Origin: Dastarcus helophoroides
Taxonomy: Eukaryota > Arthropoda > Insecta > Coleoptera > Bothrideridae
Length of the DNA: 64,000 bases
Assembly (NCBI GenBank): GCA_028583605.1
Contig: CM053333.1
Location: 25,213,302-25,277,301, forward strand
Direction of reading: 5' to 3'
In this document: piece after piece, positions 1 through 64,000 of the stretch
Position numbering within the stretch: the first letter of the stretch is position 1
Layout of the letters: every line of letters begins with the position of its first letter
Made by a program: the position numbers and the translations under genes
Notes under the pieces: generated by a model
What the model saw: only the letters and a program-made list of their open reading frames with translations
Told to the model about the DNA's origin: nothing
Databases searched by the model: none

Positions 1-1140
1 GGTTTAACATGACCACGACTGGACTGTTCCGCGCAGCTACCAATAAGATAAAAATAGCCATGCTAGTCACCAACATTCGGAGCGAAGAAGTACCGCAAGA
101 AGAAGAAGAAGAATTCATTCTTAAAATTACCTCAATAAACTCTGTACTACCGTTTAGTGATAAAGTTTTCACTCAACGGTTCAACTCTCCCAACTAATGC
201 ATCTCCAAGGCGTCCCCCACAACAAGTGTTTTGTGCAAGATTACGTTTTGTAAAACGTTTACTAGACTCACCTATATGCATTTGATTTCCATTGTGATTT
301 TCTTGTTTCGTCTATAAAAGGGACTTTTGCTCAGTGATGGTCATTTCAGTTAGTATGGGCTCTTGAAAATTGAAACTGTTTGATTTTGTTACGTGGGAGA
401 AGCCTAGAAGCCTTGACAAAATATTTTGAGCTTAAATTAACTTCATTAAGACTTGTTATGACTGTTTTAACACTTGCACTGGCTTATCTTGTAATCAGTA
501 GCCTATTTTTTAGATGGGGAGTACCAAGTGAGTAATTCGGCAAAAACTGAATTCTCCAATATTGGTTATATCTAGACATTGTAGACATTTTAGTTCCTTG
601 TTCTTGTTTTTTGTAATTCCAATCTCGCTGTATCGTTTTACACCAAAACCAATCGATGGATGTATCTGTAGTCTCCATGCAATATTTTCTTGTCCGTAAC
701 TCCCTTCGGCTAGGGTAGCAATTTTAATAGAAAAGAAATTATTACAGTGTCTTCATAAACTTAGAGTATATTCTGAAATTTTCGGGATTTTTCTTAACAT
801 TGCCAGTTCTTACCATTTTAGACTCAAAAATTTCGATTTTTTTCTACAAATATTTCTTTCCAAAATTTCCACTTTAATTTTGAAACTATAACGTATGTGT
901 TTATAATGTAAAAAAATTAATTCCAATGTTTTAGATTTGAATTTGCAATTTCGAATTAAAAATGTCAATGATTACTTTGTTATTATATTTTGTATTTAAT
1001 CCATATTCCAAGTTTAATTTATTGATAGTTTTTATTTATTTTTTAAAGTTCTACTTATTGAATTTAAACTCAAAATTGCTAGGTTTTTAATTTCGCTATT
1101 TTTTGAATTTTTTGATGCTTTAAATAAATTATTTTTTTTA
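1..1140. other. No gene recognised
   Basis: The first 700 bases are of mixed composition and hold only short open frames without recognisable motifs. From about 730 the sequence becomes very AT-rich and resembles the low-complexity spacer found elsewhere in the window. I see no RNA gene, splice-supported exon or transposon end here. Confidence 0.5.
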
Positions 1141-1219
1141 AGTTCAATCCTCTTGCAGAGGGCTACCTCATTATGCCTTCAAAGCACTGCAAGTTGGATG
1201 CGAAAGCAATAACAGTAAC
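1141..1219 (-). repeat. LINE 3'-end fragment
   Basis: This short block matches, on the minus strand, the 3' end of the LINE family present at 1661-3840 and 33540-36150. The shared landmark is the stretch reading GCTTTGAAGGCATAAT on the minus strand, followed by a run resembling a LINE tail. It is directly followed by the palindromic element starting near 1226, so the palindromic element may have inserted into or next to an older LINE end. Confidence 0.5.
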
Positions 1220-1225
1220 AAAAAA

Positions 1226-1380
1226 TTTTGGTGGAACGGACTGGTCCTTGGTTATCTTCAAAAATTGAAATACAGAACTTGTCCCCTGAAAAAAGTATTT
1301 CACTGAAGGTGACAGCTTGGCTGTCGAAACGCGTTAGAGCAACGTTCTTGGTTTCAGAGGACAAGTTCTGTTTTTCAATA
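1226..1380 (+). mobile_element. Palindromic repeat, family A (copy 1)
   Basis: The element begins TTTTGGTGGAACGGACTGG and is built as a long imperfect inverted repeat: the arm at about 1265-1290 (ATACAGAACTTGTCCCCTGA) pairs with 1352-1378. The loop between the arms holds a hammerhead-like core (separate entry). Other copies lie at 19505-19645, 21205-21355 and 47335-47490 and share the outer ends GGTGGAACG and ATAACCAAGGACCA. It has no coding capacity of its own. It could be a MITE or the terminal part of a Penelope-like element; the sequence does not decide. Confidence 0.6.
1295..1340 (+). ncRNA. Hammerhead-like ribozyme motif, family A (decayed)
   Basis: The motif reads CTGAAGG (1303-1309), a 6-bp helix II GACAGC/GCTGTC closed by TTG, then GAAAC (1326-1330) and GCGTT, with a predicted cleavage site after 1335 and AGAG downstream to pair with the bases before CTGA. 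The canonical core is CUGANGA, so the last A is mutated to G here, and there is one extra base between core and helix II. Probably inactive in this copy; the two minus-strand copies keep CTGAAGA. Confidence 0.4.
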
Positions 1381-1400
1381 ACAAACAATGTCCAAGGTCG

Positions 1401-1660
1401 AGAATCTTCCGGTTTATGGGTTAAAATCTCGTTATCTAAAACTAGTTTTTCGACATTTCGTCACTCAAGACTCAAAACATCTTCACCGCTGACACTAAAA
1501 ACCAATCTACTTTGGCGCGAATTCAACCAAGAAACCAAGAAGATCCTGAAACATAGTCCTGGAGAAGACTCCATTCTAACAATCTTTAGGAGGAACCTTC
1601 CAAGACCTTTGCAAATCGGAATAGTTTTGGCACTTTACAGGGTTGCGGAAAATTCTTAAA
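1401..1660. other. Unassigned spacer, possible decayed repeat
   Basis: An open frame runs on from the palindromic element through this stretch but its translation shows no known domain. On the minus strand there is a weak echo of a ribozyme-like repeat (GTGAAGA near 1480 and GAAATGTCGAAA near 1450) without a convincing helix II. I treat it as repeat-derived rather than coding. Confidence 0.3.
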
Positions 1661-1888
1661 TCTTCTTCAGAATTTTCTTTTTATGGTCAATACACTTGCA
1701 AAGGATAACCCTATTATGCCTTCAAAGCACGCGTGGAGGATGCGGAAACAAGGATAGATGGCGATGAACCGCCCTCTTAAACAAAGATAGCTTGTAATTT
1801 TTGGGGAAAATTTCATTAAGTAACGGATTTTACAGCTTGAAAGCTTTATAGAGAAAAAGAGTCTCCGTAGACAGAAGTCCTCACCGTG

Positions 1889-3215
1889 TCAAGCTGCACC
1901 GCACAGAAATTTGCTGTCTCCGAATGTCTTGTAGGCCTCAAAAATTTTGCCTTTGGGGATCAATCCTATTAGTTCCTGCGAGCATCTCCCATGAAAGTAC
2001 TTGTAGAAAAGAGACAAGTCGCCAACCATCCGCCTGACCTCTAGAGTTTCGAGAGAATTGGTCAAACTCTTATCATCAATTAGGCGAATCTTTGAATTGA
2101 ATCCAAAAGAGCTAAAGTGTGCTTTGGAGCGGAACTCCAAACATGAGCACAGTATTCTAGTGTTGGCCTAACTTAAGCTTTGTATAGTGTGAGTAGCTGA
2201 TGAGATGTGAAGTACTTTTTAGCTCTAAAAAGGCCTATCTTCTGAGAGGCAGACTTGGCAATGGCGTACACATAATTGTCCGAAGAGAAGTCAGTACTTA
2301 CATTCACTCCTAGGATAGACAGATTAGATCCCATCGAAAAGATTTTACCGTCCATTAGTATGTTTGTTGCATTATCCCTTGACATTTTCTTAGAGAAAAC
2401 CGCGGCCTGAGTTTTTGAAGCGTTGAAGTCGATTAGATTTTTCTTACTCCATTCCAGAATGATTTCGAGATCTTGAATAATCATCTGTATCTGCTGTTCC
2501 CTTAGTCGATCTAAAGCAGCAAAGGATAATGGTTTGTCCATTCCATCCATTCCAGAATAATCTCGAGATCCCCATTAATCGTCTGTATTTGCTGTTCCCT
2601 GTGTCTATCTGAAGCAGCGATAGATAATGGTTTGTCGGAGAAAAGAGATGACACCAGGATACTATCATCTGCGTAGATGTATATTGGATTGGAAGTTGAA
2701 GCAAGAGGTCGTTTATGTGTAAAAAAACAGAGTAGGATACAGGATAGGCCCCTGAGGCACCCCTGCATTAATCGTCAATATCTCGGATGATATGCCATCG
2801 ACGACAACCTGAAGAGATCTGTCAGCGAGAAAATTGGATATCAAATGACAGAATCCAGGAGGAAGACCATAAGATGTTAATCGGTGCCAGACTCTGTCGA
2901 AAGCCTTTGAGATATCCAATGCAACAATCCTAGCATCACCATGTTTTTCCATAGCTGAGTTATAGATATGAGTAACATATACCAGTAGATGCCAGTGGAA
3001 CGTTGTTGTCTAAAACCGTATTGCCTGTCGGAGATGATTCTATTTTCCTCCAGATACATAAGAATCTCGATCTTGATAACCTTTTCCATCACTTTAGACA
3101 TAACGGGTAACAAAGATATAGGGCGATAGTTGTTAGCCAGATTCCTTTGACCCTTTTTAGGGACAGGCTGCACTCTAGCAGATTTCCAGATGTTAGGGAA
3201 TACACAAGGGCGCAC
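1889..3215 (-). pseudogene. LINE ORF2 fragments: RT palm, YADD and C-terminus
   Basis: Overlapping frames give the RT motifs in order: YGFRQQRSTG, ALDISKAFDRVWHRL, INAGVPQGP and IYADDSILVSS (intact catalytic Asp pair near 2670), then a thumb and a C-terminal part with LFYKYFHGRCSQELIGLIP. At least four frameshifts separate the pieces. A 98-bp tandem duplication (2449-2546 and 2547-2643) lies in the region after YADD and itself shifts the frame. The element is dead but its palm motif is still readable. Confidence 0.8.
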
Positions 3216-3840
3216 TTCTTAGGAACAATAGCGGGAATACCATCAAGGTCAGAAGCTTTCGAGGTGTCGAGTTCAAGGAGAATCTTCCTGATTGTGCGTT
3301 GTCTAAAAACAACTTCAGGCATCGAAGTGCCAACCTTAGGAAGAATAGGAGGTTCTGCGTTTCGAGAATCAAGATTGGAATTTTCAGCAAACGTTAAGGC
3401 TAACATGTGAGCCTTTTCCTTGGATATAGTAGCAATATTGCTATTTTCATCGAGTAAAGGTGGAAAATTTGAAGGTGTAAAATTTTTTCCAATCGACTTT
3501 GCAAATCTCCAAAAAGACCTTAAACTGTTCGGACAGTTGATAAGCCTCTGGCGCATCTTACAATCGAAATCACTTTTTGCCTCGTCCATAACCTGTTTAC
3601 GAAAATTTCTTGCATCTACAAAGAGGGTCAGAGCCCCGGCTGAGGGATTATTTTGCCAACGACGATATGCTCGATTTTTGCAGGAGACAGCCTGAGCACA
3701 TTTTTTTCTAAACCAAGATTTACTGGAGGAGACTTTTTTGGAAATGAGGAATTGTGCATTCCATACCAACGAAGATAGTTTCAGTGATGGATTCGGCGAC
3801 TGAGGAAGGGTTGTCTGAGTTAAAGCAGACTTCTTGCCAT
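3089..3840 (-). pseudogene. LINE ORF2 fragment: pre-RT linker and start of RT
   Basis: The frame opens upstream of the first ATG at 3769 and continues to 3840 (WQEVCFNSDNPSS), then runs through a basic linker (RKKCAQAVSCKNRAYRRWQ) and the start of the RT domain (LDTSKASDLDGIPAIV). A frameshift near 3215 passes the reading to another frame that carries the RT motif NNYRPISLLPVMSK. This is the retrotransposon's own polymerase protein, not a host gene. It is broken, so no product is expected. Confidence 0.8.
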
Positions 3841-4296
3841 TTTGTAAATTTCTAAACTTCTGTTTTGTAAACTTCTAATTTTATTGAAAATTTCCAATTT
3901 TATTTAAAATTTCTAATTTTTTTAAAATTTTCGACCCTTTCAAAATTTCGACTTTTTTCATAAATTTTTTGAGTATCGACTTTTTATAATTTCGACTTTT
4001 TGGAAATTCTGTTTTTTAGGAAATTCGAATAGTTTCATATTTTTTTGGGAATTTTGATGTTTTTGCGAAGTTTGAAATTTTCTCGACATTTAGACGTAAA
4101 TAAAGATTTTTTTAATATTTCGCCTTCTTTGGAATATTTTAATTTTTTTAATTCGATTTTTACTAATTTTGCCTTTGCCTATTGTTTTCGAACTTGAATT
4201 TTATTTCAAAATTTCAACCTATTCAATTTTTTTTAGAAAATTTTTATCCTTCTAGAATATTTTGACTTTATAATTTCAACATTCTTAGAATTTTTT
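3841..4296. repeat. T-polar AT-rich repeat
   Basis: Low-complexity sequence made of degenerate units such as AAATTTTCGACTTTTT, T-rich on the plus strand. It is the reverse orientation of the A-polar repeat that fills the HDAC6 introns. No gene. Confidence 0.7.
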
Positions 4297-4324
4297 CCTG
4301 TTTCCTGTTTAAATTGGAAGTGTA

Positions 4325-4389
4325 TACAACCACCGTACCATGCTGATGAGCCCAAGGAAGGCCGAAACTAGTCTATGGTTGCGGTTGTA
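4325..4389 (+). ncRNA. Hammerhead ribozyme 1 (family D, type I)
   Basis: Core CTGATGA (4343-4349), helix II GCCC/GGCC around the loop AAGGAA, GAAAC (4364-4368), then a minimal helix III (AC/GT with a TA loop) and GTC, with predicted cleavage after 4373. Helix I has a core-proximal part ACCATG/TATGGT, an internal loop and the distal TACAACC.. stem. Every invariant core base is present. One C-C mismatch lies in helix II, absent from copy 2. Such minimal helix III ribozymes are reported to work best as dimers. Confidence 0.85.
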
Positions 4390-4448
4390 CATATTTTCAA
4401 TTTTAAGCACGTTTAATTGTTTAATTACAGGACATTTAATTGGTCATT

Positions 4449-4773
4449 TGTCAAAACTAGATGAAAGTAAAGTCACGCCGAGGACGTTTGTATCTATGGA
4501 TGTTGCGATGCAACCCGTGATACAAGCTTTGCCTCATCTACGTGAACTTTGCAATTGCAGTCTAGTTTTCATTAGATTCTAATGGAATTAGATTTCAGTT
4601 GCATCGTAATAAACTTGTATATATTCGTATATACAAGGCTTATTATCTCAGCAGAGAGTAATGCTTCAATTAGCATGTAGCGAAAATGTTTGCGTAATAA
4701 ACAGTTAAAAGTCAGTTACAAGTCACCCAATGGAGGTTTGCTCTCTTGGATACTTATACGACTGACTAACGAC
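4449..4773 (+). other. Unique interior of the retrozyme-like element
   Basis: About 325 bases between the direct repeats, mixed composition, unlike the surrounding AT repeat. It contains a near-palindrome around TTGTATATATTCGTATATACAAG (4614-4636 region) and no protein-coding signature. With one direct repeat it makes up the 466-nt unit between the two predicted cleavage sites. Confidence 0.6.
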
Positions 4774-4790
4774 TTTAAATTGGAAGTATA

Positions 4791-4855
4791 TACAACCACC
4801 GTACCATGCTGATGAGGCCAAGGAAGGCCGAAACTAGTCTATGGTTGTGGTTGTA
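4791..4855 (+). ncRNA. Hammerhead ribozyme 2 (family D, type I)
   Basis: Core CTGATGA (4809-4815); helix II GGCC/GGCC (4816-4819 with 4826-4829) closed by AAGGAA; GAAA (4830-4833); helix III of two base pairs (AC 4833-4834 with GT 4837-4838) and loop TA; GTC with predicted cleavage between 4839 and 4840. Helix I pairs ACCATG (4803-4808) with TATGGT (4840-4845), then an internal loop (CGT opposite T), then TACAACCAC (4791-4799) with GTGGTTGTA (4847-4855). This is a textbook core with all conserved nucleotides and the best ribozyme candidate in the window. Confidence 0.9.
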
Positions 4856-4924
4856 CATATTTTCAATTTTAAGCACGTTTAAGTGTTTAATAACAGAACA
4901 TTTAATTGGTCATTAGAATTTTTT

Positions 4925-6770
4925 ATTATTATATTATTTATTAATTTTTTTAGTATATTTATTTTGATTTTTTTTAATTAGATTTGATTTTGTGAATTTC
5001 TACTTATATTGCAAATTTCCAGATTTTTCAAAATTTTGACTTTATGTTTTTCATATAATTTAAAAATTTTTGAATTTTCTTCTGAAAATTTTGATCTTCT
5101 TTTCAGCATTTTAAATTTTTCTCGAAATTTCTGCTTTTCTGAAGATATTAATTTTTTTAAAAGATTTACCTCTTTTGGAAAATTTTGATTTAATAATCAA
5201 ATCGTGTTTTCTTAATTTCCACTGTTTTTCAAAATTTAGATTTTTTGTATAGTTCGACATTTTTGAAAATTATGTTTTCCAAAACTTCAACCTATTTTGA
5301 AAATTTTGATCTTTATCTTAAAAGTCCAATTTTTACAAATTTGAAAATTTTGAGAATTTTGATCCATTTTGAGTATTTTGACTTTTTTCTAATTATGACA
5401 AATTTTTAAATATTCTAATTTTTTAGAGTATTAGATTTTTTGTGAATTTCTACTTTTTTCAAAATTTCTGGATTTTTACAGAATTCAAACCTTTTTGAAA
5501 ATTTTAATTTTGTTCAATTACGGCTTGTTCGAAAATTTGAAATTCTGAAAATGTCCACCTGTGAACATTTCGATAATTATTTCCAACATTTTCAGTTTTA
5601 ACTTTCCCTCGAAATTTGACTTACTTTAAAATTTTTGAACTTTAAAATTTCAACTTTCTTTTGAAATTCTGACTTTTTGTAAGATTTGACTTTTTTTTTA
5701 AATTTCAACATTTTTTCATTGAGTTGACCTTGTTTCTAAAATTCGATTTTTTTTGTTCTACTTTTCTTGTTGAAAATTCAGATTTTTCCGAAAATCTCAA
5801 CACTCAAAAGGTTGGCAGTCTTCAAAAATGTTATTTTTTTAAATTCCGACTTGTTTTGTCTTAGTATTTTGAAAATTTCAACCATTCCTTAAAATATCGA
5901 CTTTTGTGAGCATTTTAAGTTTTTTTTCGACTTTTTTGTAATTTAAACTTATCAGTTGTTACTTAGTTATCTGAATTTTACTTTTGTTGTTTTGTTCTTG
6001 TGCCAAAATTTTCACTTGCATATTTTGAAAATTTCCAATTTTCTTTAATTGTTTTTTAATGAACAATTTTAAAAATATTGAATTTTCTAAAAGTTATAAC
6101 TTTTTCGTAAGTTTTGACTTTCTCTAAATTTTAACATTTTCAAATTTCGTATTTTTTATATTCGGACTTTTTTATTGATTTAGCCTTTTTTTGGATTTTT
6201 AATTTTAATTAGAGTATATAATTTTCTCAAAATATTTACTTTTTTAACAGGTTTTACTATTCGGAAAATTTGATTTATTTCTTTAAAATCGTGTATTTTC
6301 TTTGAAATTTAAATTTTTTGCAAATTTCGGCTTTTTTATAAAATTCCGCTCTTCGACATTTAAAGTAGTGTTTTTTGGAAAGATTTGAACGTTTTTACTG
6401 TTCTGAAAAGTTTGACAATTTTTTGAAAATTTCGACTTTTCGAAAAATTTAGACCTTTTTCTAAAATATCCATTTTCTTTGAATATATTAATATTTTTCA
6501 CAATTTTGACAATGAGAGTACAACTTTTTTTCTAATTTAAAATATTTTCAAAATGTCGACTTTTCTCGAAGTTTTGACCATTTCTAAAATTTTCGATATC
6601 TTTTTGAATAGTTTTATTGTTTCCATCATTTGAAAACTTGGTCTTCTTTGTTTGGACTTTTTTAAATTTCGACTTCCCGAGAATTTTAACCTTTTTCAAA
6701 ATTTATATTTTTTAATTTCACTTTGACTTTTTTTCGCTCAAAGTTTTGACTTTTTTAAAAATGTAAATTT
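4925..6770. repeat. T-polar AT-rich repeat
   Basis: Degenerate units of 15-25 bases built from TTTCGACTTTTT and AAATTTTGA fill this stretch, T-rich on the plus strand. Translations are Phe/Lys/Asn-rich noise. No gene or mobile-element end is visible. Confidence 0.75.
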
Positions 6771-6786
6771 CTCTCTCTCTCTCTCC

Positions 6787-6861
<75 letters not shown>

Positions 6862-6899
6862 TTTTCTCCCTCTCTCCCTTTCTTTCTCCCTCTCTCTTC

Positions 6900-6931
<32 letters not shown>

Positions 6932-7015
6932 GTGTCTCTCTGTCTCTCTCTCTCTCTCTGAATGAAGAAGAGAGAAGGGAGAGCGAGAGAGAGAGAGAGA
7001 GAAGAGAGAGAGATA
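6771..7015. repeat. CT/GA microsatellite, self-complementary
   Basis: An almost pure CT tract (6771-6959) is followed after a few bases by a GA tract (about 6966-7013) on the same strand, so the two can pair as a hairpin. The Arg/Glu-rich open frame on the minus strand is only a translation of this tract. Long mirror polypurine/polypyrimidine tracts of this type can also form triplex DNA. Confidence 0.9.
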
Positions 7016-7764
7016 AATTCAATATGTATAAATTACAAATTTCAAAATTTCAATTAAATTCATATCAATTTAACAAAATGTTGTCGCATCCACAGTCAAA
7101 ATGTCGCTCCGGACAAATTTTCGGGCCCTTTACGTTGTAGAGTTTGATCAAAAATTCGATTATACATGTGGGATAGATATGAAAAGTAAGCAGAAGGGTC
7201 GAACGTGCACGTGGAAAGGAAACCAGCTTCATCTCCGCGTATATTCTAATTACTCATTGCCGTAATTGATTCGGGTGAACCTCCAGAGACCGATCCATCG
7301 TGGCCGCGTCGGGAGACTTACCGTTGTCGTTATCATCCAACAACTACCATATTTGCTCACTTTGCTTTCCTCTATCATATTTTATCCACCGCCGCAGCAG
7401 AAGCCGTACGCCGTAAATAATCTTTCCTAATTATAAACGAGCTTCGTTCAGATTAAATATTGCCCGCAAAAAGTTGGAAATGACGTTTGCCGAATGACGG
7501 AGAAAAAATGAGTAATTTGGGACATCAATCAGTCACTACTAGGGAAACCTCATGACGCTCTTTATTCACCACTTGAATTGAAAATACAAAAAAATGTGAT
7601 TTTCCGCATATGCACGACGTTTTTTTAATTCGTCAAGTTAGCGTTGGAAAAAAGGAGTATTTTAATTTTTTACTTTTCATGATCGCTGGGTGGTGTTCAC
7701 TCGCCACCCTAATTATGATTTCCCTCCGATAACAAGATTTCTGAAATTATGAATTCTTAACGAA
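7016..7764. other. Mixed-composition island without a recognisable gene
   Basis: Compared with the repeats around it this stretch is base-balanced, has no internal repetition that I can see, and contains G+C-rich words (for example CGTGGCCGCGTCGGGAGA near 7298). No long open frame or splice-supported exon was found. It could be old single-copy sequence, including a regulatory element. Confidence 0.4.
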
Positions 7765-9640
7765 ACAGCTTGTTTACAAAGGAAAATATTTTTAATTACA
7801 ACTTTTTGGCAAAATTTCCACCTTTATCAATTTTATTAAAAAAAGTCGAAATTATTAATATGCAAATTTTAAGAAAAAAACTTTATATTTATTCACAAAG
7901 AAGCAATCACAAAATTTTGAGTAGAATATCTCGATTACTTTTGACCATTGTTTGTAAATTTGAATTTCTGTTAGAAATTTTTATTTATCTTTCGAAATTT
8001 CATCTTTTTTCTCAAAATTAATCGTTTTTTTCAAAATTCATCTTTTTTCGGAATTTTGATCATTTTTTTTTTCAAAATTCGCCTCTTTATTTATTTTATT
8101 CGCAAAATTCGGGTTTATTCCTTAAAATTTGACTTCTCTCTCTGTAAAATGTCGATTTTTGTTCTCAATTTCATTTGACCTTTTCTGAGAATTTTGATAT
8201 TTTAAAACCTGACTTTTCAGACATTTTCACTAGTTTCTTAAAGTTTGCCTATTTCGAACTTTTGATTTTTATCTCAGAATTTTTATTCAAAACATTTCCG
8301 GTAATTTCGACTTTTTCCTCGAAATTCGACCTTTTCTTCGAAATTCGTCTTTTTCACGAAATTTTGGATTCGTTTTTTCTAAAATTTTGACCTTGTGCTC
8401 AAAATTCATCTTTTTCACGAAGTTTTAAATTCGTTTTTCCTAAAAATTTGACCTTATTCCCAAAATTCTAATTTTTGGACTTTATTTTCAAAAACTGACC
8501 TTTTTGAAATTCTGCTTAATATTTGTAGTTTTCTGAAAATTTATAGTGTTTTGAATTTGATTCCGATTGGAACTTGTCAAAAGCCGCGTTATTTTCAAAA
8601 TTTTGATCGTTATCTGAAAATGGGATATTTTATATTTCTGGAAATGTCGCCTTTTTCTCGAGATTGGCTTTTTGAAAACAACTTTCTCGAAATTCGTTAA
8701 TTTTCTCTAAATTAGACCGAAATGTTAACAAAAAAAGTAAAACTGTTAAGAAACATATTTTTGAGAAATTTCGAGAAAAAGATTTCTGGGAAATTCAACT
8801 TCTTTGCCGAAATTGAAATATTATGTCAAAATATAAATAAATAAGTAAAACTCTTGAGAAAAGCATTTTTAGTAATTGCAATTTTTTTTCACAAAATTCA
8901 ACTTTTTCTAAACATTGCGAATTTTTTTTAACAAAATTTGAAATTTCTTTAAATCCTCTGATTTTTCCGAAAGGTTAATTTCTGTTTTAAATTTGATTTT
9001 AAAAATCTTGATTTTTCCCAACATTGGGTTTTTTAGCGAAGTTCTTAAAATTCTAATTTTTCCTCTAAAAAGTTCACTTTATCTCGAAGTTTTTTTCCAG
9101 AAACTTCCACCTTTTGTTACTTTCGGCTCTTTCTAAATTTGTATTGTTTTTTTTTAATTTGACTTTCCGAAAATTCCAGCTTGGTTTTCAATATTCGTCT
9201 TATTCGCGAAATTTTGAATGGTAGCTCAGTTTGATGTTTTATGTTACTGGAAATTTTCATTTAAAATTGTATTTTACCTCAAATTTTCGACTTTTTCTGA
9301 AAATTAGTATATTTTTTCCAATTTGGATAGAACTTTTAATAAAATACGGAGATTAATATTCTCCGAAAATTCAAGATTATATCAAAATTTCAAAAATGTA
9401 AAAACTCGGAAAGAAATATTTTTGAACATTGTTTTTCTAATCAACTAATTCTGGGAATTAAGTCTTTATCGGAAATTTTGACTTTTGTAGATTTTGTTTT
9501 TTTCCAAATTCCGACACCTTTCAAAGTTTCAAAAGTTTGTTTTTTATTTTAAATTCTATTTTCTAACTTCTATTGCAAAGTTCTGCTGTTTTTTTTTTAA
9601 TTTTATCTTTAATCCCAAAATTCGATTCTCCAAAATTAAA
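7765..9640. repeat. T-polar AT-rich repeat
   Basis: Same degenerate family as 4925-6770, T-rich on the plus strand, with words such as GAAATTTTGA and TTTTTCTCGAAATTC. Open frames here are compositional and show no domain. Confidence 0.7.
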
Positions 9641-11070
9641 TGAAAATAGTCATATACTCAGTCGAAGGGTTTTCTTTTTTTCAAAATGATTGTTGCCTTT
9701 CCTTGAATGAAATCCTGCTTACGCCCCTCAGGAAGCTTTATATTTGTTTTCTTCTGCTAGCCGATCAAATTTAAATCATAGGTGTGCTGCATTTAACATA
9801 ATTCTATTGGGCGGTTCGTGACTTTTAGGGCTGGAACGCCACTGCCCAAAGTTGGAAATTACCTTCCTTTATTGGAAATGGATGTCGAGATCAAAGATTT
9901 TAGTGTGCGACAGATGAGATGGCGCTCCATTAGATGGTAAATCGAAATGAGACGTGCTTTTATCTAAACGGTTGCGCTACATATTAAGATCAAACAGGCT
10001 TTGCATAAAAGCCTTCCTTTTCAAAAGGAGGAGTACATTGAAAAGAGGTTGGATGAACGCTGGTTGTATCATTAACTGTCTCCTTTTACTTGTATCATGT
10101 TTTATGAGAAATTGTTATCCAAAGAGTAAATAAAATTTCCCCCTTACGTTTTTACGTCTTGTTTATGGTACATATTGTACATAACCATTAAATTTAGCCT
10201 TGTTATCTTTCGTTTCTATTAATAACTATAAATGCGTTATTATTTCGTTGTAGCTAGCAATCGAATTAATTCTACGGGTAAAGACAACGCTTAAGCCATT
10301 TTGATTGTAGTGCTGATCGGTTCCCGGATAGGGTGGAGACCATTTATTCGTTGGAAGTGATAACCGGAAAATCTGCATATCTGATAAGGAGGCACCCATT
10401 GAACCTAAATCTCCCACTAATTCCCGACTTTTCTTTCCCTTTATCCCCCGATCGGCTTACTCTACTACGATTTATTCCTTGTACCTGAACTGAGCTGCGA
10501 ATCTGAAGCATATTTTGGTCGTGCAATAATAGTTCTCGTGAGCTATATAAATCAGGATATATGCAGGTGTGGGAAACAATCGCAGCAGATGGACAGTAAC
10601 ATTTTAGGACAAAAGATTGAATTGTAGCAAAAGGGGTAAACATGGGAGACAGTCGCCGGAGGAAACTTCACAGCGTAACGGACAGAGAAATAAATAATAA
10701 GCAAACAGATAATGACAGGTCTTTAGAGGGCGTTTTAAAACAAATCACGCAGATTGCGGTAGTGATTTCCGTCAGTAAACGGAAACAGGACAATGAAGAG
10801 CCAGTCTTCCATAACACTAAGGGTTGGACGTTGTTAATCGAGACATTTCCAAATTACCCAACCGGCTCTAAATACCCTCGGACCACGCACCTGCACTCGC
10901 AGATTCTATTCAACGCGTTCGTAATTAATAAATCGATTTCATTCTCGGCAGTTTTCATTTTTTAAAAGATGTATTTGAACCGAAACGGCTTTTTTAATAA
11001 AATCCAAAAAATAATTTATTTTACACCATATCGGCATCGCTCCGTAATTTATAAAATGACTAATGTAACC
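9641..11070. other. Mixed-composition island, no gene assigned
   Basis: A 1.4-kb stretch of ordinary composition. The largest plus-strand frame (10642-10965, 107 codons, starting MGDSRRRKLHS) shows no motif, membrane segment or homology that I can recognise and no splice support, so I do not call it a gene. A minus-strand frame (10344-10643) is equally featureless. Confidence 0.4.
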
Positions 11071-11383
11071 CCAGACCCGTAGCCAGGATCTTTTTTCGGT
11101 CGGGGCGGGGGGGGGGGGGGGGTGCTGCGATCCTTCTGCTAAAACTACTTAGTCTTAGCTTACGTTTAGGTTAGAGCTAAGAAACCACGGTCCAATAATA
11201 CTTGACTATTAATATTATTATTGTATACAAGTCAGGCACATAACCAGGATTTTTTTTGGGGGTGGGGGGTTGGGGCTGCGATCCTTCTACTAAAACTACA
11301 TAGTCTTTGTTTGTGTTTAGGTTAAAGCTAAGAAGCCACGGTCCAATACTACTTTGCTATTAATATTATTATTGTATACAAGT
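11071..11383. repeat. Tandem duplication with poly-G tract
   Basis: Two copies of an about 155-bp unit lie head to tail (about 11071-11225 and 11226-11383). Both contain CCAGGATTTTTT-like sequence, GATCCTTCT.CTAAAACTAC and the block ending ATTATTATTGTATACAAGT. The first copy carries a run of about 16 G (11107-11122), the second a broken G-rich run. The leading CCGTAGCCAGGA also occurs near 62937 beside another transposon, so this is probably a transposon end. Confidence 0.75.
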
Positions 11384-12016
11384 GTACTAAAATATAAAAA
11401 AATGGAAACATTTCTAGAGTCTAACTCTTCCAACATTTTGACAAAGTAATTTAACAACAATGTGGCCTATTTATCTTAATTTAATCTCTAAATAAAAACA
11501 GATGGGTGGGTGAGATGATAAAATTACTAGAAAGATATTCCTTTTCTAAAATTTATCTTGAACTGTCTTCTATAACCTGCCCTTGTGTATGAAAAATGCC
11601 TCTAGAAAATGCTCTATTTAAAGACATAGTTTGAAGTCAGCTGGAGAAAAATCTTTTTTTTTAATTTTTTTCATATTTTGATTAAATTCATGATTTTAAC
11701 TTTTATCTCAAATTTAAAATTTGCACCGAATATTTAATTTTGGAAGATTGGATGTTTTTTTTAAGTTCAAGTTCGGATTTGCAAGTCAAAATTTTGGAAA
11801 AAAATTCGAATGAATTTAAAGGTAAAAATTTTTAGATTTAGGGTGAAAATTCGAACTCGAAATTTTAAGAACTTCTTCATTTGAAAATGTTATACTCCTT
11901 CTGAATATCCTGAGTATATAACCTAAGATATATATTTTTTTTAATTTCAACTGAGATTTCAAAATGTTTTTTTTTGTTAAGTGTGAGTTTTGGTCTGTTA
12001 ATGCCTTTTTTTGAAC
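11384..12016. other. AT-rich spacer
   Basis: AT-rich sequence with some short repeat words and no recognisable gene, RNA or mobile-element end. Confidence 0.5.
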
Positions 12017-12388
12017 GAGTATTTTACCTTTTTGGTGCCTTCTTTAGCGTTTTTCCTAATTCAACATTTTGCTCAACTTTTTACCTTGCTTGATTGTGCT
12101 TTAAATCAGGTCTCTAATAATAAGAAATGGCGCCAAATTTGAATAAAAAATCCTTCCATTTCAGTACGAAAACAAAATGATCCATCAAAAATGGTTTTTA
12201 AAGAGTATTTTACCTTTTTGGTGCCTTCTTTAGCGTTTTTCCTAATTTAACATTTTGCTCAACTTTTTACCTTGCTTGATTGTGCTTTAAATCCGGTCTC
12301 TAATAATAAAAAATGGCGCCAAATTTGAATAAAAAATCCTTCCATTTCAGTACGAAAACAAAATGATCCATCAAAAATGGTTTTTAAA
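12017..12388. repeat. 186-bp tandem repeat, two copies
   Basis: The unit starting GAGTATTTTACCTTTTTGG occurs at 12017 and again at 12203 with only a few differences, and both end in ATGATCCATCAAAAATGG. The unit includes GGTGCCTTCTTTAGCG and AATGGCGCCAAATTTG. Neither copy encodes a protein. The near-identity points to a recent local duplication. Confidence 0.9.
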
Positions 12389-12864
12389 AAGTTCTATCTA
12401 TCTATCAAACTTCAATTAAATTCATAATTTTAACTTTTATCTCAAATTTAAAACTTGCACCAGAATATTTACAATTTGGATATTATTTCTAAATTCTGGA
12501 AGATTAGATGTTTTTTTTTAAGTTCAAGTTTCCTTTTAGCGTCTGATTCTTTTTCTAACTGGTAACAACTTAATTCCTACGTTTTTTTTATTTTGGGCAA
12601 TTTTGGGAATTATTGTTGCTATCTGAATTTGTAATGTCGAAATGCATTTGATTCTTTCAAATTTCGAAAAAAAGTTTTTGCTATAGATTTTTAAGTTTTA
12701 CCTTTAATTTCTAAATTTCGACCTTTTTTGGAAATTTTCAATTAAAATTAGATTTTTTGTTAAATGTGAACTATGTTAATAGTTTTTTTTTTCTCAAAAT
12801 TCAAGGTTTAAAATCTTGGTATTTACTTTAAACCTGGAAATCTCGCCAAAGTTTTTGTGAAAAA
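12389..12864. other. AT-rich spacer
   Basis: Low-complexity AT-rich sequence partly repeating words from 11650-11950 (for example TTAACTTTTATCTCAAATTTAAAA), suggesting an older, larger duplication. No gene seen. Confidence 0.5.
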
Positions 12865-12939
12865 TGGATTGGTAGAAGAGAACCTTTTAAATGGCCATCC
12901 AGGTTTCCAGACTTAACACCTATAGAATATTTCTTATTG
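12865..12939 (+). pseudogene. DDE transposase remnant (Tc1/mariner-like)
   Basis: One plus-strand frame reads WIGRREPFKWPSRFPDLTPI followed by EYFLL. This matches the conserved block WPxRSPDLTPxxFFLW that surrounds the second/third acidic residue region of many insect IS630-Tc1-mariner transposases. Only about 25 codons are left, with LINE sequence taking over downstream. It is a fossil with no function expected. Confidence 0.6.
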
Positions 12940-12949
12940 AGGTATTTAT

Positions 12950-13925
12950 TATTATTCATATGGGGTCGGTTATTCCTGCAGCCTGAAGTTATCGCTTATT
13001 GTGCCCCCACAATTATTTCATTCTTTCGTTCTTTTGAAAAATTTCAGAACCTCCTTTATGGGTGTCTCCACTATTGTATTTGGTTCAGTCAAAGCATTCC
13101 CAAAGCTGGAATGTCTATCCTTTGTCAGAGCCGGACATTCACATAATATATGTAAAGGAATTAAGTATTAAGTTAGATAAATACTCAACAATCTTTCAAG
13201 CGGAGATGTTGGGAATTTTATATAGCGCCGAACAAATGACGCAACTGAACATTACAGGAAAATATATCCAAATAAAGACGTACAGCCAGGCAGTCCTTAA
13301 GGCCCTGAGAAATGTGAAAACAAACTCAGTGCTGGTATGGAACTGCCGCCTAGCTTTAGAACGTCTATCACAAGAGAATGCAATTGATCTAATATGGATC
13401 AAAGGACATTCTGGAAAAGAGGGAAACGAACGCGCTGACAAACTAGCGAGGAAGGGTTCGGAGGGACAATTCGTTGGACCAGAACCAACCCTTCCCCTGG
13501 CGAGATCAACCGTAAGATCCCTACTTAACGAAGAAATTTATCGTAAACACAAAGCCTTATGGGCATCAATAACAACATGCCGATCAACTCACGCATTCAT
13601 TAGAATGCCTTGCAGGAAAAGGGCAAAACTATGCCTACAACTCTCAAGGAATAATCTCAGGAAACTTGTAGGGATATGGACAGGTCACTGTCGATTAAAC
13701 AAACACCTCCACCGAATGGGAATTATAAACGACCCGAGCTGCAGAGGGTGTTTAGAAGAAGATGAGAGTATCGAGCACGTGATGTGTCACTGCCCGGCAC
13801 TAGCATCAATCAGAGGATCCACGCTGGGGGACTTTTGTCCTAGTGTGGCCAGTTTGAAAGAGGCGCATCCAAGGGACGTTCTTCAGTTTCTCAACAAGGT
13901 TAGGTGGCTGAATGAATGACCAAGG
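12950..13925 (+). pseudogene. LINE 3' part: RNase H domain and C-terminal zinc region
   Basis: The open frame at 13062-13919 (285 codons) carries an RNase H domain: FQAEMLGILYSAEQ, then IWIKGHSGKEGNERADKLA near 13395-13450. It is followed by a C-terminal region with the Cys/His pattern CRGCLEEDESIEHVMCHCP that ends many LINE proteins of the I/LOA/R1 groups. The usual SDSQA motif reads TYSQA, so a catalytic Asp is lost. No RT domain lies upstream, making this a 5'-truncated copy. The frame is long, but it is transposon-derived and not a host gene. Confidence 0.8.
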
Positions 13926-13930
13926 ACACC

Positions 13931-14287
13931 TCAATCACGGGGATAGCACAATGGGCCCGGAAAGGGTGGCCTAAGTGCTGGCCTAAACTTTAGGCAACCC
14001 ACAACAAATCCAGAATCCAGAATGTAAAGGAATTTCTTCTTCCTTTCCATTCTACGAATAGAATTTTCTTTTACGCCAATTGTTGTAAGATGTTTTATTA
14101 GGGCACAGTTTCCCGTAAATAGTCTAACTGTCCACCTGAGCTGATTTTTGCTTAACTGTAATAGTTCTCTGGCTCTCTTTTCTGATGGTCCGTCAATGAA
14201 CTTCCGCGGTTGCCTCAGACCGTTGACACCCCTCCAGTGAGTGCTGTGTTCTTTTCTTAGTAGTCCGCTTTGTAGGCAAGCGGACAA
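13931..14287 (-). pseudogene. C-terminal fragment of the minus-strand LINE
   Basis: The frame continues past RNase H with PSEKRARELLQLSKNQLR and LFTGNCALIKHLTTIG, matching the C-terminal region of the neighbouring plus-strand LINE. The Cys/His cluster expected next is missing or frameshifted (the text turns into lysine-rich noise), so the zinc region is not intact. Confidence 0.7.
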
Positions 14288-14289
14288 GT

Positions 14290-14660
14290 AGGCGCCGGCC
14301 CTACTAGAGGAAACTCGGCTCCCCTTTTGGCTAGAAGGTCTGCTCTTTCATTTCCTTCAATTCCCCGATGGGCCTCAACCCATCGAAGTATAACTATATT
14401 GTGCTGTGCCAAGTTTTTAGCTTATCAACACAATCTTTGACCGTACTAGAGCTTATTTCATAAGCTCTCAGCGCATTTAGTGTTGCCTGGGTGTCGTTAT
14501 AGATCACGATTCTCTTATTTTTGTAAAACCTCCTGATCATTGCTTCAGCACAGGCTGTAATTATAGTAACTTCTGCCTGAAATAAGGCTGCCAAAGATCC
14601 CAGGTTTATGTAAAATTCATTCCCTGGTTCTTTGCTGGTTATTCCCGCACCGGTACTCAT
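14290..14660 (-). pseudogene. RNase H fragment of the minus-strand LINE
   Basis: The first frame (14660-14394) has LFQAEVTIITACAEA and VIYNDTQATLNALR, the two central RNase H motifs. After a frameshift near 14394 another frame continues with WVEAHRGIEGNERADLLAKR, the last RNase H motif. It belongs to the same broken LINE polyprotein as the RT at 15368-16504. Confidence 0.8.
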
Positions 14661-15367
14661 CTTTGTTTTGGATTCATCTGTGAACCAGATTGATCCATTC
14701 TCTCTTTTTGGTTATGCTAACTGAACTCCCCTTTCCGGTATTACCACCCGGTAGAGTTTGTGAAAGTTGAGGATACTCTTTGTTCTGTCAGATGGCATAC
14801 TTAGCGTAGCTTGAATATTTTTGTATGGAATGTTGATCTAGGTGATTCCAGTTCATACCCATTTGTTTTCAGCCTGTAGGCTGCTGACAGGGCCTCCGCC
14901 TCCATTACAAGATGAAGTGGAGGCAGACCTAGCAGTGCTTCTGGTTGCAATGGGCGTTGTTTGCATCGCCCCTGTTATTCCTAAGCACGTTAACCTTTGT
15001 ACTTTGCTTAGCCTGATAACACTTCCTTTTTTTGGCTTTATGCCACCAGATTAAAGGACCGTATGTTACTACGGGTACTACAACCTTGGAATATATTCAA
15101 TGGACCATCGCTGGTCTGAGTCCTTACTGTCTAGTAGCTTTGACAGTAGCTTTTTCTACGTTAGCACCGAAGCTGAGTTTGGTATCTAAAGTAAGTCCCA
15201 AATATTTAACTTCCTTACTCAGCGAAATTTCTTGTCCTTCTAAACTAGGCCTCTTTAAGACATTAAGATTCCTTTTTTAGTGAATGCGACTATCGTGGTT
15301 TTCGCAGGGTTCACTGTTAGTCCTTCTGCTGAGCACCACCTTTCTGTAATATTCAGTGCCCATTGCA

Positions 15368-16504
15368 TTAATATGCTATGCTATATGATGCGGGCCCTGG
15401 AAATTGACCTCTAATTAATAAGGTTAGGTCATGTGCGTATCCTTGCGCATGAAATCCTTCTAGTTCTAGTACCCTTAGCAGATCATCCACCACAAGGCTC
15501 CACAGAAGTGGTGACAATACCCCACCCTGTGGACAGCCCCGGAATGCAGATACCGCTATCGATACGTTGCCTAGTGATGTTGTTATTCTCCTGTTTTGGA
15601 GCATAAAGTCTATCCAGCGAGTTACCGCCGCATCGACTCCTTGCCTCTCTATGGCTCTTTGGATACATGCGTATGACGTGTTGTCAAATGCACCTTTACT
15701 ATCTAAGAAGGTTCCCAAGGCAATTTCCTTGCTTATGAGGGCTTCCTAGATCCTGCGTGTGAGTTCATGCAGGCTCAGGTCGCAAGATTTACCTGCTTGG
15801 TAGGGGTATTGATATCGAAGCAAAGGAAACCACCTCATCGCATCGCCCCTAATATACCTATCGACAAGTTTTTCCATTATTTGGAGCATGAATGACGTCA
15901 AGCTGATTGGCCTGAAAGACTTTGCCTAGGCGTACGTATTTCGCCCTGGTTTGGGTATCCAAACCACACTCGTCCTTCTCCAGTCCTGAGGCACACATCC
16001 TGTGGCCACACAGGCCCTGAATATTGCGCACAAGGGTGACGCTAGTGCTTCAACTCCTTGTTGTAACATTATTAGTAATACTTCGTCTGGGCCTGGTGAT
16101 GTATATGGTTTGAAACTGTTTATCGCCCATATAATTCTGGTTATGTCAAATAGTTTATTAGCTATTCTCCAGCTTTGACTTGATCCCCGATTTTGCGGTA
16201 CATCGGTGTCTTGGCTGTCCTGTTGTGCAGGAAGGGGTGCGCACCCCGGGAAGTGCCCCTGAACTAAAACCTTCAGGGTCCCCTCCTCGGAATGCGTGTA
16301 TTCTCCCTGTGGTGTTTGCAAAGATCCCAGTATATTCTGGTTGTTCTTTTGCAATGCCTTCTGGAGTCTAGCGCATTCTGGGGATTTTTTGATCCCCTCC
16401 AGAAATTCTCCCTTTTCCTTTTTAATGGTACTTACATATTCCCCTCTTGAGGTTTTATATTCCCCCCAATCCATCCGGTCCTTATGGGGGTATTTAAAGA
16501 GCAA
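15368..16504 (-). pseudogene. Reverse transcriptase fragments of the minus-strand LINE
   Basis: The upstream piece (16504-15926) contains INSFKPYTSPGPDE and VPQDWRRTSVVWIPKPGR, the classic start of a LINE RT. The downstream piece (15718-15368) has FLDSKGAFDNTSY, FRGCPQGGVLSPLLW and, at the catalytic site, YAHDLTLLI instead of YADD. The palm Asp replacement and the frame breaks show that the enzyme is inactive. Confidence 0.85.
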
Positions 16505-16590
16505 AAATTTTAGGACGAAACCTGCAAAATATTGGGGAGTTGAAAGGACGAATAAGACAGGAGTGCAGACTAATTTCCCCCGAAGTAATT

Positions 16591-16960
16591 AGAAATGTTC
16601 AAAACGAGATTCAATTCCGTTTAGGGTATTGTCAGTTAGTAAATTGACAACATTTTGAACATTTATTGAAGAAAGATTATTGAGTTAAATCAGATTCCTT
16701 GATTTTTCAATTTAATATTTGTTAAATATCTTTTAAATGACAAGAAATAAAAAATTGAAATTTGGTACGCATGTGTAACTTGATGACGTCATATCTTAAA
16801 TTTGGGAAATTCTGTATAAAATCTCCCTAGATCAAAAAGAGCGCAAATTAAAATATTAATGTGTCCAAGCATATTTCTGAAAAAAAACTATCTTTGATTT
16901 ACTGAATTTATTGCAAGTTACAAGCTAGCACTGTATTTAGTAATTTAAAACAACTTAAAC
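16591..16960. other. AT-rich spacer
   Basis: AT-rich sequence between the LINE and the palindrome. No gene, RNA or repeat boundary recognised. Confidence 0.5.
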
Positions 16961-16963
16961 TAT

Positions 16964-17400
16964 TCAAGAAGAATGCAACCTAGACTACGAATTCATGCAG
17001 CCCTCCAGGTGTGTATAATGAATCATAGGTAGCTGAACTACCAACAGTTGAAACACTGCCACCTAGCGAAGCGGTTGCTCTCTAGGAGAGTTCCCAGAAG
17101 ACAAGGATTCTATAATGCAGAGATCAATAGGTTTGAACATTTATTAGATTCGAAGTTTGGAAACCAAATACCGGTTTCGATCTTGTTAGATCTATTTGGT
17201 TTCCAAGCTTCGAATCTAATAAATATTCAAACCTATTGGTCTGTGCATTATAGAATCCTTGTCTTCTGGGAACTCTCCTAGAGAGCAATCGCTTCGCTAG
17301 GTGGCAGTGTTTCAACTGTTGGTAGTTCAGCTACCTATGATTCACTATACACGCCTGGCGGGCTGCATGAATTTGTAGTCTAGGTTGCATTCTTCTTGCA
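16964..17400. repeat. Long palindrome with 205-bp arms (family C)
   Basis: The left arm (about 16964-17170) and right arm (about 17193-17400) are reverse complements at roughly 95 percent by eye, around a 22-base spacer. Shared landmarks are AATGCAACCTAGACTAC at the outer ends, GTAGCTGAACTACCAACAG in the middle and GGAAACCAAATA at the inner ends. The spacer is the helix II/GAAAC part of a family C hammerhead on the minus strand, so the palindrome joins two element halves at the ribozyme. A single half of the same element lies at 26225-26395. The overlapping open frames on both strands are by-products of the symmetry. Confidence 0.9.
17140..17192 (-). ncRNA. Truncated hammerhead half, family C
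   Basis: On the minus strand helix II GATC-TAACAA-GATC (17192-17179), GAAAC (17178-17174) and the 3' helix I strand are present, but the CTGACGA core strand that should precede helix II is replaced by the other palindrome arm. It cannot form a complete ribozyme alone. Confidence 0.6.
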
Positions 17401-17505
17401 TACGACATTGTTGGCGATTGCCATAGTTTCTCTATCGACCAATAGATGGTAGTACTAAAGAATCACTCGCTTGACGCCTGTGAATGTTTTAGTACTTACT
17501 TGTCG

Positions 17506-17605
17506 GAACATTTATTAGCATTCGAGTTGGATATACCAAACTGACGAGATCCAACAAGATCGAAACCGGTATTTGGTTTCCAAACTTCGAATCTAATAAA
17601 TGTTC
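17506..17605 (+). ncRNA. Hammerhead ribozyme, family C (best copy)
   Basis: Core CTGACGA (17541-17547); helix II GATC/GATC (17548-17551 with 17558-17561) and loop CAACAA; GAAA (17562-17565); helix III of two pairs (AC/GT) with a CG loop; cleavage triplet GTA with the predicted cut between 17571 and 17572. Helix I pairs ACCAAA (17535-17540) with TTTGGT (17572-17577), has an internal loop (TAT opposite T), then a long distal stem from GAACATTTATTAG (17506) to CTAATAAATGTTC (17605). The architecture is the same as that of the unrelated family D ribozymes. Confidence 0.8.
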
Positions 17606-18130
17606 AAACCTATTGGTCTGTGCATTATAGAACTTAAGCTTTTAATTTATTTTATTAGTTAGGTGGTGGTTATTAAGTGGTAATTTCATTTTGTAAACAT
17701 TTTATTGCACAAGAACTAGCTGTTAACGGCCACTTCGTCAACGAACTTAAATAACTGAATGGAAGTCTCAAAAAATTTTACATTGAAATGAAATTTGAAA
17801 GTCGGTAACGCAATATGACTGAAATCGATAATGCAGATGTCTACTTTTATGGTAATAGTTCGGAAACCTTAGAAGAGAGGTCGCTACCATAATAAAGATT
17901 ACAGAGGTGACCTTTCTCTATGATTATTTAAATCGTTTAAAAAGATAATAAAGGTTATTTAAGCTTTGTGGATATAAATTTTGGATAAGAAGTAGCCTAT
18001 TGACTATTCCGCATCGTAAGGAATGTATGTCCCAATTTTCTTCAAAGTCGGTGATTGAGCCGTGAAAAGCGGACAAACAAACAGACAAACATACTTTCGC
18101 CTTTATATGTCAGTAAGGATGTTTCCTAAA
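17606..18130. repeat. Repeat-like sequence with retroelement-style tail
   Basis: Ordinary-composition sequence ending at 18065-18125 with GCGGACAAACAAACAGACAAAC and CTTTCGCCTTTATATGTCAG, a style of sequence I associate with the 3' ends of RTE-type LINEs and their SINEs in insects. No coding remains were found upstream, so the identification rests on this tail alone. Confidence 0.35.
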
Positions 18131-18960
18131 GGATTTTAATTTTTGAATAGGTTACTATCCCCCGTTATATCTGATCGCGATACCCACAGACCCGTGGTCG
18201 CAATGCAATGAACGACGTGCTACGTCAATGATTTTATTCCTTAATAAATTCTACATAGCGGCGCTATTTGCATCAGTTGTTGAATTTTTCCTTCTAAATG
18301 TAATCGAATTTCCAACACTTTCCAATTTCAATAATAATTCGTTTTGTGTTTGTAATTATTTCGTGAGACTTTAAAATAGAATTAATAGTTTTCCAATCTG
18401 CATCTTTAATTAAAGATGTGGAGAAATACTCATAAACACAATCATTCTTGATTCAATCTAAAAGTCCCAAAAAAAGTCTAATGGCAATGGCTGTTTATTA
18501 AAAAGATAGTCCTGGGCGTTTTGTTACCCACAATCAAGGGCTATTCGTCATAGGAATATTTTTATCTGCTGTCATCCGAAACATAAAACACTGGGAGATA
18601 AAGTGGAGTAGTTTCCTCTAGAGGACTGTAGTGACCGGCCAAGAGATATAGATGATGGCAGTTCTGAATTCTCCATCCCTCTTTATGTTGTCCCCTACTG
18701 CTGCATTAGAAAACTTGATATAAGGCATCATTCATCCGAATTCCATCTTTTTATTTTAACTTTAATCGTGGATATTTCAATACGTAGCAGGGCCCACTTC
18801 AGCATTTACGTCGCCGAAGACAAAAGCACAAAATAGTACCCCTTAAACACATACATATTTTAAAATCAAATATCTTTTACCTAAATGGTCCTCCAAACTT
18901 TTTCTTCGAAGGAGCACTTCTTAAATCAATAAATTTTAACGGAACTATTTGTTCATTTGG
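18131..18960. other. Mixed-composition island, no gene
   Basis: Sequence of ordinary composition without long open frames or repeats. It is bounded by the retroelement-like tail on the left and by the A-polar repeat on the right. Confidence 0.4.
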
Positions 18961-19504
18961 TGTCTGGATAAAATAGGCAGTAGTAACAAAGGAGCAAAAA
19001 TTTTATATTGTTTTTAAAATTCCGCCTTTGATATCAAAATTTTTATAAAAAATTTTTTATTTACAAAAAAATATTTTTAAAGTTAAAATCAAAATCTAGA
19101 TATTACAGTAACGATTTCAGGAATGGCCTAAAATGTATTTTAAAAAAATGTACTTGAAGTCGAATTCGACTTTTTAAATTGTCTTAATCAGGAGTTCCCA
19201 AACTTTCATTGCTACAATACAAAAAGTTGAAGTTAAAAAAAAACTTGAAAGACTTTAAAATTTTGAAAAGAGGCCAGATTTTCAAAAAGCTTACATCTTC
19301 AATAAAATTCAAAAATTAGAATCAAACTCGACATCTCAAAAAAACCTAATGTTCAAAAAAAGACAAAATATTAAGAAATAGCTGACATAATAAAAAATAG
19401 TTGAAAGTTTTAAGACAAAAATTTGCAGAAAAATTGTTTAAGAAGTTTCAAATTTTTGACAAAGTTGAAATTTTGAAAAACAGAAAATTCCAAAGGAAAG
19501 ACGA

Positions 19505-19645
19505 AAAGATATCAAAAATTGAAATGCAAAACTTGTCCCCGAGCAAGATTAAAAAACACAACAAAGATTGCTCTAACGCGTTTCGACAAGTTTTGTACTT
19601 CAATATTTGAAGATAACCAAGGACCAATCCGTTCCACCAAAAAAA
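19505..19645. mobile_element. Palindromic repeat, family A (deleted copy)
   Basis: The copy runs from ATTGAAATGCAAAACTTGTC to AACCAAGGACCAATCCGTTC and CACCA. The middle keeps GCTCTAACGCGTTTCGAC, which is the GAAAC side of the ribozyme-like core on the minus strand, but the CTGAAGA side is deleted and directly joined to the other arm. Confidence 0.7.
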
Positions 19646-21204
19646 AAGAAAAGATATCAAATTAAAAAGTCGAAAGTTCCAAAAAAATGTCTAAATATTC
19701 AGAGATATGTTAAATTTTCAAAAATGTCAAGGTTTTCAAAATAAAATGTTGAAAATATTTCGTTCCAAAAGAGTCAAAAATTTCAGGAGGCGAAATTTTG
19801 AAATAATTTCGAGGTTAAAAAAAATAGAAATTTTAAAAAAAGTCATAAAATGAAAGTCAACATTTAAAAAAAATGAAATTTTTGAAATGGCTAAATTTTC
19901 GAGCAAATTTAAAATTTTTTAAGATTGACATTTTCGAAAAATAGACTAATTTTGATAAAAATAAAGCTTTAAACTGTTAATTTCTTAAAAAAGTTAGAAT
20001 TTGGAAAAAATCGAAATCTTGCTAAATGTAAAAAGTTTCATAAAAAGTTAAAATTTAAAATAAAAAGCTGAGGTTTTCGAAAGAAGTCTATTTTGAAAAA
20101 CTTAAAATGTTAAAAATAATGGAAAATTCAAAGAAGACAAAATTTCGAATAAATATCAAAATATGAAAAATTCCGATTCTCAAAAAAGTCGAAATATTTA
20201 AAATCTGTACTAACTATATTGTAACAAAAATGCAGTTCTGAAAAAGTAAAGATTTTTAAAGGTCGAAATTTTGAAAAACAGTAGAAATTAAACCTAAGCG
20301 AAATTTCCAAAAAATGTCAATATTTGAAAAAGGTTGAAACATTCAAAATTTTTTTAACAAAATCGAAAATCAAAAAAAGATTCAGCAAAGTCAAAATTTT
20401 CAAAAATAAAAAAAATTTTGAAAAATTCGTCAAGTCAAAAATTTTAAAGCATCAGAGTTTTCAAAAAAAGTTACAATTTTAAAAAACGTCGAGAATTTAA
20501 AAAAAAGGTCGAAATGTCGAAGTTTTCATAAAAAGTTAATATTTTGAAAAAAAAATCCAGGTTTTCAAGAAAAATGTAGATTTTAAAACAATTAAACATT
20601 TTTAAAAAGTCAAATCTTGAAGATTTCTAAAAAAAGCAAAATTGTGAAAAGATATCAAAATTTGAAGTCACAAAATTTTTTAAATGGTTACCAATTTTTT
20701 TAAATTAATTTTGAAAAGCAGAAATTTTGATGAAACATGTTGGATTTTTAAAAAAGTCGAAAATTTCATAAAAGCAGAAAATGTTAAAATTTGAAAAAAG
20801 AAAATTTTCAAAAAAAACGAATTTTTAAGGCACTAATAATTTTAAAAAAGGGAAATTTTAAACAAAGATTTTCAAAAAGTCAAAGTTTTGAAAAAAGCCG
20901 AAATTTTGATGAAACATGTTGGATTTTTAAAAAAGACGAAAATTTCATAAAAGCAAAAAATGTTAAGATTTGAAAAAAGAAAATTAAAAAAAAAACGAAT
21001 TTTTCAGGCACCGTAACTAATAATTTAAGAAAAAAGGGAAATTTTAGAAAAAGATTTTCAAAAAGTCAAAGTTTTGAAAAAAGCCGAAATTTTTAAGAAA
21101 AATGTTGGATTTTTAAAAAAGGAAAATTTCATAAAAGCAAAAAATGTTAAGATTTGAAGACATGAAATTTTCAGAAAGACGAATTTTTCAGGCTCCGTAA
21201 TTAA

Positions 21205-21355
21205 TTGAAATACAAAAATTGTCCCCTGAAACCAAGAAGGATTAAAAAACGCAACAAAGGTTGCTCTAACGCGTTTCGACAACTAAGCTATCATCTTCAG
21301 AGAGATACTGTATTTGAATTTTTAAAGATAACCAAGGACCAGTCCGTTCTCTAAC
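21205..21355. mobile_element. Palindromic repeat, family A (most complete copy)
   Basis: This copy contains both arms: TTGAAATACAAAAATTGTCC on the left and ATAACCAAGGACCAGTCCG on the right. Between them lies the complete hammerhead-like core on the minus strand (separate entry). It sits inside the A-polar repeat field and has no coding capacity. Confidence 0.75.
21260..21312 (-). ncRNA. Hammerhead-like ribozyme motif, family A
   Basis: On the minus strand: CTGAAGA (21300-21294), one extra T, helix II GATAGC/GTTGTC with two wobble pairs, GAAAC (21277-21273), a minimal helix III (AC/GT with GC loop) and a GTT triplet, with the cut predicted between 21268 and 21267. Helix I is CTCT (before the core) with AGAG. 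The core is canonical except for the extra base before helix II. Published small hammerhead variants linked to Penelope-like retroelements lack a normal helix III in the same way. Confidence 0.5.
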
Positions 21356-22749
21356 AATTAAAAAAATTAGAAGTTTTAGAAAAACTGTTCAAAATGTCAA
21401 AATTTTGAAAAAATTCAAAATTTTCTGAAAAACGCGAAAAATTGAATAAGTAACGGTGGTTTTCTGAAAAATTCTGTTTTAAAAAAATAAACGTTTTAAA
21501 AAACTGTCGACATTTAAATAAATCGAAGTTTTTAAAAAGATCAAAATTTCTATTTATAAAAATTTCGCTTACAATGTGAAATTTTGGAAGGAAAGGTTGA
21601 AATTTTCAAAAAGCCAAACATTTTTGGAAAAAATTCGAAATATACAAAACATAAGAATTTCAAAAAACAAAAGTTTGAAAAAAAAGCCAAAATTTTTAAT
21701 GTCAAAATTTTCAAAACTCGCTCTTTCGGAAAGAGTCGAAATATTCAAAAAAGAGTTGCAGATGTAAAAAATGTTCAAAACCGTACAATTTTTCGAAAGT
21801 CTGCATTACAAAAAAAAAAATTCAAAATTTTCAAAACAAATTAAAATTTTGAAAAGGCATTTTCAGAAAGGTCCAAATTTCAAAAAATTCAAATTTTAAG
21901 AAGTAATTTTAAAAAAATCAAAATTTCTAAAGAACTCGAAATTCTGAATTAGCTGAAAAATTCAAAAATAGAACAAAAAAGTCGAAATGATTAAAAAAGT
22001 ATGATTTTTTAAAAGAAATCAAAATTTGCAAAAAATAGTGGAAATTTTGAAAATAAAAGTTTTGAAAAAGTCAATGTTTTAAAGAACTGAAAATTTTAAA
22101 ATAAGCAAAAATTTTGAAAAAACCGAAATTTATAAAAAAACGGAATTTTAAAAAATGTTTAAATATTGAATGTTCAAATTTTCCAAAAATGTCGAGTTTT
22201 TAAAAAAAGCTGAATTTTTCAAAAGGCTAAAATTTAAAAATAAAGACGAAATTTTCAAAAAAAGTTAATATTTTCAAATGAACATTAAAACAAAAGGTAC
22301 AAGAATTAATTAAAATTAATTAATTCTAATTAATTTACAAAAAAAAAAAATTCGATAACAATGAGAATCTGAAAAAGCTGGAAATTTTGAAAGGTCTATG
22401 TTTTTTCGAAATTGACAAAATATCAAAATTTTGAGAAAAAGTCCAAATTTTTACAAGAAAGTCAAAATTTAAGATTTCGAAATGTCAACATTTTAAAAAT
22501 TCAAAATTTTTAAAAATCAAAAAAATTGAAATCTAGAGAAAAGATCGAAATAAATTTCAGGAAAAGTTTGAATTTTAAAAATTTACAAAGAAATCGAAAT
22601 TTAGAGAAAAAGTCGAAATTTTGAGAAAGAGTCGAAATTTTGAAAAAGAGTCGAAATTTAAAAAAAAAACGAGAATTTAGAAAAAGTAATACTTAAGAAA
22701 AAAATCGATATTTTAAATGCCAAAATCTCGAGAAGTCTGCATTTTTTTT

Positions 22750-22923
22750 ATTTATTCTTAGAGATTTCAAAATATAGAATTTCTGTCCAAATTTTGACCT
22801 ATTTGATGAACATTTCCGCTTTCTTGAAAATCTCGAGAAACCGAGATTTTGAAGAAAGCGGAAATGTTCAAATAGGTAACAATTTGGAGAGAAATTCTAT
22901 ATTTTGAAAAGTTTAAGAATAAA
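22750..22923. repeat. Near-perfect hairpin, 80-bp arms
   Basis: The arm at 22750-22835 pairs with 22842-22923 across a spacer of about six bases. Key matching words are CAAAATATAGAATTTCT with its complement near 22890-22912, and CATTTCCGCTTTCTT with AAGAAAGCGGAAATG. A transcript through this region would fold into a long, nearly uninterrupted stem. Confidence 0.85.
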
Positions 22924-24590
22924 TCAAAACTTTGAAAAAGATCTGAAAAGAATTGGATATTTTGAAAAAAGTAATATTTTGAAAAGAGGATAGTTTAAAA
23001 TATCGAAGAAGCAAAAAAATCGAGTTTTTAGAAAAAACTAAAAATTTTCAATAACGCAAATATTTTTTAAAAAATTCAAAATTTTCAAAAATAGTTAAAC
23101 GATTTTAAAACATTATGAATTTAAAAATAATCGAAAGTTTGAAAAATGTCGAGATTTTTGATCAGTCGAAATTCTCAAAAAAAATGTAATATTCACAAAT
23201 GGCCTAAATTTTCAAAAGAAATTGAAATATTCAACACGAATCTTTTAGAAAGAGTGAAAATTACGTAAAGAAATCTGAATTTAGAAAAAATCAAAAATTT
23301 CTAAAACCAATTATTAGAGCCGAAATTCTCAGAAAGGTCAGAATGTGAATTTGAGACAAAATTTTAAAAGTTCAGATTTTTAAAAAACAGAAAATATAAA
23401 TTAATATTTTCAAAAATGTTGAAATTAAAATAAAAGTGACAGAATTTTTTAAAAAGAGAAAAACTCGGGATATATTTAGAATTTGAAAAAATAAAAATTT
23501 TGAAATGGTGAAATTTTAACAAAAAAAAGTTCAAATTTAGAAAAAGTTTAAATATTGAAATGTCAAATATTAAAAAAATCGAAATGTTTCAAAAAGGTGA
23601 AATTTTTAAAATAGAAATTTGAAAAAAAGAAGGTCAAACTACTAAAAATTTTTAACGAATTTTTCAATAACATAACATGTTTTTAAAAAACTCAACATTT
23701 TCAAAAATAGTTAAAGTGTTTAAAAGCACTGGAATTTGAAAATTAATAGAAGTTTGAAAAATGTGAAGATTTTTGATCAGTCGATATTTTCAAACAAATT
23801 GTAATATTCAGAAATGGCCTAAATTTTTAAATGAAATTGAAATATTTAAAGGGAAATTTTCAAAAAAAGTGCAAATTACGTGGAGAAATCTGAATTTAAA
23901 ATAAATTGAAAATTTCCAAAAATCAATTATTAAGGCCGAAATTTTCAAAAATGTCAGAATTTGAAGTCAAAATTTTAAAAGTTCAAACTTTCAAAAATTA
24001 AACAAACAAATTTTTTATATTATAAATTAATATTTCTTAAAAATGTTAAAATAAAAGAGAGAGAAAAAAATTACAGATATTTCTAATTCGAAAAAATAAA
24101 AATTTTGAAATGGTGAAGTTTTCACAAAAAGAGTTAAAATTTCGAAAATGTGGCAATTTTGCAAAGCCAATTTTTCAAGAAATCGGAATGTTCAAAAGGC
24201 TGAAATTTTTAAAATTGAAATTTGAACAAAAAGAACCTTGGAATTTTCAGAAAAAGTAAACATTTCGAAAAAAAGTCGAAATCTAAAAAAAGTCCAATTT
24301 TGGAAGGAAGTCAAATTTTCATAAAAAACCGAAATTTTCAAGATTTTCAAAAAGTCAAAATATCGGGAGAGTCGAAATTTTGAAAATAAAATTCGGATTT
24401 CAAAATAAGTGAAAACTGAAAAAAATGGAAATATGACATAAATCGAAATTTTGAAAATAAAACTCGAATTTCAAAAAAAGTGAAAACTTTGAGGGAAAAA
24501 TCGAAATATGGGATAAGTCCAAATTTTTGAAAATGTAAGTCAACATTTTGAGATTTTGAAGAAAATGGAAAATCCAGTAAAAGTAGTAAA

Positions 24591-25850
24591 ATTTTTTTGG
24601 ATGTGCATCATTTATTTCCTTAGAAATAATACAAAATTATGTTAATTGAGTTAATTGACAACTATTGTAAAACAAGATTCAAAATATGCTAAAAGATTGT
24701 GGTTCTTCATTTTGAAAACTGGTTTGAATCCTAGATCGGTGAACTGTAGCTAAAAATTTGAGTGTCATTTTGACGGAATATTTCAGTCAACGCTGTCAGG
24801 CATGATGTTAGGGTTGTCTAACATGCATATTATGATTTATTGCCCCCCCCCCCCCCACTGATGTGTATATTGAGTTGCATTTCGGGCTCGTGCGGGTCGT
24901 ACTCTTACGTGAATCACCCTGTATATTTAACATTTCAAATACAGTCTAACTAGCTGTAAGCTAAAAGGTAAATGTTCATAATTTAAGCGCAAATTGTCCC
25001 AATCATTTCCACCCAAACTTGTCCAAATGTGTGGCATTCCACCATTCGGTTATATTCTGTTTCAGAAATCCAGCAATCTCAACATTAGATTTTAAACACT
25101 CTATTTATAGCTGAAATCGATTTGCGGTCGGGCCCTCGCCATAAACTGCTGAAATGCGAACAAAATTCTAAAGTGAAATCGTTCGGAAATTATAAATAGC
25201 TTAATTCTCAGCAAAATTCCAAAAAATAAATATCATTTACTCTGGACAATAAACCGGCCAGAATCAATTTCAGAGCTTATATTTTTCCACCGCAATCGCC
25301 CCAAAACAAAGCTATTGATATTGCTTTCCAGCTCTTTTAATTCGTCGTTTTTTCAGATTCCGTCATTATCTTTCGCCGTATTTTTGGATACAATCACAAC
25401 AACATTGCAGCGAGACAAAATGTAATTTATAAAATAAAAGTAGATTATTTACAGTGAAATGAAAAAATTAAATTTATGAGTTAGGGATTTAAAAGAGCAC
25501 GCCAATTAACATTAACAAAACAGTACAATTTAACTTTTCCAGATAGTTAAAATTAAACAGTTGTCTAATCACCAGACGTTGAGTGCTGGTTGGATGTTCA
25601 AATTGACTCCAATTACCAAGGGCCCTAAGATATTTCAAATTTGTACTCGCGTTCCCGACATGTCCGCCCTCTATCGGAGTATTTAGGGATGTATTTTTTA
25701 AAGGGGTACGGAGAGCGACATCTTACAAACGTAAGCTACACTAGCAAAATGTAGAAGAGCGGCGACTGCAACCGTTGAATGATACTCAACGCTGCAACTG
25801 AAGATTGCCAATACGTAAATGTGCCAGCAGGACCGGATCGCTCCTCTGTA
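24591..25850. other. Mixed-composition island with poly-C tract
   Basis: Ordinary-composition sequence between two repeat fields. It holds a run of 14 C (24843-24856) and, near 24900-24930, the words GTGAATCACCCTGTATATTT, which look like a transposon terminus. The word GGTTTGAATCC near 24721 resembles a tRNA B box but no A box or cloverleaf is present. No gene. Confidence 0.4.
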
Positions 25851-25965
25851 GGGATGCAACATCGTTCAAAAAAGCATCGATGTTTGAACATCGATATTTT
25901 TTTCAATGAAACATCGATGTCTCAAACATTGGTATTCGGTATCGATACATCGATGTTTTTCCAAA
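25851..25965. repeat. Cluster of ATCGATG words
   Basis: CATCGATG or close variants occur at least five times in about 110 bases, in both orientations, giving overlapping small palindromes. This is typical of subterminal regions of some DNA transposons, but no transposon ends are identified here. Confidence 0.5.
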
Positions 25966-26012
25966 GTTTTTAAGTATTTAATTGCGATTCCAATGCACAG
26001 AGCAATAGGTTT

Positions 26013-26112
26013 GAACATTTAATAGATTCGAAGTTTGGAAACCAAATACCGGTTTCGATCTTGTTAGTTCTCGTCAGTTTGGTATATCCAACTCGAATGC
26101 TAACAAATATTC
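26013..26112 (-). ncRNA. Hammerhead ribozyme, family C (minus copy)
   Basis: On the minus strand: CTGACGA (26077-26071), helix II GAAC...GATC (one A-A mismatch) with loop TAACAA, GAAAC (26056-26052), minimal helix III and GTA followed by TTTGGT pairing with ACCAAA before the core. All invariant core bases are present; only helix II is weakened by one mismatch. Confidence 0.7.
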
Positions 26113-26124
26113 CGACAAGTAAGC

Positions 26125-26218
26125 ATGTTAGCATTCGAGTTGGATATACCAAATTGACAAGATCTAACAAGATCGAAACCGACATTTGGTTTCCAAACTT
26201 CGAATCTAATAAATGTTC
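26125..26218 (+). ncRNA. Hammerhead ribozyme, family C (decayed copy)
   Basis: The fold is conserved (helix II GATC/GATC with loop TAACAA, helix I ACCAAA/TTTGGT), but the core strand reads TTGACAA instead of CTGACGA and the cleavage triplet region reads GACA instead of GGTA. With three core changes it should be inactive, which makes it a useful internal contrast to the intact copies. Confidence 0.6.
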
Positions 26219-26399
26219 AAACCTATTGATCTGTGCATTAGAATTCTTGTCTTCTGGGAACTTTTTCCTAAAGAGCAACCGCTTCGCTAAGTGTTTCAAC
26301 TGCTGGTAGTTCAGCGACCTATGATTCACTATACACGCCTGGAGGGCTGCATGAATTTGTAGTGTAGGTTGCATTCTACTTGCATTTAATTGCGAGTTT

Positions 26400-29300
26400 A
26401 AGAAGTCAAAATTAGAAAAGTGTAGAAAAGACATCAATTTAAAAAGACATTTTTTTTAGAAAATTCGAGTTTCTCTTGAAAATCAGTGATTAATGTTGAA
26501 ATTTCGACTTTATCTCGAATCTTCGACTTTATCTCAAAATTTCTACTTTTTTCTCGAAAATACTACATTTTTCTCGAAATTTCGCCGTTAATCTCGAAAT
26601 TTCGCCGTTAATCTAGAAATTTCGATTTTTTTTCTACAAATTCCGAGATTATTTATTTTTTTCGCCAAATTTTTATAGTAAACTCAAAATCTAAGTTTTT
26701 TGAACTGAAAGATTAACATTTTGAAAAAAATAAACATTTTGAGATTACTGACCTACATTTAAAAGTTAAACTCAATACTTTAAAAATTCCCACTTTAATC
26801 TCAAATGTTTATAAAAATTCCTCGATAAGAATTCAAGGTTAAATGCTGGATTTGAAGAAAAAGCTCAAATTTCGAGAAAAAACTAACATTTATAAAAATA
26901 AAATTTGGTTTAATGCAAAATTTTGGAATTTTGAAAAATAAAAGAAAATTAAAAATGTCAAAATATTTAAAATAGCCAAAATTTTGAAAAAGAATTTAAA
27001 ATTTTTAGGAACTTCGGAAATTTAAAAAAAAGTCGAAATTTTGATATAACTCTTTTTAAAAAAGTCAGGCAAAATTTTGTAAAAATGCCAAATTTTATAA
27101 AAATCGAAATTTAAAAAAAAAACCGAAGCTTTAAAAAAATTTCAAATATTAAAAAATTTCGGAGTTGCACTAATTAAAACAAAAAAAGAATTCGAAATTT
27201 TTTAAAAAACAAAATTTTCAAAAAAGTCGAAATTTTAACAGATGAATTTTGAACAGAAATTTTAATAGTCAAAATTTCGAAAAATATCGACATTTTCATA
27301 AAAAGTCAAAATTTCGAATAAAAAGATTTCCAAAAATGTGAAAATTATAAAAAAATATTAAAAAATTTTAAGACAAAATTTTGGAACAATTCAATTTTCA
27401 AAAAAAGGCTAAATTTTTGAAGTCGTACTAATTTTATCTGAAGATAAATTGTAATTTTGACCAAAGTAAAAATTTTTAAGGATCGAAATTTAAAAAAAAA
27501 TCAAGGGCAACATTTGGAAACAATGCAGAAAATTAAAAAATATCGAAATGTTTAAAAAGAAAATCGAAATTTTCAAGACAATTTCAAAAGATGCTTTTCA
27601 AGAAAAATTCAAAATTAACTTAAACAAATGTAATTCTGAAAAAATAAGAATTTTAAAGAAATTCGAAATTTTGAGAAATAGCCAAATATTTCAAAATTGG
27701 GTAAAATTTAAAAAAAGTGTTTTGAAAAAATCTGAATTTTCAAACAAGTTGAAATTTTAAAATAGTCTGAAGTAAAAAGAAATAATTGACAATTTATAAA
27801 ACATCGAAGTTTTCACAAAATTTCTAAAGCTTTGATCAAAAAGTGAAATGTTTAGAAAATAACAAATTTTGGAATTTTAAAAAATAAAGAGACATTAAAA
27901 ATGTCGAAATTTTTAAAGAAGCCACAATTTTGAAAAGAAAAGAACATTTTAAAGAAATTAAAAGTCGAAATTTTGAAAAATGCTGAAATTTTCATATAAA
28001 ATTAAAAATTTTTAAAAAAATACCGGATCTTCTAAAACAATTCAAAATTTTTAAAAAAGTCCGAGTTGATTTTGTAAAGATGCCAAAGTTTTAAAAAAGC
28101 GAAAAGACAAAATTTTAAAAATTCAAAATTTTCAAAGGAATTGAAAATTTCTTAAAAAACGACATTCTCAAAAAATTTTAAATTTTCTAAAAAATAAAAA
28201 TTTTGAAAAACAGACGAAATCTGAAAAAATATCAAAATTTTTAATAGTCGAAATTTCTAAAACTAACCGACATTTTTATAAAAAGTTCAAATTTTCAACA
28301 AAAAGTCAAGATTTCCAAAAAAAGTGTATATTTTGAAAAATTTGAATTTTCTAGAAAAGTTTTTTGAGCCAAAGTATACCTTTGAATTTGAATTTTTCGA
28401 ACAAAGCAGACATTTCGAAATTACAGACATACATGACAGAAACACTTTAACATTTAAAAGCTACACTCAAAATTCTAAAAAGTTCCACTTTAATCTTAAA
28501 TATTTATAAAAAACGTTTGAATTTTCGATTAAAATTTGGATTTGGGAAAAAAGTTCAACTTTTGGAAAAAACTAAATTTTATAAAAATAAACTTTGGTTT
28601 CATACAAAATTTTAGGAAAGATTCGAGATTTCAAAGAAAGTTTTGAATTAAAAATATGCAAATTTCAAATTTAAACTGGAATCTCGATACCTGCTTACTC
28701 AAAAATTGACAACTCCTTAAATATTCCAAATTTGGAAATTAGGTCCTAAATTTTGAGAATTCTGTTTTGGTTTTAATTTGGAAATTTTTATCTTCAACTT
28801 GAAAATTGACCTATTTCTAAAATTGTTTATCTTTTCTATGAAAATTTCCACTTTTTTGTGGAGGTTTTGAATTAAGATACGAAATTAACAAAATTGAATG
28901 TTCGAAAAAAGGAAAAAGAGTCAGTTGATTTTGTAAAAATGCCAAACTGTTAAAAAAACGAAGTTTTTAGTTCCACTAATTTTCAAAAGGAGACAAAATT
29001 TTGAAAATTCAAAATTTTTGAAAGAATGCGAAATTTTGTCTCCTTTCGAAAATTAGAACGACTCGACCTATTAATATTCAAAAGGATATAAAATAATTTT
29101 GAAAGGAGACAAAATTTTGAAAATTCAAAATTTTTACAAAAATTCAAATTTTTTAAAATAACGAAATCTTAAAAAATTTTAAATTTTCGATAAAATATAA
29201 ATTTTGAAAAACAGACGAATTCTGAAAATATATTAATAGACGAAATTTTCAAAAATATCGACATTTTCATAAAAAGTTAAAATCTTCAACCAAAAGTGAA

Positions 29301-29865
29301 GATTTCCAAAAAAGGGGAATATTTTGAAAAATTCGAATTTTCTAAAAAAGTATTTTGAGCCGAAGAGTACGTTTGAAGTTTAAATTTTTCGGGCAAAGCA
29401 GACACTTGGAAATTACAAACAAAAATTTTAACTTTTGAAAGTTAAACTGGAAATTCTAAAAATTTGCACTTTAATCTTAAATATTTTCAAAAAGTGTTCG
29501 AGTTTTCGATAAAAAATCAAGGCGAAAGTTCGGATTTGGTAAGAAAAGTTTAAATTTGGGAAAAAAAACTAAAATTTATAAAAATAAAATTTGGTTAATA
29601 CAAAATTTTAGGAAAGATTCGAGATTTCTTAGAAAATTTGGAATTAAAAAAATATGCAATTTTCAGATTTAAACATGAAATTTTGATAAAAATTTCCATT
29701 TTCTGGTAGTAGATATAAAGAGTTGTTTACCCAAAAATTGACAACTTGTCAAATATTCCAAATTTGGAAATTAGGTTCTAAAAATTTGAGAATTTTGTTT
29801 TGGTTTTAATTTGGAAATTTTTATTTGTAGCTTGAAAATTCGTCTATTTCTCTTTTCATTTTTTT
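26400..29865. repeat. A-polar repeat with about 1-kb higher-order copies
   Basis: The same GTCGAAATTTTCAAAAA-type units, but arranged in a longer order: a block containing TTTGAGCC.AAG, AAAGCAGACA and GTTAAACTC.A recurs near 28360 and 29350, with an older relative near 26700. A block with GGAAATTAGGT and TTTGGTTTTAATTTGG recurs at 28733 and 29766. No gene. Confidence 0.7.
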
Positions 29866-30005
29866 TCTTTTCTTTGTTCCTGAAGAAGCCCCCTAGGATG
29901 GTGGGCGAAATGTCGAACACTTTTAGTAGTTCTTTGACATGGTCCAATCCCGGAAGAAGTATATCCTGTACTGACTCTGGCCGTGGAAGCGTTCATTATC
30001 ATACT
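29866..30005 (+). mobile_element. Family B repeat (copy 1)
   Basis: The copy runs from CTTTGTTCCTGAAGAAGCC to CTGACTCTGGCCGTGGAAGC and matches the two inverted copies at 63152-63461. It contains GAAGAAGTATATCCTGTACT and, at its start, a hammerhead-like motif. Non-coding. Confidence 0.75.
29871..29925 (+). ncRNA. Hammerhead-like ribozyme motif, family B
   Basis: CTGAAGA (29880-29886), one extra A, helix II GCCC/GGGC, GAAA (29907-29910), then TGTC and GAAC. GAAC pairs with GTTC just before the core, giving a 4-bp helix I with cleavage predicted after GTC at 29914. Helix III is reduced to one pair. The extra base before helix II and the tiny helix III are deviations from the canonical type. Confidence 0.45.
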
Positions 30006-30059
30006 ACAAGAATTAATCGAAGTCAAAATATCCAAAAAGAGAAAAATTCGAAATTTTGA

Positions 30060-30320
30060 TAACAATGAGAATTTGGAAAAGGTGGATATTTTGAAAAGTC
30101 GATGTTTTTCGAAATTGACAAAAAAGTCACATTTTCGAGAAAAAGTCGAAATTTTCACAAAAAAGTCAAAATTTAGAATTAGAAATTTCGACATTTTTGA
30201 AAAGTTCATACTAAATCAAAAAGTCGAAATCTTCAGAAAAAATCGGAACAATTGTCAGAAAAATTCAACATCTTGAAAAAGTCGAAATTTTGAGAAGTCA
30301 AAATTTTCAAAAGAATCTAG
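30060..30320. repeat. A-polar AT repeat, end of field
   Basis: Last part of the A-polar field; the polarity of the repeat reverses between about 30310 and 30340. Confidence 0.6.
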
Positions 30321-30329
30321 TTTTCAAGT

Positions 30330-32400
30330 TAAATATTTTGTTGAAAGTTTTACCTCTATCTCAATTTTTTTTTTAAATCTCAACCCGGCCTCAATTATTT
30401 TTAAATCTCTACTTTCTTTTAATTTCAATCTTTACTGTAACTTTTGTTTTTCTTTAAAAACTTTACTGAAAATTCCCTTTTTTCTTGAATTCGATTTTTA
30501 TTTCCATTTTCCATTTCTAAAATTTTCACATTTTAAAATTTGTACCTTTTTTCTAAATTTTGGCTTTTTGAGAATGTTCTTGTTAAATATAATGATTTTT
30601 TAAATTTAAGATTTTTTGAAAATTTTGACCTTCAATATTTGAACCCGTTTAAAATAATTCGAATTTTCTCTGAAAATGTCGACTCTTCAAAATTTCAATA
30701 CATCAAAATTTTCAACTTTTTCAAAATTTCCCATTCAATTTTGTTTTATTCTACTTGTTTCTAGGAAATTTCGGCCTTCTTAAAAATTTCAACTCTTTTT
30801 TAAAATTCCGACTTTTTTAAGATTTAAATTTTTTTAGTTTTACTTTCTTAAAAAATTTCGACTTGTTGAACATTTTTAGTGTAAAAATGTTTATCTTTTT
30901 TGAATATTGTTCGATTTTTGTTTGGAAATTTAGACGTTTTCAAACAACCACTTTTTTTCACAATTTTTTCAATCACAATTCTCAAAAAGGCAAAATTTTC
31001 AAAAATAGCCAAAATTTCGAAAAACGGGGCTAGGGCCTTTTTACTAATCTGATTTCGCTTTTTCTTTAAATATTGCCTTTTTTTAGAAATTTCAGCTTTT
31101 TTGAAAAATTGTACTTTTTTGCTAATTTTAAATATTTAAACTATTTTTTAAAATTTGTACTCTTAAAAATGGTTATTAAAATTTCGACTTGTTTCAAAGT
31201 TCAAGTTTTCGAAATATTTTTTTTGTAAATTGTGACAAATTTTATATTCTTAAAAATTTGTCTGTTTTTGGATTTTCACCCTTTTGGAAAATTTAGACTT
31301 TTGACAATGTTGAGATTTTAGAATTTTGACTTTTTCTCAAAATATCCACTTGTTTTGACAATTTTCACTTTTTTTGTAAATTTCCACCATTTTTCAAAAA
31401 TGTTTTTGACTTAATTGACTCTTCAAAAAGTTTTGCTTATTTAAAAAAAAATCCGCTATTAAAAATTCTTTTTTTTAGTATCGACATTATTGAAAATTTA
31501 ACTTTTTTAAAAAATCCAGTTTTTTGAAAATTTCACTGTTTTTTAAAAACTTGTACTTTTTGTAGAAGTATTCATCTTTTAGAAAATTTTAACTATTCCA
31601 AAATTTGGATTTCTCAAAATTTCGATTTTGAAAAATTCGAATAACATTTCGACTTTTTTCTCACCATTTCCAATTTTACCTTTTTGGTCCAAATTTTTAT
31701 TTTATACTCAGAATTCCGCATTTTAATCAATATTTTCGAGATTTAACTCGAATACTTTTTTAATAATTTCGAGTTTTTTGCTCAACATTTTGATTTTTTT
31801 TGAAAATTGCAAGTCTCGGTTATTTATTTTTTCCTAAATTTTGGCTCTTAACTTAACACTGATATTTGTGATGAAGATTTTGATTTGTTTTTCAAAATAG
31901 CAACTTAAGATCCCATTTTTTTCAGATAGTTTTCAATAAATTTAGATTTTTCCCTCGAAACATTAAATTTCGATTTAAACTCGAAATTTTTGTTTTCCTA
32001 GAATATTTACTTTAACTTCTAAAATGTCTGTGTTTTTTTTATAAATTTTGTTTTCTTTTATAAATTTCGACACTGACTTTACAGATTTAAATTTTTCTTT
32101 CTAAACTTTTAACACGAAATTTTGGACTACAACTCAAAATGTCTATAAAAATGATTAAAATTACAAATTTAAAATCGAAATTTTAGCTTCAATTTCTAGG
32201 TTACATTCGAAATTTCTTTGAAAGTTGTAAGTTAAAATTTGATTTTGAATTTGAAATTTTAAACTCTTCTACTCAATTCGAAACAAAATTACGAGGAAAA
32301 CGTGGAATTTGTCAAAAGAATTTTAAAATATCAAGATGTATATTAAAATTTTAAGAGTGAACTTAAAGTATATTGAATTTCCTTCCTTTAAAGGTCGAGA
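30330..32400. repeat. T-polar AT-rich repeat
   Basis: Units such as AAAATTTCGACTTTTT, T-rich on the plus strand, that is the reverse orientation of the preceding field. No gene. Confidence 0.7.
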
Positions 32401-32810
32401 CTTTAGTCGGACTTTACAATAAGTCAAAGTAAAGAACATATTGTAGTTACTTATTATTTTTAATACTTTATGTTTTATAAAAGTTCCTAATTGTGCATGA
32501 AGGATATGATGATTGGATTTAAATAGTTTGGGAAGAGGTCAATTCGGATTCTGGGGGGACGCTTTTCACAAAATTTCATTTTTGCTAAGGCATGAGTTTT
32601 TACTGAATATTTAGACTTTTCTTAATTAAACTTTTTGCCATCAACAGAAAATGATTTTTTCCTTTTCTAAAATTTCTAGAAATTATTTTCTCATTTCTAT
32701 ATTACGTTAAGACTTTTATTAAAAATATCTACTTAAGTACGAAATTTAGATATAAATTCCGAAAATTTTACTTAACTTTTTTAATTAAATGTTGGTGTAA
32801 AAAGGAACAA
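32401..32810. other. AT-rich spacer
   Basis: AT-rich sequence that lacks the regular unit of the neighbouring repeats. Nothing recognised. Confidence 0.4.
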
Positions 32811-33235
32811 AAACCAGAGGACCAACGGAAAACGAAGACAAAGGATTAAAAGAAAGAAAGGAGAAAAAAGAGAAGAAGAAAAGGAAGAAAAACTAAATAA
32901 TAAGAATGTATTAAAATAATAAAAATATCAAATATAAAATACCACCCTAAATATTAACTATTTGGTGGTAAATATTAACCTTTTCATGTAAAAAGGAGAA
33001 GAATAAGAAGAAGAAGAAGAAGAGAGAAGGGAAGGGAAAAAAGGAGAAGGGAAAGGAGAGCTAGAAGAAGGAGACAAAAGAGAAGGGGGGAAAAGGGGAA
33101 GAAGAATAAGAAGGGGAAGAAGAAATAGAAGAAGGGGGAGACAAGAGAGAAGGAGAAAAAGGAAAAGTGGAAAGAATTGAAGATGGAAAAAAGGAGAAAG
33201 AGAAGATGGATAAGGAGAAAATGGTAGACTGGAAC
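32811..33235. repeat. Polypurine tract (GAAGAA/GGAGAA type)
   Basis: Almost pure purine on the plus strand except for a break at 32935-32990. The same kind of tract resumes at 36150-36690 on the other side of the LINE, so the LINE appears to have inserted into one long purine-rich array. Minus-strand Leu/Phe/Ser-rich frames here are compositional. Confidence 0.85.
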
Positions 33236-33539
33236 TTTCAGTCGTCTGAGGTAGTACCAGCCCACGTATCACTAGGAGGCGGTGAAATGATGCTTACATC
33301 ATGTTTCCGTCTCTGACACGTGAGTCGGTTTCTGCTATTCTTCTTTCCTCATCCTGTTCTTTTCCTTATTTCCTTTTTTCATCGACTATGATTTTTTCTT
33401 CTAATTATTAAAAACAAAGATGATGGATTCTCTTCGTGCAAAAAATTGCGGACGTAAACTACCCTCCCGTTCGGATGTCCGGGTGGAGGGTGTACGAGGG
33501 ATTCAAAATCGACGGAGAATTTTAATGCACCACGGGCCA
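33236..33539. other. Spacer or LINE 5' region
   Basis: Mixed composition, between the purine tract and the first recognisable LINE codons. It may be 5' untranslated or ORF1-proximal sequence of the LINE but has no motif that proves it. Confidence 0.4.
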
Positions 33540-33544
33540 AGTTT

Positions 33545-34216
33545 CTTTCCAACAATTCATTCAAAATTCAATTCTGTAACCTTCGGGATCTAAACTCAAA
33601 CCTAAACTCGGTTCATCAACACCTTCAAAAGAAAAGGCCCCATGTGCTGTCTCTGACAGAAACCCAAGTCTCCCCATCCATCAATACAGTCCATTTGCTT
33701 TGCCCTAACTACAACTTGCACACAAAATTTCGACACAAGAAGGGAATTTGTGCTTTTACGCCAAGCGACCTGTCCTGTCAACGAGAAGAAGCACTGGAAT
33801 CTGCTGATCATGATGTGATTTGGCTGAAAATCTGCTTCAAAAATGAAGTAATATTTATTTGTTCACTTTATTTGTCTCCAAACGATCCCTCATACAGACA
33901 GCTCTTCTCTTATCTCTCCGTAACCTTTGATCAGCTGCAGACGAATTATCCAAAGGCTGAGGTTGTCTTTCTTGGTGACTTCAACGTACACAACATCCCC
34001 TGGTTAAGGTTTCCTTCCCGAACTGACCACGCGGGAAGGGTGGCCGAGGCTTTCGCCATCACTTGTGGACTATCGCAATTAGTTGAGGTACCCATAAGAA
34101 TTCTTGATGTAGATATCCATCAACCTAATCTACTGGACATTTTCCTTACAAATTCACCAAATTCGTATACAATCTCTGTGACATCACCGCTTGGAAATTC
34201 GGATCGTAGCTTGTAG
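33545..34216 (+). pseudogene. LINE endonuclease domain (APE-like)
   Basis: The frame is open upstream of the first ATG (33644) and includes FKIQFCNLRDLNSNLNSVHQ, the usual start of an APE-type domain, with Cys where Trp is common. Catalytic-site motifs follow: LSLTETQ, FLGDFNVHN and NLLDIFLTN, and near the end LGNSDRSL where the family has SDH, so the essential His is replaced by Arg. It would nick target DNA if active; the His loss and downstream damage argue against that. Confidence 0.8.
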
Positions 34217-34472
34217 CAGCCTCTCGTTCGCTTCATATACCAGCTCCTTCCCAGACGCAGTCCCGTAGAGTTTGGCACTTTACCTCTGCAAACTGGGAAT
34301 AATTAAGAGACTTCTTTGAACGAAATTCTTGTAAACAGATTATTGACGAGGCAAAAGGTGATTTCGATCGTAAAATGAACCAGAGGCTTATCAACTGTCC
34401 GAACGGTTCCAGGTCCTTTTAGGGATTTGCAAAGTCGATTGGAAAGTATTTTACATCTTCAAATTTTCCACC

Positions 34473-34962
34473 TTAACTCGATGAAAATAGCAATATTGCT
34501 ACTACCTCCAAGGAAAAGGCTGACATGTTAGCCTTAAAGTTTGCTGCAAATTCCAATCTTGATTCTCGAAACGCGGAACCTCCTATTCTTCCTAAAGTTG
34601 GCACTTCTATGCCTGAAGTTGTTTTCAGACAACGCACAATCAGAAAGATTCTTTTTGAGCTCGACACCTCGAAAGTTTCTGGCCTTGATGGTATTCCCGC
34701 TATTGTTCTTAAGAAGTGCGCCCCAGAGTTGACTCCTGTCCTAAGCAAATTTTTCACACTCTCTTACAACAAAGGTGTATTTCCTAACATCTGGAAATCT
34801 GCTAGAGTGCAGCCTGTCCCTAAAAAGGGAAAAAGGAATCTGGCTAACAACTATCGCCCTATATCTTTGTTACCCGTTATATCTAAAATGATGGAAAAGG
34901 TTATCAACATCAAGATTCTCAAATATCTGGAGGAAAATAGAATCATCTCCGACAGGCAATAG
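34473..34962 (+). pseudogene. LINE RT start (fingers)
   Basis: Contains LDTSKVSGLDGIPAIVLKK and NNYRPISLLPVISKMMEK, the opening of the RT domain, and ends at an in-frame TAG where copy 1 reads RQYGFRQQRST. It is colinear with 3410-3000 of copy 1, to which it is closely similar. Confidence 0.8.
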
Positions 34963-35749
34963 GGTTTTAGACAACAACGTTCCACTGGCGATCTACTGGC
35001 ATATGTTACTCATATCTGTAACTCAGCTATGGAAAAACGTGGTGAGGCTAGGATAGTGGCATTGGATATCTCAAAGGCTTTCGACAGTCTGGCGCCGATC
35101 TCTTCTCGCCAAATTAACATCTTACGGTCTTCCTCCTGGACTCTGTCATTTGATATCCAATTTTCTCGCTGACATATCTCTTCAGGACGTCGTCGATGGC
35201 ATCTCATCCGAGACATTTGCGATTAACGCAGGAGTGCCCCAGGGACCTCTTCTGTCTCCTGCTCTATTTCTGTTACACATAAACGATCTCTTAGCTTCAA
35301 CTTCCAATCCTATATAAAGCTACGCAGGTTATAGTAACCTTGTGTCATATTTTTTCTCCGACAAACCATTATCTATCGCTGCTTCAGATCGACTAAGGAA
35401 ACAGCAGATACAGACGATTAATCAGGATCTCGAGATTATTCTGGAACGGGGTAAGAACAATTTGGTCGACTTCAACGCTTTAAAAACTCAGGCCGCGGTT
35501 TTCTCTAAGAAAACATCAAGGGATAATGCAACAAACATACTAATGGACGGTAAAATCCTTCCCATGGGATCTAATCTATCTATCCTAGGAGTGAATGCAA
35601 GCACTAACTTCTCTTGGGACGATCATGTGCGAGCCATTTCCAAATTCGCCTCTCAGAAGCTAGGCTTTCTTTTTATAGCTAAAAAGTACTTCACATCTCA
35701 TCAGCTATTAACACTATACAAAGCTCAAGTTAGGCTAACACTAGACTAG
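34963..35749 (+). pseudogene. LINE RT palm and thumb, catalytic motif lost
   Basis: Frameshifted pieces read GFRQQRSTG, VALDISKAFD, INAGVPQGPLLSPALF, then SYAGYSNLVSY at the place of YADD, and a thumb (35342-35749) containing DFNALKTQAAVFSKK. Loss of both catalytic Asp residues makes this RT inactive, unlike copy 1, which keeps YADD. Confidence 0.75.
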
Positions 35750-35791
35750 AGACTCTGACCGATTCTCTCGGAACACTAGAAGCACAGGCGG

Positions 35792-36097
35792 ATGCTTAGT
35801 GACTTGTCTCTTTTCTACAAGTACTATCATGGAAGATGCTCGCGGGAACTAATAGGATTGATACCCCCAAGGGCAAGAATCTTGAGGTGTACTAGACAGT
35901 CAGAGACAGCAAATTCCTGTGCGGTTCAGCTTGACACAGTGAGGACTTCTGTCTACGGAGACTATTTTTTCTATAGAACTTCCAAGTTATGGAACTTGTT
36001 ACCGAAAGGAATTTTCCCCAAAAATTACAACCTGTCCTTGTTTAAGAAGGCGGTTCACCGCCATCTATGTTTCCGCATCCTACTCGCAGTGCTTTGA
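35792..36097 (+). pseudogene. LINE ORF2 C-terminus
   Basis: Reads LFYKYYHGRCSRELIGLIPP, then TSKLWNLLPKGIFPKNYN and ends KAVHRHLCFRILLAVL. This is the conserved tail of the family and matches 2140-1740 of copy 1. Confidence 0.8.
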
Positions 36098-36150
36098 AAG
36101 CATAATGGGGTTACCCTTTGGGAGTGGATTATAAACTTAAAAAAAAAGAA

Positions 36151-36690
36151 TGAGAAGAAAGGGAAAATAGCGGAAGAAGAAAAAGGAGAAGACCAAAAAG
36201 GAAAGGGAGAAGGTAAAAAATTAAACAACCAAAATATATTAAAGCTCTAAAAATATCAAATAGTCAATACTTTTTGGTGTGAAAAGGGAGAAGAACGGGG
36301 AAGAAGGAGGATATATTAAAACAGTAAAAATATCAAATACTCACCAACTTTAATATCAACTGCTGGAATACTTTTTGGTGTGAAATGGAAGGACGAGGAA
36401 GAATGAGAAAAAAACGAAGGGGAAAATAAGGAGTAGGCGGGAAAGCAAGAGAAGAAGAAAATATAGTTGAAAAATGATAAGAAGGGGAAGACGAAGAAGG
36501 AGAAACGAAGGAGGAGTGGGAGAGGGAGCAAAAGACGAAGGAGAAGAAAAAGGAGTAGAAGAAAAATGAAAAGAAGGAGAAAAGAATACAAGAAGTAGAA
36601 GGGAAGAAGAAGGGGGAGAAGATGAAAAAGCAAAAAAGGAGAAGGTACAGAAGAAAAAGGAGAAGGAGGAGGAGAAAAACTAAATAACCA
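36151..36690. repeat. Polypurine tract with minisatellite
   Basis: Purine-rich continuation of 32811-33235. A phrase containing AATATCAA followed by ACTTTTTGGTGTGAAA occurs twice (near 36252-36280 and 36350-36382), giving an irregular minisatellite. The long Leu/Phe-rich minus frame (36316-36633) is compositional. Confidence 0.8.
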
Positions 36691-37006
36691 TTAAAATAGC
36701 AGAAATATCAGCTACCTTGAATATCAGCTGCTGAAATACTCAAGATTCTCAAACTTCAACATGCGGAAGCTCTATTCACCTTCGCTGAAATACTTACCAC
36801 GTCCTTATACTTTAGTATTAGAAACGTGTAAGACTGATGTAAAATCAAAGGCCTTCAATTGGTTATTTTTTTAATAACACTTAGTCATTACATAACATTA
36901 ACAAAGAAAGTATAAAAAATTATCACTTAAGACTAGAATAACAAGTTGCATAGTGTAATATCAGATTTGGTTATTTTTGTTATAAAAATGGAAGACAGTT
37001 GAGTTA
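36691..37006. other. Spacer downstream of HDAC6
   Basis: Short AT-rich sequence without open frames; probably the 3' flank or 3' UTR of HDAC6. Confidence 0.4.
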
Positions 37007-37012
37007 TTTATT
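37007..37012 (-). promoter_or_regulatory. HDAC6: Possible polyadenylation signal of HDAC6
   Basis: AATAAA on the minus strand, 10 bases after the stop codon. If used, the 3' UTR would be very short; AT-rich sequence makes chance occurrence likely. Confidence 0.35.
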
Positions 37013-37021
37013 AAAACCAGT

Positions 37022-37543
37022 TTAAACGTCGTTTACTGAAAGCTTGTTAACCTGAATGTTAATTTTTTCATATTTTTTTTCGTTATATATTGAGCTACTA
37101 AATTTCCTGTTGTACTTATATTTCATTGTTACATCTGATATCTTCTTATTGACCTGTAAAACGGGCCAATAGCGTTTCTGTATACTTATAACTTTGTTAA
37201 TAGTCTCAACAGCCCCTTTATTAATAGCAAACTCGTAAGCATTTTCAGGTGTCGGTATCGGATGACCCAAAAGGGCTTTTATGCACATCACAGCACTATA
37301 TGCTGTCGTATTTACGTTGTATCCACCTTCTAAAGCCAAGATAATTTTACCTTGAGCTAATGGTTTTAAAAGGTAAATGAATTGACCAAATGTTTCAGGT
37401 GTAACTTTGTATCCACCAAGTGGATCGTGGATACCAGCATCAAAACCAGCAGAAACTAATACTACCTCTGGTGCGAAGGAATAGGCGATTGGTAACACTA
37501 TTTTTTGAAACACAGCCAAATATTCACCATTGCCCATGGAGCC
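37022..37543 (-). CDS. HDAC6: HDAC6 exon 10, end of domain 2 and C-terminus
   Basis: Acceptor TCTTTTTCTTTTTAG. Reads [40 protein letters not shown] with the third zinc ligand, and [10 protein letters not shown] with the catalytic Tyr. After QKRYWPVL only about 45 low-complexity, Lys-rich residues remain before TAA. The Cys/His-rich UBP finger that ends most HDAC6 proteins is not encoded here, nor did I find it in the 37 kb downstream. Confidence 0.92.
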   Translation of the reverse strand, partial: GSMGNGEYLAVFQKIVLPIAYSFAPEVVLVSAGFDAGIHDPLGGYKVTPETFGQFIYLLKPLAQGKIILALEGGYNVNTTAYSAVMCIKALLGHPIPTPENAYEFAINKGAVETINKVISIQKRYWPVLQVNKKISDVTMKYKYNRKFSSSIYNEKKYEKINIQVNKLSVNDV

Positions 37544-40500
37544 CTAAAAAGAAAAAGACAGTTTCGAAACTAAAACCAAAACTCTTCCCAACAAAATAAT
37601 TTCAAATCGAACTTAAAAAACAAATAAAAATTGCATATTATTTAAAATTGAAACTTGTAAATTGAAATAAAACGATTTCGGGATTAAAGTCAACATTTGT
37701 AAAGTCAGAATTTCGGAATTGAAGTCAACATTTTTAAAAAGTCAGAATTTCGAATTTAAAAATCAAAATTTTATAATTAGAATAAAAATCGTTCAGATTT
37801 CAAGAAAGTTAAAACTTAGAAAAGTATGTAAATATTCCCAAAATTTTGGAAAAGAAATTTTCATAAAAATTTTTTTGAGGAGTCGTAACTAATATTTAAA
37901 GAAGAAGAAATTTGGAAAAAAGTTTTTAAAAAGCCAATATTTTCAAAGAATTCAAAATTTGTTGAAAAAATCGAAATATTAAGCAAATAATGGCGAAGGT
38001 TTCTAAAAAATTCTAATTTAAAAAAATAGACGTTTTAAAAAAATATCGACATTTAAAATAATCAAAGATCAAAATTTCTATTTTTAAAAATTTCGCTTAA
38101 AATGTGAAATTTTCAAAAAAAGTTTATTGACTTTAATTTAGAAGTTTATTGATTCTAAACTTCAGATATTTTCTGTTTTTAAATACGAAGATATTCAAGA
38201 TAAAATTCGAAGGTTAGATTTTCGCAAAAACTTCAAAATAGGAATTTTAGGACAAAGTTAAAGATTAAATCCGGATCTGAAATTTTAAGAGAAAATCAAA
38301 ATTGCTTACTATTTTCTTATAAATCTTCGGTATCGACATTTTTATTATCACATTTAACTTTATTCTCAAAATTTCGTTTTTTTATTTCTCAAAATTCCGG
38401 CATGTAGAAATTTTCAAATATTTAAAATTTATGGAAAAATTCGAAATGCTGAAAAAGATGAAAAATCGAAATTTTGAACTCAAAATTTTCGGAAAGAGCC
38501 AGTTATTCAAAAAAAGCCTTTTTCAAAAAAGTTCAAACCTTCCAAATAGTTAAAATTTTGAAATCAAATTTTTCAAAAAAAAGTCAATTTTTTGGATCCA
38601 AAATTTTTAGAAAGGCCAAATTTTTCAAAAAAAATCCATCAACGCTTTTCAAGTCGAACTTTCCAAAAAGTTGAAATTTTCAAGAAAAGTCAAATTTTTA
38701 AAAAAGCAAATTGAATTTTAAAGAAAGTTAACACAAATCAAAATTATCAAAAAAGGCAAAGTTTTCAAAAAGTCAAACTTTTCAAAAAACTTAGAAATCA
38801 TTCAAAAAACGTCGATATTTTGAAAAAACTCAAAAACGAGTGAACTGAAATTTTCAAAAAGTCGAAATATTGAAAAAAGTCAAAATATTCGAAAGTTTTA
38901 CATGTTTAAAAATACGCGAATATTTCAAAAAAGACAAAATTTAAAAAATAATCGAAATTTTCAAAAAATCGAAATTTCTGGAAAAATTCGAAATGCTGAA
39001 AAAAATTTAAATTTTCCAAAGCCAAAATTTTAAAGTCAACATTTTCGGAAAAGCTCAATTTTTCAAAATAAAACTCTTTTCAAAAAAGTCTAAAACTTCC
39101 AAACAGTTAAAATTTTCAAGTCAAATTTTCCAAAAAAACGGCAAATTTTTGAACTTAAAATTTTTGAAAAGGTCAAATTTTTCAATAAAAAAGCCCTTTT
39201 TAAAGAGTCTAAGACTTTTCAAGTCAATTTTTCCAAAAAGTGGAATTTTTCAAAAAAGGGCGAATGTTTAACAAAGCAAATAAATCGAAATTAAAAAAGT
39301 CACAATTTTAATAAAACTAACACAAATTAACCTTATCAAAATAATCGAAAATTTCAAAAAGCCGAACTTTTCAAAAAAATTCGATGTTATTCAAAATAGG
39401 CCGAAATTTTGAAAAACCCAAACGAGTGGAACAAAATTTTCAAAAAAAAAGAAGTCAAAATGCTGAAAAGAGTAAAAATATTCAAAAGCTTTACATGTTT
39501 AAAAATACGCGAATTTTTTTTTAAAAAAATTTAAAATAGTTGAAATTTTCCAAAAATCGTTAGTTCTCAAAAAATTGGATATGCTGAAAAAAGATTGAAG
39601 TTTTCAAAAGTCAAAATTTTAAGCTCAAAATTTTCCAAAAGACCCAATTTTTCAAAAAAAAAGCCCTTTTCCAAAGAGTCTAAAACTTTCAAATAGTTAA
39701 AAATTTCGTGGCAAATTTTCCAAAACAAAAGTCCAATTTTTGAACTCAAAATTTTAGGACAAGCCCAATTTTTCAAAAAAAGCCCTTTTCAGAGAGTCCA
39801 AAGCTTTTCAAACCAAATTTTCCAAAAAGTCGAATTTTTCAACAAAGGCAGAATTTTTAAAAAACAAATAACTCGAAATCAAAAAAAATCACAATTTTAA
39901 AGAAAGTTAACACAAATCAAAATTATCAAAAAAGTCAAAGAGTCCAACTTTTGAATATTTTGACTTTTTTTAACATTTCGACTTTGTAAAAATTTCGAAA
40001 TTATTCAGAAAAGATCGAAGTTTTCAAACGAGGAAAAAGAACAGAAATGTTTGAAAAAAAAAAAGAATGGAATGTTGAAAGTCAAAATATTTAAAGGTCT
40101 TAAATTTTTAAAAATACGTTAATATTTCAAAAATGACGAAATTTTAAAAAGTCGAAATTTTTAAAAAATCAAAATTTTTATTTTCGAAAAAGGTCCCATT
40201 CTAAAAAAACCAAATTTAAAATTACAATTTTAATACAGTTAACACAAATTAAAATTCTCAGAAAAGCCAAAGTTTTGAAAAAGTTGACAGTTTCAAAAAA
40301 TTTCGAAATTATTGAAAAAAAGAAATTTTGTTAAAAAAAGCATAAATATGTAAATAAGCCCGAAATTTTGAAAAAAAGAAAGTAGAAATGTTGAAAAAAG
40401 TCAAAGTACTCAAAAAGGTAGGTTAAATTTTCAAAAACACGCCAATATTTCAAAAAAAGACGAAATTATAAAAATAGTCGAAGTTTTCAAGAAATCAAAA

Positions 40501-43500
40501 TTTTTATTTTCAAAAAAGGTCGCATTTTCCAAAAAAAAATCGGAATTCAAAGTCACAATTTTAATAAATTCAACACAAATTAAACTAATCACAAAAGTCA
40601 AAAATTTCAAGAAGTTGAACTTTTCAAAAAAAAATTCGAAATAATTCATAAAAGGTCGAAATTTTGAAACAAAACAGAAATATGTAATGTAATGAAACTT
40701 TCAAAAAAACAAGTCGAACTACTGAAAAAGGTCAGGCTATTTAAAAAGATCTTAAATTTTCAAAAATACGCCAATATTTCAAAAAAGCCGAAATTATAAA
40801 AATAGTTAAAATTTTCAACAAATCAAAATTTTTATTTGCAAAATAGGTCGCATTTTCCAAAAAAAAAAAATCGGGATTCAAAGAGTCACAATTTTAATAA
40901 AGCTAACACAAATTGAAGTTATCAAAAAAAGCCGAAGTTTTTAGCTGATCTTTAAATTTGAAATTATTCAATAAAAGGTCGAAATTTTAAAACAAAAGAG
41001 AAATATATAAAAAAAACCGAAATTTTACAAAAAAAGGTGAAATGTTAAAGAAAGTCAAAATATTTAAAAAGGCTTTAAATTCTTAAAAATGGTAAATATT
41101 TCAAAAATGACGAATTTGAAAAATAGTCGAAATTTTTAAAAAATCAAAATTTTTATTTTTCAAAAAAGGTCACATTCTCCAAAAAAATCCAAATGTAAAA
41201 GCTACAGTTTTAATACAGTTAACACAAATTAAAATTATCAAAAAAGCAGTTTTCAAAAAGTTGACCTTTTTAAAAAAAATCGAAATTATTCAAAAAAGGA
41301 AATTTTTATAAAATCAAAGTCACAATTTCAATATAAATTAACACAAATTAAAATTGTTTAAAAACTGGAAGTTGTCAAAAAGTTTAACTTTTCAAGAAAC
41401 TTCGAAATGAATCAAAAAAATGGAAATTCTGAAAAAAAAGCAGAAACATTGAAAAACCCGATCTTTTCAACAACAAAAAAAACAAAAGTAGAAATGTAGA
41501 AAAAATCAAAATATTCAAAAGATCTTACACTTTCAACAACATATCGATATTTAAAAAAAAAGACAATCTTTTGAAAATAGTCGAAATTTTCAAGTCGAAG
41601 TTAAACTATTAAAAAAATCGAGGTTTTTAAAACGAAGCAAAACCCAAATGTAGAAAAAAAATTGAAATTTTCAAAAAAAAGTAGAAATTTTGAAGTTGAA
41701 ATTTTCAAAAAAGTTAAATTTTTCAGTCAAATTTTCAAAAAATCCCAATTTTCAAAAAATTCAAATTTTCAAAAAATCCAAATTTTCTACAAATTACAAT
41801 TTTCAAAAAGAGGCCGAAAATGTCAAAAGGTTGAACGTTTGAAAAAAAATCGAAATTATTCAAAAAAGGTCGAAATTTTGAAAAAACTCCGAAACGAGAG
41901 ATTCAAAATGTTCAAAGAAAAAAAGTCGAAATGTTGAAATAAGTCAAAATATTCAAAAGTTATACATTTTTAAACATACGCGAATATTTCAAAAAAGACA
42001 AAATTTTAAAAATAGTCGAAATTTTCAAAAAATCAAAAGTTTTGGAAAAATTCGAAATGCTCAAAAAATCAAAATTTTCCCATGAACTTTTAAATTGGAC
42101 TTTTCAAGAAACTTCGAAATGAATCAAAAAAGGGAAAATTCTGAAAAAAGGCAGAAACACCTGCGACCTTTTCAACAAAAAAAAAACAAAAGTAGAAATG
42201 TAGAAAAAAAACAAAATATTTCAAAGGTCTTTAACTTTCAACAACATGCCTATATTTCAAAATAAAAACAAACTTTTGAAAATAGTCGACATTTTCAACT
42301 AATAATTTTGGTAAAAAGTCGAAGTAAAACTATTAAAAAATCGAGATTTTTAAAAAGAAGCAAAATCCAAGTGTTGAAAAAAAATTGAAATTTAAAAAAA
42401 AAAGTCGAAATTTTGAAGAGTTGAAATTTTCAAAAAAGTTACATTTTCAAGTCACAATTCTCAAACAAATCCAAATTTTGGACAAATTATAATTTTCAAA
42501 AAAAAGCCGGAAAATTTCAAAAAGTCGAACGTTTCAAAAAAATTCAAAATTATTCAAAAAAAAGTCGAAATTTTGAAAACTCAATTGAATGGACCAAAAT
42601 TTTCAAAAAAAGAAAAGAAGTTGAAATGTTGAAAAAAGTCAAAAAAACAACTTTTACATTTTTAAATATACGCGAATAATTCAAAATTTTAAAAAAAGTG
42701 GAAATTTTCAAAAAATCCAAAGTTCTGGAAAAATTCGAATGCTCAAAAAAAATCAAAATTTTCCAATGAACTTTCAAATTGGACTTTTCAAGAAACTTCG
42801 AAATGAATCAAAAAAGTTGAAATTCTGAAAAAAAGCAGAAACTTTTCAGAAAACCGACCTTTTCAAAAAAAACAAAAGTAGAAATGTAGAAAAAATCAAA
42901 ATATTTAAAAAGGTCTCTTAAACGTTCAAAGACCTGTCAATATTTCAAAAAAAAAAGACAAAATTTTGAAAGTAGTCGATTCTCAACAAATAAAAATTTT
43001 CATAAAAAGTCGAAGTTAAACTATTAAAAAAATTGAGGTGTTTTTTAAAAGAATCAACGTCCAAATGTTGAAAAAATTAAAATTTTCAAAAAAGTCAAAA
43101 ATTTTAGAAAAGTGGAAATTTTCAAAAAAGTTGAATTTTTCAAAGTCGAAAAAAAGTCTAAATTTTCGACAAACTAAAATTTTCAAAAAAAGGTTAAAAA
43201 ATCTTTAAAATAGATCGAAATTTTAAAAAAAAGTTTAATTATTCAAAAGAGATCGAAGCTTTCAAAAAAGCTAAATGTTGAAAGCTAAAATATTCAAGTC
43301 TTTAATTTTTAAAAATATACCAGATTTAAAAAAAATCATTTTAAAAATTGTCAACTTAAAAAAAAGAAAAATTTTGAAAAATATCGAGAAATGTTCAATA
43401 AATCAAAATTTTCCAAAAAATCCAAACTTGAGGTTTAAAAAAATTGGATTACTCAAAACAGGTCGAAATTAAAAAAAAAAAAGTCAATGTATTCAAAAAA

Positions 43501-46500
43501 GACCTAAATTTTCAAAAATAAGAAATCTAAGGTTGAAATTCGAAATTTTTGAATTTTTAATTTTCAAGAAAAATTCGAAATTTGAAAAAGCAGATTTTTT
43601 TCCATAAAAAGCCGATATTTTCAAAAGACAAAATTTCCAAAAAAGAAGTCGAAATATTCATAAAGTCGAAATAGTCATAAAATCGAATACTTAAAAGAAA
43701 TCTTAAATTTTCAAAAAGCTAAAATTTTCAACAACAAAAAAATGTCGAAATATTCATAAAGGTAGATCCACATCAATAAAAAATGTTGTGCGTTGCATTT
43801 GAAAGAGTTAGGTTATGTCCACGGTTTTTTTTGCCTTACAAGCAAAGGTTTTTACACTATATCTGAAGAACTGAAAAACACACAAACGGATTCGTCGGTA
43901 TAACACACACAATAAATATTTACGACACAAAATAATTGACATTGCGTGAAAAATATTTTGTTTTTATTTCAAAATATAACCAACAAAACAAATTTTTATT
44001 TGTGGGGGAATCCAGCTGAAAGTTGGATTGACAAATTTTTATCGATGTGTATCCAGCTTTAAGTTGAATTCCCACAAATAAAAATTTGTGTTGTGCGTTG
44101 TATTTTGAATTTTAAAACCATATTTTTCAGGCAACGTCAATTAGTTTGTGTCGTAAATAGTTATTTTGTGTGTTACAACCATATATTTAATACTTCTATA
44201 TTGGCAGCTTCGCGTTTTACGTGGGTCCATACCTCTCTCTTTCTACTCCGCTTCTCTACGGGGATATTCCCAAAGCGCAGGCGTTCGAAATTAGATGTGC
44301 ACGAAAATATGAGTTTATCTGTTAAATGCATACGTTGAAAGTGTGACAGAATTGTCCGTTTTCCTCAAGCTTTCCAATTCGAACTGACGCTTGCGCCAAA
44401 CTTACAGCATCCTTGTCGGATGGAGACAGCTTTCACTTACCAAGAGAATAGAGAGCTGGCAATATAGAAGTATTAAATATATAATTACAGCACCAAATCC
44501 CCTTGTCCTAGACTTTTAAAGTACAGTACAAAAACCGTGAATATAATTTAACTTTTTGTGATAAATACAACGCACAACACAATTTTTTATTGATGTGGAT
44601 TCAGCTTAGGTCGAAATTTTCAAAAAGATTTAACATCTTTGAAATTTCGACTTCTTTGCACGAAATTTGGGAGTTCGACAACGAGTTGTGGCAAAACATC
44701 TAAAAAACTGGATGACCGAATAAAACTTGTGCCCAAATTCTGACAATTACAAAAAGGAAAGAAAGGGAGCAATATATGGTGGAGGCACCTCTGTGCTATA
44801 GCATGTGTTGAATGGTTTTCAATTCGCTTCTTCTACTGTAGACTGTAGTCAATTAGAATAAATGCAGCAGTTACTTACCCCACTGAATGGAATGTTTACA
44901 TTGTACCCCTCCCCATTCCCGTCTCCGACAAAATCCGCATCAGCGCTACATTTCGAAGGATAGAAATTTCCTTTGTCGTATCTGTGAATACTTATATAAA
45001 GTACCTTGTCAGATTTATAAAAAATATCTTGAGTTCCGTTTCCATGATGAATATCAAAATCGACAATAAGGATTCTAAAATTTTCAGTTTCACCTAAGTA
45101 ATTAATAACTTATGAATACTAACCTGCTTTTATTGTATTTTTCAATTATATAATTAGCAGCCACTGCTATATTATTAATAAAACAAAAACCGCTGGCTGA
45201 ATCTAAGGAAGCATGATGACCCGGAGGTCTTATAAGAGCTATACCGTTGGTATAGTGACTCGTTAGAACTTTATCAACTACAGATAGAAGACATTGGGAA
45301 GCCTTTATAGCAGATTTAAATGTGTGCTCATTACAATATAAGTCTTGCGACTGTGGAATTTTATTTTCAACAACATCCTCTAAATATGACTCGGTGTGCA
45401 CTTGCCTCCACCAACTAGAGACATCTATGTTGGCTGCCTGAAAAGAATGCGTTACATTTGAAAACATCATAAAGTGGTAACAAGCTTTAATTATAATCAG
45501 ATGTTTAAGAAAAAAAGTCATAAAATCGTAAAATACAAATCTACATTCTAAAAAAAGTACAGTATCTCAAAATCTTTTTTCATAAATCGAAATTTGGACA
45601 ATAATTAAAAATCGGAAAGATATTTAAAATTTCTACCAAAAAACTTTCGAGAAATTTTAAATTTAAATAAAAAGTATTTAAATTTAAGAAAAAACTTGAA
45701 AATTTTACAAATCCCTTTAGAGAAAACTCGCATTTCAAAAGGGTTGAAATTAAAAAAAAATTAATTTTAATAAAAAACTCAAAAAACAATAGAAAATCAA
45801 AAATCGAAAAAACTCAAAATTTAAAAAAAAATCGAAATTATATAGCAGTTTTCAAAAAAAAACAAAATCAAAATTTTCAAAAAAAAGGAAAACAGAAAAA
45901 TCGAAATTCAGGAAAAGTCAAATTATTTAAAGAAATATTAAATTAAAAACATACCAAATTAAAAAAGTTGAAATTTTCTTTAAAAAATAGAATGCTTCAA
46001 AAATAGTTGACTTTTTCAAAAGTCGAAATTTTCAATAAATCAATATTTTCAAAAAACAAGTCGAAGTACTTTTTATCACAAATTGTTTTTAGTTTGATAT
46101 GTCTTTAAATATTTTGACTTTTTTTGAATTTCGATTTTTTTTAATTTTTTCAAAATTTTGATTTTTTCGATTTTTGATTTTTTTACTGAAATTTAAACTT
46201 TTTTAAATTTCGACCTTTTTAAAATTCGAGTGTTCTCTAAAATAATTTATAGAATTTTTAAGTTTTTTCTCAAATTTAATGGTTTTTATTCAAATTTAAA
46301 TTCCTCGAAATTTTTTAGTAGAAATTTTGAATTTCTTTAGAATTTTAATAATTGTCCCAATTTCAATATTTGTCCAAAACTGGACTTCGAAACCGTTTAA
46401 GACAAAATTAATTTAACTTAAAATGTTAAAATGTTTTTATAAATTTCGAGCTTTTTTCAAATTTTATTAATTTGTCTCCAAATGGCGAGTTTAACTTAAA

Positions 46501-49500
46501 CCGAAAATTTGTCCACAATTTCGAAAAAATTTAATTCCATTTTAAAGTCTCCACCTTAATCTAACATTTTATATTTTTTCCTTCTCAAAATATTAAAGCC
46601 AAAATATTGCAAAGAAATTCGAAATTTGAAAAAAGTGAATTCTCAAAAAACACTCCAAATTTTTAAAGAAGTCTAACTTTTCAAAAAGGTCAAAATTTTC
46701 GAAGTCAAATTATCCAAATGAAAGTCACATCTTTCAAAAAATATAAATTGAAAAAGTTGGAACTTTAAGAGTCGAAATTAAAAAAATATAATTTTTAAAA
46801 TGGTCGAAATTTTCAAAAGAAAAGCTAAATTTTTCACAGTTAAGGTTTACAAAATAATTGACAGTTGCATGAGGTTGAATTTTCAAAAAAAAACTGAAAA
46901 CTGACAAGATTTTCAATAAAAGCCGAATTTTCAGTCTACATTTACAAAAAAAACTGAAAATTTCAAGAGAAAGAATTTTGAACAACAAAGTTGAGAGATG
47001 AGAAAAGTTGACTTTTTAAAAAAGGTGGCTATTTCAAAATAGAAATTAAAAAAAGTTGAAACTGAAAATATGACAAATCAAAATTTTCAAAAATAATCAA
47101 TGTTTTGCAAAAAGAGTCGAAGTTTTCAAGTCAATTTTTCCAAAAAAGTCATATTTAAGAAAAGTTGGAACTTTCAAACAGTTAAAATTTACAAAAAAAT
47201 AAATAAAAACTTCAAGTGACAACATTTTGAAAAAACTTCAAAATTTGAAAGTCGAATTATTTTTTTTTAAGTGGCTTCCAAAAGAGTCAAAATTAAGAAA
47301 AGTCCAATCCTGAAAAAGCTAACAAATCAAAATTGTGGTGGAACGAACTGGTCCTTGGTTATCTTTAAAAATTGAAATATAAATCTTGCCCCCTTAAAGC
47401 AAGAAAGATTTAAAAACCCAACAATGGTTGCTCTAACGCGTTTCGATAGCCAAGCTATCATCTTCAGGGAGATAGAACGCGTTAGAGCAAAAATTGTCAA
47501 AAAAAATCGATGTTTTTCAAAAAGGTCGAAGTTGTCAAAAGTTAAATTTTATAAAAAAAGCAATATTTTTCAAAAAACGACGAATTTTGAAAATATTGAA
47601 ATTTTCAAAAAAGCAGAAATTAAAAAAAATCATGTTTCTAAATGGTCAAAATTTTCAAAAAGAGCAGTTTTTTAGTCAAAATTTACAACAAAAAAATTGA
47701 AAGCTTCACAAGGCAAAATTTTGAAAAAAAGTTGAATTTTCAAAAAAAAACTGGAAACTACAAGATGTAAAATTTTGAAAAAAAAGTCGATATTTTAGAA
47801 AAGTCGAATTTTTCAAAAAGGCGACTTTTTCAAAATAGTCGAAATTTTGAAAACGTTAACGTATCAAAATGTTAAAAAAATTTGATGTTTTCCAGAAAAG
47901 TCGAAGTTTCTAAAACAAAAAATTTAAATTATCAAAATTTTGATTTTTTTTAAATAAGCGGCTTTTTCGAAATAGTCGCAATGATGAGAAGACAAAATTT
48001 TGAAAAAGTTAACAAACCAAAATTTTCAAATAAATCGATGTTTTCCAAAAAGTCGAAGTTTTTAAAAGTTAAGTTTTCTATAAAAAGTCATAGTTTTCAA
48101 AAAAGGGAGAATTTTGAAAATGTTGAAATTTTCAAAAAAGTAGAAATTCGAAAAAACATCAATTTTCTAAATGGTCGAAATTCTCAAAAAAAAGCTAAAT
48201 TTTTCAGCCAAAATTTACAAAAAAAAATTGAAAGTTTCAGGAGACAAAATTTTGAGAAAAAGCCGAAATTGGGGAAAAGTCGAATTTTCCAAAAGTCGGC
48301 TTTTTCAAAATAGTCGAAATTAAGAGAAGTCAAAATTTTGAAAAAGTTAACATCAAAATTTTCAAAGAAATCGATGTTTTCCAAAAAGTCGAAGTTTTTA
48401 AAAGTTAAATTTTCTAAAAAAAGTCATATTTTTCAAAAAAGGAAGAATTTTGAAAATGTTGGAATTTTCAAAAAAGTAGAAATTCGAAAAAACATCAAGT
48501 TTCTAAATGGTCGAAATTCTCAAAAAAAAAAGAAAAATTTGTCAGCCAAAATTTACAAAAAAAATTGAAAGTTTCAGGAGAAAAAATTTTGAGAAAAAGC
48601 CGAAATTTGAGAAAAGTCGAATTTGTCAAAAAGTCGGCTTTTTCAAAATAATCGCAATTAAGAAAAGTCAAAATTTTCAAAAAGGGCGATGTTTTCCAAA
48701 AAGTCGAAGTTTTTAAAAGTTAAATTTTCTAAAAAAGTCATATTTTTCAAAAAAAGAAGAATTTTGAAAATGTTGAAATTTTCAAAAAATTAGAAATTCA
48801 AAAAAACATCAATGTTCTAAATGATCGAAATTCTCAAAAAATAGTCGAAATTAAGAGAAGTCAAAATTTTGAAAAAAAGTTAAACCAAAATTTTCAAAAA
48901 AATCGATGTTTTCCAAAAAGTCGAAGTTTTTAAAAGTTGAATTTTCTAAAAGTCATATTTTTCAAAACAGGAAGAATTTTAAAAACGTTGGAATTTTCAA
49001 AAAAGTAGAAATTCGAAAAAACATCAATTTTCTAAATGGTCGAAAGTCTCAAAAAGAAGCAAAATTTTTCAGACAAAATTTACAAAAAAAAAAATTGAAA
49101 GTTTCAGGAGACACAATTTTGAGAAAAAGCCGAAATTTGGGAAAAGTCGAATTTGTCAAAAAAGTCGGCTTTTTCAAAATGATCGAAATTAGAGAAGTCA
49201 AAATTTTGAAAAAGTTAAATCAAAATTTTCAAAAAAATCGATATTTTCCAAAAAAGTTGAAATTTTCAAGTCAAATTTTCTAAAAAAAGTCATATTTTAA
49301 AAAACACGAATTTTGAAAATGTTGGAATTTTCAAAAAGAAGAAACTAAAAAAAAATCAATTTTCTGAATGGTCGAAATTTTCAAAAAGAGTAACATTATT
49401 TAGACAAAATTTACAAAAAAAAAATTGAAAGCTTCACGAGACAAAATGTTGAAAAAAAGTTACATTTTCAAAAAAAAAAAGGTAACTTCAAAAAATTTAA

Positions 49501-52500
49501 ATTATCGAAATTTTGATTTTTTTTTCAAATAAACGGCTTTTTCAAAATAGTCGCAATTAAGAGAAGACAAAATTTTGAAAAAGTTAACAAACCTAAATCT
49601 TCAAATAAATCGATGTTTTCCAAAACGTCGAAGTTTTTAAAAGTTAAATTTTCTAAAAAAAAGTCATATTTTTCAAAACAGGAAGAATTTTGTGGTCGAA
49701 ATTTTCAAAAAAAAGCAAAATTTTTCAGCCAAAATTTACAAAAAAATTGAAAATTTCAGGAGACAAAATTTTGAGAAAAAGTCGAAATTTGAGAAAAGTC
49801 GCATTTTTTAAAAAGTCGGCTCTTTCAAAATAGTCGAAATTAAGAGAAGTAAAAATTTTGAAAAAGTTAACGAATCAAAATTTTCAAAAATATCGATATT
49901 TTCCAAACAAGTCAAAATTTTCAAAAGTTAAATTTTCTAAAAAAAAGTCATATTTTAAAAAAAAAACACGAATTTTGAAAATGTTGGAATTTTCAAAAAG
50001 TAGAAACTCAAAAAAAATCCAATTTTCTAAATGGTCGAAATTTTCAAAAAGAGAACATTTTTTAGTCAAAATGTACAAAAAAAAATTGAAAGCTTTACGA
50101 GACAAAATTTTGAAAAAAAGTTGAATTTTAAAAAAAACTGAACTTCAAGATACAAAATTTTGAGAAAAAGTGGAAATTTTAGAAAAGTCGAATTCTTCAA
50201 AAACACGACTTTTTAAAAAAAGCGGCTTTTTCAAAAACAACAAATTAAAATTATCGAAATTTTGATTTTTTTTCAAATAAACGGCTTTTTCAAAATAGTC
50301 GAAAAATAAAATTAAAAAATAAAACTCGAAATTTCTATTACAAAAATGTTTAGAAATTGAAAATAAAAAAAACATCACTTTAGTATTTGTTGGTTCGGTC
50401 TGATTAAGTTAAATTTATGACAAAAAAAATCGAAATTTCGAGAAAAACTGAAAAAATATACAAAAAAATTTGAATTATTGAATTTGATAGTCGAAATTTC
50501 GAAAAAGAAGTCAATTTTAAAAAAGAGCCACAATTGGAAAAACATTCAAAATGTTAATAAAAAATCGGAAAAAACTGTAATTTCTATAAAAATATTTTAT
50601 TACTATTCATGTTGTGCAAAATTTTTGCACAACGTGAATAATTTAAGAATAGAATTATTAGTGGAACGAATTCGTACCAGTTAATATGGAAAATATCGGG
50701 ACAAAGTAATTAATTTATTACTTTGAAACTTGGTCATTATACATAATGACTAGCCATTGTGAATAATCTCTACTTAATTACTTTGATTGTAACATATATT
50801 CAACAACTAAATAGGCACCTGAATTTCACTGCAGTCGGCCAAAGAATTAAATTCCTTGAGGATATTCAGTATTCTTTCTAGTCTTTCGGGTTTTTCAAAG
50901 GATGCACTTTCGGATTTATGCAAAAGCATATCTTTATCTGTTGCATAACAAGTCCCCTTAAATGCGCCAAGGTAATCTACAACATTCTTTTTCATTATCT
51001 GAAAACTAGAGCAAGTGTAGCTACTCACTAACAGTCGAGGTTTTTATAATCCCTTCACAATACTTGGCGTATTCAGGATCGATTTTTGGGTAGCAATCCC
51101 TGGTCGCATACGGTGGTCCGTATTCAATCTCTCCAAAATATTTAATACATATCAAATGCTCTTCCAAATGGTTCATTATGCTTTCAGAAACATAATCAAA
51201 TTTCACGATGTCAGAGAAACAATTCCAATAACAACTCAAAACACCCTTGACGTTATTAATTGTTTCTATGACACTTCGATGAACCGATTTGGTCGGTCGC
51301 AGCATCGGACATGGGTCACCACATAACGCTTTAGCTGTTAAGGTGGCGCCATGAGCGAGCGATAAGGGGAAGTACCCGCCTTCCAGACAAACCGCTATTC
51401 TACCTTCTGCCAACCCTGATAAGTGGGATATTAAATGGGAATAAAACGCTGGCGTCAGAAGCATGCGACCCTTTAAAAAATGTCGTATAAGTATGCATTA
51501 TTTGATCATTTCCACCCCTTACTTCAGGACATCCAATACAAGCATCATATCCGGCAGCTACCACAATCAAATCTGGTCTAAATTCGTAAGCTACTGGTAG
51601 AATGATATTAAATAAAATAGCTAAATAGTCCTCATCCCCTAAACCGGTAGCGTTTAGGGGTACATTAATGTTGAAACCTTCCCCGTTGTGTTCCCCAACG
51701 TAGTTGAAGTTTCCTTCGGGTAAATTCGGCCAAAACGTCCCATTTTCGTACCGATGTATCGAAATGTACAGAACGCTAAAATGTTCCGCATTAGCTTTGT
51801 AAGGAGTGGCGGATTAATCGGACAAAGCGACCGCGTAGGGTCCCCAAGCACCAAACCGCCCCAAAATTTTAAAATATCCTTTTATTCATACAGTCCGAGG
51901 CGGGAGCAACAAATTAACTTACGAAATGCTCATTTTTTTATAGTGTCACATTGTGGTGTAGAGAAATAGCCAGCTGCTACTTCCTAAGCTGAAAATTGTT
52001 GAAAATTCGTGTACGAGCAGTATACTGATAAAACTGCTATACAATGGTCCAGTCTTAAAAATCTTGCAACCGGGGGCGTCAGCAGCGCGTTTAGTGGTAA
52101 AAAATCTAAACAACGTGAAAGTGCTTTCCTAAATATGAAATACGACAAAAAAAATGGGGAATATTATTATTAAAAAAATATAGTCAGGCCGAATTTTCCC
52201 GCAATGAATGTCGTCAGTAGCCGATAGAGCGCGCCGCTTACCCCTTTCGTCCGCTATATTCCTGTTATTTCATAGCGCGAAAATTTCAATCTGTTATTTT
52301 TGACATTTTCAGCTGTTTGTTTTATGTTTTTGCTTCTCGTTAGAAACCTATTTTCAATTGATGAGAAGTATAATCATAAAGAGCTAAAATATCAAAAATG
52401 ACAAGTCAGAATTTTCGCGCTATGAAATGGCAGGAATATGGTGGAAGAATGCCAGTCTCTTGCTGGAGAGTCTCTACTTGTTTTATAGCTCATTCAACAG

Positions 52501-55500
52501 AAAGAGTTTATTATATTTAATAATAAAATTAAAATTTGAAAAAACTCAACATTTTAAAGCAGTCGAAATTTGCAAACGATTTCAAAAAAAAGTCGAAAAA
52601 TTAAGTTAAAAAAACAGAAAAATCCTTCAATCAAAATCTACAAATATTCAAAATTTGGAAAAGTCCAAATTTTTAAAAAGATTTAATATCTGGAAAAGTC
52701 GAAATTAAAAAAAAATAGAATACATTTAGCAAAAACTGAAAATGCTGCGTCGAACTTTTTATAAAAATGGACGCTTGAAAAAACTGAAAATGTTGCGTCG
52801 AACTTTTTATAAAAATGGACGCTTGAAAAAAGTTGGAATTTTAAAGTTGAAACTGTACGACGAAAATTCAAAATTAAAAAAAAAGGTGAAAATTTTAAAA
52901 TGTAGAAAATTTGTTCAAAAGTTTAAATTTTGAGGAAAGTTGGAATTCTGAAGTTTAAATTGTCACAAAAAGTCAACATTTAGGAAAAGGGTAAGTTTTG
53001 AAATGGCTAAATTTTCAACAAAAATTCAAAACTGTAAAAACAACAACGAACAATTTTCGACAAATCAAAATTTAAAAAAAAAGTCACCTAGAAAAATCCA
53101 AATTAAAAATAAAAACGTATACATTTGGAAAAAACTGAAAATATTGAGAAGTCAAACTTTTGATAAAATGGGAAGTTAAAGAAAGTAAAAAGTTTGAAAG
53201 GTTGAACTTTTTTAGAAAAGCCTAATTTCGAGAAATTTTGAAGTTAAAATTGTCACAAAAAGTAAAAATTTAGAAAAAGTGAAAAATCTTGAAATGTCTT
53301 ATTTTAAAAACAAAATTTTAAAGTTTTAAAAAATGTTGAGAAAATTTGAACAAATCAAAATTTTCAAAAAAAAAAGTAGTTTTCAAAGAAATCTGAGGTT
53401 GTCAAACCATTCGAAATTATTCAAGAAAGGTACAAATTATTCAAGAAAAGTACAAATTTTGATACCAAAGAATAACATATTTCGAGATAAAAGTCAAACA
53501 TTTCTTGAAAAAAATCAAAATTTTCAAAAGGTCAATATTTTTTTAAAAAAGTCGAATTCTTCAGAAAAAAAACCTGAATAATTTTCAGAATTTTCAAATT
53601 TTCATCAAAATTTTGCGAAAAAGTCTAATTTTAAAAAACCAAATTTTGAGAAAAAACTGAAAACATTGACAAAAAAAATTGAAATTTTGCAAGAGTCGAC
53701 ATTTACAAACTATAAATAAGAATTCTGAGTAAAGTAGCAATTTTGAAAAAAGCAAAATTGTAAAAAAATAGAAAATTTAAAAAAAATGAAATTTTGAAAG
53801 TCGAAATTCAGAGTCAAAATTTCGAGAAAGTCTACATTAAGATCCAATATTTATAAACGACTGAATTCAAAAAAAAAATGAATACATTAAGGCAAAAAAA
53901 TGTAAACGTTGAGAAGTCGAACTTTCCATAAAAATTGGAGTTTGAAAAAGGTGGAAATTTTAAAATGTAGAAAGTTTTAAAAAAGTCTAAATTTCGAAAA
54001 AAGTTGGAATTTTGATGTTGAAATTGTCACAAAAAGCTAAAATTTAAAAAAATTTGAAATGTAGAAAATTTGTAAAATGTCTAAATTTGGAAAAAAGTTG
54101 AAATTTTGCAGTTGAAATTGTTACAAAAAATCAATATTTAGAATAAGTGGAAATTTTGAAATGATTAAATTTTCAACAAACATTCAAAATTTCAAAAAAT
54201 GTCGAAAAATTGTCGACAAATCAAAATTTTCAAAAAAAGTCAAAGTTTCAAAAGAAAGTCGAGGTTTTCAAAATATTCGAAATTGTTCAAAAAGGGTAGA
54301 AATTTTGAAACAAAAAACGTTGAACATATTTCGCGAAAAACTCAAAATTTTAAAATAGAAATTTTCTATGAAAATTTTCAAAAAGTCAACATTTCCTAAA
54401 AAGTAGAATATTTCAAATAAAAAACCGAATAATTTTCAAAAAAGGTCAGCATTTCGAAAAAAAGTAGAGATCTTAAAAAATCGAATTTGGAGAAAAAACG
54501 GAACATCGTAATTTTAAAGGAGTCGACATTACAACATATAGTATAAGTCAAAATTCTGAGAAACGAAGCAATTTTCAAAAAGAGTGGAATTTTAAAAATA
54601 TTGAGAATTTTGAAAAAAAATTGAAATTTTCAAAGTCGAAGTTTCGAAAAGAAGTTGAAATGTTAGGGCGACCTTTAAAACAAAATCGAAATATGCAAAA
54701 GGAACGAAAGTTTCAGTTTAAAACTGCAACTTGCCTAAAAAATACGATTTCTAAATTAAAAAAATCGAATCCTTCAGGAAAAATCGAAATAATTTTTAGA
54801 AAAAGTGTAATTTCAAGAAAAAGTCGAAATCATATGAGCCAAAATTTTGAAAAAGGAATAGGGACTTTCAAAAGAATTCAAAACTTTAAAAAAGTCGGGA
54901 TTAAAAGATCGAAATTGTCAAATAAATATCAAAAAAGAATGAAATTCTTTCAAAAACTGCAACGTAAGAATGTCAAAATTTTCAAAAAAAATTGAATTTT
55001 GAAAGAAAAAGTCCAAATTTAAAAAAAATCTGTTTAAAACGGTCAAAATTATAAAAAATTGTTGAACTTTTCAAAAAATTTTGTTTTTTGAAACTAAGTC
55101 GAAATTTTCAAAACACTAGAAAAAGTAAAAATTTCAAAAATTAAGATTTTCATGGTCGAAGTTTCGAAAAGAAGTTGAAATTTTCAAAAAAAAAGACTAA
55201 ATTTTTAAACACGTCAAAATGTTCGGACGAACTTTAAAAAAAAATCGAAATATGCACAAGAAACGAAATTTTCACTTTAAAATTGCAAATTGCCTAAAAA
55301 ACCATTTTCAAATAAAAACGTTGAATTCTTCAGGAAAAGTCGAAATAATTTCAGCCAAAATTTGAGAAAAGAATAGGCATTTTCAAAAGAATTCAAAACT
55401 TTAAAAAAGTCGGAATTAAAAGAGCGAAATTGTCAAAAAAATATCCAAAAAGAATGAAATTCTTTAAAAAATTGCAAATTACGTAAGAAAGTCGAAATTT

Positions 55501-58500
55501 TCAACAACAAAATTGAATTTTGAAAGAAAAACGTCAAATTTAAAAAAAAAGATGGTTGTTTAAAACAAAAGTGAAATTTTAATTGTTGAAATTTTCAAAA
55601 AATTTTATTTTTTGAAACTAGGTCGAAATTTTCAAAAAAAAAACCTGAAAACTTCAAAAAGAGTATAAATGTCAAAATTAAAAATTTTGAAAAAAATTGG
55701 AATGTTTAAAGTTAAAGATCTAAAAAAAAGTTGAAATTTTCAAAAAAAAAATTTCGAACGTCAAAGTTTTCAGACAACATTTTAAAAAAATTAGGAAGCA
55801 AAATATAAGTCAGAATTCTGAGAAAAGTATCAATTTAAAAAAAAAATTCTGAAAATATTGAAAATTTAAAAAAATTGAATTTTGAAAATCGAACTATCGA
55901 AAAAAAATTGATATTTTCAACAACAAAATTTCAAACACGTCAAAGTTTTCGGACGAATTTTTTGAAAAAAGTTAGAAATCAAAATAAAATTCAAATTTTC
56001 AAAGAATAATTGAAATTTTCAAAAAAAATTTAATTTTCAAACAACCATTAAATTTTTTTTTAAATAATTGACATTTTCAAAAAGCCCAGTTCTTCAAAAA
56101 AGCCGGAATTAAATAAAATTAAAATATTTAAAACAGTCGAAATTTGAAAAAAAAAATTGAAATGTTCAAAAAGAACGAAACTTTCAGTTCAGAAAAATTG
56201 CAAATTGCCTAAAAAAAATAACAACAAAAAAAGTCGAATTCTTTAGGACAAAGTCGAAACAATTTTCAGAAAAAGTCTACATTTCAAGAAAAGAATCGAA
56301 ATCATATGAGTAAAAATTTTGAGAAACTAAGAATTATCAAAATAATTAAAAACTGAGAAAAAAAGTCGGAATTTTGAGAGGAACGAAATTTAAAAATAAA
56401 TTTGAATTTTTGAAAGAAAGTCAAAATTTTAAAAGTTGACTGTTTAATTCAAGGTCGATACTTTAAAAAAATGTCGAATGAATTCGTCAAAAAAAAGTCG
56501 GAATTTCAAAAACCTGAATTCTGAAAGATGAAATTTTCAAAAAAAATTCGATATTTTGAAAAAGTGGAAATTTTGAAATGTTAAAATTTCGAAGAATTTA
56601 AAAAAGACCTGATATATTGAGAAATAGTCAAACTATCAAAAAAAAAGATCGAAATTTTCAAAACTAATATGACGTTTCGAAAAAAGTCGACATTTTTAAA
56701 AAAATGACAAATTCTTAAGGTATTTAAAAAGTGTCAATACTTTCCAAGAAACAAGTGGAAATTTCAATAAAAGGTTGAAATTTTCAAAACGAAACGTCGA
56801 GAAAATTATAAAATTTTGAATAAAAATCAAAATTTTCAAAATAATCAAAATTTGGAAAATTTCAAATTTTTTAAAAATCGAAACATTTCAAAATAAGTCA
56901 TAATTTTTAGAAAGTTAAAATTTTGGGAATTGGTGGAAACTGAATTTTCATAAAAGATTAATTACCGAAAAACTGGAATTTAAAAAAATTGACTTATTCA
57001 AAGAGAGTCGAAATTGTCAGCAATTCAAAATTGAAATCTTGGAAAAAAAGAGTCAAAATTTCGAATCAAGTCGGCGGTTTTAAAAAAGTAAGAATTTTCG
57101 AAGAATTCGAATTTGTCGTAATAAAATTACAAAAAAATGAGAAATTGAAAGAGAATAATTGAGAGATGGAAATCTTGAAAAAAGCGAAAGAGGCTGAAAT
57201 TAAAAAAATATGATACAATTTTTAAGAACTCCAATTTCAAAATAATCGAAATTTTCAAAAAAATGTCACAATTTTGAAAAAAGTCGAAATTTTGAAGTAA
57301 GTCAATGGTTTTAGAAATCTAAGAATTTTTAAAGAATTTGAATTTTTGCAAAATGAATTTAAAAAAAAAATTGAACAATTGAGAAATAATCAAAATCTTG
57401 GAAAAAGTGGATTTTGAAAGAGCCTGAAACTTTAAAAAAATGACACAACGTTTACAAAGCTTTTAAGAACCCCAATTTAAAAATAATATGCTTTAAAAAT
57501 GGAAATTTCGACAAAAGGTCGAAATTTTCCAAAAGAAAATCGAGAAAAAAAGGTCGAATATTTGCAAAAAGTAAATAAGGTGACAAAAGATGAAATTTTT
57601 TAAAAAGGCGAAACTTCGAAAAATGTTTCGAAGTAAAAATTTGAAAAAGCAAGTCAAAATGTACAAAGAGTCAAAATTTCGAGAAAGACAAAACTGTCAA
57701 CAAAAACCGAAATTTTCAAAAAAATTTCACAATTTTGAAAAAAGTCGAAATTTTGAAGTAAGTCAATGGTTTTAGAAATCTAAGAATTTTTAAAGAATTT
57801 GAATTTTTGCAAAACGAATTTAAAAAAAATTGAACAATTGAGAAATAATCAAAATCTTGAAAAAGTGGATTTTGAAAGAGCCTGAAACTTTAAAAAAATG
57901 ACACAACTGTTTACAAAGCTTTTAAGAACCCCAATTTAAAAATAATATGCTTTAAAAATGGAAATTTCGACAAAAGGTCGAAATTTTCCAAAAGAAAATC
58001 TAGAAAAAAAGGTCGAATATTTGCAAAAAGTAAATAAGGTGACAAAAGATGAAATTTTTTAAAAAGGCGAAACTTCGAAAAATGTTTCGAAGTAAAAATT
58101 TGAAAAAGCAAGTCAAAATGTACAAAGAGTCAAATTTCGAGAAAGACAAAACTGTCAACAAAAATCGAAATTTTCAAAAAAATGTCACAATTTTGAAAAA
58201 AGTCGATGGTTTTAGAAAACTAAGAATTTTCAAAGAATTTGAATTTTTACAAAATGAATTTAACAAAAAATTAAATAATTAAGAAATAGTCACAATCTTG
58301 AAAAAAGTGGATTTTGAAAAGGGCTGAAATTAAAAAAAAAATGACACAAGGTTTACGCTTTTAGAAATTAAAAAACATATGCTTTAAAAATGGAAATTTT
58401 GACAAAAGGTCGAAATTTTCCAAAAGCAAATCGACATTTTGAAGGTCAAATTCTCCAAAAAGTCAAAATTTTCGAAAAGGCTAAAATTTCGAGAAGAAAA

Positions 58501-61500
58501 AATTATGAAAAAAGGTCGATTATTTGCAAAAACTGAATAAGGTGACAAAAGATCAAACTTTTCAAATTCGAAATTCGGAAAATGTTAGAAATTTCTAAAA
58601 GTTGAAGTTTTCAAAAAAAAAAGATAAAAATTTTCGGGTTAGAAATTTAAATGAGCGAGTCGAAATGTACAAAGAGTCAAAATTTCGAGAAAAAGACTAA
58701 ATTTAAACAAAAATTGAAGTTTTCAAAAAAATATCACAATTTTGAAAAAGGTTGAAATTTTTAAAGTGGAAATTTTCTAAACTGACATAATTTTAAAACA
58801 GTCAAAATTAAACAAAAACGAACTTTTTAAAAATCGGAATTTTCAAAAAGCTCGTCTTTTCAATATTTTAACAAAAAAAATGTTACAATTTTGAAAAAAG
58901 TCGAAATTTTTAAAGTGGAAATTTTCCGAATTGTCATAATTTTCAAAATAATCAAAATTTTGAAAAGACTAACTACTTGAAAATGGCAATTTTCAAAAAT
59001 TAGAAGGTGAAAATTTGGAAAAATGTGAACATTTTTGAAAATTTGAAAAAACATTGAAATTTTCAATAACTTCGAAATTTGTAAGTCAAAAAAACTGAAA
59101 TTTTCAAAAGAAGTGAAGTTAATTATTAAAAAGAGTCAGAATTTTCAAAAAACATCAAAATATTCAAAAAGGGTGTTCTTAAAACAAGAATTTTGAAAAA
59201 AAAAGAAATTTAAAAAAAAGCAAAATTTTCAAAGAAAAATTCAAAATCTGAAGAAAGTTTAAATTTTGGGAATCGAAAATTTCAAGTCGGAAATTTGAGA
59301 AAAAGTCAAAATTTTTGGGAAAAGTACCGAAGGTGAAAATTTTGAAGTGTGAGAAATTTGAAAAAGACGACAAATGCAAACATTTCGAATCGTCAAAAAA
59401 TTCAAATTTGAAAAAAAGTAACAAATTCTCAATAGAAGTCGAATTTTCAACTGTATAAACCCTTAAGTGTGGACATTTCATTTTTATAACATTAGCTGAA
59501 CATGGGGTCTCACACATTCCTATATTTGAGGGAAAATTTGGACTGCAAATACTAATAAAATTGACAAACTAGGGCTGTGAGAAGATAAATAGTTCTTAAA
59601 TGAAAGGATTTACAGTATAAAATTCAACTTTTATAATGGGGACTATAATTATTGGCAAAAAGCCGTAAACGAGATGTATTGATTCTCAAAAATCACAGAA
59701 CCCAAGGAGTCTGTGAAACCCCTTGTCCACACTTGGAGATTAATTAAATAATAAATTTAAATTCGAAATGTTCAGTTGAAGAGTGACTGTCGTTGTCATG
59801 TCATTGTCAGTTTCGTGCTGACATCGTGTTGGTGACGTGTCGAAGATATTTAAGAATGTCCAAGCAACTAAAAATTTTTATGTAAACATTTTATTATGGA
59901 TTAATACAACATCTAAGTAGATCTGTATAGTGCAATTATAGTGGGTCACATCACAAATACAATATGCTCTGATTAACATTTTTATGAAGACGACAAATTT
60001 GGCGGCCTACGCACGCAATACAACACCGGTAAAAACGCTCTTTCCTCAAAAACAGGATTCTGAGCAGTAACTGCGATTGTTTCAACCAGAGTTGCTGCCC
60101 CAAACCCTGACTGTAAGAAACTGTTTTTGACGTGAGTTAGAACAAACCTCTAAACTCAATCAATTTGTTTTTTAATTTTAAAGGATTTTAAAATTTTTAC
60201 GCTTGGGGACCCCACATGACTTAATCCGTCACTATTCGTAACATCATAGAATTACTAACTCTTTCCTGTTGTAGAAGGCTTGTTGGATGCCTTGACCATG
60301 ATGTACGTCATAATCCAGAACTAAAACTTTCTGAACCAGGTTTTTCCTTAAACATCTTTCTACACCTATTGCGACATTATTGAAAAAACAATAACCATTA
60401 AATTCGCTATGCATGGCATGATGACCTGGCGGTCTTATTATTGCTATTCCATTATGGGCCAGACCTCTCGCGACATCTTCGATCAATCTAACCGCATTCG
60501 TAAGAGCGAACAATGCGGATTCGAAAGTGCCCTAATTAACATCAACGATATTAGACAAGCTCAAACGGTTAACATCACCTTTACCTGAGTAAAATAAACG
60601 GCATCATATTTGGTTGCTTCTTTTTCTAACTTCTCTAAACTATTTAAATGTGATATCTTTTCTAATTCATTATATAACTTAAGGGAATGTATAAGTTGAA
60701 CATCGTCTTTTGTACAAAGTTCGTTTTTTTGGACTGTTTTTAAATGGAATCTCTGTAGTAACCCATACTTGGATAACCTGGAAAAAATATAATAGTACAG
60801 TAACAACTGCTTTTTGTTGAGTTATATTTGATGCTCAAACAGAACTAAGTTGAAACAAAATTACTTAATCATAGGCCACAGTGATTAGTTCAGTGCTCTA
60901 GTCGTTATCTCTGATTTAGACGATATTTGAATGTTAGAAATTCATTCTATAATGAACACATTAGAATTTATAGTGTACAATTAAAAATAAATACAATTAC
61001 TAAAATATCGACATGTCACACTGACACCGTGACTTTACCAAGATAATATACATATATCTACATGATTAAATGTCGTTATATTGCAGATCATTGGTGTAGA
61101 GTAGTGGACAGATCTTTTTATGAGTGGACCAAGGAAGAAGAAATATAGCAGTCCTGCATGTCGTAAATTTCAAATAAATTAAATAAAGTTTAAAATCAAA
61201 ATAAGATTACACAAAAAACAAATTTTGGCAAACATGTAACTGCACTAACGATTCTCTTGATTTTGCATTTATTTAATTTTTGATTGATATTAATTATTTA
61301 TTTTGTCTGTCATATTTGTTGTATTATTTTCCCAGTTTCCATTATTATATTTTGCATTGTCACTTTGACCTCCTATGCTTCATTGCTATCTTAGTTTAAA
61401 TATTAGTCGCCTATTATCAGAGTAGCTTCTATTTGCAGATCTTTATCTTGCGTTTTGACTTGATTTAATTTCAAGGATTGTTTCTTCCTTTGTTTATTTT

Positions 61501-62258
61501 GTTCATTACACACTTATTGAGATATATTACAATTTCTACTCTATACCAATAAAATTTCTCGTTTAAGACTCATCAACTCCCATAATGAAACCCTGAATTA
61601 TGACAGTAAAAAAGCTGTACCATGCAACTGCACATGTATGTGATTTTTCCAGTGCTCGGCGGAAAACATTGTAACCTCTTTAAGCAATAAATAGTTTACA
61701 AATATCTAAAAAGAAGCGCTTTTCCGTCAAATTACCCGACTCAACTTGAGCATTAAAAATGTAGTATTTATATAATAACTTGAGCATTAAAAATGTAGTA
61801 TTTATATAATAACAATAGATATTCCAGTTAAACATCTGCCATTCCTAAAATTACAAATTTATAACATTATATATGAAAACTGTCTCACGCCCTAATACCA
61901 ATTATTAAACAATCGATTACTTTTAACAAACACTAGTACATTTAAAAGATACTAAACTCACTTTTCTAATATACACATCACACGATTTGGGTTCTCCGGG
62001 TGGTTTTTGTCCCACGGATTGGAATGTTTTGTATCGGGGGATAAATCTGTATACAAAATCGATCTTTTCCGCCTTTGGGGTAAGCAATTCACTACTTTGT
62101 CATAAGGATCAGACACAAAAACGTCCCTTGTTAATGAATTTCCCGCATCCATCATTTCTTTTTTCCGTTGTAGCATAATTTCCTTAAGTGAGGGCTGAAA
62201 TGGGTAGGTATTTTATATTTGTATTTTGGGATAGTATTCAACAAACCTTTGATTCCAT
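37022..62258 (-). CDS. HDAC6: HDAC6, tandem-domain histone/tubulin deacetylase (whole gene, 10 coding exons)
   Basis: HDAC6 is a mainly cytoplasmic class IIb zinc deacetylase acting on tubulin and other proteins. The exon chain 62258-62247, 62194-61962, 60777-60585, 60531-60260, 51775-51523, 51470-51033, 50998-50819, 45437-45124, 45074-44879, 37543-37022 is in frame with GT-AG introns and yields about 870 residues. Domain 1 (about residues 50-410) has RPPGHH (His 183-184), DYDVHH (Asp 221, His 223), AGYDA (Asp 314) and EGGY (Tyr 354); domain 2 (about 480-820) has RPPGHH (His 601-602), DFDIHH (Asp 639, His 641), AGFDA (Asp 732) and EGGYN (Tyr 772). Both look catalytically complete. The usual C-terminal UBP zinc finger is missing. 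Short introns measure 49-53 nt, apart from one of 34 nt or, alternatively, 58 nt. Confidence 0.93.
37560..43755. repeat. A-polar repeat in HDAC6 intron 9
   Basis: GTCGAAATTTTCAAAAAA-type units, U-rich in the sense of HDAC6 transcription. Longer-order copies are visible: a block with GAAATGCTGAAAAA, GTTAAAATTTT and AAGCCC.TTTTC recurs at about 38440, 38990 and 39560, and a block with ACGCCAATATTTCAAAA and TCACAATTTTAATA recurs at about 40130, 40440, 40770 and 41090. Lys/Phe-rich frames are compositional. Not coding. Confidence 0.8.
43759..44607. mobile_element. Non-autonomous TIR element in HDAC6 intron 9
   Basis: Terminal inverted repeats ATCCACATCAATAAAAAA (43766) and its complement ending at 44600 frame about 840 bp without a transposase; the next inward block TTGTGCGTTG is also inverted. 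An inner inverted repeat (about 43985-44098, arms AAATTTTTATTTGTGGG) and a separate nested element (44181-44483) make it a mosaic. Inserted between repeat units on both sides. Confidence 0.8.
44181..44483. mobile_element. Nested MITE-like element
   Basis: About 27-bp inverted repeats, TATTTAATACTTCTATATTG (44183) and its complement ending at 44483, enclose 250 bp of mixed sequence. TTACAAC on the left and TTACAGC on the right may be a decayed target duplication. It lies inside the TIR element at 43759-44607, so it is the younger insertion. Confidence 0.7.
44879..45074 (-). CDS. HDAC6: HDAC6 exon 9, zinc ligands of domain 2
   Basis: Acceptor AATTTTAG. Reads [18 protein letters not shown] (Asp and His zinc ligands), then [16 protein letters not shown] and [16 protein letters not shown], followed by a strong donor GTAAGT. 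A 7.3-kb intron filled with repeats separates it from the last exon. Confidence 0.93.
45124..45437 (-). CDS. HDAC6: HDAC6 exon 8, domain 2 first catalytic motifs
   Basis: After acceptor TTCTTTTCAG the exon reads [20 protein letters not shown], then [20 protein letters not shown] with the active-site His pair of domain 2, and [17 protein letters not shown]. Donor GTTAGT splits an Arg codon AG|A. The next intron is 49 nt. Confidence 0.92.
47335..47490. mobile_element. Palindromic repeat, family A (in HDAC6 intron 7)
   Basis: Left end GTGGTGGAACGAACTGGTCC and body CTTGCCCCCTTAAAG match family A. The right arm is missing: after the ribozyme-like core, the sequence GAACGCGTTAGAGC is repeated in reverse and then merges with the A-polar repeat. 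Confidence 0.7.
47428..47475 (-). ncRNA. Hammerhead-like ribozyme motif, family A (second copy)
   Basis: On the minus strand: CTGAAGA (47467-47461), one extra T, perfect helix II GATAGC/GCTATC with loop TTG, GAAAC (47444-47440), minimal helix III GC loop, GTT and AGAG. Helix I is weak (CTCC against AGAG, one mismatch at the core). It lies in the sense orientation of HDAC6, inside intron 7. Confidence 0.45.
50819..50998 (-). CDS. HDAC6: HDAC6 exon 7, linker and start of domain 2
   Basis: Follows acceptor TTTTCAG. Reads [20 protein letters not shown], then [19 protein letters not shown], the counterpart of the W..HPE.P.R opening in domain 2, with Ser replacing the usual His-Pro context. Ends SEIQ at the weak donor GTGCCT; the join to exon 8 is supported by frame and by alignment order. 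A 5.4-kb intron follows. Confidence 0.82.
51033..51470 (-). CDS. HDAC6: HDAC6 exon 6, end of domain 1 and linker
   Basis: Starts [13 protein letters not shown] and carries [16 protein letters not shown] with the catalytic Tyr of domain 1, then GDPCPML and a helical end ([16 protein letters not shown]). The remainder is linker. The 3' boundary is uncertain: donor GTTAGT at 51032 gives a 34-nt intron, whereas donor GTATTG at 51063 with acceptor TCTAG (51006) gives a 58-nt intron and a protein eight residues shorter. Confidence 0.85.
51523..51775 (-). CDS. HDAC6: HDAC6 exon 5
   Basis: Acceptor ACATTTTAG. Reads [33 protein letters not shown] and [20 protein letters not shown] with the third zinc ligand in AAGYDA. 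Ends GCPE before the donor GTAAGG; a 52-nt intron follows. These are central strands of domain 1. Confidence 0.93.
51790..51895. repeat. Transposon-end-like sequence next to HDAC6 exon 5
   Basis: AGTGGCGGATTAATC...GGGTCCCCAAGC followed by TTTTAAAATATCC. An inverted relative is found at the other end of the same intron (60175-60240: GGGGACCCCAC, ACTTAATCCGTCACT). It could be the end of a DNA transposon. Confidence 0.45.
52252..52443. mobile_element. MITE-like inverted repeat element
   Basis: Arms of about 60 bp: TATATTCCTGTTATTTCATA (52255) with GCGCGAAAATTT against TTTTCGCGCTATGAAATGGC and AGGAATATG (ends 52440). About 65 bases lie between the arms. Non-coding; in HDAC6 intron 4. Confidence 0.8.
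52500..59455. repeat. A-polar repeat in HDAC6 intron 4
   Basis: Same degenerate unit, U-rich in the sense of HDAC6. A 459-461-bp unit is tandemly repeated at 57247, 57708 and (partly) 58166, nearly identical between the first two copies. A block around 54600-55130 recurs at 55130-55700 with moderate divergence. No gene. Confidence 0.8.
57247..58330. repeat. Tandem repeat, 460-bp unit
   Basis: Two nearly identical copies (57247-57707, 57708-58165) and a third, shorter and more diverged one. They share TCAATGGTTTTAGAAATCTA and CACAA.GTTTACAAAGCTTTTAAG. The identical minus-strand frames at 57452-57652 and 57911-58111 result from this duplication and are not genes. Confidence 0.9.
59456..60240. 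other. HDAC6 intron 4 proximal part, mixed sequence
   Basis: Mixed composition. CCTTAAGTGTGGACA near 59460 and TGTCCACACTTGGAG near 59730 are inverted relatives and may be ends of a small DNA element of about 280 bp with internal GGGGTCTCACA and TGAAACCCC. The rest shows nothing recognisable until the transposon-like end at 60175-60240 next to exon 4. Confidence 0.4.
60260..60531 (-). CDS. HDAC6: HDAC6 exon 4, first catalytic motifs of domain 1
   Basis: Reads [19 protein letters not shown], then [20 protein letters not shown] with the active-site His pair, and [18 protein letters not shown] with zinc ligands Asp and His. I placed the donor at GTTAGT (60259) rather than at GTAATT six bases later (60256), because only GTTAGT keeps frame with exon 5 (GA|C, Asp) and gives the same spacing to the next strand as in other HDAC6 proteins. 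The next intron is 8.5 kb. Confidence 0.92.
60585..60777 (-). CDS. HDAC6: HDAC6 exon 3
   Basis: Follows the acceptor TTTTTTCCAG; its first G completes the Lys codon from exon 2. Reads [13 protein letters not shown], then [18 protein letters not shown] (the family's H-S-x-x-Y element) and YDAVYFTQ before the donor GTAAAG. It forms the helical N-terminal third of domain 1. The following intron has 53 nt. Confidence 0.9.
60778..61961 (-). other. HDAC6 intron 2
   Basis: 1.18-kb intron of ordinary AT-rich composition, without the polar repeat that fills the larger introns. It holds a perfect 34-bp tandem duplication (61743-61776 and 61777-61810, unit AACTTGAGCATTAAAAATGT and so on). No other feature seen. 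Confidence 0.7.
61962..62194 (-). CDS. HDAC6: HDAC6 exon 2, N-terminus and start of domain 1
   Basis: Begins [15 protein letters not shown], then ILYTDLSP and [19 protein letters not shown], which correspond to the opening of HDAC6 deacetylase domain 1 (the dense W(D/N)..HPE.P.R motif). The acceptor is TTTCAG at 62200-62195 and the donor GTGAGTT (61961-61955) splits a Lys codon AA|G. Confidence 0.88.
62247..62258 (-). CDS. HDAC6: HDAC6 exon 1, 12-nt start exon (predicted)
   Basis: ATG GAA TCA AAG followed by the donor GTTTGT. A 52-nt intron (62246-62195) links it in frame to exon 2, a length matching the gene's other short introns. I prefer it because exon 2 stays open upstream of its first ATG (62176) as far as an acceptor TTTCAG. 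Alternatively translation starts at 62176. Confidence 0.6.
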
Positions 62259-62994
62259 TATTGCGTGGGACGAATTGTCTTACTAAAAACGTAGAGATAT
62301 TTTTCAATTTATTACAGTAAGTAACACTGAGAGAGCTGTTTAGTGAAGACTACACCAAAAACTAATAAAACGCTTGTCAATGGTCACACTTACCCCCTAT
62401 TTGTTTATAAACCTCAAACAGGTGCTCCTAATGGATTACATGGGTTGTTGAGAGTGCGCGTAGCTCATTAAATTAACATATTTAACACTGACAATGAAAT
62501 ATGACTAAAAATAAACAAAAATATACAAGGACATTTATTGACATGTATAATTATAGGTTAACACTCATTGACATATTGTATTTTACAAAGAATATGACCT
62601 TGAATCTCTATGACCAAACAAGGAACATTCAATAAATATGGAGAACATTTATTTGCAACCTTGAAAATCGTTTTATTACGATACCATTGGTCCTGAATCA
62701 AAATTTGAAAATGGATTATTTATTTAAATAAATTCACAAATATTTTGTGCAAAATACCTAAGACATCAATGCTTAAGAAAGATGATAAATATCATCTTGT
62801 TAAGTCAGTGGTATTCCAATAAGGAGTCACCATCTCTATGGGAGTCACTGCATTAATATTACAAAACAGCTTTGTCGTTTAACTACTCATAGATAGGTGG
62901 CGTATGCCGCTGATAAATCGTACAGTCAGGTCCGTAGCCAGGAATTTTCTTCGAAAGAGGCCCTGATCTCTACAAACGATGCGGTCTATTGTAC
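62259..62994. other. Upstream region of HDAC6
   Basis: Should contain the 5' UTR and promoter of HDAC6. No TATA box or initiator was convincing. Near 62937 the words CCGTAGCCAGGAATTTTCTT resemble the transposon-like text at 11083. Confidence 0.4.
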
Positions 62995-63234
62995 AGGGGT
63001 TCTCAACCGATGGTACGCGTACCTCTTGAGGGTACAGAAAAATTTGTAGGGGCCATTCGCTTAGTTACTAAAAAGTATGTAAAAACAGAATTTAATTGTA
63101 ATGAAATTTGTTGAGTAATGATTTAAAACTGATAAATCAATAAAGTAGCAACCAAGATAACGAAGGCTTCCACGGCCAGAGTCAGTACAGGATATACTTC
63201 TTCCGGGATTAGACCGTGTCAAAGCATTACTAAA

Positions 63235-63285
63235 AGTGTTCGACGTTTCGCCCACCATCGTAGGGGGTTTCTCCAGGAACAAAGA
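63235..63285 (-). ncRNA. Hammerhead-like motif, family B (mutated)
   Basis: On the minus strand GTTC, CTGGAGA (63276-63270), helix II CCC/GGG type, GAAAC (63249-63245), GTC and GAAC. The invariant A of CTGA is G here, so this copy should be inactive. Confidence 0.4.
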
Positions 63286-63362
63286 AAAGAAACAATAAAT
63301 AAAAAGAGAAATATAAGGGAATATACAAAAATGAAAAGGCCAATTTCGTTGTTTTTGTTTTT

Positions 63363-63410
63363 TCTTTGTTTCTGAAGAAGCCCCTAAATGGTGGGCGAAA
63401 CGTCGAACCT
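63363..63410 (+). ncRNA. Hammerhead-like motif, family B (copy 3)
   Basis: CTGAAGA (63372-63378), one extra A, helix II GCCC/GGGC, GAAAC (63397-63401), GTC with predicted cut after 63404, and GAAC pairing with GTTT before the core (one wobble). It preserves all catalytic bases. Confidence 0.45.
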
Positions 63411-63769
63411 TTTAGTAGTTCTTTGACACGGTCCAATCCCGGAAGAAGTATATCCTGTACTAAGTAGCAAACAAAGTTATAATTTACAGCTGTATTTGAT
63501 GATGAACTTTGTAAACAAAAATCAGAATTCCCACAACTGATTAATAAAAGCTTTGTTACAAACTGTGCATTACAAAAAAATGTTTTTAATTTGAATTATC
63601 TATTCGAAATTAAACTTTTGCAGTTTAACAGTTAAACTTTGCGGATATGTATAGTTAATGATACACAAAAGGTGCTCGTAGGTTGAGAACTCCCCTGTAT
63701 TAGGGCGACGTCCCGGCGTGAATACTGTAAATTTGATTTTATGATCAGTGTTGGATTAATCACGCAGCA

Positions 63770-64000
63770 AGGGAATTTTAACTTCTAAAGTTTCGACATT
63801 TTACCACATTTTCCATTTTTTAAAATCTTTGTTATTTTATATGTCGACACTTTTTCCAATTTTGACTTTTTTCAAAATTTCTCCTTTATCTTGAACATTT
63901 TATTAAAATGTATACTTTTTTGAAAATTTCGACCTTTTTAAAAAATATTAGTTTCCAACATTTTTCGAAATAACTTTTTTTTTAATTTTGCGCTTCTCTG
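63770..64000. repeat. T-polar AT-rich repeat
   Basis: Beginning of another repeat field with TTTCGACATTTTACC and GAAAATTTCGACC words, T-rich on the plus strand, reversed in polarity relative to the field inside HDAC6. Confidence 0.6.

Follow-up and report, generated by a model that had tools for sequence, protein, structure and literature searches.

What is the short, repeat-bounded element near the left end of this window, and which enzyme placed it there? The window, the whole stretch of 64,000 nucleotides that was analysed (C9:25213302-25277301, in an assembly of 538.9 Mb and 50 contigs), had been described in a sequence-only reading as carrying a retrozyme-like element bounded by two hammerhead ribozymes. 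The observation is confirmed and its interpretation is supported: the element, here called A, is one non-coding copy of a multi-copy insect mobile element that carries an RNA motif of a self-cleaving type, and it belongs to an established class, the metazoan non-LTR retrozymes. The two 141-bp direct repeats that had been noted 466 bp apart were measured with exactly this length and spacing (Table 1), they are 96% identical with six mismatches, and CTGATGA, GAAAC and GTC are present in both. The reported flanking duplication is exact. A match of 12 bp or longer was found at 44 of 20000 random anchors when either end could shift by 4 nt and at 56 of 3002 when it could shift by 15 nt, and in a second scoring the null reached the value of the TTAGAATTTTTT duplication in 10 of 1500 cases. 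The extent given earlier, 4297-4914, is corrected to 4297-4912, and the first 11 nt lie outside the repeated unit; most other full-length matches to A in the genome start at query position 12. These 11 nt hold TTTCCTG twice if the flank is counted and are possibly end-joining filler. The longest stop-to-stop frame of A is 89 aa, which together with its GC content gives the low-GC, non-coding character of a retrozyme. A is not the only hammerhead element of the window: a second family (B), overlooked in the sequence-only reading, sits at 17 kb and 26 kb.

Table 1. Retrozyme features of the window (u, position in the unit, where u1 is the first base after the ribozyme cut).
Feature	Position	Strand	Remark
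Left target-site duplication of A, TTAGAATTTTTT	4285-4296	.	exact 12-bp match to 4913-4924
Element A	4297-4912	+	between two TTAGAATTTTTT copies
5'-junction 11 nt outside the 466-nt unit	4297-4307	+	read from sequence
First direct repeat, holds left hammerhead	4308-4448	+	repeat comparison
Left type I hammerhead, damaged	4324-4396	+	Rfam HH9 21.2 bits; predicted cut 4373/4374
Family A monomer (466-nt unit between predicted cuts)	4374-4839	+	36.7% GC; 72.5% paired as predicted circle
Second direct repeat, holds right hammerhead	4774-4914	+	repeat comparison
Right type I hammerhead, intact	4791-4861	+	Rfam HH9 26.7 bits; predicted cut 4839/4840
Insertion 3' end = family A start site 1	4912	+	73 nt beyond predicted cut
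Right target-site duplication of A, TTAGAATTTTTT	4913-4924	.	exact 12-bp match to 4285-4296
B1 left half	16961-17192	-	sense 3' end u~204-208
B1 right half	17193-17632	+	440 nt, 1.17 turns; sense 3' end u~61
B1 hammerhead, core CUGACGA, helix III palindrome ACCGGU	17523-17594	+	Rfam HH9 36.8 bits, below gathering
B2 left target-site duplication, ATTTAATTGCGA	25976-25987	.	exact 12-bp match to 26384-26395
B2 left half	25988-26125	-	sense 3' end u~55-59
B2 hammerhead	26024-26095	-	Rfam HH9 27.4 bits, E 0.012 on window, below gathering
B2 right half	26126-26383	+	sense 3' end u~207; hammerhead core changed
B2 right target-site duplication, ATTTAATTGCGA	26384-26395	.	exact 12-bp match to 25976-25987

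At the gathering threshold, Rfam gave no hammerhead match for A. Below the gathering score of 52, the Hammerhead_HH9 model matched both repeats, as the earlier reading had anticipated of a covariance model: on an 801-nt stretch the E-values are 2.7e-4 (right) and 0.016 (left), and on the whole window 0.021 and 1.3. Membership in Amniote HH9 itself was rejected because the scores are far under gathering, and the type I hammerheads in the repeated units of A and B are to be read as matches below that score. The pattern CTGATGA-N4-30-GAAAC occurs twice in the window, against a shuffle mean of 0.19, and two occurrences were reached in 1 of 100 shuffles. Helix II had been described as closed in each copy. 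This holds for the right hammerhead, whereas C4351 puts a C.C mismatch into helix II of the left one, where C4382 also breaks a helix I pair. The window copy of A appears to be an older, decaying example. The core varies at position 7: of 100 hammerheads matched by a regular expression in the A loci, 86 have CUGACGA and 13 have CUGAUGA like the window copy. Two matches in viral contigs look like chance, none of 25 further stretches of viral contigs that contain the core string forms both helix I and helix II, and a pattern search of genome contigs returned no match.

Helix III of A consists of C-UA-G closed by an A-U pair, which in a monomer leaves two pairs and a two-base loop. Since ACUAGU is palindromic, two copies can pair into one six-pair helix, in keeping with the earlier suggestion of a 466-nt unit whose ribozymes act as dimers. 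With the core held open and helix III imposed, two right-hand copies of the A hammerhead fold at -72.4 kcal/mol, compared with -73.4 for the unrestricted optimum and -72.4 for two separate copies, placing the imposed dimer about 1 kcal/mol above the optimum. For B, the imposed dimer (-80.3 kcal/mol) is itself the optimum, and two separate copies give -78.2. A palindromic helix III (ACUAGU in A, ACCGGU in B) and a favourable predicted dimer fold, the marks of a dimer-acting hammerhead, are thus found in both families. The predicted monomer fold of A mispairs part of the ribozyme core. Folded as a circle, the A unit has a predicted energy of -148.1 kcal/mol against -98.8 +/- 6.0 for 100 shuffles, and its same-size flanks have z values of -0.3 and -1.7. 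Self-pairing above 70% has been reported for retrozyme circles (PMC4918200), and we counted both A (72.5%) and B (69.0%), predicted from one copy each, as self-paired.

Further copies with target-site duplications were looked for in the genome and found. A search of the assembly with A gave 98 matches in the best-scored 40 of 2167 candidate places; for A and for B alike, candidate places were only flagged by a first look, so their number is not a copy count. Our sample consists of these 40 best-scored insertions, the window copy and 39 others (L044-L082), and the query gives an advantage to copies that span its full length and that reach or pass the first of the two end sites described below. 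All 40 contain tandem units, from 1.3 to 7.4 turns of the 466-nt unit: 1.3-2.9 turns in single-orientation insertions and 1.5-7.4 in those with two head-to-head halves, where one half measures 104 to 2082 nt. The outer 3' ends (n=58) cluster at two positions, 36 at u72-87 and 20 at u275-284, and the two exceptions lie at u255 (L054) and u453 (L066). These clusters define start sites about 78 nt (site 1) and about 277 nt (site 2) past the cut. Eighteen of the 40 insertions are head-to-head, and 17 of these pair site 1 with site 2. The 22 single-orientation insertions end at site 1 in 19 cases, at site 2 in two (L044, L065) and elsewhere in one (L054); because the query ends at u75 and places were ranked by score, single-orientation copies ending at site 1 are favoured in this count. 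The pairing of the two sites in head-to-head copies is not explained by this bias. By eye, CATT was noticed a few bases before some start sites.

Target-site duplications give these ends their boundaries. With duplications scored as length minus 2.5 per mismatch, 24 of the 40 insertions reach the threshold of at least 11, against 1 of 200 mismatched pairings, and the other 16 have shorter duplications or none. In 21 of the 24 the length is 11-14 bp. Head-to-head insertions account for 16 of them (16/18, 11-17 bp) and single-orientation insertions for eight (8/22), and the duplications of more than 4 bp that characterise retrozymes are present in 24/40. When the ends are trimmed to the duplication in 22 of these 24 insertions, 22 ends fall at u71-83 and 16 at u274-279; two insertions were excluded by hand, L054 for its 3' end at u255 and L072 for a left repeat 21 nt outside. 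The inner ends of the two halves lie within 30 nt of each other in 2/18 head-to-head insertions, against 2.36 expected if they were unrelated, and in 18/18 both halves are jointly longer than one unit, so the halves overlap. None of 59 cDNA 5' ends coincides with the ribozyme cut, where about one would be expected by chance, a result which says only that cleaved, linear RNA does not usually serve as the template. In the best-scored copies, it is fixed 3' start sites rather than ribozyme cuts that determine where the insertions end. Neither this nor the frequent head-to-head arrangement, nor a Penelope-like element as the likely helper, figured in the sequence-only reading.

The turns within one insertion also resemble each other more than they resemble other insertions. 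Leaving out turn segments shorter than 60 nt, two turns of a single A cDNA differ on average by 0.62% (129 pairs), the halves of an insertion by 0.37% (105 pairs) and different insertions by 1.68% (10,663 pairs). In multi-turn insertions, 80 of 217 variant sites are identical in every turn, compared with a mean of 13.4 and a maximum of 26 in 200 runs of label permutation. Across all turns of both halves of head-to-head insertions, 45 of 102 variant sites agree. Such shared private variants indicate that the halves were probably copied from one RNA or from identical RNAs. A circular template would explain them simply, and the transcript of a homogeneous array would do so as well.

The second family was detected by a structural scan that allowed any base at core position 7 and gave a further hammerhead at 17541; 14 scan matches in 150 shuffled windows make a single match of this kind weak. 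On Hammerhead_HH9, the B1 hammerhead has E 9e-8 on 501 nt and E 1.2e-5 on the window. The window holds two insertions, B1 and B2, of this second retrozyme with a 377-nt unit, and both are head-to-head, made of two sense copies with their 3' ends outward. The null reached the B2 duplication in 33/1500 cases, and the B1 duplication is no better than chance (272/1500). Searching the assembly with B gave 102 matches in the best-scored 40 of 1934 candidate places, from which we compiled eight distinct insertions, the two in the window and six other scored places (L095 is B1 itself and L099/L100 are one locus, each counted once). Six of the eight are head-to-head, and all six pair an end at u55-68 with one at u203-208; the two single-orientation insertions (L097, L102) end at u206-207. 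Duplication scores, with no null for the set, are 13.5 (L101), 13 (L098), 12.5 (L099), 12 (B2) and 11 (L102), then 9.5 (L096, short of the threshold) and 7 (B1), and L097 has none. Inner ends are at most 23 nt apart in three of the six head-to-head copies (B1, B2, L099). A 161-aa frame overlapping B2 has no Pfam match.

Several other readings of B were set aside. A DNA transposon or foldback element does not agree with outer ends at two different unit positions and inner junctions that vary between copies, nor with the use of the same ends by A in tandem insertions. B2 is not an internal deletion of B1, since its u207 half reaches further upstream (u321, against u353 in B1). The idea that the two start sites oppose each other in one helix of the predicted circle was dropped, being true of B and not of A.

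Elsewhere in the window, histone deacetylase exons lie on the minus strand (37022-37543, 45105-45566 and 51024-51813), and among solved structures the piece at 37 kb is closest to HDAC6. LINE-type pieces with RNase H with zf-RVT, reverse transcriptase and endonuclease are found at 13038-13916 (+), 15371-15745 (-), 33458-34213 and 34525-34959 (both +). Of 13 protein matches to one LINE piece, eight carry a species name, and all eight are insects, by which the source is judged to be an insect. Plant microRNA models match 52249-52446 and 63202-63442 below gathering score, and these matches are probably long inverted repeats, hairpins or simple repeats rather than microRNA genes. Larger tandem units occur at 12009-12392 (186 bp) and 47959-48841 (336 bp). 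No tRNA genes were found in the window.

The dependence of A on another retroelement, already suggested in the sequence-only reading, fits what we found among the Penelope-like elements of the same genome. GIY-YIG domains gave 91 matches in 150 scored of 1070 candidates, and we looked at 19 places (L036-L043 and L083-L094, with L040 inside L091). RVT_1 and GIY-YIG occur in one frame in three of 10 proteins scanned (L083, L084, L085), which marks these as Penelope-like; at least two groups are represented. Three loci (L092, L086, L089) hold head-to-head copies whose 3' ends lie at two sites and whose duplications measure 12-13 bp. Copies of the first group (that of L083, L084 and others) stand head-to-head in L092 and L086, with 12-bp duplications, not matched in any of 100 mismatched pairings, and with one 3' end at each of two sites about 36 nt apart; no hammerhead was found in the regions examined of this group. 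In the second group, L089 is head-to-head with ends about 63 and about 102 nt past a hammerhead-like motif. Its 13-bp duplication comes from a directed second look and has no null, the automatic search having given 7 bp with a misplaced right end. The motif consists of CUGAAGA, helix II, GAAA, mostly a palindrome ACGCGU, and a short helix I, and it recurs with changes in L085, L087, L088, L089, L090, L092 and L093. Counted from the predicted cut of this motif, 3' ends are at +63 (L088, L089, L093) and at +100 to +102 (L085, L092, L089). Rfam did not reach E 0.1 for it; read by eye, it may be a minimal hammerhead of the Penelope type. L093 also looks head-to-head. L039 is head-to-head and no duplication was found for it, and the duplication of L037 lies 21 nt outside the left end with one mismatch.

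A itself is non-coding and has no frame with reverse transcriptase and GIY-YIG, so it is not a Penelope element. BLAST gave no evident sequence relation of A or B to the Penelope elements, and its matches in L039, L041, L084 and L086 have the look of independent A or B copies lying next to a piece of Penelope. Thus, the assignment of the enzyme rests on the structure of the insertions. A and B insertions have the layout of the Penelope insertions, namely inverted copies, two 3' ends and a short duplication, and the likely helper of both is a Penelope-like element. At L041:995-1467, an A copy ends at u~274 (site 2) at the exact point where a 5'-truncated Penelope piece begins (1468-2060); this junction could be a nested insertion, two neighbouring insertions or a chimeric cDNA.

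We consider it fairly probable that a single retrozyme RNA, circular or a homogeneous multimer, is copied by a Penelope-type enzyme that begins at two fixed starts, with both strands of a staggered break serving as primers. The hammerheads would cut A transcripts, probably as dimers that share the 6-bp helix III formed by two ACUAGU strands, and a host ligase would close the monomers into circles. A Penelope-type protein would then make a staggered cut leaving 3' overhangs of about 12 nt, each of which would prime reverse transcription of the same RNA, one at site 1 (~78 nt) and the other at site 2 (~277 nt). From either start, reverse transcription could run round the circle, and the two cDNAs would then be joined; if one strand were primed alone, a tandem insertion such as A in the window would result. 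In this scheme we infer the cleavage, the circles and the identity of the enzyme. To a further proposal we give about an even chance: the Penelope reverse transcriptase may work as a pair, in which each protomer takes one of the two fixed starts on a single circular, hammerhead-made RNA, each start being primed by one 3' overhang of the ~12-nt staggered break. The pair would then copy one circle from both sides simultaneously. If this is true, retrozymes would be satellites equipped with both start sites, and the Penelope 'tail' would correspond to the spacing of the two.

Other routes to such insertions have to be weighed against this scheme. A LINE might move the retrozyme by target-primed reverse transcription, with the head-to-head copies arising by L1-style twin priming. 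In L1 twin priming, the position of the second start depends on chance annealing, and the two parts are not known to overlap. The second start of A is instead fixed, with 16 trimmed ends at u274-279, the halves overlap in all 18 head-to-head insertions, and the layout is that of the genome's Penelope-like elements, the one class that the comparison covers. We therefore regard a LINE as unlikely, even though LINE pieces are present in the window, duplications of 11-17 bp are also LINE-like, and a 15-bp duplication reported for Nematostella retrozymes was likened to those of LINEs (PMC4918200). Chance can be given practically no credence. It would make the second repeat a local duplication and the hammerhead match a coincidence, as the Rfam scores under the gathering threshold and the appearance of the core pattern in some shuffles might suggest, but the 98 matches in 40 scored places share unit, ends and duplications, and the 25 viral-contig stretches with the core string yield no pair of helices. 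The copies in the genome refute this reading.

Two alternatives concern single steps. The head-to-head structure could arise by self-priming (snap-back) on an antisense template instead of by two primed strands, as was suggested for rotifer Penelope from palindromes at the inverted junction (PMC3846280), and the inner ends of B1, B2 and L099 (three of six B copies) do lie within 23 nt of each other. However, self-priming predicts matching inner ends, which the A insertions have no more often than unrelated ends would (2/18, 2.36 expected), and it leaves unexplained why different fixed outer ends are paired in 17/18 A and 6/6 B insertions; we hold it to be improbable. The other alternative is compatible with copying by a Penelope-type enzyme from two fixed starts: the template might be the linear multimeric transcript of a tandem array, with the ribozyme unneeded for insertion. 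Ribozyme mutants of an Anolis Penelope left insertion in vitro unchanged and unprocessed RNA was described as the dominant substrate (PMC11167929), and a homogeneous source array would likewise yield shared variants. A linear template needs long arrays, up to 4.5 turns per half and 7.4 per insertion (L062), and host sequence at the 5' ends is, as an uncounted impression, not obvious where a duplication fixes the boundary. We see this template as possible, if somewhat doubtful.

The comparison with known systems draws on the accessible parts of the papers cited. Metazoan retrozymes, their circular RNAs and a suggested Penelope-like mover have been published (PMC7229834, PMC7761336, PMC11722881), and Penelope-like elements were named strong candidates for this role because of common hammerheads, tandem copies and co-occurrence (PMC7229834, PMC7761336). 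Metazoan non-LTR retrozymes (Cervera and de la Pena 2020, PMC7229834) resemble A in having type I hammerheads within short tandem repeats, a low GC content, no coding sequence, target duplications of more than 4 bp and a predicted self-paired circle. The A unit of 466 nt is above their RNAs of ~170-400 nt and, slightly, their repeats of 150-450 bp (PMC7229834), a range that we take as typical rather than strict and that includes the 377-nt unit of B. Most invertebrate hammerheads of this kind are said to form a stable helix III (PMC7761336), whereas that of A is a palindrome with 2 bp and a 2-nt loop; a palindromic stem III with dimer action is known for other hammerheads (PMC3088659, PMC7761336). 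Plant LTR retrozymes likewise have hammerheads in direct repeats around a non-coding centre, and circular RNA is described for them, but their hammerheads are of type III, their duplications are 4 bp, they have PBS and PPT, and they are thought to be moved by Gypsy-type elements (PMC4918200, PMC7761336). Identity with these was rejected for A, which has a type I hammerhead and a 12-bp duplication. Dolichopoda pDo500 is, like A, a non-coding insect hammerhead repeat of ~500 bp for which a double-hammerhead mode has been proposed. It is described as satellite DNA, unlike A, and its double form as drawn in PMC2837043 has stems I and II between strands and III within, whereas in A helix III is the palindromic one.

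The closest likeness is to Penelope itself. In Poseidon of Anolis (PMC11167929) and in the elements of Adineta (PMC3846280), as in A and B, inverted copies occur that for the most part stand head-to-head, a second 3' end (the 'tail') is optional, and target duplications are short; the rotifer copies have duplications of 8-10 bp, and self-priming was proposed for them (PMC3846280). In Anolis, as proposed here for A and B, reverse transcription starts within the RNA past the ribozyme cut: the cut lies 26 bp into the frame and the main starts follow at 111-118 bp (PMC11167929), by subtraction a distance of 85-92 nt. Both DNA strands are cut and extended by the Anolis enzyme, which favours AT-rich DNA and whose two start sites account for the tail (PMC11167929). 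Unlike Penelope elements, A and, in all likelihood, B code for nothing, their start sites are ~200 nt (A) and ~145 nt (B) apart compared with ~31-40 in Penelope, and their helix I is longer, with an internal loop, than in Penelope hammerheads. The accessible part of PMC7229834 describes no retrozymes inserted head-to-head with a pair of fixed 3' ends, and we found no report of such insertions in the open-licence PMC literature searched, as far as its accessible text extends. What this work adds is the insertion architecture and its match to the Penelope-like elements of the same genome. Self-priming and the extension of both strands have each been published as an explanation of Penelope copies that stand head-to-head, and the ends of A and B bear on both ideas. 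Knowing the two start sites also opens the reaction to study in the in vitro system already available for a Penelope protein. Insertion ends offer a direct genomic test of what moves a retrozyme, usable on any animal genome.
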